Source of the DNA: Myxococcales bacterium
GTDB lineage: Bacteria; Myxococcota_A; UBA9042; JAGQJP01
Direction: 5' to 3'
DNA: 33,273 nt
NCBI GenBank assembly: GCA_020430585.1
Contig: JAGQJP010000652.1
Span: forward strand, 1 to 33,273
Under the pieces are notes generated by a model, which saw only the letters and a list, made by a program, of their open reading frames with translations, searched no databases and was not told the DNA's origin. The position numbers and the translations under genes were made by a program. This document shows positions 1-33,273 of the stretch, piece by piece; the stretch's first letter is position 1, and the number at the start of each line of letters is the position of its first letter.

Positions 1-137
1 GGCCCGTTCATGCTACTCGACTTGTCCAACACGACGACCAGATTCCGGCGATTGCAGTCGACGGGTTGGGCAAACGCAACTGCGCTGCCGAGACACACTG
101 CGAGACCTACCACGGTAGCGACGATTGTACGCTTCAT
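1..137 (-). CDS. Secreted VWA-domain protein, N-terminal fragment
   Basis: Only the first 45 codons lie inside the window; the gene continues past the left edge. The peptide opens with a signal peptide (MKRTIVATVVGLAVCLG followed by SAVAFAQ, cleavage likely after AFA). Next comes a beta-strand and MIDAS-like motif, LVVVLDKSSSMNG, in which D-x-S-x-S matches the metal-ion adhesion site of von Willebrand factor A domains. A GAGG ribosome site precedes the ATG. It lies 56 bases downstream of the CvpA-like gene on the same strand and could be co-transcribed. From family knowledge, secreted VWA proteins bind other proteins through a divalent metal; the partner here cannot be guessed from a fragment. 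Confidence 0.75.
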   Translation of the reverse strand, partial: MKRTIVATVVGLAVCLGSAVAFAQPVDCNRRNLVVVLDKSSSMNG

Positions 138-193
138 AGACCAAACCTCGGATTTGTCTGTGCGGATTAGCCCGCGGCGATGGCGGATGGCGA

Positions 194-931
194 TCAAACG
201 GAGTCGAGATCGATTCGATCCAAATCTCTCTGGAACTGCGGATCGTCGATCAGGTCGAAGATTCGCCCATCCTTGATCAGCAGTAGGTAGTTTTTCTCGA
301 GGACGGCCTGAATTATTTTCGGCTCGAGCAAGAATTTCGCCTTCGGATTCTCTAAAATGCGGCGAAACGCCGGGTTCTCCGCTGCTTTTTGCATCGCCGT
401 GCGATTCGAGGCGAGCAGCGCGATCTTGTAGATTGCGCGGAAGCGCGGCAGCTTCAGCCGCCCCGCGATGTTGCTCTCGCTCGCCAGGCGCGTGAGCATC
501 GATGCCTCGGCCTCTTTGGCCAGAAGCGGTTGGGAGCGGCGCAGGGAGGGCAACGCGAAGACCAGGATCGTCAGCGCGAGGTAGGCCAGAAGGCCGCCTT
601 TGAGGCCGCCCGCCAGCGCGCCGAGCCGTCGATCGATCTTCGAGAAGGTCTCCGATTTCTCGTCGATTCGCTTGAAGATCTGGGTGCCGACGACCGAGAG
701 GACGATGTAGTAGGTCAACCCCAATAGCAGCGTCGCTCCCACGCGCAACAGGGCGTACGACGTCGAGACGTGCTGGCCCAGATAGCTCGCGGCATAGTGT
801 CCCGAGGGCACGGCGAGCAGATAGGCAGCGACGATCGCCGCGATTCTCACGAGCTGTTTCGCGAGACCGCTGAAGAAACCCCAGATCGCCGCCAGCAGGA
901 TCAATCCAGCGGCGATGCCATCGATGATCAT
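194..931 (-). CDS. CvpA family membrane protein
   Basis: This is a 245-residue inner-membrane protein. The N-terminal half has about four hydrophobic segments (near residues 3-25, 27-45, 60-83 and 109-128), and the LGALAGGLKG stretch before the fourth is typical of the CvpA/colicin V production family. The C-terminal third is soluble, basic and helical, which is longer than in the short CvpA proteins. I chose the ATG at 931 because ACGGAGGTC lies just upstream; an in-frame ATG 18 codons earlier has no such site and would add a polar leader. CvpA homologues are tied to envelope integrity and colicin V export in enterobacteria, but the function in this lineage is unknown. The next gene downstream on this strand is the VWA protein. 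Confidence 0.75.
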   Translation of the reverse strand: MIIDGIAAGLILLAAIWGFFSGLAKQLVRIAAIVAAYLLAVPSGHYAASYLGQHVSTSYALLRVGATLLLGLTYYIVLSVVGTQIFKRIDEKSETFSKIDRRLGALAGGLKGGLLAYLALTILVFALPSLRRSQPLLAKEAEASMLTRLASESNIAGRLKLPRFRAIYKIALLASNRTAMQKAAENPAFRRILENPKAKFLLEPKIIQAVLEKNYLLLIKDGRIFDLIDDPQFQRDLDRIDLDSV

Positions 932-957
932 CGGCTCGACCTCCGTCTCCCGATTCG

Positions 958-985
958 AGCGTACCGCTCGTGCGCCAAAAGGCAA
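958..985 (-). promoter_or_regulatory. Possible promoter for the cvpA-like gene
   Basis: Read on the minus strand, TTGCCT is followed after 16 bases by TACGCT. This is a weak sigma-70 type match, placed about 27 bases before the chosen start codon, which fits a short leader. Assigned by eye only. Confidence 0.25.
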
Positions 986-1059
986 GAATTTCGCGGTACA
1001 TCGTTAGTTAGGAGGGGTATCGGAGAGCGCGCGCGGGGATCCGCGGCTACTTTTTGTCG

Positions 1060-1848
1060 CTAGAAGTGGATCTGAATGTTGACCTCGCCGCCGATCTGGT
1101 TCAGGAAGGCGGTCTCGGTCGGGATCCCGTTGATGAACTGCGACGAGTTGTCGATGTAGATCCCTTTGTAGAGCAGACGCCCGCCGAGCGCGATGAAGCG
1201 ATTGAGGCGAATGTCGAGGCCGATTCCGACGTGGAATCCACCGCCCGAGAGCTCACGATGGCTCAGGTCGTTGCGGAAGAAGAAGTAGCCGCCGCCACCG
1301 ATCTGAATGAACGGGTCGATTCGGCTGCCCCGCATCGGGAGGAAGAAGATCTTCGCGTCGAGGGTGATCGCCTGGAACATCCCCGTGCCGAGCGACGAGA
1401 CCGGGGTCGTGCCGTTCGGCGCCTGGAGCGCGTGGAACGAGCCGTTGTACCCGAGCTCGAGCGCGGCGAAGCGGTGGAAGCGCCAACCGACGAAGAAGTT
1501 ATAGCCACCGCCCGAGCGGATCAGCTGGGTCATCGTGTTCTTCGTGGTGATCACCCCGGTTCCGAAGCCGCCGATCCCGAAGTAGAAGCTGGTCTTCTCG
1601 TCGAGGTAGGGGCGACGATAGGGCTGGCGGTAATAGCGACGGCCCGGACGATAATAATAGGTGCGGGTGCGATAGACGCGGTAGCCACCGAGATCATCGC
1701 CGTCGAGGACGATCTCGACCCCGTCCTGAGCCTTCGTCTTCTTGTCGTTTTTCTTCACCGTATCGGCAGACGCCGTGGTCGACCCGAGGATCGGTGCGCT
1801 CCCCACGGCTACGGCGAGAAGCAGCAGATGTAGAATGGCGCGCTTCAT
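1060..1848 (-). CDS. Small outer-membrane beta-barrel protein
   Basis: This 262-residue protein has a signal peptide (MKRAILHLLLLAVAVGS, likely cleaved near TTASA). A short polar linker and a Tyr/Arg-rich segment (RVYRTRTYYYRPGRRYYRQP, about residues 57-76) follow. From about residue 85 the chain alternates hydrophobic and polar residues with many Gly and aromatic positions (FYFGIGGFGTG, FIQIGGGGYFFF, HVGIGLDIRLN), as in eight-strand OmpA/OmpW-like barrels, and it ends in a terminal Phe (NIQIHF), the usual outer-membrane assembly signal. A strong AAAAGGAG site sits upstream of the ATG. It follows lipB on the same strand after 64 bases. The cargo or partner is unknown. The Tyr/Arg segment could face the periplasm or bind an anionic polymer; that is inference. 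Confidence 0.7.
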   Translation of the reverse strand: MKRAILHLLLLAVAVGSAPILGSTTASADTVKKNDKKTKAQDGVEIVLDGDDLGGYRVYRTRTYYYRPGRRYYRQPYRRPYLDEKTSFYFGIGGFGTGVITTKNTMTQLIRSGGGYNFFVGWRFHRFAALELGYNGSFHALQAPNGTTPVSSLGTGMFQAITLDAKIFFLPMRGSRIDPFIQIGGGGYFFFRNDLSHRELSGGGFHVGIGLDIRLNRFIALGGRLLYKGIYIDNSSQFINGIPTETAFLNQIGGEVNIQIHF

Positions 1849-1912
1849 ACGAACTCCTTTTGGCGATGGTCCAGCCGCGTGTCGGGTTGGATTTGCATGA
1901 GCGTATCCGCAA

Positions 1913-2623
1913 TTAATGATTCAACCGCGCCCCGTTGTCAACCGACTCGCCGATGATCTCATCGATGAAGCGATTGCGGGGCAACCACTCGATTTGCAAG
2001 CGGTAGCGGTCGCCCAACCGAGCGATCCAACGACTTGCCATCTCCTTTAGGGCGAGTAGATCGCCGCCGTTTTCCTCGATCGACGTAACTGTCATTTCGG
2101 GCATGTGGCAGGCCACGATCCACGAGAAGCTCTCGTGCTGCGGCCGCACGTTGAGGGAGAGCCCGTGGCTCGTCACACCCCGCGTGACGTGGAGCCCAAT
2201 CGAGGCGATCTTGCGCCCCTCGATCCAGACCCCGGGATGCTCGGCGTCCCAGCTGGCGGCGTTGATGCCGAGCTCGGCGAGGGTCTCGATCGTGATCGTC
2301 GCCAGGCCGCAGACGAAGTCGCGGGTTCGAACCTTGAGCGCCCGCAAATCGAGGATTGGATAGACCACGAGTTGTCCGGGGGCGTGAACCGTCACGCCGC
2401 CGCCGCGATCACTGCGCACGACGGTGACGCCCTGCGCCTGTTGTGCCGATTCGGAGAGCAGCACGTCCAGCGGCGACGCCGAGCGCCCGAGGGTGATCGT
2501 CGGGGGGTACTCGATCGCCAGCACGGCGCCGTCGCAATCGCCAGCGATCACGCGTTGGCGGATGCGCTCCATCAGCGCGATCGACTCGGCGTAAGTCGGC
2601 CGCTCGAAATCGCTCCAGTACAT
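1913..2623 (-). CDS. lipB: Octanoyltransferase LipB
   Basis: LipB moves the octanoyl group from octanoyl-acyl carrier protein to lipoyl domains of 2-oxoacid dehydrogenases and the glycine cleavage system, the first step of endogenous lipoate synthesis in the cytoplasm. The 236-residue chain has the family motifs in order: RGGGVTVHAPGQLVVYPI (residues 73-90), GVWIEGRKIASIGLHVTRGV (131-150) with the catalytic Lys138, HGLSLNV (153-159), and the catalytic Cys172 in ACHMPEMTVTS. The motif around Cys172 differs from the common PCG but keeps the Cys and the downstream T-S. Length is normal. It starts 3 bases after the stop of the metallophosphoesterase gene, so the two are almost certainly one transcript. 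lipA is not in this window. Confidence 0.93.
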   Translation of the reverse strand: MYWSDFERPTYAESIALMERIRQRVIAGDCDGAVLAIEYPPTITLGRSASPLDVLLSESAQQAQGVTVVRSDRGGGVTVHAPGQLVVYPILDLRALKVRTRDFVCGLATITIETLAELGINAASWDAEHPGVWIEGRKIASIGLHVTRGVTSHGLSLNVRPQHESFSWIVACHMPEMTVTSIEENGGDLLALKEMASRWIARLGDRYRLQIEWLPRNRFIDEIIGESVDNGARLNH

Positions 2624-2626
2624 CGT

Positions 2627-3358
2627 TCAAATCCCCAGGAACAGTCGCTTTCCAAAACTCTGCGCGAGTTGGCTGTCGAAGATCTTCTGCGCGGCGAGCT
2701 CGATGTTGTAGCGGATTCGATGAAAGGTGATCGTCCCGCGATCGGTGTCGTGGATCACGCAGCAGGCGCGGTTGTTGTAGTCGCGCGGCTGCCCGACGCT
2801 GCCCACGGTGACGATGTACTTCTTCCCCGACTCGATCGAGATCGTCGTTCCGTTGACGCGTTGGGCGCCCTCGGGGGTGATCACGAAAGAGTTGGTCAGG
2901 TGCGAGTGGCCGATGAAGGTGATCGGCACCAGATCGTCGAAGTGGTCCGCCAACTCGTCGGCCTGATCGACGCTGAAGATGTAGTCGAATTGCTCGGGAT
3001 GCAGCGGTGATCCGTGACTGAGCAGTACGTCGTCGACCTGCTGGGTGTAGGGTAGCGAGCGCAGCCACTCGAGATTCGGCTCGGTCACCTGCTTGGTCGT
3101 CCAGTTGATCGCGTTCTTCGCCGCCTCGTAGTAGAAGGAATAATCCATCCGACCGGAGACGGCGGCGTCGTGATTACCGAGCACGGTGAACTCGGCGACC
3201 TCGCGCACCCGTGAGCAACACGCGTCGGGGTCCGCGCCGTAGCCGACGGTGTCACCGAGACAGAAATAGCGGTCGACGGCCGACACGTCAAAAAACTCGA
3301 GGACCGCGGTGAGCGCTTCGAGGTTGGCGTGCACGTCAGAGAAAATCGCGTAGCGCAT
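2627..3358 (-). CDS. Calcineurin-like metallophosphoesterase
   Basis: This 243-residue cytoplasmic enzyme carries the complete metallophosphoesterase signature: SDVHAN (residues 7-12), GDTVGYGADP (near 35), GNHDA (near 61), SHGSP (near 113) and GHSH (near 150). These supply the ligands for a two-metal site. The short form with GYGADP is typical of bacterial diadenosine tetraphosphatase/YfcE-like phosphoesterases; the substrate cannot be read from sequence. It is the first gene of a two-gene unit with lipB (3-base gap). A candidate promoter lies at 3402-3431, and a 14-base perfect palindrome sits between it and the start codon. The ribosome site is weak (GGCGG). Confidence 0.85.
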   Translation of the reverse strand: MRYAIFSDVHANLEALTAVLEFFDVSAVDRYFCLGDTVGYGADPDACCSRVREVAEFTVLGNHDAAVSGRMDYSFYYEAAKNAINWTTKQVTEPNLEWLRSLPYTQQVDDVLLSHGSPLHPEQFDYIFSVDQADELADHFDDLVPITFIGHSHLTNSFVITPEGAQRVNGTTISIESGKKYIVTVGSVGQPRDYNNRACCVIHDTDRGTITFHRIRYNIELAAQKIFDSQLAQSFGKRLFLGI

Positions 3359-3370
3359 CGAATCCGCCGA

Positions 3371-3384
3371 GAATTGATCAATTC
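3371..3384. promoter_or_regulatory. Palindrome in leader of phosphoesterase-lipB unit
   Basis: GAATTGATCAATTC is a perfect 14-base palindrome, AT-rich against a GC-rich background. It begins 12 bases upstream of the phosphoesterase start codon and downstream of the predicted -10 box, where a repressor site would block transcription. It could equally be an RNA hairpin or chance. Confidence 0.4.
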
Positions 3385-3401
3385 TATGAAGAAGTTATGA
3401 A

Positions 3402-3431
3402 AGTATCGCTTTATCGCTGCCGATCGGTCAA
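3402..3431 (-). promoter_or_regulatory. Candidate sigma-70 promoter for phosphoesterase-lipB
   Basis: On the minus strand TTGACC is followed after 18 bases by GATACT, predicting a start near 3395 and a leader of roughly 37 bases. The region is visibly more AT-rich than its surroundings. Confidence 0.45.
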
Positions 3432-3445
3432 CGCAAAAGTGAATT

Positions 3446-6400
3446 CTACAGCTCTTCCAAAACGTTGAAGATGTTCGGGCCCTGTCGTCCAGATCCGTCA
3501 TCGTCGCGGTCCCGCAGGTCTTCGGTCACCGTACCGCGCGCGTGCACGAGCCGCGAGACCTGCTCGGCGAAGGTCGCCCCACTGTTGAAGCGCTCCTTGC
3601 GGTGCTCGTCGATGGCGTCGGCGTAGAACTCTCGCAGTTGCCGATAGTTCCCGGTCTTCTCCGCCGCCGCCTCGCCGTGGAGGCGGATCATGAAGGCTAG
3701 CGTATCGACCATCCGACGCGAGGCGATCGTCTTCGATTTCATCGCCTTGGCCGCGGGCTTGCGGATCTCGATGCCGAGCTTGCCCAGGGCCCAGGCGAAG
3801 GCGAAATACTGATTGTTGCGCGCGCTCCCGAGCTCGTTGAGCAGCGGGCCGATCGCCTTTTGCGACTTGATCTCGCCGAGCACCATCGCCGCAGCCTGGG
3901 AGATGATCGGGTTGCGGCTCGAGAGCAGGCGCAACATCGCGTCCTCGGCTTTGGCTCCGTAGCCGGCGAACTCGGGGAAGAGGCTGACGATCTCGTCGTG
4001 GTCCATCAGCTCGCAGACGCTCGTCAACTCGGTCAAGTGCGATGCGTCGCGGAGGCGAGCGAGGGCGATCGCCGCGTCTTTGCGGTGCTCCGGGTAGCGC
4101 AGGAAGTCGAGCAGCTCTTTCGCCGAGAGCTGAGAAAAGTCTTCGTACACTTCGGCTTCGACGTTGTCGGCGAGCTCAATCGCGTCGCTCTCGTGCCCTT
4201 GGTTCTGCGACTTGCGCTGGAAGTCGCGCAACGACTTCTTCGCTAGCTGTTCGATCTGCGGATCAGGCGCCACTTGGTGCTCGTCGCAGTCCTGAAGCAA
4301 CGCTTGCCAGTTGTCCCAGATCTCCTCTTCGGTCAGGTCGTTGGTGCGGATGTTGAGGCAGACCTCGGCGAAGTTCGCCAGCGACCCGTGGACGATCTCT
4401 TTCGGGCTCGTGGCGAGCTCGAAGCTGACGGCCTTCTCTTTGAGCCGCTCGGGCAGCGAGAGACCGAAATGGAAGGCGCGTTCGAGGAAGCGGCGCAAGA
4501 GGCGGTTGAACTGCGACAGCGGGTGCGACTTCTTCAACGTCAGGTAGCGAAAGTTTTCCGGCTCGCTCCAGAAGTCGAGCACCCCGAGAGCCGTCTTCAC
4601 GCTCGCCGGGCTGTCGGCGTTGTTTGCCGAGGGATCCTTGAAGGCCTCTCCGTGGAACGGGTGAGCGAGCTTGCCGTCGCGTTCGGGGTCTTTCTTCCAG
4701 CTCTCGACGGCGGCGGCAAAATCGCGCGTCGAGCTGTTGAGATTGCGCGTGTAGCCGCTCGCATCATCGAGGGCGAGGCGCGCGTTCTCCTCGAGCGGCG
4801 CGCTCAGGCGCTCTCGCTGCAGCGCCTTGTCGTGATTGGAGACGAGCTCGACCTCGAAGCGGAATCTCTGCGCGAGACTGCGCAGGAAGGCCGCGTCCGC
4901 TCCATTCTCGACGTCCAGCGGTAGGTCGAAGGAGAGCTGATCGTCCCGCACTCCGATCGTGACGAGCCCATACGTCGGCGTCGAGTGCGCCTGGATCACC
5001 GCGCGCGGCTCGCTCAGCCGCAGCGACGTCTTGCCGTGAAAATGCAGGCGAAAGAGTTGCTCCTTCAGCGCCAGCTCGACCCGAAATGACCCGCTCTCGA
5101 ACTGGCGGACACCCTCGGCGGCGGAGCTCGCCGCGACCGCGCTCTGGGACTTGGCCGGCGGCGCCGTGCCGGTGTCGTCGTCGGCCTCGCCCTTGGGCGT
5201 CGCTTCGGATGCCGTCGCCGCGCTCGCTGCGGCGTGCGTTGCCTCGGTGCTCGCGGTCGCGACCTCCGCTTCGCCGCGCGAGGCCTCTACCTCGGCCTGC
5301 TCCAACAGCGAGGCGACGTCGCTCGGGCTCGCGTCGACCACGCCCTCCGGGGCGGCGGGCGGCACGAGCTCTGCGGCGTTCGGTTGGGTTCCCGCTTCGT
5401 GGCGCGCGAGCTCATCGTCATCGTGAACGATCTCGACGATCTGAATCGACGCCTCCTCCTCTTCCAGCTCCATTTCGTCGAGCTCCTCGAAGGAGATCAC
5501 CTCGGTGACGTCGCGATTCGGCTCGACGTCGTCATCGTCGCTGTCGTTCTCGCTCGCCGCCGGGGTGGCTTCGGGCGGTCCCGCGGCGTCGCTCGGCGCG
5601 ACGTCCCAGCCGTCGTCGAGGCCGACGAGCTCTTCTTCGAGTCGCAGCGGGTCGCTCGTCGCGGGCGGGCCTTCGCTGGTCGTGGGCGCCGCCAGCTCGT
5701 TGGCTTTTGCGCCGGGCGCCTCGGTCGCGCGGCTCTTGGCCGCTGCCTGTGCCTCTTTCTCGCCGGTTTCCGTCGCGCGGAGTGCGGCTTTGGGTTCGCT
5801 GGTCTCGGTCGTCGTCTCGGGCGCCGACCGCTTTGCGAGCGGCGGATCCATCGGCGCCGCCAAGAGCTCGGCAAGCTCTTCGTCGAGCGTGGCGCTCGCG
5901 TTGTCGTCGTCGAGCTTCGCGTCGTTGGCGGTATCGGACTCGACGAACGGGACGCTCTTGACGGGCGGCGTCGCGAGATCGCGGGGGGACGCCTTCGGCT
6001 GTTCCGCGGATGATGAGCCCTTGCTCACCGACGCGAGCGATTGGTAGGTCTCGATCACCCGCTCGCGCTCTTGCAGCTGGCGCTCGCGCTCCTCGAGCGC
6101 CGCGGCCTGCTGGCTCGCCGCGCGCTGCCGTTCGTCGAGCGAATGGCTACGGGAGTCGAGGGCTTGTTTCAACGTATCGAGCTTCTCGACGACCAACTTG
6201 AGCTTGCTGCGCTGCTCCTCGAGGTCGGCCTTGGTGAGCTCGATCTCGCGACGCTCTGCGGCGAGTGCGTCTCGCTCGCTCGCCACGCGCGCTCGGCTCT
6301 CGTCGAGCTCTTTTTCTGCGGTCGAGCGGCTCTCGGCGAGGGCGGTGCGTTCGCGCTGGCGCTGCTCTTCGATCGCTGCCAGCTGCTCGGCTCTGAGCTT

Positions 6401-7279
6401 CTCGAAGGCCTCCTTCTCCTCGCTCAGGGCGACGCGGCTGTCTTGCTCGCGGGCGCTGAGGTCGGCCAGCTTCTGTTGCGACTCGGACTCGGTCTTCTTC
6501 GAGAGCGCTTCGATCTGTTTGCGCTTTTCGGCGAGCTCCCGCTCGGCGTCTTCGGTTTGTTGGCGCAGCGCGTCGCGTTCGGCGCGGATCTCGTCGTGCT
6601 GTGCGCTCCGCGCGCTGTCGAGCTCGGCCTGTTTGCGCTTGAGCTCGGCCTCGCGTTCGAGCAGCTCGCTCTCCTTTTTCTGGTTCGCGATCATCACCTC
6701 GGATTGACGCGAATGGATCTGGCTCTTCTCCCCCGAGAGCGAGGTCTCGAGCTGTTTGAGCTCGTCTTCGCGTTTCTCGAGCTGCTTTTGCAACCGCTCG
6801 AGTCGCTCGAGCTCCCCCGCCATTTTCTGGCGGTGTGAGTCGGCCGCCGCCGCCTCGTCGAGATCGCCGAGCAGCCCGGGAATCCCCTCTGCGCCGACGA
6901 TCGTCCGCGGCGTGAGGGCGTACGGCGGAATCGGTTGCTTCGTCTCGCGCGCGAGCGCCTGGAAATAGGCCTCGAGCGACGCGAGCAGCTCGTGTTGGTT
7001 CGCTTGAGAAAAGACCCACAACAGCAGATTTCGTTTCGGAAAATGCACGAGAACGGGCACGTCGACCCGCCGCTCGGTCTCTCCGTCGGGCAACGTGACG
7101 CGGTTCAAGGTGCCGTCGATCAACTGGCTGAGCAGATTCGGATCTTTGTCAGCGTTGATCCGTGTGGTTACGGATGCACCGTAGAGTGTGCCACCCGGTC
7201 CCGCGACGTGGACCTCCGATTGGTGCGTGTTGCCCAAGCCACCGAGAAATCGCTCTGTGCGGCCGTTGTTCCGTTCCAT
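3446..7279 (-). CDS. Large CpXC-like / coiled-coil / HEAT-like protein
   Basis: I place the start at 7279: GAGG precedes this ATG, a good promoter lies just upstream, and further extension would run into the divergent DUF4266 operon. The product is 1277 residues. Residues about 35-110 resemble a CpXC domain (KDPNLLSQLIDGTLNRVTLP, then DVPVLVHFPKRNLLLWVF), but the family's cysteine pair is absent: TLPDGE stands where T-C-P-x-C-G is expected. Residues about 150-415 form one long Glu/Arg/Lys/Gln-rich coiled coil. About 420-720 is an acidic, Ala/Ser/Pro-rich disordered linker. About 725-826 is a compact beta-rich domain. The last 220 residues contain helical HEAT-like repeats (RKDAAIALARLRD, AAAMVLGEIKSQKAIGPLLN). 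No signal peptide or membrane segment is seen, so it is probably a cytoplasmic scaffold. Function unknown; the CpXC assignment is inference. Confidence 0.75.
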   Translation of the reverse strand: MERNNGRTERFLGGLGNTHQSEVHVAGPGGTLYGASVTTRINADKDPNLLSQLIDGTLNRVTLPDGETERRVDVPVLVHFPKRNLLLWVFSQANQHELLASLEAYFQALARETKQPIPPYALTPRTIVGAEGIPGLLGDLDEAAAADSHRQKMAGELERLERLQKQLEKREDELKQLETSLSGEKSQIHSRQSEVMIANQKKESELLEREAELKRKQAELDSARSAQHDEIRAERDALRQQTEDAERELAEKRKQIEALSKKTESESQQKLADLSAREQDSRVALSEEKEAFEKLRAEQLAAIEEQRQRERTALAESRSTAEKELDESRARVASERDALAAERREIELTKADLEEQRSKLKLVVEKLDTLKQALDSRSHSLDERQRAASQQAAALEERERQLQERERVIETYQSLASVSKGSSSAEQPKASPRDLATPPVKSVPFVESDTANDAKLDDDNASATLDEELAELLAAPMDPPLAKRSAPETTTETSEPKAALRATETGEKEAQAAAKSRATEAPGAKANELAAPTTSEGPPATSDPLRLEEELVGLDDGWDVAPSDAAGPPEATPAASENDSDDDDVEPNRDVTEVISFEELDEMELEEEEASIQIVEIVHDDDELARHEAGTQPNAAELVPPAAPEGVVDASPSDVASLLEQAEVEASRGEAEVATASTEATHAAASAATASEATPKGEADDDTGTAPPAKSQSAVAASSAAEGVRQFESGSFRVELALKEQLFRLHFHGKTSLRLSEPRAVIQAHSTPTYGLVTIGVRDDQLSFDLPLDVENGADAAFLRSLAQRFRFEVELVSNHDKALQRERLSAPLEENARLALDDASGYTRNLNSSTRDFAAAVESWKKDPERDGKLAHPFHGEAFKDPSANNADSPASVKTALGVLDFWSEPENFRYLTLKKSHPLSQFNRLLRRFLERAFHFGLSLPERLKEKAVSFELATSPKEIVHGSLANFAEVCLNIRTNDLTEEEIWDNWQALLQDCDEHQVAPDPQIEQLAKKSLRDFQRKSQNQGHESDAIELADNVEAEVYEDFSQLSAKELLDFLRYPEHRKDAAIALARLRDASHLTELTSVCELMDHDEIVSLFPEFAGYGAKAEDAMLRLLSSRNPIISQAAAMVLGEIKSQKAIGPLLNELGSARNNQYFAFAWALGKLGIEIRKPAAKAMKSKTIASRRMVDTLAFMIRLHGEAAAEKTGNYRQLREFYADAIDEHRKERFNSGATFAEQVSRLVHARGTVTEDLRDRDDDGSGRQGPNIFNVLEEL

Positions 7280-7310
7280 CGAGACCTCGATTCGGTTGTG
7301 AGACGGCAGA

Positions 7311-7339
7311 GTTGTACCACAGCGCGGGCGCGCTTTCAA
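7311..7339 (-). promoter_or_regulatory. Candidate promoter for the CpXC-like/HEAT gene
   Basis: On the minus strand TTGAAA is followed after exactly 17 bases by TACAAC, with an extended -10 TG one base upstream. The predicted start near 7304 gives a leader of about 25 bases to the ATG at 7279. One of the best promoter matches in the window. Confidence 0.5.
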
Positions 7340-7400
7340 TCGGTAAGCGGAGGTGTACGCGATCGATTCGTCCCGGCTCCGCGGCGTCGCGAGGGCCAGC

Positions 7401-7429
7401 TTGACTTCGAGCGGGGCTCTGGCTACCAT
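7401..7429 (+). promoter_or_regulatory. Candidate promoter for the DUF4266-ApbE operon
   Basis: TTGACT, 17 bases, then TACCAT on the plus strand, with a start expected near 7436 and a leader of about 50 bases before the TTG start codon at 7487. It is divergent from, and about 60 bases away from, the promoter of the large minus-strand gene. Confidence 0.5.
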
Positions 7430-7486
7430 TCTCCTCGATTTCGACACGCGATGACGCGTCGATCGGCGACGCGATGAGGTGGAGCT

Positions 7487-7726
7487 TTGCGAAGAACGAC
7501 CTCGACTCGGAGATGGTGCGCTGTCCTGCTGTTGGCGATCGGCACGTGTTGGCTCTCGAGCTGTCAGACCACGCATTTCTACGAGCGGCGGCGTCTCGCG
7601 GACGGATGCATGCAGTTCGATGCCAACGGCCGCCTGGCGTACATCCGAAGCAAAATCGAGGCGGCCCGCGAAGGCAGCCTCGGCGGCTTCGGCGCTGGAA
7701 CCGCTGGCGGTTGCGGCTGTCAATAG
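7487..7726 (+). CDS. DUF4266 small lipoprotein
   Basis: This 79-residue protein starts at a TTG codon; its frame is closed by a TGA at 7475-7477 and no ATG or GTG is suitably placed. GAGGTGGAG immediately upstream is a good ribosome site. The N-terminus is a lipoprotein signal (basic RRTTSTRRW, hydrophobic CAVLLLAIGTCW, lipobox LSSC with Cys26). The mature part matches the DUF4266 family: FYERRRLADGCMQFD, then REGSLGGFGAG and the Gly/Cys tail GGCGCQ. The conserved C-x-C tail suggests a metal or redox role, but none is established to my knowledge. It is the first gene of an operon; its stop TAG abuts the ATG of the DUF3570 gene. Confidence 0.85.
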   Translation: MRRTTSTRRWCAVLLLAIGTCWLSSCQTTHFYERRRLADGCMQFDANGRLAYIRSKIEAAREGSLGGFGAGTAGGCGCQ

Positions 7727-8884
7727 ATGCGCGGTCTCTGCAATAGAGCCGGGACCCTCACGGTCGCCGCGGTGCTGCTCGCGATCACCGCGAACCTGGC
7801 GCCGCGCACCGCTCGCGCCGCTGGCGGTGAGAATCGCGTCTCCCTCGACCTCTTCGTCTTCGATCAGAACGACCAATCGACGGACCATCTTCGTCGCCAG
7901 GGCTTCATCTATGGCGCGGGGGGCGTCGATTTCAGCGTTCGGGCGAGCGAGTTGGTCGTGGTGCGCGGTGCGACGACCATCGCGTACATCAAGGGAAGCG
8001 GCAAACCCGAGCTGCCTTCCTCGATTACCAACGCTTCGGTCACCTCGGCCTCTCCCGACACCGTGACCTGGGACATCGTCATCGGTCTGGACATCCGCAA
8101 GCCCGGCAGCCGCTGGCAGTTCAGCCCGGGCGTCTACTATCACCACCAATTCGGTTGGGCTGTCCCGGGTCTGGACATGTCGCTACGCGGCGAGTTCTTC
8201 GGCGGCGACGGCGTGTTGACGCTGAACTATGCGATCCGCGGCGCAATCCGTGGTGGCGACTTCTGGGATGGCAACTGGCGTGGCTTTCACTATCTGCTGA
8301 GCAACAATCTCCAGATCGGTTGGACCCAGACGCTCTCGCCGAGTTGGATCACCGCTGTCAGCGTGCAGTACGCACGACAGGACGGTCAGACGATCGGGTA
8401 CTTCAACTACGTCGTGCTCGTCGACGCGAACGGAACGCCGATCAAGCTCACCGACGAGCGGCTTCCGACCCAGCGCAATCGCGTCCAGGTCAATTTGCGG
8501 GTGCGTTACTCGCCCAAGCTCGGATTGGCCTTTGGTCTGGACCTCAGCGGGTACATCGACGACTGGAGCATCCGTCACGCGGCGATTCAAGGCAGCCTCG
8601 AGGTTCCTCTCGCCCAGTGGCTACGCTTTCGCTTCTGGTATCGCTTCGCCGCGCAGCATCGGACGCGGTTTTTTCGGCTCTCTCCCCTCGCGGAGACCCG
8701 CTATCAAACGCAAGACAGCGACCTCGACAGCTTCACGATGCACAGCGCGGGGATGCTGTTGCACTTCTCGTTGACGAAGACCCGTCGGCCGCACTGGGCG
8801 ATTCGCCTCGGGTCCCTCGGCTTCTACCGCAGCGATGGAATCGCGGCGCTCGGGGGCAGCATCGGATTGGTGGCATCATGGTGA
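7727..8884 (+). CDS. DUF3570 outer-membrane beta-barrel protein
   Basis: This 385-residue protein begins with a signal peptide (hydrophobic LTVAAVLLAITANLAP, cleavage near ARAA). The rest is made of alternating beta-strands with aromatic girdle residues (WQFSPGVYYHHQFGW, WLRFRFWYRF) and ends GLVASW, consistent with an outer-membrane barrel. The DERLPTQRNR segment followed by a strand corresponds to the L-P-x-x-R-x-R signature of DUF3570. The ATG directly follows the stop of the DUF4266 gene, and the 3' end overlaps the thioredoxin gene by 7 bases, so translation is likely coupled. From genome annotation, DUF3570 genes commonly sit with DUF4266, thioredoxin and apbE genes; the biochemical role is not established. 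It could be a pore or the surface scaffold of a redox complex. Confidence 0.8.
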   Translation: MRGLCNRAGTLTVAAVLLAITANLAPRTARAAGGENRVSLDLFVFDQNDQSTDHLRRQGFIYGAGGVDFSVRASELVVVRGATTIAYIKGSGKPELPSSITNASVTSASPDTVTWDIVIGLDIRKPGSRWQFSPGVYYHHQFGWAVPGLDMSLRGEFFGGDGVLTLNYAIRGAIRGGDFWDGNWRGFHYLLSNNLQIGWTQTLSPSWITAVSVQYARQDGQTIGYFNYVVLVDANGTPIKLTDERLPTQRNRVQVNLRVRYSPKLGLAFGLDLSGYIDDWSIRHAAIQGSLEVPLAQWLRFRFWYRFAAQHRTRFFRLSPLAETRYQTQDSDLDSFTMHSAGMLLHFSLTKTRRPHWAIRLGSLGFYRSDGIAALGGSIGLVASW

Positions 8885-9417
8885 TCACTCGACGACAACG
8901 AACACCTTCATCTGTGGCCCTGCGACAGGCGGTCGTGCGGCTGTGCGCGGCGTCGATGGGACTGCTGCTACTCGTTTGTCCGGCGAGACCGCTCGTCGCG
9001 GCGTCGCCGACCCGATCCCTCGGGTGGGCGAGCGCGCCTCTGACGGTCCGCACGCTCTCGGGTTCGCAGGCTCCCTGGCGGGCGCAGATCGCGGGGACCA
9101 AGCGCACACTGATCGTCTTCATGACCATCTGGTGCAAGGCCTGCGCGCGGAAGCAGGCGGACGTCGTCCGTTGGGCGCGGCGCTCGCAGAAGACGACCCG
9201 CACGCTCTTCGTCTTCAGTGGCAGTCCGCTGGCCGAGGTGGCTCGCCTCGTGCGCGAGCGCGGAATTCCCCTCGACGTGATTTCGGTGCTCGTCGACCGC
9301 GACGGAAGCGTCGCCCAGCGCTATCGGATCACCGAGACGCCGACCTACCTGCTCTTCACACCGAGCCGCCCGATCCCCGCTTCCTACGCCAAGATCGCGA
9401 GTATTCCCCGTGGCTAG
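8878..9417 (+). CDS. Secreted thioredoxin-like protein (WCKAC)
   Basis: This 179-residue protein has a long basic leader and a hydrophobic signal segment (AASMGLLLLVCPARPLVAA), so it acts outside the cytoplasm, probably in the periplasm. The thioredoxin-fold core shows IVFMTIWCKACARKQADV with a C-x-x-C active site, then the cis-proline loop TETPTYLLF. The length fits a single TlpA/ResA-like domain. The ATG at 8878 overlaps the DUF3570 stop, and the 3' end overlaps apbE by 8 bases. In this setting it may reduce or load the cysteines of the DUF4266 tail, or supply electrons to a flavin site made by ApbE; both are inference. Confidence 0.82.
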   Translation: MVITRRQRTPSSVALRQAVVRLCAASMGLLLLVCPARPLVAASPTRSLGWASAPLTVRTLSGSQAPWRAQIAGTKRTLIVFMTIWCKACARKQADVVRWARRSQKTTRTLFVFSGSPLAEVARLVRERGIPLDVISVLVDRDGSVAQRYRITETPTYLLFTPSRPIPASYAKIASIPRG

Positions 9418-10429
9418 GCGGCGTCGTTGGGCGACGCTCGTCGGCATCTGCGCTCTGGTGTCGTTGGAGGCGCACGGGGGGCCGCGTCGCGACGGCCCCG
9501 TCGCCCCGCTGGTCGAAGTACGCGACAGCGGGCGCGAGCTGGGGACGCCGTACGACGTCGTGATCGTCACCAGCACCAAGGACGAAGCGCGCGCCCGCGC
9601 CGCGCTGCGCGAGTTGCGCGTTTTCGTGCGCGGCCTCGAGCGGCGCTTCTCGGAGTGGATGCCCGACAGCGAGATCTCCAGGATCAACCGCGACGCGGGG
9701 CGCGGCTGGGTCGCCATCGCCCCGGACATGGCCAAGCTGCTGCGCGGGGCTCTGCACGTCAGCCGCGTGACCGATGGCGCCTTCGACGTCAGCTGGGCCC
9801 CGCTCGGCGCGCTCTACGACCGCGCTCGGCGGAATGGGCGGTTGCCCGGGCCCGCCGCGATTCGACGCTACCTTCAACGAGTCGGCTGGCGCGGGGTTCG
9901 CCTGGAGAAGCAGAGGATCCGCTTCGCGCGACGCGGGATGAAGCTCGGCATCGCAGGGGTCGCCAAGGGCTGGATCATCGACGCCCTCTTCGGCAAGCTC
10001 GCCGGCCAGCGTTTTCGCAACGTGATCATCAACATCGGCGGTGACTTGCGCACATCGGGCCGCGACCGATGGGGTCGCGAGCCGCGCTTCGTGATCGCCG
10101 ACCCCTACCGCAAGGGGCGCTTCGTCGCCAGCCTGACGATCTCGAACGTGGCGATCGCCACCTCGGGAAACTATCTTCGCTACCGCATGATCGGGGGACG
10201 TCGCGTCGGCCACATCGTCGACCCGCGGAGCGGACGCACTCCGCTCTTCGACGGGTCGGTCACCGTCCTGACACGGGACGCGGCGATGGCCGACGCATTG
10301 GCCACCGCTCTGTACGTGATGGGACCTGCGCGCGGGCTCGCCTTCGCCAAGCGAATCCGTGGGCTCGATGTGATCTTCGTGACGCGCCAGGGCGTGCAAA
10401 CGTCGCTGAAACCGGGGCGGCTGCGCTGA
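9410..10429 (+). CDS. apbE: FAD:protein FMN transferase (ApbE)
   Basis: ApbE enzymes split FAD and attach FMN to a Ser/Thr of a target protein in the periplasm, with magnesium. The 339-residue chain starts at GTG, overlapping the thioredoxin gene by 8 bases, and has a signal sequence (WATLVGICALVSLEAHG). Family motifs in order: SEISRIN (87-93), FDVSWAPLGALY (125-136), LGIAGVAKGWIID (179-191), INIGGDL (207-213), ATSGNY (250-255), HIVDPRSG (268-275) and ADALATAL (294-301) with metal-ligand candidates Asp295 and Thr299. All key positions appear intact. No standard flavinylation target (D-x-x-S/T-G-A-T type) is obvious in the neighbouring proteins, so the acceptor is open; the DUF4266 tail is one candidate. 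Confidence 0.9.
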   Translation: MARRRRWATLVGICALVSLEAHGGPRRDGPVAPLVEVRDSGRELGTPYDVVIVTSTKDEARARAALRELRVFVRGLERRFSEWMPDSEISRINRDAGRGWVAIAPDMAKLLRGALHVSRVTDGAFDVSWAPLGALYDRARRNGRLPGPAAIRRYLQRVGWRGVRLEKQRIRFARRGMKLGIAGVAKGWIIDALFGKLAGQRFRNVIINIGGDLRTSGRDRWGREPRFVIADPYRKGRFVASLTISNVAIATSGNYLRYRMIGGRRVGHIVDPRSGRTPLFDGSVTVLTRDAAMADALATALYVMGPARGLAFAKRIRGLDVIFVTRQGVQTSLKPGRLR

Positions 10430-10529
10430 GGTTGCCGCGTGGCCACGGCGTTGATGCCGCATCGCGGTTGCGCCGAGGTTCCGTCGAGAGTCCGAGCGTG
10501 TGGTGCGATGCGACGGCGGCGGGGATCGG

Positions 10530-12728
10530 TCAGGGCTTGCGTCGCAGCGGGATCAGGGCGAACAGAGCGACAAACAGCAGGGCCAAGGGCGCGGTGGGGC
10601 TGCCGCTCGGCGCGCTCTGACAGCCTTTCGAGCCGCCGCCGGAGGGCGTCGTGTCGGTCCCACCGTTGGTTGCGTCGGGGTCGCCGTTGGTCGCGTCGTT
10701 GGTCGTCTGTCCGCTCGGGATCGGCGCTGGCTGGCCGTTCGAGAGGAAGCAGCCGCCGAGGTTGTTGTAGACGGGGGTACAGGATTCACCTGCCTGGCAG
10801 TTCTGCTTGTCGGCGAGGCAGGGGACGAGACAGACCTTCGTGCCCGTCCCCGGATCTTCGCAGAAGAGGCTGCTGCACTCGTCGTCGCCGAGGCAGAACG
10901 CGCCGACGTCCTTGCTTCCGGTCAGCTCGCAGCTACCGTTGGGCGAGCCCTTCTCCGCCCGCTTGCAGCGACGTGGCAGCTCGCAGGCGTACGGGTTGGT
11001 GATGTCGCAGAAGTCGCTGCAGACCCCGCCCGCGCAGACGCCGCTCTTGCACTCGCCCGACGCGGTGCAGCTACCACCGTTGTCGACACAGGCGATCCGC
11101 TGTCCCGTGACGCAGATGCTGCCGACTTGAGAGCCGAGGCACTCCATTCCACAGGGACAATCCGCCGTCGTCGTGCAGTTCGCGCTGCAGAAAGCGTTCG
11201 ACTCGGCTTCGAGGCGCACGCAGAGGTTCGAGACGCAGTCGTCTGGGGCGGCACAGGGCCCTCCCGTCCCGTTTTTCTGCGGTGGATTGGTGCTGCTCGT
11301 CGGTAGGCAGGCGCCGCCGCTCGAATCGAGGAAGCCTGCGCACTCTTCGTTCGAGCCGCAAGCGGGGTTCTTCGGATCGCAGCCCTGGCGGCAGAAGAAC
11401 TGGCTCGAATTCGCGTCACCCGCGCAGACGCCGCTCTCGCACTCGTCCCCGCTTTGGCAGGCGTCGCCGTTCTTCTTCTTCGTCGTCGGCTGATTCGGTG
11501 GATCGCCAGGGATGCAGGCGCCACCCGAGCCCGACTGCAGCGTGGCGCAGTATGTGCCGTTGGGGCAGTTCGGCGCGCCCGGGTTGCATTTTTGGCGGCA
11601 CTGGCTGTCGCTCGAGGTCGTGCCGACGCAGAGACCGCTCTGGCACTCACCCGAGTAGCTACAGGACTCGCCGTTCGCTTTCGGCTTTGGCGGCTCGGGC
11701 GCCTGTCCAGGGATGCAGACGCCGCCGCTCGCGTTCGAGAACGCGGCGCAGTAGTAGCCGCTCGGGCAGTCGTCGTTGGTCGGCTCACAATTGCGTGTGC
11801 AGATGTTGGTGGTCTGGAGCTGTTGGCAGAAGAGCTCAGGCTTGCAGTCGTACTGGCCCGAGACGCAGCTCCCACCCAGGTCTTTGTTGGCCGAGGGGAT
11901 CACGTAGGTGATCTCGCTGCAGACGCTGTTCTTGCAGAGGTAGCGCGCGAGGTACTTCTCTTCGTTCCCGTCGTCGGTGATCACGTAGGGACACTGCGAG
12001 TCGCTGCTGCAGCTGTACGTGCTGCCTTGGGGGTAGAGAAAACAGGCGCCGCGCTGGTCACTGTCTTTCAGCACTCGGGTGATCTTCCACTGGGTGGGCG
12101 ACGCCGAGGGCGCCATCACGGGCGGCGTCTGCGGGTCGTAGCCGCCGAGCTCGTGCTGCAGACCGAAGTAGTGACCGATCTCGTGGGTCGCGATCGAGAG
12201 CACGTCATTTTTCTGGTTGTTCGTCCCGGGGTTGGTCGTCCAGCTGGTCTGGCCGTTGAAGCCGATGTCCGCCTCGTCGATCTTGCCGTCTGGGACACCG
12301 AAGATCGGCACCGTGATCCCGAGGACATAGGGGCCGTAGATCCAGTTCGAGACCCAGCCGATCTCGTTCTTGTCGTTCGGCTGTTTCCGATAGTAGGCGC
12401 CGTTCTGCTGCGTGACGGCGATCATCGAGTCGTTGGCGTCGACGCTCTTGCCCTCGCTGAAGAAGGTCAACGACGAACAGCTCACCGCCTCCCAGTTTTT
12501 GAAGGCGGTCAGGATCGCCTGCAGGTCCGATCCGTCGGTGATCCCCGAGAAGCCCTTCTGGTCGAGGTTATAGGGAACCTTGTTCGTCGACCAACGGACG
12601 GGGTTGGTGCTGTTTGGCGCCCAGTTGATCACGTTGCCTCGGCTCGGGATCGGCGCGCTGGCCAACACGAAGGCGAGGGCGAAGGCGATCGGTGCGGCGA
12701 CAGACGAGACGCGGGTGAAGCGGGTCAT
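10530..12728 (-). CDS. Matrixin-like metalloprotease with Cys-rich repeats and MYXO-CTERM tail
   Basis: This 732-residue secreted protein starts at 12728, preceded by AAGGAG. Signal peptide: VAAPIAFALAFVLASAPIP. The catalytic domain (about 33-235) has the metzincin zinc site HEIGHYFGLQH (182-192; ligands His182, His186, His192, base Glu183) and a Met-turn at PPVMAP (Met205), followed by the LYP element that closes matrixin-type domains. Residues about 238-660 hold about five Cys-rich modules, each near 65-85 residues, of the form C-x5-C-x-S-G-x-C with a later C-R-x-x-C, separated by Pro/Lys/Asn linkers. The tail is Thr/Asn/Asp/Gly-rich, then SKGCQ, a hydrophobic stretch (LALLFVALFALIPL) and RRKP, matching MYXO-CTERM sorting tails. 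It follows the 193-residue secreted protein by 16 bases. Likely a surface-displayed or released protease; substrate unknown. Confidence 0.88.
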   Translation of the reverse strand: MTRFTRVSSVAAPIAFALAFVLASAPIPSRGNVINWAPNSTNPVRWSTNKVPYNLDQKGFSGITDGSDLQAILTAFKNWEAVSCSSLTFFSEGKSVDANDSMIAVTQQNGAYYRKQPNDKNEIGWVSNWIYGPYVLGITVPIFGVPDGKIDEADIGFNGQTSWTTNPGTNNQKNDVLSIATHEIGHYFGLQHELGGYDPQTPPVMAPSASPTQWKITRVLKDSDQRGACFLYPQGSTYSCSSDSQCPYVITDDGNEEKYLARYLCKNSVCSEITYVIPSANKDLGGSCVSGQYDCKPELFCQQLQTTNICTRNCEPTNDDCPSGYYCAAFSNASGGVCIPGQAPEPPKPKANGESCSYSGECQSGLCVGTTSSDSQCRQKCNPGAPNCPNGTYCATLQSGSGGACIPGDPPNQPTTKKKNGDACQSGDECESGVCAGDANSSQFFCRQGCDPKNPACGSNEECAGFLDSSGGACLPTSSTNPPQKNGTGGPCAAPDDCVSNLCVRLEAESNAFCSANCTTTADCPCGMECLGSQVGSICVTGQRIACVDNGGSCTASGECKSGVCAGGVCSDFCDITNPYACELPRRCKRAEKGSPNGSCELTGSKDVGAFCLGDDECSSLFCEDPGTGTKVCLVPCLADKQNCQAGESCTPVYNNLGGCFLSNGQPAPIPSGQTTNDATNGDPDATNGGTDTTPSGGGSKGCQSAPSGSPTAPLALLFVALFALIPLRRKP

Positions 12729-12744
12729 GCTCGGCTCCTTGGCG

Positions 12745-13326
12745 TTACTGCCGCTCGAGGGCGAGGCGGCGGACCGTCTCGACGAATTGAGCATACGGCG
12801 TCGGCTGCGCGAGGAGCGGACGCGGTTCGCGGATGCGGTGCGTCGGATCGACGACGGAGAGCCCGTGGACCCGTTGACGCACCATCAGCGCCCCATTCGC
12901 ACCGCTGCGCGTCACGTCGAAGCGACCGAAGGCGAGGGCGTTGACGACGAAGGGCCCGCCTTTGGTATTGCGCCAGAGAAACAGGATCACGCGCTCTCCC
13001 ACGCGAAAGCTGGGGTTTCCCGCGATTCGGCGCGCGTAGCGGCCGAGCGTGCCACCGACCTGGGTCAGGCGGAACGACGGTTTGCTCAGCACGCCTTTGA
13101 GCACGCGCTGCACGCGAAAGGTCGTGTCGGTGTAGATGTCCTTCGCGTTTTGGCGGGCGTAGACGTTCACGCGCTGGACCGTCGCGTCGATGATCAGCGG
13201 CGAGGTCTGCGCCAGCCCGCGCAGGGTCACGCCGCGAACGACCGTCGCGTGGCCGATCCCGGGTGCGATGCAAAGGAGCAACGCGAAGGCGAGTAACGTG
13301 GTGTTTCGTCGATCGATCATGGTCAT
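12745..13326 (-). CDS. Small secreted protein paired with the metalloprotease
   Basis: This 193-residue protein has a signal peptide (TTLLAFALLLCIAPGIGHA). I place the start at 13326, where GAGG precedes the ATG; a longer frame upstream would cross the divergent promoter region. The mature domain has a strand pattern with recognisable landmarks: SPLIIDATVQRVNVY, IYTDTTFRVQRVLKG, LTQVGGTLG, FRVGERVILFLW and VNALAFGRFDV. I have seen this pattern in secreted proteins of Myxococcota near matrixin-like proteases, but it has no assigned function that I know. It is the first gene of a two-gene unit, 16 bases from the protease. A chaperone, inhibitor or cell-surface partner role is possible inference. 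Confidence 0.7.
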   Translation of the reverse strand: MTMIDRRNTTLLAFALLLCIAPGIGHATVVRGVTLRGLAQTSPLIIDATVQRVNVYARQNAKDIYTDTTFRVQRVLKGVLSKPSFRLTQVGGTLGRYARRIAGNPSFRVGERVILFLWRNTKGGPFVVNALAFGRFDVTRSGANGALMVRQRVHGLSVVDPTHRIREPRPLLAQPTPYAQFVETVRRLALERQ

Positions 13327-13426
13327 GCTCGGCCTCGTGGGCCCCTCTCCCGATTGGACACGGTAAATCGAAATGACACTTGTAGCACAATTGGCGCAAG
13401 GTTGCGACCAAAACCGCCACGGACCC

Positions 13427-13454
13427 TTGACGGGCATCCACGATCGCGTAAGCT
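13427..13454 (+). promoter_or_regulatory. Candidate promoter for the aldo/keto reductase gene
   Basis: TTGACG, 16 bases, then TAAGCT. The start would be near 13461, placing the palindrome at 13471-13484 in the early transcribed region. Confidence 0.4.
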
Positions 13455-13470
13455 GAGCTTTTTGCACCAA

Positions 13471-13484
13471 TGGCACGCGTGCCA
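13471..13484. promoter_or_regulatory. Operator-like palindrome before the aldo/keto reductase gene
   Basis: TGGCACGCGTGCCA is a perfect 14-base palindrome between the predicted transcription start and the AGGAG ribosome site. Its right part, CACGCGTGCCA, recurs in the same orientation and exactly 14 bases before the start codon of the aldehyde dehydrogenase gene (16279-16289), which argues for a shared regulator or RNA element. Confidence 0.5.
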
Positions 13485-13498
13485 ATGGGAGGAGCGCG

Positions 13499-14524
13499 AT
13501 GAAATATCGATTTTTGGGCCACACCGGCCTTCGTGTCTCCGAGCTCTGTCTCGGCTGTATGACCTTCGGCACGGGCTTCTACGGGATCGGACAGGTCGAC
13601 CAGGCGGGAGCTGATCGGCTCGTCGGGCGGGCGATCGAGGGGGGGATCAACTTCTTCGACACCGCGGACGTCTACTCGCGCGGCGAGTCGGAGACGATTC
13701 TGGCGCAGAGCTTGACGAACGTCGGCGCGTCGCGCGCGTCGGTCGTGATCGCCACCAAGGTGCGCGGGCCGATGAGTGACGGCGCGGCGACGGGAAAGGG
13801 CGATCTGAACAACGTCGGCCTCTCGCGCAAGCACATCTTCGAGTCTTGTGACGCGAGCCTGGCGCGCCTCGGCACCGACTACATCGATCTCTATCAAGTC
13901 CACGGTTGGGACCAGATGACGCCGCTCGACGAGACGATGCGCGCCCTCGACGACCTGGTGCGCCAGGGGAAAGTGCGCTATATCGGATGCTCGAACTATG
14001 CTGCGTGGCAGGTGGCGAAGGCCAACGGTATCGCCGCGGCCTTCGACGGTGCGCGCTTCGTCTCGCACCAAGCGTTCTACACGATGATTTCTCGGGATCT
14101 CGAGGAGGAGATCATCCCGATGTGCCTCTCCGAGGGGCTCGGTGTGATGGTCTGGTCGCCCCTGGCGGGCGGGTTCCTGACGGGCAAGTTCCGTCGCGAT
14201 GCGGAGAATCCCGAAAACTCGCGACGTTCGGGCTTCGACTTTCCGCCGATCGATAAGGAGCTCGGCTACGACGTCGTCGAACGTCTCGACGAGCTCGCCG
14301 CCGAGAAGGGTGCGACGGTGGCCCAGCTCGCCATCGCCTGGTTGCTTCAGCAGAAGGGGATCGCCACGGTGATCATCGGCGCCAAGAAGATGGGGCAGCT
14401 CGAGGACAACCTCGGTGCCGTCGACGTCTCGTTCAGCGTCGCGGAGCTGCAAGAGATCCACCAGGTGACCCGCCTCTCACCACGCTATCCACACTGGATG
14501 ATCGAGCGGATGCGTCGCCTCTGA
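13499..14524 (+). CDS. Aldo/keto reductase
   Basis: This 341-residue cytoplasmic NADPH-dependent oxidoreductase is a TIM-barrel enzyme. It begins KYRFLGHTGLRVSELCLGC, the usual strand and turn of the family. The catalytic tetrad is present: Asp54 and Tyr59 in FFDTADVYS, Lys87 in VIATKV, and His135 in LYQVHGWD. The C-terminal cofactor site is IIGAKKMGQLEDNLGA. Length is normal for the YghZ/Tas-like subgroup. GGGAGGAG precedes the ATG. It is convergent with the aldehyde dehydrogenase gene and shares a leader motif with it, suggesting common control of carbonyl metabolism or detoxification; the physiological substrate is unknown. Confidence 0.9.
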   Translation: MKYRFLGHTGLRVSELCLGCMTFGTGFYGIGQVDQAGADRLVGRAIEGGINFFDTADVYSRGESETILAQSLTNVGASRASVVIATKVRGPMSDGAATGKGDLNNVGLSRKHIFESCDASLARLGTDYIDLYQVHGWDQMTPLDETMRALDDLVRQGKVRYIGCSNYAAWQVAKANGIAAAFDGARFVSHQAFYTMISRDLEEEIIPMCLSEGLGVMVWSPLAGGFLTGKFRRDAENPENSRRSGFDFPPIDKELGYDVVERLDELAAEKGATVAQLAIAWLLQQKGIATVIIGAKKMGQLEDNLGAVDVSFSVAELQEIHQVTRLSPRYPHWMIERMRRL

Positions 14525-14557
14525 GGCGCGGCACACGCTGGCGAAGCGGAAGCCTCC

Positions 14558-14620
14558 CGTCGCCGCGCCTCGATCCGTCGCCGCGCCTCGATCCGTCGTG
14601 GCGGCCTCGATCCGTCGCGG
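14558..14620. repeat. Short tandem repeat between convergent genes
   Basis: Three tandem units of 18, 18 and 19 bases (CGTCGCCGCGCCTCGATC and near copies) plus a partial fourth lie in the gap between the ends of the aldo/keto reductase and aldehyde dehydrogenase genes. The first two units are identical, the third carries changes and one extra base. No T-run makes it an obvious terminator. It is probably a slippage-prone spacer. Confidence 0.7.
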
Positions 14621-14638
14621 CCACCGACCGCGGCCACG

Positions 14639-16264
14639 CTAGAAGATGAAATCGGTCGAGAGGAACGACGACCTGTGCTCGCGCGTGATCGAGCGCAACA
14701 GCGAGCGGTTGAGCTCGTTGTCCTTGGCGGCGACGAGGGTGCGGATCGTGAAGACGCGCAGCGCGTCCGAGACCGAGAGGGTGCCCTCTGCCGAGGATTT
14801 GCGCCCCGTGAAGGGGAAGGTGTCGGGACCGCGCTGGCACTGGCTGTTGATGTTCAGGCGACAGACCTGGTTCACCAGCGGGTCGATCAGGTGCGCCAAC
14901 TTCTCGGGATCGCTCGAGAAAAGGCTAGCCTGTTGACCATACTGAGAGCCGACGACGTAGCGCACGGGCTCGTCGGGGTCGGCGAAAGGGACGATCGGTA
15001 CGATCGGCCCGAACTGCTCTTCGTGGTAAAGCGCCATCTCGGGCGTCACGGGGAAGACCACGGCGGGCGCGAATACGCTACCATCGGACTCGCCGCCGCC
15101 CTCGTTCACGATCCGTGCGCCCTTCGACAGGGCGTCGTCGACCAGGGCGCGTAGCCGCGCGGTCTTGCCCGGTTCGGGGAGCGGCGTGACGGCGACACCG
15201 TCGTCCCAGGGCAGGCCAACGCGTCGCTCGGCAACGGCGGCGGCAAAGCGCGCGACGAAGGCCTCGGCGATCGACTCGTGGACGAAGAGCAGCTTGAGCG
15301 CCGTGCAGCGCTGTCCATTGAAGGAGAGGCTGCCCAGCAGGCACTCGTTCACCGCCAACTCGACGTCGGCGTCGCCCAGCACGATCGCCGGGTTCTTCGC
15401 GTCCAGGCCCAACACACAGCGCAGCTGGTGAGGTTTCGGATGCTGCGCCTTGAGGATGTCGGCGACGCGCGAGGTGCCGATGAACGCGAGGACGTCGATC
15501 TCTCCCGAGCGCATCAGCGGCGAGATGATCGTCTTGCCGTCCCCGTAGACCGTGTTGACCACCCCCGCCGGGAAGGCGTCGCCAAAGGCGGCGAGCAACG
15601 GGCCGAAGAGCAGCACGCCGAGCTTCGGCGGCTTGAAGACGACGACGTTGCCCATCACGAGAGCCGGGATCAGCGTCGTGAAGGTCTCGTTCAGAGGATA
15701 GTTGAAGGGGCCCATGCAGAGCACGACGCCGAGGGGAGCACGCCGAATCTGGGCGAAGATGCCCGAGGCGACCTCGAAGCGCGAGGAGGCGCGGTCGAGC
15801 GTCTTGACCGCGTCGATCGTGTCCCGGATGTACTCGACGGTGCGATCGAACTCCTTCTCCGAATCCTTGCGCGACTTGCCGATCTCCCACATCAAGAGTC
15901 GCACCACCCGTTCCCGCTCGTCGACCATCGCGTGGGTGAAGCGTTCGAGGCAGGCGAGCCGCTCGCCGATCGGCATCGTCGGCCACTCGCCGCGACCGCT
16001 GTCCCAGGCGGAGACCGCCGCCGAGAGAGCGCTCATCGCGGCGTCGCCATCGAGCGACGGAATCGAGCCGATCCGAGTCGGCGTCGCCGCGCCCTCGGCG
16101 TCTCGCAGATAGATCGGCGAGAGCACGTCCTCTTGCTGACCGTCCCAACGGCGCAACACGCCGTCGATCAGATACTCCCGCTGCTCGATCGGGAAGGCGA
16201 GCTGCGCGCGCTCCGGAATCTCGTCGGCGCGGGGAAAACGAAAGCTGTCTCGCAGATGGCTCAT
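14639..16264 (-). CDS. GAPN-like aldehyde dehydrogenase
   Basis: This 541-residue cytoplasmic enzyme is of the aldehyde dehydrogenase superfamily. Motifs: GPFNYPLNETFTTLIPALVM (185-204) with Asn188, cofactor Lys211 in VVFKPPK, FIGTSRVAD (261-269), the nucleophile Cys320 in SFNGQRCTALK, and EEQFGPIVPIVPF followed by INSQCQRGPDTFPFTGRK. The GPFNYPLNE and NGQRCTALK pair is what I associate with proteins annotated as NADP-dependent non-phosphorylating glyceraldehyde-3-phosphate dehydrogenase, which yields 3-phosphoglycerate and NADPH. At the usual ELGGK position the sequence is LGLDAK, so the common general-base Glu is Gly286; I believe this is a subgroup feature but cannot confirm. The start has AGGAG and the leader motif shared with the aldo/keto reductase. 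The exact substrate is unproven. Confidence 0.87.
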   Translation of the reverse strand: MSHLRDSFRFPRADEIPERAQLAFPIEQREYLIDGVLRRWDGQQEDVLSPIYLRDAEGAATPTRIGSIPSLDGDAAMSALSAAVSAWDSGRGEWPTMPIGERLACLERFTHAMVDERERVVRLLMWEIGKSRKDSEKEFDRTVEYIRDTIDAVKTLDRASSRFEVASGIFAQIRRAPLGVVLCMGPFNYPLNETFTTLIPALVMGNVVVFKPPKLGVLLFGPLLAAFGDAFPAGVVNTVYGDGKTIISPLMRSGEIDVLAFIGTSRVADILKAQHPKPHQLRCVLGLDAKNPAIVLGDADVELAVNECLLGSLSFNGQRCTALKLLFVHESIAEAFVARFAAAVAERRVGLPWDDGVAVTPLPEPGKTARLRALVDDALSKGARIVNEGGGESDGSVFAPAVVFPVTPEMALYHEEQFGPIVPIVPFADPDEPVRYVVGSQYGQQASLFSSDPEKLAHLIDPLVNQVCRLNINSQCQRGPDTFPFTGRKSSAEGTLSVSDALRVFTIRTLVAAKDNELNRSLLRSITREHRSSFLSTDFIF

Positions 16265-16278
16265 CGCATCTCCTCTGA

Positions 16279-16289
16279 TGGCACGCGTG
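16279..16289 (-). promoter_or_regulatory. Shared leader motif before the aldehyde dehydrogenase
   Basis: In gene orientation CACGCGTGCCA, then TCAG, AGGAG, ATGCG and the ATG. The same 11 bases occur before the aldo/keto reductase gene, with the same 14-base distance to the ATG. Here the left half of the palindrome is degenerate (TGGCCC). Confidence 0.45.
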
Positions 16290-16323
16290 GGGCCATCGCG
16301 TTGTGGCTCGGAGTGAGTGCGGC

Positions 16324-18003
16324 TCAGGTCCACCAGGCGTAGAGGCTCTGCTCGTCGACTTCGTACTGCGTCGCCTCGCCGCAGAGCTCTTCGAACGCCT
16401 CTTTGAGCTCGTCGCGTCGCTCCTCGTCGACCTCGTCGAGGTCGCAATAGAGACCCTCGAGGTGGATCCGATAGTCGTCGCGGTCGATCGACACCGCGTA
16501 TCCGTGGGCCGTCACCTCGGGCCATTGCTCCATGAACTCGTAGAATTCCAGCGTCGACGGTGCCTCGTTCTGGCGCGCCTCGGGATCGATGAATTGCTCC
16601 TCGAGAAGCTGGGTCAGCTCGTCGAAGGTCAGATCCTCGAAGTGCATGATCCCGCCGTCGTCGCGCTCGCGCTCGACGATGCCGAGAATCTCGCGACGTC
16701 GCGTGTCGTCTTGATTCAGGGCGAGGCCCATGCCGAAGCGGAAATGGTGGATCTTCGTGGCGATCGCTTCGACGTCGGGGCCGCCGATCGTCTCCAGGGC
16801 GAGGGCCAAGGGGTCGCGCATCGCCCGCACGGGCGGCTCGAGGAAGAGCTCCACCAAGCGCGGAGCGGCGCTGTGGATCGCCCGCCGCTGGATGAAGACG
16901 ATCACCTGGTAGGCGCGGCGATAGGTCGCATCGCAGGCCTCGAGCTCGGCCTCGACGGCGCTCGGGTCGTCGATCGCAGCGTAACTCTCGGGGCCGAAGA
17001 GCTCGGGGTCCTCCAGCAGGGCGACGAGGCGCTGATCGATCTGGGGATGCGCCGAGCGGGCCACCGCCTCTTCTTGGGCGAGGCCCATCGCATCGAGGGT
17101 ATCGCGGAGCTCGAGTAGTAGGCGTAGCGCCCGCTCGCTTCGAAAGTACGCCATCGAACGCATCGCCGCTTCGCGCACGAAGGACGATGGGTCTTCGAGC
17201 AGCTGGAAGGCGATCGGCTCACTCTCGACGGGGAAGAGGCTGGCCAAGAGCTCGATTCCCTGGACGCGCAGCCGCCTATCGGCACGTGAGAGCGCGCCTT
17301 CGAGTTGCTGGGCGCTTCCGAAGGTCTCGGCAACGGTACCCGCGTGATGCAGTGCGACGACCTGCGTCGCCGCGGCGAAGAGATCGTCGCTGTCGACCTC
17401 GGCGAGTCGCGCCAAGACCTGCTGTTGCAGCGGGGCCTCGTCGATCCGACCGAGCCCCAACGAGCGGGCGTAGCGAAAGAACGCGTCGCGATCGATGTTC
17501 GGATCGTTCGCCCGCGCCAGCAGCCAGGATGAAATCATCGAGATCGTTCCCGTGTGGGGGCGAAAAAGCTCGGCGAGCTCGTCGTGCTCGACCAGCTCGA
17601 TCTCGTGGTCTCCGCCGATCGTGACCTGGACGCCGAAGCCGAGCGGCGCCATCAGCGCGCAGAGCTCGCCTCGCCCACCAACCTGTCCGCAGAGTCGGCA
17701 AGCGGTCGCCAGTGGCTCGTGCCAACGAACGATCGCCTCCTCGCCGACGAGGGCGCCGACGAGGGTCAAGACGACGCCGTCGCGCTGCAGCTCGACGAAG
17801 GAGTTGCCGTCGATCCCCTCGACCTCGCCGAGTCGCCCGACCAGCTCTTCGACACGACTGGCGATCGGCGCGGCGTCGCCGTTGAAGATCGGCTCCCCCT
17901 CCAGCCAGGCGAAGGCGCTGCGATCGAGCTCGAGCCCGCGCCAGGCTCGATACCCCGACTCGTCGAGGGCGATGTTGGCGATCAGGAACAGTTGCGGATC
18001 CAC
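16324..18003 (-). CDS. HEAT-repeat-like protein of unknown function
   Basis: This 559-residue soluble protein starts at GTG with a strong GGGGGGAG ribosome site. There is no signal peptide. Residues about 1-130 form a mixed domain with cysteines C102, C105 and C115 (ATACRLCGQ and later GELCALM), which might bind a metal. The middle, about 190-330, has helical repeats of the HEAT type (SRADRRLRVQGIELLASLF, DPSSFVREAAMRSMAYF, SERALRLLLELRDTLDAMG). The end is acidic (VDEERRDELKEAFEELCGEA) and closes on SLYAWWT. HEAT-like arrays mediate protein binding, so a scaffold or adaptor role is likely. It is upstream of the aldehyde dehydrogenase gene on the same strand with a 59-base gap, and could be co-transcribed with it. 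Confidence 0.7.
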   Translation of the reverse strand: MDPQLFLIANIALDESGYRAWRGLELDRSAFAWLEGEPIFNGDAAPIASRVEELVGRLGEVEGIDGNSFVELQRDGVVLTLVGALVGEEAIVRWHEPLATACRLCGQVGGRGELCALMAPLGFGVQVTIGGDHEIELVEHDELAELFRPHTGTISMISSWLLARANDPNIDRDAFFRYARSLGLGRIDEAPLQQQVLARLAEVDSDDLFAAATQVVALHHAGTVAETFGSAQQLEGALSRADRRLRVQGIELLASLFPVESEPIAFQLLEDPSSFVREAAMRSMAYFRSERALRLLLELRDTLDAMGLAQEEAVARSAHPQIDQRLVALLEDPELFGPESYAAIDDPSAVEAELEACDATYRRAYQVIVFIQRRAIHSAAPRLVELFLEPPVRAMRDPLALALETIGGPDVEAIATKIHHFRFGMGLALNQDDTRRREILGIVERERDDGGIMHFEDLTFDELTQLLEEQFIDPEARQNEAPSTLEFYEFMEQWPEVTAHGYAVSIDRDDYRIHLEGLYCDLDEVDEERRDELKEAFEELCGEATQYEVDEQSLYAWWT

Positions 18004-18040
18004 GTTGCTCCCCCCGTGGGTGATTGGGTCTTTCAGGCGC

Positions 18041-18069
18041 AGTCTAACAAGAGTAGTCGGCTCTCGAAA
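18041..18069 (-). promoter_or_regulatory. Possible extended -10 promoter for the HEAT-like gene
   Basis: On the minus strand TAGACT is preceded by TG at the extended -10 position; a poor -35 (TTTCGA) lies 17 bases further upstream. Leader length to the GTG would be about 30 bases. Confidence 0.35.
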
Positions 18070-18155
18070 GAGGAATCTGGGCGACGTGTCGGGGGCGCTC
18101 GGGAGCGGCCGATTCGGCGGGCGAGAAACTTCTACGCGATCCTACGAGCCTAGGA

Positions 18156-18184
18156 TTGACCACACCGCTTCCATGTGCTACCTC
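18156..18184 (+). promoter_or_regulatory. Candidate promoter for the nucleotidase operon
   Basis: TTGACC, 17 bases, then TACCTC with an extended -10 TG. The expected start is near 18191, which lies past an in-frame ATG at 18188 and therefore favours translation from the ATG at 18218. Confidence 0.45.
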
Positions 18185-18217
18185 TAGATGGCCATTTTGT
18201 CCAAGGGTACTGCGCCA

Positions 18218-20911
18218 ATGAAGTTTGCTTTGAGATTCGCCGCGATCGGGATCGCTCTCGCTCTTTGCTCGCCCTCATGCGTGGTTCAGCGCGAGAATCC
18301 GAAGATCGAAGGCCAGACCATCCGCGTCACCTTCTTGCACACCACCGACATCCACTCCCGCTTGATCCCCTACGACATGATTCCGCTCGCCACCGACCAG
18401 CGACTCGGGCTGCTGATCGAGAACAAGCCCTACGGCGGGATCGCGAAGCTGGCGTATCTGATGAAGCGCGAGCGCTCTCGCTCGAGCCGTGTGGTGCACA
18501 TCGACAGCGGCGACTGTTTTCAGGGCGCGCCGATCTTCAACGCCTTCCTCGGCGAGATCGAAATCCGCTCGATGAGCCAGCTCGGTCCCGATGCGGTGGT
18601 GATCGGAAACCACGAGTTCGACGAGGGGCTCTCGAATCTGGTCAAGCAGTATCAGAAGTGGGGGAACTACCCGCTCTTGGCGGCGAACTACGACTACTAC
18701 GACGACAACCCGCTGAAGGTCGCCTCCAAGCCCTTCACGATCATCAACAAAGACGGCTTCAAGATCGGCGTGATCGGAATCGCCAACTTCTCGTCGATCT
18801 CGTCGATCACCGACATCGGCAACTCGCTCAAGATCTGGCCCCTCGAGATCAAAGAGACGGTGCAGGATTACATCGATATCCTGCGGCCCCAGGTCGACCT
18901 GATCATCGCCACGTCCCACGCGGGGCTCGGCGAAGACGAAGAGACGATTCAACAGACCCGCGGGCTCGACGCGGTGCTCGGCGGGCATCTGCACATCGTC
19001 CTGATGCCCCCCAAGGTGATCAAGGACCTCGACGGCCGGGACGTGATCTTGTCGCACTCTGGGGCGTTCGCCAAATATCTCGGGCGCCTCGACGTGGTGG
19101 TTCGCGATGGCGAGATCATCCAGCACAAGTACCAGCTCTTCCCGATCGACAAGAGCGTCCCCGAAGACCCGCAAATGATGGAGCTGATCGAGCCCTATCG
19201 GCTCGTCTTGAACCAGAAGATCGACCTGCGCAGCGTCTTCGGCTACAGCTCGAAGCGGATTCCGCGCTTCGGCTTCAACGGCGGCGACTCGGACCTCGGG
19301 AACTTCGTCGCCGAGGCGATCCGCCAGCTGGCGCGGGCGGACTTCGCGATCACGAACAGCCTCGGGATTCGCACCGACTTCAACCAGGGGCCGCTGACCC
19401 TCGATCAGCTGTTCAACGTCTTCCCCTTCAACAACACGGTGACGACGCTCTACATCTCGGGCTCCCAGATCAAGGAGCTCTTCGACTTCGTCACCCGGCG
19501 CAGCGCGGGCCGTGGCTGCGTGACGCAGGTCCAGGTCTCGGGGATTCGCTTCACGATGAATTGCGACGCCGATCCACCGGTCTCGCAGGACATCGTGTTG
19601 ACGAGCTGCACCGAGCCGGCCTTCGACGATCCGAACAACTGCAAAGAGACGCCGCTGGATCCCTACGCGATCTACGAGCTGGCGACCAACGACTACATCG
19701 CTGGCGGCGGTAGCGGGTTCACGATTCTGCGCTCGAACAACACCCAGGTCGACACGGGGATCTCGTTGCGCGACGCGGTGTTGGAGAAGATCCTACGCTC
19801 TCAGAAGTGCGTCGACGAGTGCAAGACCAAGGACGGAAACATCGTGATCGGTGGCTGCCTGACCTACGAAGGCTGCGTCGACACGGTGAGCACCTTCCGC
19901 GACCAATTCTGCAAGAACGTCGATCAGACCTCTCCGGGCCAGACCTTCAAGAACAACATCTGCCCCGTCGACGGCCTCGATTGCACGAGGAACGACGACT
20001 GCGTCGACGGCGTCAAGCGCTGCGCGGCGGGGAACTGTACACGGTGCAAGGGCGCCGCCGATTGCACGGTCGACGGCGAAGAGTGCCTCGACGGCTTCTG
20101 CCTGGTTCCCGACTCGGTCTGTCTCTTCGGGCGTTGCCGCAATCGCTGCAAGCAGGAGGCGGACTGCCCGGGTTCGAACAAGGTCACCCCGTCGCAGTCG
20201 CTCTGCGTCGACGAGGGGCGCTGCCTACCGAAGTTCGGACAACACTGCATCGATGACGCCGGCTGCCACGATCCCTGGCGGATGTGCTTCGGCAAAGACG
20301 GTCGCTTCTGCCTCTTCGACAGCGACTGCGCTGACGGCACGAGCTGTCGACGCAACCTCTGCGTGCCGACGCTGCCGGCGACCTGCACGACGAGCGCCGA
20401 TTGCGGTGGTGGTACCTGCACGCGCGGGTTCTGCAACGCCTTCACCGCTTGCGGTTCGGATGCGGACTGCCAGGCCGATGGCGCGGGATCGGTCTGTATC
20501 TCGGGTCTCTGCTCGAAGCCCTGTGGGCTGTGCAGCGCGGACGCCGATTGCCCCGCGGGCCATCGCTGCCTGGAGAACCGCTGCATCGTGCCGTTGGCGA
20601 CCTGCGTTGCCCAGCGCTGCCGTCAGCTCTGCGACAACGAGGACGACTGCATCGGCAACACGAGCTGCGTGTTCCCGACCTGTCAGGGAGACAGCTGTCC
20701 GAAATCGACCAAGGTCTGCGAGCCCCAGAGCTGCAGCGACACCGTCGGTCTCGAAGAGGCGTGCCGCCTGAACAACCTGAATCTGGCGCAAGAGCAGTGC
20801 CTGATCCTCGCCTGTCCGCGCTCTGGCGTCGACGGTCGGATCAAGCGCATCTTGCCGAAGAATACGAAAGACCGTCCTTCGGACCCGCAAATCGACGATC
20901 CGGAGGGCTGA
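18218..20911 (+). CDS. 5'-nucleotidase-family lipoprotein with Cys-rich tail
   Basis: This 897-residue protein is probably anchored by lipid at Cys21 (signal FALRFAAIGIALALCSPSC). Residues about 33-300 form a two-metal phosphoesterase domain: TTDIHS (Asp44, His46), DSGDCF (Asp99), IGNHEFDEG (Asn131, His132), TSHAGL (His234) and GGHLH (His257, His259). Residues about 335-525 are the UshA-type C-terminal substrate domain (ITNSLGIRTDFNQGPLT, FPFNNTV, NDYIAGGGSGF). From about 531 to 860 follow Cys-rich modules (repeated C-x5-D-C and C-x-x-G-x-C spacings) like those in the metalloprotease. The family removes 5' phosphates from extracellular nucleotides. I chose the start at 18218 because it opens the signal peptide and fits the promoter. 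The stop overlaps the next gene's ATG (TGATG). Confidence 0.88.
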   Translation: MKFALRFAAIGIALALCSPSCVVQRENPKIEGQTIRVTFLHTTDIHSRLIPYDMIPLATDQRLGLLIENKPYGGIAKLAYLMKRERSRSSRVVHIDSGDCFQGAPIFNAFLGEIEIRSMSQLGPDAVVIGNHEFDEGLSNLVKQYQKWGNYPLLAANYDYYDDNPLKVASKPFTIINKDGFKIGVIGIANFSSISSITDIGNSLKIWPLEIKETVQDYIDILRPQVDLIIATSHAGLGEDEETIQQTRGLDAVLGGHLHIVLMPPKVIKDLDGRDVILSHSGAFAKYLGRLDVVVRDGEIIQHKYQLFPIDKSVPEDPQMMELIEPYRLVLNQKIDLRSVFGYSSKRIPRFGFNGGDSDLGNFVAEAIRQLARADFAITNSLGIRTDFNQGPLTLDQLFNVFPFNNTVTTLYISGSQIKELFDFVTRRSAGRGCVTQVQVSGIRFTMNCDADPPVSQDIVLTSCTEPAFDDPNNCKETPLDPYAIYELATNDYIAGGGSGFTILRSNNTQVDTGISLRDAVLEKILRSQKCVDECKTKDGNIVIGGCLTYEGCVDTVSTFRDQFCKNVDQTSPGQTFKNNICPVDGLDCTRNDDCVDGVKRCAAGNCTRCKGAADCTVDGEECLDGFCLVPDSVCLFGRCRNRCKQEADCPGSNKVTPSQSLCVDEGRCLPKFGQHCIDDAGCHDPWRMCFGKDGRFCLFDSDCADGTSCRRNLCVPTLPATCTTSADCGGGTCTRGFCNAFTACGSDADCQADGAGSVCISGLCSKPCGLCSADADCPAGHRCLENRCIVPLATCVAQRCRQLCDNEDDCIGNTSCVFPTCQGDSCPKSTKVCEPQSCSDTVGLEEACRLNNLNLAQEQCLILACPRSGVDGRIKRILPKNTKDRPSDPQIDDPEG

Positions 20912-22848
20912 TGCGGATGCGAACGATGCGAGAGAGACGTTTGAGCGGTAGCGCTCGCTGGGGTACGTGGAGCGTTGCGCTCTGCCTGCTGTTGGGCTTT
21001 ACCGCGGGCTGTAAAGAGACCCTCAAGCGCGACGTGACGCTGCACACCTTCAACGTCACCCTGACCGAGACCGATCCGCCGCAGGTCCTGGGGACGATCA
21101 CCGACCCGCTGCCGTTTTCGAACGGGCGCGAGTGCACCGACGATCCCTCGATCTGCGCCGCCCCCGAGGTCTGCTCCCCCTTTGGGATCTGCGCGTTGCG
21201 CAAGGTCGTCGACATTCAGGCGGTCGACTCCAACGGCAACCTGATGACCTCGTACAATGGCGTCGCCTCGATCGACATCACGCCAGGCGAGCTGGCGGGC
21301 GGCAAGCAGACCGTGCAGTTGGTCAACGGTGAGGCGAAGAACGTCGAGATCTGGTACATCCTGGCCTACGAGAAGACGGTGATCTGGGTCGAAGACGTCG
21401 GCTACAAGCCCTCGAGCACGAAGTACTCGCAGTGCAACGACGGCCTCGACAACGACGGGAACGGCTTGATCGACCTCAACGATCCCGGGTGCAGCGGGAT
21501 CGATGATGACCTCGAGGTGACGGCGACCTACGCCACGGGCGCCTCCGAGGTGTTGTGGCACCGCAACCCGTCGATCCGCAACCTGAACATCTCGAAGTAC
21601 AGCTCGAAATCGCCCCTGCAGGGAAAGAACGTCTTCGTCGTCAAGGGCAAGATGGTCGTGACCAACATCGTCAACGGTGGCTTCTACGTCACCGACGTCA
21701 ACGATCAGCACGAAAACGACACCAATGACGGGTACTTCAACAGTATTTTCCTCTTCACGTTCTCGAACCCCGACGACGTCTTCATTGGCGACGTGCTCTG
21801 CAGCTTCTCGGGCGCGGTCTTCGAGTTCACGGGGACGACGCAGATCCAGTTTCCCTCCTACGAGATCTATTTCAAGACGCGACAGAACTGCGAGGTCCCG
21901 GACCCCGACGTGAAGCCGCCGGCGCCGATCGTGATCGACAAGACGGTGCTCAACGACGAGCTGTTCCTCGAGCGCTACGAGTCGAACGTCGTCGAGTTCA
22001 AGAATGTACAGGTCTCGACGCGCTACATTCTCTGCGACCGCAACCAGAACGGAACGATCGATCCCGGCGAAGAGGACAACTGCCGCAACGATTGTCAGAG
22101 CGATCCGCTCTGCACCGAGCTCTCGAGCTATCTCGAGTTCGCCCAGTGGGAGGGCTTCGTCGACGAGACGCGCAAGCTCTCGTTCAGCTGGGCGATCGCC
22201 AACAACTTCAAGCCCCTCGGGATCACGCTGCGGGGCGAAGAGGACAAGAACGGAATCTGCACCAAGCAGTTGACGGGTCAGGAGTTTTTGGTTTACACCT
22301 GCCCGCCTCGGACGATCCCCGTGATCGTCGGCAACATGCGCCAGCTCTTTCTCTGCTCGACCGAGACGACGCCGGGCAAGTGCCCCGTGGGGAGCTGGGT
22401 GATCGATCCGCGGCGCGACACCGACGTGCGCCTCGATCCCGACCTCGATATGGATCAAGACGGCTTCTCGATCAATCAGGGCGACTGCAACGACAACAAC
22501 GTCAACGTCAACCCTGGCAGGCCCGAGATCCCGAACAACGGCATCGACGACAACTGCGACGGCCAAGATCTCGACCCCGACAAGGACGCCGACGGCGACG
22601 GCTTCACGATCGCTCAGGGCGATTGCGACGATACGAATCCGAACATTCACCCCAACGCGATCGAGATCCCGGGCAACGGGATCGACGAGAACTGCGACGG
22701 GCAAGACCTCGATCCAACGATCGACAATGACGGCGACGGGTACACGATCCAGCAGGGCGACTGCGACGACTCGGATCCCGACGTTCATCCAGACGCGACC
22801 GAGATTCCCTACGATGGGATCGACAACAACTGCGACGGGAAGTTTTAG
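20911..22848 (+). CDS. OB-fold lipoprotein with MopE-type repeats
   Basis: This 645-residue lipoprotein (lipobox FTAGC, Cys34) is translated from an ATG that overlaps the nucleotidase stop by one base; GGAGG lies just upstream. Residues about 95-165 look like a beta-sandwich. Around 171-200 is a Myxococcota-type CNDGLDNDGNGLID segment. Residues about 237-325 (GKNVFVVKGKMVVTNIVNGG, FYVTDVN, FLFTF, VFIGDVLCSFSGAVFEFTG) resemble the OB-fold found in YhcR/ExeM extracellular nucleases. The C-terminus is three 43-46-residue repeats (511-645) with D-x-D-x-D-G and GDCDD, then NGIDxNCDG, as in copper-associated MopE. The OB-fold next to a 5'-nucleotidase gene is telling, since YhcR joins both in one chain. 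No nuclease active site is evident here. Likely a surface nucleic-acid or ligand-binding partner; inference. Confidence 0.75.
   Translation: MRMRTMRERRLSGSARWGTWSVALCLLLGFTAGCKETLKRDVTLHTFNVTLTETDPPQVLGTITDPLPFSNGRECTDDPSICAAPEVCSPFGICALRKVVDIQAVDSNGNLMTSYNGVASIDITPGELAGGKQTVQLVNGEAKNVEIWYILAYEKTVIWVEDVGYKPSSTKYSQCNDGLDNDGNGLIDLNDPGCSGIDDDLEVTATYATGASEVLWHRNPSIRNLNISKYSSKSPLQGKNVFVVKGKMVVTNIVNGGFYVTDVNDQHENDTNDGYFNSIFLFTFSNPDDVFIGDVLCSFSGAVFEFTGTTQIQFPSYEIYFKTRQNCEVPDPDVKPPAPIVIDKTVLNDELFLERYESNVVEFKNVQVSTRYILCDRNQNGTIDPGEEDNCRNDCQSDPLCTELSSYLEFAQWEGFVDETRKLSFSWAIANNFKPLGITLRGEEDKNGICTKQLTGQEFLVYTCPPRTIPVIVGNMRQLFLCSTETTPGKCPVGSWVIDPRRDTDVRLDPDLDMDQDGFSINQGDCNDNNVNVNPGRPEIPNNGIDDNCDGQDLDPDKDADGDGFTIAQGDCDDTNPNIHPNAIEIPGNGIDENCDGQDLDPTIDNDGDGYTIQQGDCDDSDPDVHPDATEIPYDGIDNNCDGKF
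22441..22845 (+). repeat. In-frame 138-base tandem repeat (MopE-like units)
   Basis: Units at 22441-22578, 22579-22716 and 22717-22845 encode 46, 46 and 43 residues that share DGDGF/Y, GDCDD, an I/V-H-P stretch, NGIDxNCDG and QDLDP. The DNA is similar as well, so copy number may vary between strains. Confidence 0.8.
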
Positions 22849-22863
22849 GGCGAAGGACTGAGC

Positions 22864-24408
22864 ATGAAACAGTATCTTTTGAAGGGCGCTTGGATTTTGC
22901 TTGGCGTGCTGGCGATCGGCCGGCCAGCGGTGGCGGGCGAGCCGTTCGTCAAGACGCGGATCACCTTCACCTTCTCCGACGACAACTTCCTCGTCGGACC
23001 GGGTGAGACGAAGAAGTCGAGTCCCAATGCGTACATGGGGAACCGAAATCCGAGCATCCTCGACCGCACCGAGAGCTCGAACTTCGACACGCTCTGGACG
23101 TCGCTCGTGCTCTACAAGAAATTCGACTTCAAGTCGATCTTCGTCCCCGAGGCGGCGCTCTCGATCCGGATGCAACTCGATCGAGACAAGCTGGCGTACA
23201 ACCTCTTCGACGACTCGAGCTACATCCGGCTGAACGTCTACTTCAACATGAAGCGCGAGAAGCTGTTCTACGCCGAGTTCTTTCCCGTCGACGGTGACCG
23301 CTTTCGTCTCGGATTCCACGACGACATCACCTGGGGTGGAACGGCGATCTTTCCGCGCAACTTCTCGCGCCACTGGGCGCCGGCGCTCAAGGTTGCGATC
23401 GATCTGCGCTGGTTCTACGCCTTTGCGGGCTTCAAGACCGTGCTCAACCGCTCGGCCTCCCGCGAGCAGCTGAACAATCCCGGCGGCAACGATAAGCTCC
23501 TCGTCGAGCGCACCTTCTACGGCGGTCTTTTCGGCGTCGGCATCACCCCCGTGAAGGGGTTCTGGATCGAGGCCAACGGCGGGATCTTCCAAAAGGGAAC
23601 GATCGCCACCGACCGCGGCCTCGGTCGGCCGATCCGCGCCGGCGGCGTCTCGGCGCAGCTCTCGTACACCTATGGCGACAAGATCGGTCGCCGCGTCGAT
23701 CTGCGCCTCTACCGTGAGTACGCCCACACCCGCGACCCCCTCGAGAAGGAGGCCTTCAAGAAGCGCTGGAGCCTCTTCATCGCCGCCGAAGGGACGGCGC
23801 TGTTCCAGACGCTGGCGGACCCGGATCGCGCGGATTCGACGAAGCTCTCGCCCGGCTATGCCGCTTACTTCCAGACGAAGTTCAAGTACGACGCGTTCCG
23901 GATGCACGCCGACTTCGTCTTCCGCACCGTCGACTTCATCCTCTTCAACGTCCCGGGGCTCGTGCCCTACCAGGCGCTCTCGAAGTTCGCCAAGGTGACC
24001 CCGGAGTATCTGTTCACCCTCGCCTTCGACTATACCTTTCGCAAGATCGGCCTGACCCCGGCGATCTCGTTTGCGGTGTTGATCCCCGCGACCTATCGCT
24101 CGGTCTTCGACCTCCAGGGCGCCAACGCCTCGACCACCGACCAGGGGGTCAAGCGCCTGGTGGTCAAGGGCGAGAACTCCTCGGACTGGAGTATCCTGCC
24201 CGAGGGTGAGAAAGAGCTGCCCGTCTTCATGGTCAAGTTCACCCTGCGCTGGACCTGGCGCGACGTCTTCGCGCTGATCGGCGAGGTCTACTACGGCCGC
24301 GATCCGAACACCGCGCAGCTCAAGCGCAATGACGACGGTCACCTCCTGCGCCGCTTCGATCAGCCCAATTCGATCGGAGCCGGCTTCATCACGCAAGTCA
24401 AGTTCTGA
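22864..24408 (+). CDS. Outer-membrane beta-barrel protein
   Basis: This 514-residue protein has a signal peptide (YLLKGAWILLGVLAIGRPAVA). The mature chain is rich in alternating strands with aromatic ends (LFYAEFFPVDGDRFRLGF, ALKVAIDLRWFYAFAGF, GVGITPVKGFWIEANGGIF) and ends in QVKF, whose terminal Phe is the typical assembly signal. It is large enough for a barrel of about 16-20 strands. It follows the OB-fold lipoprotein after 15 bases with GAAGGA as ribosome site, so it is the third gene of the nucleotidase operon. In that context it could carry nucleosides, phosphate or nucleic-acid fragments across the outer membrane, or anchor the two lipoproteins; the sequence alone does not decide. Confidence 0.75.
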   Translation: MKQYLLKGAWILLGVLAIGRPAVAGEPFVKTRITFTFSDDNFLVGPGETKKSSPNAYMGNRNPSILDRTESSNFDTLWTSLVLYKKFDFKSIFVPEAALSIRMQLDRDKLAYNLFDDSSYIRLNVYFNMKREKLFYAEFFPVDGDRFRLGFHDDITWGGTAIFPRNFSRHWAPALKVAIDLRWFYAFAGFKTVLNRSASREQLNNPGGNDKLLVERTFYGGLFGVGITPVKGFWIEANGGIFQKGTIATDRGLGRPIRAGGVSAQLSYTYGDKIGRRVDLRLYREYAHTRDPLEKEAFKKRWSLFIAAEGTALFQTLADPDRADSTKLSPGYAAYFQTKFKYDAFRMHADFVFRTVDFILFNVPGLVPYQALSKFAKVTPEYLFTLAFDYTFRKIGLTPAISFAVLIPATYRSVFDLQGANASTTDQGVKRLVVKGENSSDWSILPEGEKELPVFMVKFTLRWTWRDVFALIGEVYYGRDPNTAQLKRNDDGHLLRRFDQPNSIGAGFITQVKF

Positions 24409-24452
24409 GCACGATCCGCCCGGCCCCAAGATGATGCCGCCGCCCGATCTGA

Positions 24453-24481
24453 TTGTCCCCCGCCCGCATCTCTGGTATGAT
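24453..24481 (+). promoter_or_regulatory. Extended -10 promoter before the membrane thioredoxin gene
   Basis: TTGTCC, 17 bases, then TATGAT, with TG in the extended -10 position. The expected start near 24488-24492 falls at or almost at the chosen ATG (24492), so the transcript may have little or no leader. No Shine-Dalgarno sequence is visible. Confidence 0.5.
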
Positions 24482-24491
24482 GCCACCCGTT

Positions 24492-25067
24492 ATGGCAACG
24501 CCGAAAATCACACGGATCGTCTTTGTCGTGCTCGCCTTCGTGGCGCTCTCTGGATTCGTCGCCAGCGAAATCTCGGGAGCTCGTAAGAACGAGATCTGGC
24601 GCAGTCTTTTGGAGCAGGAGTTTCCCCTCGGCGTGATCCCCTTCGACAACGAGGTTCACGACTTCGAGCTCCCCGACCAGCTCGGGCGGCCGATCCGGCT
24701 CTCGAGGTATCGCAAGGGCACGGTGATCTTTCTGCACTTTTGGGGCTCCGACTGCCAGCCCTGCGTCACCGAGTTTCCCGAGCTGACGCGGCTCGCCAAG
24801 CGTTTGCAGCACGAGCGCGTCGCCTTCGTCACCGTGAGCCGCGACAAGACCCGCGCCGAGATCGATCGCTTCATTCGCTTCATCGGTGGGACGTCGGTGT
24901 TGTTGCTGGACGACCCCGAACAGAAGGTGATGAAACGCTACGGCGTCACCGCGGTACCCGAGACGTTCATCATCAAGAACGGCAAAATCCTCGCGCGCTT
25001 TATCGGCAAGCAAGAGTGGACCAGCAAACGGATGCTCTACTTCATGCGGCTGGTGATGGAGCTCTGA
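24492..25067 (+). CDS. Membrane-anchored TlpA-like thioredoxin
   Basis: This 191-residue protein has one N-terminal membrane segment (ITRIVFVVLAFVALSGFVA) and an extracytoplasmic thioredoxin domain of the AhpC/TlpA type: DFELPDQLGRPIRLSRYRKG, then LHFWGSDCQPCVTEFPEL with the C-x-x-C pair CQPC, a DDPEQKVMKRYGVTAVPETF stretch with the cis-proline, and IIKNGKILARFIG. These proteins reduce disulfides or assist cytochrome c and cofactor assembly outside the cytoplasm. The Ser-Asp before the first Cys differs from the usual W-C. In-frame ATGs at 24477 and 24480 sit inside the predicted -10 box, so I prefer 24492. The next gene begins one base after the stop, so the pair is an operon. Confidence 0.82.
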   Translation: MATPKITRIVFVVLAFVALSGFVASEISGARKNEIWRSLLEQEFPLGVIPFDNEVHDFELPDQLGRPIRLSRYRKGTVIFLHFWGSDCQPCVTEFPELTRLAKRLQHERVAFVTVSRDKTRAEIDRFIRFIGGTSVLLLDDPEQKVMKRYGVTAVPETFIIKNGKILARFIGKQEWTSKRMLYFMRLVMEL

Positions 25068-25068
25068 G

Positions 25069-25998
25069 ATGAGCGAAGCGCCCACCGCGCCGCGACGGAT
25101 CGACCTCAACTGGTTGATCATTGCATCGCTCCTCGCGATCGTCGTCGTCGCCAACTGGATGCTGCTCCGACCGAAAAAGCTCGACAAACCCCGCTTTCGA
25201 TTCGCCGCATTTCACGTCGATATCGACGGATACCGCCGCCAACGCGCGCTCGACCGGAAGAAGCTGTCCACGTTTCGCCTCGGCGACCCGGAGAAGAAGC
25301 TGTTGGCGGCGTATCACACGTACTCCGAGAAGGAGTTTCACTTCGAGTACCAGCGCAAACGCAAGGAGCGCGCCGCGTTGCGCGGCAAGTTGGTCGAGCA
25401 GGTACGCCGTTACGTGAGCGAGCGCGGGCCAGGAAACTTCGTTCGGCTGGCGCTATACGCTGCCGCCGAGAGCTCCAAGCGGCTCGACCGATTTCTCGGC
25501 GCCGTCGAGCAATCGAAGCAGTCGGTCTACCAGTTCTTGCGCCACAACGCGGGCGACGACCGGACGCGCGCGCTCTTGAGCTGGTGCGGCTCGTTTATCT
25601 TTCTCGGCGTCCGCTCGGGGCTCGTTCCCCACAACGCCAAAATCGATGCCAGTGGACGCGTCGTCGCCTACGTCTTGTTCAAGTACCAGTTTCTCTTGCT
25701 CGCCGCCGAGGTGACGATTCCCCATCAATATCTCACGGCATACGAGCTCGACGCCTTCTTGCGTTGGAAGGTCGAGGCCAATCGCATCGCCAAGCTCGAT
25801 TCGCGTCTCAAAGCGCTCGCTGATTTGCGACGCATCTCTCCGAGCTACCCGACGGACAAGGCGATGGGGATCGTCCTCGCCCGGGCACACCGCTACAACA
25901 GGGCGGCCCGCCAGTTCTGGATCGCCTTTTGGAAAAATCCGGCCGACCTCGAGGTCGCCCACTATCTCGATTGGCTGACCCGCCCCGAGAACCGCTGA
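25069..25998 (+). CDS. Single-pass membrane protein coupled to thioredoxin
   Basis: I do not recognise a family. The 309-residue product has a short cytoplasmic start, one membrane segment (WLIIASLLAIVVVANWMLL, about residues 15-33), and a basic, helical extracytoplasmic part. Tracts such as FHFEYQRKRKERAALRGKLV and AMGIVLARAHRYNRAARQFW, the latter near the end, look like TPR-like helical hairpins, but no clear repeat register is visible. There is no signal peptidase site. The ATG lies one base after the thioredoxin stop, and GGAG of the ribosome site is inside that gene's last codons, so it is co-expressed and probably a partner or client of the thioredoxin. Confidence 0.72.
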   Translation: MSEAPTAPRRIDLNWLIIASLLAIVVVANWMLLRPKKLDKPRFRFAAFHVDIDGYRRQRALDRKKLSTFRLGDPEKKLLAAYHTYSEKEFHFEYQRKRKERAALRGKLVEQVRRYVSERGPGNFVRLALYAAAESSKRLDRFLGAVEQSKQSVYQFLRHNAGDDRTRALLSWCGSFIFLGVRSGLVPHNAKIDASGRVVAYVLFKYQFLLLAAEVTIPHQYLTAYELDAFLRWKVEANRIAKLDSRLKALADLRRISPSYPTDKAMGIVLARAHRYNRAARQFWIAFWKNPADLEVAHYLDWLTRPENR

Positions 25999-26046
25999 GG
26001 AGCGCCCGGTTTGCCTCGGCGCGCGCCCCGGGTGGACGGCGGCGGC

Positions 26047-27207
26047 TCAGAGCTTCGGAAAGCAGACGAAGGAACGGCTCGTGCCGACGCGGCGACAGCT
26101 CGTCCCCTCGCGGCAGTCGCAGGAGGAGGTGCAGGGCTTCAGGCAGACGATGCCGAAGTTGCCGCTGAGCTTGATGCACTTGGCGTTGAGCTCGTCGGGG
26201 CAGGGGTTCGTCGAGCTGCACTCGACCGTGCAGAACCCGCCTGGGATCTGGTTGATGCACTCGAGTCCGAGGGGGCAGTCATTCTCATCGCTGCATTTAG
26301 AGCCGAGCTCTCCCCGGCGAGCGAGACATTGCGGGGAGGAGACGGTCTTGGCGGTCTCGGGGGCGCTCTGGGGAGCCGCAAAACGCGCAGGTAGATCGTT
26401 GCACTGGCTGTCCGACGGGCAGACGCTGGCGCTGCGGCAGCTCTTGGTGCAGTAACTCAGGCGGCCGAAGGAGATGCAGTCGAGGCCGTCGGCGCAGGGG
26501 CTCGTCCCGTTGCAGAGTCGGCCGAGGGCCGGGCCCGTGAAGTAGATTTCGTTCTCGTCGTCCGCTTCGCAGCGCGTGTCGAAAGACGCGCTCTTGCAGC
26601 CGAAGCCGCTCGGGCAATCGCCGTCGACGGTGCAGCCCTTGCTGCAGATCCGCTCCGCACCGTTGAGCACGCAGCGCGTCTTTGAGCCGCAATCGTCGTC
26701 GCTCTCGCAGCTCTCGCCGAGGCCGTCACTCGTCGCGCCGAGGATATCGGGTAGGCAGGCCTGGAGCGGGCGCGTTCCGCAATGACTGCCGTCGGGGCAG
26801 GGAGCGCCTGGGTTGCAGGGGCGGCTGCAGACCGTTGCGCCGCTCCCGTCGTCGAGACACTCGAGGCAGCCGTCGCAGGGATCCGTGTCGCTGCAGCTCG
26901 CGCCGACGCCGCCGCTCGTCTTGAAGAGCATCCACGGCTGCAGGCAGAGCGTGGTGTCGAGTTGTTCGACGCGTCCGCAGACCGTACCGAAGGGGCAGCT
27001 CTCCTCGGGGGGACAGCTGGCGGTGCAATAGCCCGCTTCACTCAGGTTCGAACATTCCAACCCCGCGTTGCAGGGGTCGCTCGCGCTGCAAGCCGAGCCG
27101 ATCAGACCGTTCGCGAAGAAGTTGTTCGTTTCCGGGGGTATGCACGCCTCGCACCCGCCGAGGAGGAGGATCGAGAGGCAGATCAGGTGGCGCACGCTTC
27201 GGCTCAT
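26047..27207 (-). CDS. Cys-rich surface lipoprotein
   Basis: This 386-residue protein begins with a lipoprotein signal (HLICLSILLLGGCEAC; lipidated Cys in LLGGC). The mature chain is almost wholly Cys-rich modules of about 55-75 residues: GSACSASDPCNAGLECSNLS, ASCSDTDPCDGCLEC, ESCESDDDCGSKTRCV, RLCNGTSPCADGLDCIS and SKCSDENDCPLGLECI, each followed by a C-x-x-x-C and a P-x-G/D-x-x-C stretch. This is the Myxococcota Cys-rich repeat style seen in the metalloprotease and nucleotidase tails in this window. No catalytic motif is seen, so binding or structural display at the cell surface is likely. A TATGAT box six bases before the ATG and no ribosome site suggest a leaderless message. It is 118 bases downstream of the GT-C-like gene on the same strand. 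Confidence 0.8.
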   Translation of the reverse strand: MSRSVRHLICLSILLLGGCEACIPPETNNFFANGLIGSACSASDPCNAGLECSNLSEAGYCTASCPPEESCPFGTVCGRVEQLDTTLCLQPWMLFKTSGGVGASCSDTDPCDGCLECLDDGSGATVCSRPCNPGAPCPDGSHCGTRPLQACLPDILGATSDGLGESCESDDDCGSKTRCVLNGAERICSKGCTVDGDCPSGFGCKSASFDTRCEADDENEIYFTGPALGRLCNGTSPCADGLDCISFGRLSYCTKSCRSASVCPSDSQCNDLPARFAAPQSAPETAKTVSSPQCLARRGELGSKCSDENDCPLGLECINQIPGGFCTVECSSTNPCPDELNAKCIKLSGNFGIVCLKPCTSSCDCREGTSCRRVGTSRSFVCFPKL

Positions 27208-27213
27208 CGCTTC

Positions 27214-27219
27214 ATCATA
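27214..27219 (-). promoter_or_regulatory. TATGAT -10 box placed for a leaderless start
   Basis: On the minus strand TATGAT, six bases (GAAGCG), then ATG of the Cys-rich lipoprotein gene. That spacing would put the transcription start on the A of the ATG. The matching -35 is poor. Confidence 0.35.
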
Positions 27220-27325
27220 ACGGCTCGCGGCTCGAAGCGCCAGTACCCCTCGTCGTCATCGCGCGTGCCCTCGCCGCTCAGCGCCGCGGCCCAGAGCGGG
27301 TGGTACGAGGCGTGTCGGTTGCCGC

Positions 27326-28960
27326 TCAGCGCTTGCTGCCCGGAACGGGTGGCTCGACGGGGTGTCGGTTGCGCCAGACCTCCCAGTGGGGCGAGCGGAA
27401 GAGCAGCTCGACGCGCCCGGGCGACACGCTGCGAAGCGGATGCTCGCGTCCGAAGCGCCCGGCGTCGCGGAAGAGGAAGTAGTGGAAGTAGCGACCGAAA
27501 CGGTCGTACGAGAAGCGATAGCCCATCCAGTCGTCGGGCCAGAAGCGATAGCGCGGCTTGACGCGCACCCCATTGGCCTCCCAGAGCATCGGCACCAGCC
27601 CACCCTTCGCGGCGACGTAGTAGCCACCGAAATGGCTGAAGTCGATCCGTCGCGTGAAGAGGGGCGAGCGCGTGAAGGCCATCGGCAGCAGACGTCGGCC
27701 CGGGGGGATCGTCGCCAGGGCGCGCTCGAAGTCGCCGACGCGCTGCTGAAAACCAAAAAAGATCGAAGCGTTCAACACCAGATACGCAACGGCCACCAGC
27801 GCCAGCGCGGGGCGCGCCAGGTAGCGTCCGACTCGGCCGTCGAGGGGTGACTTGATCGCCGCCACGATCGTCAGCGCCGCGAAGAGCAGCATGCGCGGGT
27901 TCACACAGAACTGGACGCCGATCCAGTAGGGCATCGCGAAGTAGAGGCCGACGAAGACGAGCGTGAGCAGTTCGTAGCGAAGCGACGCGATCCACGGGAG
28001 GTTCGGCTCCCGCCAATGTCGGATATTTCCAGCGAGAAGCGGCAGGATCGTCAGTGTCGCGCAAAGAATCCAGAGCCGCTCCCAGAAGAAGCCGTGTTCG
28101 TAGTTGCTCGCGAGGAAGATCGCATGTTCGAAGAGCTCCCAATTCTGGCCGACGCTCAGCCAACTGCTCTGCGAGATATGAAAGACGCCGCCGCTCGCGC
28201 CGACCTTCATCGCCGACCAGCCGACGAATAGCAGCGACGCCGGCGAGAGATCGCAGAGGGCCATCGAGAGGCGGTAGCGGCGGTCGACGACGAAGAAGAG
28301 CCCCAAACAGACCGACCAGGCGAGGAACGCCTGGGCGTGGGTGACGACGAGGAGCAGCCCGAATAGCGCTTGGCCCACCGAGAGCGAGCGCCGCGTCGCG
28401 CTGAGCTGACGCTCGTGCTGTGCGAGGGCGAGGCAGACGAGGGCGGCGCCGAGGCAGAAGGAGAGGAATCCCCAGTGCAGGTTCGTGTTCAGGACCAGGG
28501 GAAAGGCGAAGAGAGAGAGCCAGTGGTTGCGCCCGGTGGCGGCGAGGAGGCGTAGCATCGCCAGCGGCAGGAGCAGGGCGTAGAGCGTGAGATAGAGGCG
28601 CATCGCGATCATCGGCGTGGCGAGTAGGCCGAAGAGCCAGTTGAAGAGGCGAAAGCCGAGGTAGGTCCACGCGCTGAAGTCCCACTCGTAGTAGCGCGAG
28701 GTCTGCCTCGCCGCATCGCCGAAGTGGACGACGACGGAGTTCAGCGCCAGATGCTGGGGTAGGTCTTGCAACGGGAGGTACTCGAAGAACCAGAACAGCG
28801 CGCTCGTTGCGACGAGCAGGGCGGCGAAGACGATCTGGAACGGACGATCCCGCCGCCAACCGATCGCGGGATCCGATCGCGCTCGGGACCCGTCTCGACT
28901 GTCGATTCGAGGGGCCGAATGAGGCGGCGCGTCCTGTCGTTCGTCGTTGCGCTCACCCAT
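27326..28960 (-). CDS. Polytopic membrane protein, GT-C glycosyltransferase-like
   Basis: This 544-residue protein has a charged cytoplasmic leader of about 40 residues, then some ten membrane segments (for example PFQIVFAALLVATSALFWFF, LFGLLATPMIAMRLYLTLYA, YELLTLVFVGLYFAMPYWIG, LLFAALTIVAAI), and a soluble C-terminal region from about residue 420. The first loop contains EYLPLQDLPQHLALNS; an acidic D-x-x-x-H in the first external loop is typical of lipid-linked-sugar GT-C transferases and related membrane proteins. I cannot name a family. It is divergent from the deacetylase-glycan operon (168-base gap), which supports a role in surface sugar metabolism, but that is inference. Confidence 0.72.
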   Translation of the reverse strand: MGERNDERQDAPPHSAPRIDSRDGSRARSDPAIGWRRDRPFQIVFAALLVATSALFWFFEYLPLQDLPQHLALNSVVVHFGDAARQTSRYYEWDFSAWTYLGFRLFNWLFGLLATPMIAMRLYLTLYALLLPLAMLRLLAATGRNHWLSLFAFPLVLNTNLHWGFLSFCLGAALVCLALAQHERQLSATRRSLSVGQALFGLLLVVTHAQAFLAWSVCLGLFFVVDRRYRLSMALCDLSPASLLFVGWSAMKVGASGGVFHISQSSWLSVGQNWELFEHAIFLASNYEHGFFWERLWILCATLTILPLLAGNIRHWREPNLPWIASLRYELLTLVFVGLYFAMPYWIGVQFCVNPRMLLFAALTIVAAIKSPLDGRVGRYLARPALALVAVAYLVLNASIFFGFQQRVGDFERALATIPPGRRLLPMAFTRSPLFTRRIDFSHFGGYYVAAKGGLVPMLWEANGVRVKPRYRFWPDDWMGYRFSYDRFGRYFHYFLFRDAGRFGREHPLRSVSPGRVELLFRSPHWEVWRNRHPVEPPVPGSKR

Positions 28961-29057
28961 CCCGTCACGCTGGCCTCGGCTGTCGCATCGGTCCCATGAT
29001 GAAGAAGCGCTCTCGGTTTGTCAAACCAGCGCGTCGAGCGCTTTCGCGGCTTCGCCC

Positions 29058-29081
29058 GCGAGGGGAAAAGTCGCCCCTCGC
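29058..29081. promoter_or_regulatory. Inverted repeat upstream of glycan operon promoter
   Basis: GCGAGGGG, eight bases, CCCCTCGC: a perfect 8-base inverted repeat covering the place of the -35 box of the promoter whose -10 is at 29094-29099. It may be a regulator site; no T-run follows, so a terminator is unlikely. Confidence 0.4.
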
Positions 29082-29090
29082 CGCCGCCCG

Positions 29091-29099
29091 TGATATACT
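29091..29099 (+). promoter_or_regulatory. Extended -10 promoter of the glycan operon
   Basis: TGATATACT: an extended -10 (TG, one base, TATACT) with no recognisable -35 at 17 bases. The leader to the ATG at 29129 would be about 23 bases. Confidence 0.45.
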
Positions 29100-29128
29100 C
29101 GGCCGACACCACAGAGTCGTGAGCGACG

Positions 29129-29950
29129 ATGGACGTTCAGAGCCGGTTCGACCGTACGGTCTGCTTCAGCTTCGATCTCGACTGGGCGCCCGATTTCATG
29201 CTCGCGGACTTTCGTCAGCTGCTGATCGAAACGCGGATCCCCGCGACGATCTTCTACACCCACGAAAGCCCGGAGTGTCGGAAGCTGCAGAGCTTGGCCT
29301 CCTGCGAGGTGGGGATCCACCCGAATTTCTTCAAGCCGGAGCCCCCGGACGAGGTCCTCGACGCGCTGCTCGCCGCCTTTCCCGCCGCGCGGGGGGTGCG
29401 CAACCACGTGCTCTACTACCACTCGCGGTTGCTCCCGCTCTTCCATCGCCGCCAGATTCGCTATCTCTCGAACGAGCTGCGCTTTCTCGAGGCCGGGCTC
29501 GTCCCGCACTACGACTGGAGCGGGCTGGCGCGCCTGCCGCTGTTCTGGGAGGACGACGTGCACATGATCTACTTCGATCGCGACGTCTCGTTGCAGCGCC
29601 TCGAGCTCCAGCGGCCAGGGCTGAAGGTCTTCAACTTTCACCCGGTCCATCTCTATCTCAACTCCAGGGAGATGGCGTACTATACCGAGCACAAAGAGGC
29701 GATTCGCGATCCCCGACGCGGGCCCGAGCTGCGGCAGCGGTCCGAACCCGGAGTCCGCACGCTCTTCTCCGAGCTCGTCGCCTGGGCTCGCGAGCAGGGC
29801 GCTCTTGCCACACTCGGTGAGGTGGCGGACGATTTTCGACGGCACGCGGCGTATGGGGGCAACTTTTCGCGCTATCTCGAAGAGGCCGACCGCCTCGAAG
29901 CCCGGCTGACCCGCGGTGCGGGGAAAGGTGACGATGGAGCGAACGGATAA
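29129..29950 (+). CDS. WbmS-like polysaccharide deacetylase family protein
   Basis: This 273-residue protein has a NodB/CE4-type barrel start: VCFSFDLDWAPDFML with Asp16 and Asp18, ATIFYTHESPE (His45), and EVGIHPNFF with His64, then NFHPVHLYLN near residue 170. The DLDWAP and GIHPNF pair is what I know from the WbmS-like branch of polysaccharide deacetylases found in O-antigen and capsule clusters. Family members remove acetyl groups from sugar polymers or related glycans; some branches have altered metal ligands, so activity is not certain. There is no signal peptide, so it acts in the cytoplasm on a precursor. It is the first gene of the operon and overlaps the ATP-grasp gene by 17 bases. 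Confidence 0.77.
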   Translation: MDVQSRFDRTVCFSFDLDWAPDFMLADFRQLLIETRIPATIFYTHESPECRKLQSLASCEVGIHPNFFKPEPPDEVLDALLAAFPAARGVRNHVLYYHSRLLPLFHRRQIRYLSNELRFLEAGLVPHYDWSGLARLPLFWEDDVHMIYFDRDVSLQRLELQRPGLKVFNFHPVHLYLNSREMAYYTEHKEAIRDPRRGPELRQRSEPGVRTLFSELVAWAREQGALATLGEVADDFRRHAAYGGNFSRYLEEADRLEARLTRGAGKGDDGANG

Positions 29951-30989
29951 GCGGATTCTGATCACGGGATGCGGTGGGCCGATCGGCGTGAACGTGACGC
30001 GCTCGTTGCGAATGGCACCCGAGGCGCTGCGTCTCGTCGGCACCGACTGCAATCGCTTTCACCTCCACCTCGCCCTTACCGACAGTGCCCATTGGGTGCC
30101 GCCCGCGCGGGAGGGCGAGGCGTATTTGGCGGCGCTGCGGGCGCTGATCGAGCGCGAGTCGATCGGGATGATTCTGCCGACCCATCCCGCCGAGGTGCGC
30201 GCGCTTTCGGCGCTGCGCACGGAGCTCGGGGCGGTGCGCCTCTTCATTCCGCCGGACGCGGTGATTCACGCGGCCCAGGACAAGTGGCGTACGAACCAGA
30301 CGCTTCTCGCGGCGGGCGTTCCCGTGCCGCGGACGTTTCGTCTCGACGACGAGGCGAGCGTGGTGCGGGCCTTCGACGAGCTCTCGACCCGCCCCGTCTG
30401 GGTCCGCGGCGCGGGAGTCCCGGGGGCGGGGATCGGCATCGCCTCGCTGCCTTGCCGCGAGCCGCGTCACGCCAGCGCCTGGGTCGACCACTGGCGCGGT
30501 TGGGGCAAAATGATCGCCAGCGAGTACCTGGCCGGCCGCAATCTCACCTGGAGCGGGCTCTTCGATCAGGGGCGTCTCGTCGCCTCGCAGAGTCGCGAGC
30601 GTCTGGAGTACGTGTTGCCCCACGTCAGCCCCAGTGGGATCACGGGGGCGCCCGCGGTGAGTCGCACGATCGCTAGCGGCGCGCTGCAACAGACCGGCCT
30701 CACCGCCGTCAGCGCGCTGGCCCCCGAGCCCCACGGGATCTTCTTCGTCGATTTCAAAGAGAACGACGACGGGGTGGCGTTGGTCACCGAGATCAACGCG
30801 GGGCGTTTCGGCACGACGATCCACTTCTACAGTGAGGCGGGGTTCAACTTCCCCTACGCGCTGGTCCAACTGGCGTATGGCGAGTGGTCCGAAACGACGC
30901 CGCGGATCGACCCGATCGCGCCGAACACTTACTGGATCCGCACCCTCGACTGCGGGCCCGTGCTCCTGCGGGATATCGTCGATGCGTGA
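29934..30989 (+). CDS. ATP-grasp family ligase
   Basis: This 351-residue enzyme starts at the ATG at 29934, preceded by AAAGGTG, rather than at an in-frame GTG 18 bases earlier. The N-terminal pre-grasp fold begins RILITGCGGPIGVNVTRSL. The ATP-grasp core follows: AAQDKWRTNQTLLAAGVPVP (the lid and first Lys), VWVRGAGVPGAGIGI as a flexible loop, SEYLAGRNLTWSGLF, and the metal-site segment IFFVDFKENDDGVALVTEIN with Glu and Asn ligand candidates. This layout is like the CarB/PylC-type branch of ATP-grasp enzymes, which join a carboxylate to an amine or thiol through an acyl phosphate. The substrate is unknown; between a deacetylase and a HAD-glycosyltransferase it probably adds an amino acid or acyl group to a sugar or carrier. 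It overlaps the next gene by 8 bases. Confidence 0.82.
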   Translation: MERTDKRILITGCGGPIGVNVTRSLRMAPEALRLVGTDCNRFHLHLALTDSAHWVPPAREGEAYLAALRALIERESIGMILPTHPAEVRALSALRTELGAVRLFIPPDAVIHAAQDKWRTNQTLLAAGVPVPRTFRLDDEASVVRAFDELSTRPVWVRGAGVPGAGIGIASLPCREPRHASAWVDHWRGWGKMIASEYLAGRNLTWSGLFDQGRLVASQSRERLEYVLPHVSPSGITGAPAVSRTIASGALQQTGLTAVSALAPEPHGIFFVDFKENDDGVALVTEINAGRFGTTIHFYSEAGFNFPYALVQLAYGEWSETTPRIDPIAPNTYWIRTLDCGPVLLRDIVDA

Positions 30990-32424
30990 AGAGCGGCGCC
31001 GCGATCTGGTGATCTTCGACTTCGACGGCGTCCTCGCCGACCTGCGGCTGCGCACCGAGTCGACGCGGCGCGCGGTGCGGGAGCTCTTCGCCTCGGCGGG
31101 CGTCGATCGGCCCTTTCGACCGCTGCTACGGCAGCTCGATGAGGCGCTCGCCGTCGTCGCCGAGCGGGACTCCGCGGAGCGAGCCGATGAGCTGCGGCGT
31201 GCGGTCTGGGCGATGATCGACGCCGACGAGGAGCGCGCGGCGCGGGTCGCCGCCCTGCGGCCCGGGGTTCACGAAGCGCTCGAGGCGCTAGAGGAACGAC
31301 CGGTCGCGATCTTCTCCAACAACCGACGGGACGTCGTCGAGGCCGTGCTCGGGCGGCACGGGGTCGACCCCTCCCGCTTCGTGGCGATCGTCGGTCGCGA
31401 CGGAGCGGCCTCGATCAAACCCGGCGCCGATCCGATCCTCGCGCTGATCGCGGCGCAGGAGGTTCTGCCCGAGCGGGTCTATCTCGTCGGCGATCACGTC
31501 TACGACATGCAATCGGCGTGCGCGGTGGCGACCCATCTGTCGGCGAGCGAGGCGTCGGCGCGATTGGGGGCGAGCGCGACGGCGACGCCGACGGTGATCG
31601 GGATCGGGCTCCACACCGAGCAGGCGCGGCGTCTCTCCCTCGAGGAGGCGGGGGCCTCGTTCCTCGCTCGCGACCTCGACGAAGCGCTCCAGTTGATCTG
31701 TGCGCCACGCTTTCCCTTGGGGCTCTCGATCGTGCTGCTCGCTTACAACGAAGAGGCGGCGATCGGACCCGCGATCGAAGAGGCGCGCCGATTTGGGCGG
31801 CTCTTCCTCGAGAGCTACGAGATCGTCGTCGTCGACGACGGGAGCAACGACGGCACCGCCGAGGCGATCGCCGCGGCGTCGGGCCCCGATCTCGTGGTGC
31901 TGCGCCACGCGGCGAACATGGGGATGGGATGCTCGATGCGCGACGGATACGCCGCGGCAAGCCAGCCCTATCGCGCCCACCTTCCGGGCGATCGCCAGGT
32001 GCGACCGCCGTCGCTGTTGCCCTTTCTTCCGCTCTGTCGCCCGCGCGTGGTCGTGCGCAGCCACTATCGGCAACCCCATGCCGATCGCCTGCGGGAACTG
32101 TACAGCTGGGCCTTTCGTCGCCTGATGGCGCTCGTCGGCGGGCTCCACGTCGACTTCGCAGGGACCTACGTCTTTCACCTCGACCTCTGGCGCGCCGTGA
32201 ACCCGAAGCGGACCGGGGCCTCGACCTTTGTCTACAGCTATGAGCTGCTGGAGGAGTTTCGGCGGCTCGGGGCGAGGTTCCGCGCGGTGACCATCACGCC
32301 GCTGCTGCGCGAGGCCGGCGTGAGCAAGGTTGATTCGACGACGCGGATCGTTCGGGTCCTTCGAGAGCTGGCCCAGAGCCGAATTCGACGCCTGCGTGGC
32401 GCGCTCGGCGGAGCCGATGGCTGA
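30982..32424 (+). CDS. HAD phosphatase - GT2 glycosyltransferase fusion
   Basis: This 480-residue protein joins two enzymes. Residues about 8-235 form a HAD hydrolase: FDFDGVLAD (nucleophile Asp13, Asp15), FSNN (Ser112), SIKPGADP (Lys146) and VGDHVYDM (Asp171, Asp175), with a helical cap. Residues about 246-470 form a GT2 glycosyltransferase: LSIVLLAYNEEAAIGPAIEE, IVVVDDGSNDGTAEAI (Asp285, Asp286), then HLPGDRQVRPPSL in the place of the D-x-D metal site, and REAGVSKV near the end. The DPM1-like GT2 group uses polyprenyl phosphate acceptors. The ATG at 30982 overlaps the ATP-grasp gene. A chain that dephosphorylates a sugar or nucleotide-linked intermediate and also transfers a sugar would be sensible, but the substrate is unknown. 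No frameshift is needed; both domains are in one frame. Confidence 0.85.
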   Translation: MREERRRDLVIFDFDGVLADLRLRTESTRRAVRELFASAGVDRPFRPLLRQLDEALAVVAERDSAERADELRRAVWAMIDADEERAARVAALRPGVHEALEALEERPVAIFSNNRRDVVEAVLGRHGVDPSRFVAIVGRDGAASIKPGADPILALIAAQEVLPERVYLVGDHVYDMQSACAVATHLSASEASARLGASATATPTVIGIGLHTEQARRLSLEEAGASFLARDLDEALQLICAPRFPLGLSIVLLAYNEEAAIGPAIEEARRFGRLFLESYEIVVVDDGSNDGTAEAIAAASGPDLVVLRHAANMGMGCSMRDGYAAASQPYRAHLPGDRQVRPPSLLPFLPLCRPRVVVRSHYRQPHADRLRELYSWAFRRLMALVGGLHVDFAGTYVFHLDLWRAVNPKRTGASTFVYSYELLEEFRRLGARFRAVTITPLLREAGVSKVDSTTRIVRVLRELAQSRIRRLRGALGGADG

Positions 32425-33273
32425 GCCGACCCCTGTCGCCCCCTCCGACGACGGCGTCGTCAGCGCGTCCGAGCGGTTCCCGGAGCCGTTTTCCCCGCGT
32501 CTCGGTTGGCCAATCCTGGCGACGTGCGCGGGCTGGGCGCTGGCCTACGCGCTCCTGCCGCTGCGCTACGCGACCAACGACGACCTCGCGATCGTTTCGA
32601 GCTTGCGCCACGGGAACGAGACGATCTTTCTCTCCCATCTCCTCAATCGCGCCCTGATCGCGCTCTATCGCTGGCTACCCGAGGTCCCCTGGTTCAGCGG
32701 CCTGGTGATCGCCGCGACGATCGTCGGCATCGCCTTGATGGTTGCCGCGATCCGTCGCCGAGCGGATGATTGGACGATGCCGATCGCCGCGTTGCTACCC
32801 TTGGGGCTTTTCGGCCTCGAGTGCGTGGCCTTCACGAGCTTCACGAGCGCGGCGCTGCTCCTCGAGTTGGGGGTCGTTCTGACCCTCTTCGAGAGCGCTC
32901 TCTTCGGCGAGAGGCCAGCAACATCTTTGCTCGTCGCGCTCGTGTCCGCGGCGCTCGTGTCCTACGGCCTGCGTTGGCGCCTCTTCCTACTCTTTTTGCC
33001 CTTCGCGGTGCCGCTGTTGCTCTTCGCCGGCCGTCCGCTACGACGTCGGCTGATCGTCGCCGTCCTCTGCCTGGGGGCCGTCGTCGCCGTCGATCGCGGC
33101 CTCGCGCGCTGGCAGCAGTCCGACGAGTTTCGGGGCTACGAGGCCTATAACTTCGCTCGCTCGCGCTTTCACGACACCGACGGCGGCAGCGTCTTCGGTC
33201 CCTCGACCTATCGCGCCGCAGCGCTCGTCGGCTGGACGCGAGTCGATCTGCACATCTATCAGATCTGGATCAC
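32417..33273 (+). CDS. Polytopic membrane protein, 5' part, cut by window end
   Basis: The first 285 residues are inside the window and the frame is open to the edge. The ATG at 32417 overlaps the HAD-GT2 stop by 8 bases. After a disordered N-terminus (residues 1-30) come membrane segments (PILATCAGWALAYALLPL, SGLVIAATIVGIALMVAAI, MPIAALLPLGLFGLECVAF, LFLLFLPFAVPLLLF, LIVAVLCLGAVVAV). The first external loop has YATNDDLAIVSSL; the paired Asp there is typical of GT-C-type membrane transferases with an N-D-D loop. It is the fourth gene of the deacetylase operon and likely acts on a lipid-linked glycan at the outer face of the inner membrane, which is inference. Confidence 0.78.
   Translation, partial: MAEPTPVAPSDDGVVSASERFPEPFSPRLGWPILATCAGWALAYALLPLRYATNDDLAIVSSLRHGNETIFLSHLLNRALIALYRWLPEVPWFSGLVIAATIVGIALMVAAIRRRADDWTMPIAALLPLGLFGLECVAFTSFTSAALLLELGVVLTLFESALFGERPATSLLVALVSAALVSYGLRWRLFLLFLPFAVPLLLFAGRPLRRRLIVAVLCLGAVVAVDRGLARWQQSDEFRGYEAYNFARSRFHDTDGGSVFGPSTYRAAALVGWTRVDLHIYQIWI

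Follow-up and report, generated by a model that had tools for sequence, protein, structure and literature searches.

The window, the whole stretch of 33,273 nucleotides that was analysed, belongs to a draft genome of Myxococcota type that is 95.7% complete, and a MYXO-CTERM match lies within it. Between positions 7487 and 10429 it carries four plus-strand genes that form one operon, in the order DUF4266, DUF3570, thioredoxin-like protein and ApbE. The first two genes abut, TAG being followed directly by ATG at 7726/7727, whilst the DUF3570 and thioredoxin genes share 7 bases (8878-8884) and the thioredoxin and ApbE genes share 8 bases (9410-9417). The abutting start and both overlaps described in the initial annotation thus agree with the coordinates, and its four family assignments are reproduced by Pfam profiles, with weak matches for the thioredoxin. 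A consensus scan gave a possible sigma-70-like promoter at 7401-7429 on the same strand, which is weak evidence (1 found against 0.2 expected). Upstream lies a CpXC/HEAT protein on the opposite strand and downstream a convergent matrixin-like metalloprotease (10530-12794, minus strand), whose repeats are rich in cysteine and whose C-terminus is of the MYXO-CTERM type; beyond the four genes, no further gene resembling part of the system was found in the neighbourhood. We considered that the operon might be a pseudogene or decaying, and this is unlikely because internal stops are absent, the ApbE residues are intact and the sister lineage (G008) retains both the site and a close ApbE. Elsewhere in the window, 20401-22848 encodes a protein in which copper-binding motifs of the MopE type occur three times and, near it, 24453-25064 encodes a second thioredoxin-fold protein of the AhpC/TSA type; neither shows a link to the operon.

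The first gene (7487-7726, plus strand) has a TTG start and encodes 79 amino acids matching DUF4266 (PF14086, E 3.1e-10; 41.3 bits against a curated cut-off of 27). It had been described as a lipoprotein ending in GGCGCQ, and the sequence bears this out: the lipobox is LSSC with Cys26, and a Gly-rich tail ends in C76-G-C78-Q, so that the C-terminal CxC takes the form CGC. The lipobox Cys and the C-G-C are invariant in 38/38 relatives found with the DUF4266 profile. This statement on the tail draws only on those 38 loci; a further 80 (L075-L154) were found with a pattern that itself requires CGC and parts of the tail, so that conservation of the tail among them cannot count as independent evidence. 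Given its invariance in relatives, we propose that the C-G-C (7712-7720, plus strand) may act as a thiol relay on a swinging arm. Meheust et al. 2021 had already suggested that the DUF4266 CxC 'may undergo redox cycling' (PMC8238504).

Two other roles for this tail were weighed. The initial annotation had put forward the tail Thr as an FMN acceptor and had suggested looking for conserved Ser or Thr in alignments of both families. There is indeed a Thr at position 72 of this one DUF4266; however, it is private to it, relatives having Gly, Ala, Ser or a gap there, and no Ser or Thr of the tail is conserved across the alignment of the 38 profile-found relatives. The residue also lacks the D-x-x-[S/T]-G-A-[S/T] context, and DUF3570 is the proven substrate of the family (PMC8238504), which leaves Thr72 as an exceedingly improbable acceptor. 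The second role is that of a metal-binding lipoprotein, for example for copper, whose CGC captures the metal, with the thioredoxin keeping it reduced, DUF3570 serving as the pore and electron transfer being secondary. A CxC could plausibly bind a soft metal, C-G-C does not vary, and VIT1 iron transporters occur in 25 of the published clusters (PMC8238504). Nevertheless, no metal transporter or metalloregulator gene adjoins this operon, the DUF4266 tail offers two cysteines only, and the company of a thioredoxin and of flavin partners suggests a redox role, so we think a metal-binding function rather unlikely.

The prior literature that we found on DUF4266 and DUF3570 is Meheust et al. 2021 (eLife, PMC8238504), in which the set of ApbE, DUF3570, thioredoxin and DUF4266 was described and clusters with DsbD, thioredoxin and DUF4266 were termed 'DsbD systems'. 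In that work, two [S/T]GA[S/T] sites of the Chlorobium luteolum DUF3570 received flavin from its ApbE, and labelling was abolished only when both were mutated (PMC8238504). The claim that no function is established for these families holds for the physiological role of the set but is out of date in another respect, DUF3570 having been known as an ApbE substrate since 2021 (PMC8238504). Our operon is a diverged variant of this already described, little-studied system. It shares the same four families per cluster, a CxC-tailed DUF4266 and an extracytosolic ApbE and thioredoxin; it differs in the cluster lacking DsbD, in the order DUF4266-DUF3570-thioredoxin-ApbE and in the acceptor protein, which has no [S/T]GA[S/T], has lost site 1 and retains site 2 as TSAS without the Asp.

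Because Meheust et al. 2021 showed that ApbE flavinylates DUF3570, the acceptor in the operon is most likely this protein rather than the DUF4266 tail. The gene (7727-8884, plus strand) encodes 385 amino acids with a signal peptide and an outer-membrane beta-barrel, and matches PF12094 (E 2.9e-12) at 46.6 bits against a curated cut-off of 25, the match being confined to the profile's C-terminal half. The remark that the operon shows no usual flavinylation motif is literally right, since neither its DUF3570 nor its DUF4266 contains a strict [S/T]GA[S/T]. Instead of the two [S/T]GA[S/T] sites of the substrates of Meheust 2021, the mature DUF3570 has only two [S/T]-x-A-[S/T] words, TNAS at residues 101-104 and TSAS at 106-109, and both fall inside the 22-residue loop that houses the known sites in relatives. 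The probability of two or more such words in the loop was 0.00015 by whole-protein shuffle against 0.01 when the loop's own letters were shuffled, and for this reason the clustering is only suggestive of a non-random arrangement.

When 110 DUF3570 proteins are aligned, both sites follow D-x-x-[S/T]-x-A-[S/T]; Ala, Ser or Cys is frequent in place of the Gly, and at least one [S/T]-x-A-[S/T] lies in the loop of 108/110. Where site 1 lacks the Gly, the other positions are kept (D in 47/48, S/T in 47/48, A in 46/48 and the acceptor S/T in 47/48), which argues that such relaxed sites still work. Relaxed sites are common in the family and equally conserved in their other positions. In the window protein, site 1 has been lost, and site 2 reads A-S-V-T-S-A-S without the Asp. 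Its closest relative, the G008 copy (39% identical), has TQAS at the site 2 position and the G017 copy has SGAS. From this alignment, TSAS (8042-8053, plus strand) is a candidate relaxed second flavinylation site, and Ser109 in VTSAS, with its codon at 8051-8053, would most likely be the single residue to carry FMN. According to a review, Asp to Ala had a minor effect and Gly to Ala left about 50% of flavinylation, and its summary makes no mention of Gly to Ser (PMC12052999). Flavinylation at a relaxed site is made less likely by the finding that loci without the strict motif less often had ApbE nearby (13/29, against 33/43 with it; p = 0.012, the loci not being independent). The sister genome G008 also encodes a second DUF3570 besides its diverged copy (L201, G008:C426, 2-1072), with TCAS and SAAT sites.

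AlphaFold2 models place these sites on a barrel. For a canonical Chlorobi relative with two canonical sites (L111), a 16-strand barrel was predicted with a pLDDT of 90.5, and the window DUF3570 gave a similar barrel at a mean pLDDT of 85.4. The models show closing antiparallel strands with long loops on one side, as expected of an outer-membrane beta-barrel. Moreover, the Foldseek matches of DUF3570 are porins and channels, OmpG being the best PDB match of the window protein (E 1.5e-7). The sites of L111 (60-63 and 79-82) and the TSAS of the window protein (mature residues 74-77) lie within the long strand 3-4 loop or where it begins. This loop is probably extracellular in the models, because the termini would be periplasmic in the usual topology and the strand count then puts it outside, together with the other long loops. 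An extracellular loop outside the pore would be beyond the reach of a periplasmic thiol arm, which counts against a relay from DUF4266. The loop around TSAS is, however, modelled with low confidence (pLDDT 30-41), and being poorly predicted it may fold into the pore.

The third gene (8878-9417, plus strand) encodes a secreted thioredoxin-like protein of 179 amino acids with a CKAC motif (codons at 9133-9144). Its matches to the AhpC-TSA and Thioredoxin_2 profiles (PF00578 and PF13098) are weak and below the curated cut-offs. The best PDB match is an MsrA/MsrB thioredoxin domain (E 6e-5), and there is weak similarity to StoA. With a CxxC, this similarity of fold and a signal peptide, the last read from the sequence only, it has the features of an extracytosolic thioredoxin-like protein. 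DsbD is absent from the operon cluster, which counts against the relay proposed below; the one copy in the genome, which itself has a thioredoxin-like CxxC segment, lies on a separate contig (C536). Such an arrangement has precedent, as 316 published clusters are likewise without DsbD (PMC8238504).

The last gene (9410-10429, plus strand) encodes ApbE, an FAD:protein FMN transferase of 339 amino acids with a signal peptide (PF02424, E 3.5e-63). Alignment with 7esa (E 1.4e-31) shows its catalytic Ser252, His268 and Asp295 to be intact, corresponding to Ser257, His273 and Asp301 of Listeria FmnB. The genome encodes further potential flavoproteins. RNF genes lie on contig C325 (L036), with a relaxed DAVTAAT motif in RnfD and EAITGAT in RnfG, and a second ApbE is found on contig C382 (L035, G000:C382, 4766-8303) beside a porin-like protein, an FMN-bind-like protein (IAGATLSA) and a small membrane protein. 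Therefore, the operon ApbE is not the only one in the genome. The initial annotation had raised a true ApbE target elsewhere in the genome as an argument against flavin on the operon's proteins; such targets do exist in RNF and the FMN-bind-like protein, but they do not make the operon ApbE superfluous. It could be that this ApbE serves RnfD and RnfG, with their TAAT and TGAT, or the FMN-bind-like protein, and that the diverged DUF3570, with site 1 lost and site 2 non-canonical, is an unflavinylated plain barrel. Against this, the ApbE gene overlaps the thioredoxin gene within the same operon, the C382 cluster has an ApbE of its own, and the sister lineage retains an [S/T]-x-A-S site together with an ApbE that is 52% identical to ours, compared with about 31-34% for its others. 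We consider a plain barrel unlikely, and flavinylation of DUF3570 is the reading carried forward here.

The co-occurrence of these families had been called recurrent, and genome comparisons confirm it. Of 90 Myxococcota genomes, 30 encode DUF4266, and precisely these 30 and no others encode DUF3570, which marks the two as obligate partners. ApbE occurs in 29/30 of these genomes against 48/60 of the others (p = 0.053, on a high background), and in a wider scan in 49 of 50 genomes with DUF4266. Moreover, adjacency of thioredoxin, DUF4266 and DUF3570, often with ApbE, is conserved across Gammaproteobacteria, Chlorobi, Verrucomicrobia, Campylobacterota and Myxococcota.

Haem proteins are frequent neighbours in these relatives. 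At 24 loci, a diheme beta-propeller protein of approximately 900 amino acids (two CxxCH) is encoded on the same strand as the thioredoxin, DUF4266 and DUF3570 (L041:4666-7539, L044:2978-5530, L075:2504-5248, L130:4439-7210 and 20 further). Its similarity to hydrazine synthase subunits is weak (for L075, 5c2v_A at E 1e-6), and it is often found at loci that lack ApbE and have a relaxed motif in DUF3570. Multihaem cytochromes with 4-9 CxxCH and weak ExtM/ExtKL- or MtrC-like matches lie beside DUF4266/DUF3570 at nine Myxococcota loci (L047:3805-6108, L048, L053, L054, L059, L064, L072, L045 and L074). These neighbourhoods fit a module that in general conducts electrons for oxidoreductases outside the cytosol and comes in flavin and haem variants. 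We also looked for a diheme beta-propeller partner for the present operon; there is none in its neighbourhood, and a search of its own genome gave one weak partial match. An association with haem proteins would also be expected if the module were an assembly aid, the thioredoxin and the thiol tail of DUF4266 keeping cysteines of periplasmic or outer-membrane proteins, such as c-type cytochromes, reduced during maturation. Many relatives adjoin c-type haem proteins and the thioredoxin has its weak likeness to StoA and MsrAB domains, but an assembly aid leaves the flavinylated barrel and the strict DUF4266-DUF3570 pairing unexplained, and no cytochrome gene adjoins this operon; we hold this to be improbable.

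We favour, at about even confidence, a diverged member of the ApbE/DUF3570/thioredoxin/DUF4266 set in which electrons would pass from DsbD through thioredoxin and the CGC to FMN on the barrel, and from there to an acceptor located on the outer membrane or beyond it. ApbE would attach FMN to DUF3570 in the periplasm, before its insertion into the outer membrane. The single DsbD of the genome presumably reduces the thioredoxin, which in turn would reduce the C-terminal C-G-C of DUF4266. The Gly-rich tail could then serve as a flexible arm from which the CGC reduces FMN in the barrel loop, and the flavin would carry electrons outward. Flavinylation of this DUF3570, the relay, its direction and the final acceptor are inferred. 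A broader proposal, which we advance tentatively and with more doubt than conviction, is that DUF3570 is a flavin-based outer-membrane conduit in general: covalent FMN in an extracellular or lumenal loop would be reduced from the periplasm by a lipoprotein arm that ends in a C-G-C dithiol, relaxed [S/T]-x-A-[S/T] sites would serve a large subfamily to which this operon belongs, and many members would be paired with haem oxidoreductases.

The chemistry envisaged has parallels in other systems. RnfD, RnfG, NqrB and NqrC likewise carry Ser/Thr-linked FMN added by ApbE, and the RnfD encoded in this genome has, in TAAT, a relaxed motif similar to those of DUF3570; in contrast, RNF and NQR are inner-membrane complexes, whereas DUF3570 forms a barrel in the outer membrane and is unrelated to them in sequence. 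Redox traffic at the outer membrane is known mainly from cytochrome conduits. In porin-cytochrome conduits of the MtrAB type, an outer-membrane barrel also holds redox cofactors, the haems being those of a cytochrome that runs through the inside of a larger barrel. The comparison is one of working principle only, as the flavin would sit in a loop of a 16-strand barrel and no homology was found. If flavins in an outer barrel loop are indeed fed by a thiol-tipped lipoprotein, this would be a different solution, spread over many phyla.

New here are the relaxed single site, the strict DUF4266-DUF3570 pairing, the location of the flavin sites on the barrel and the haem-protein neighbourhoods. The operon offers a natural test of drift in the ApbE motif, with Gly changed to Ser, the Asp lost and one site in place of two. 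Moreover, since DUF4266 and DUF3570 are obligate partners, how they work together could be tested with just two small proteins. Lastly, Gammaproteobacterial clusters have, upstream of the thioredoxin, a conserved gene for an SH3-plus-outer-membrane-barrel protein (for example L102:3251-4036, L122:5316-6032 and L082:3522-4181) and a second small barrel gene, at 16 loci each.
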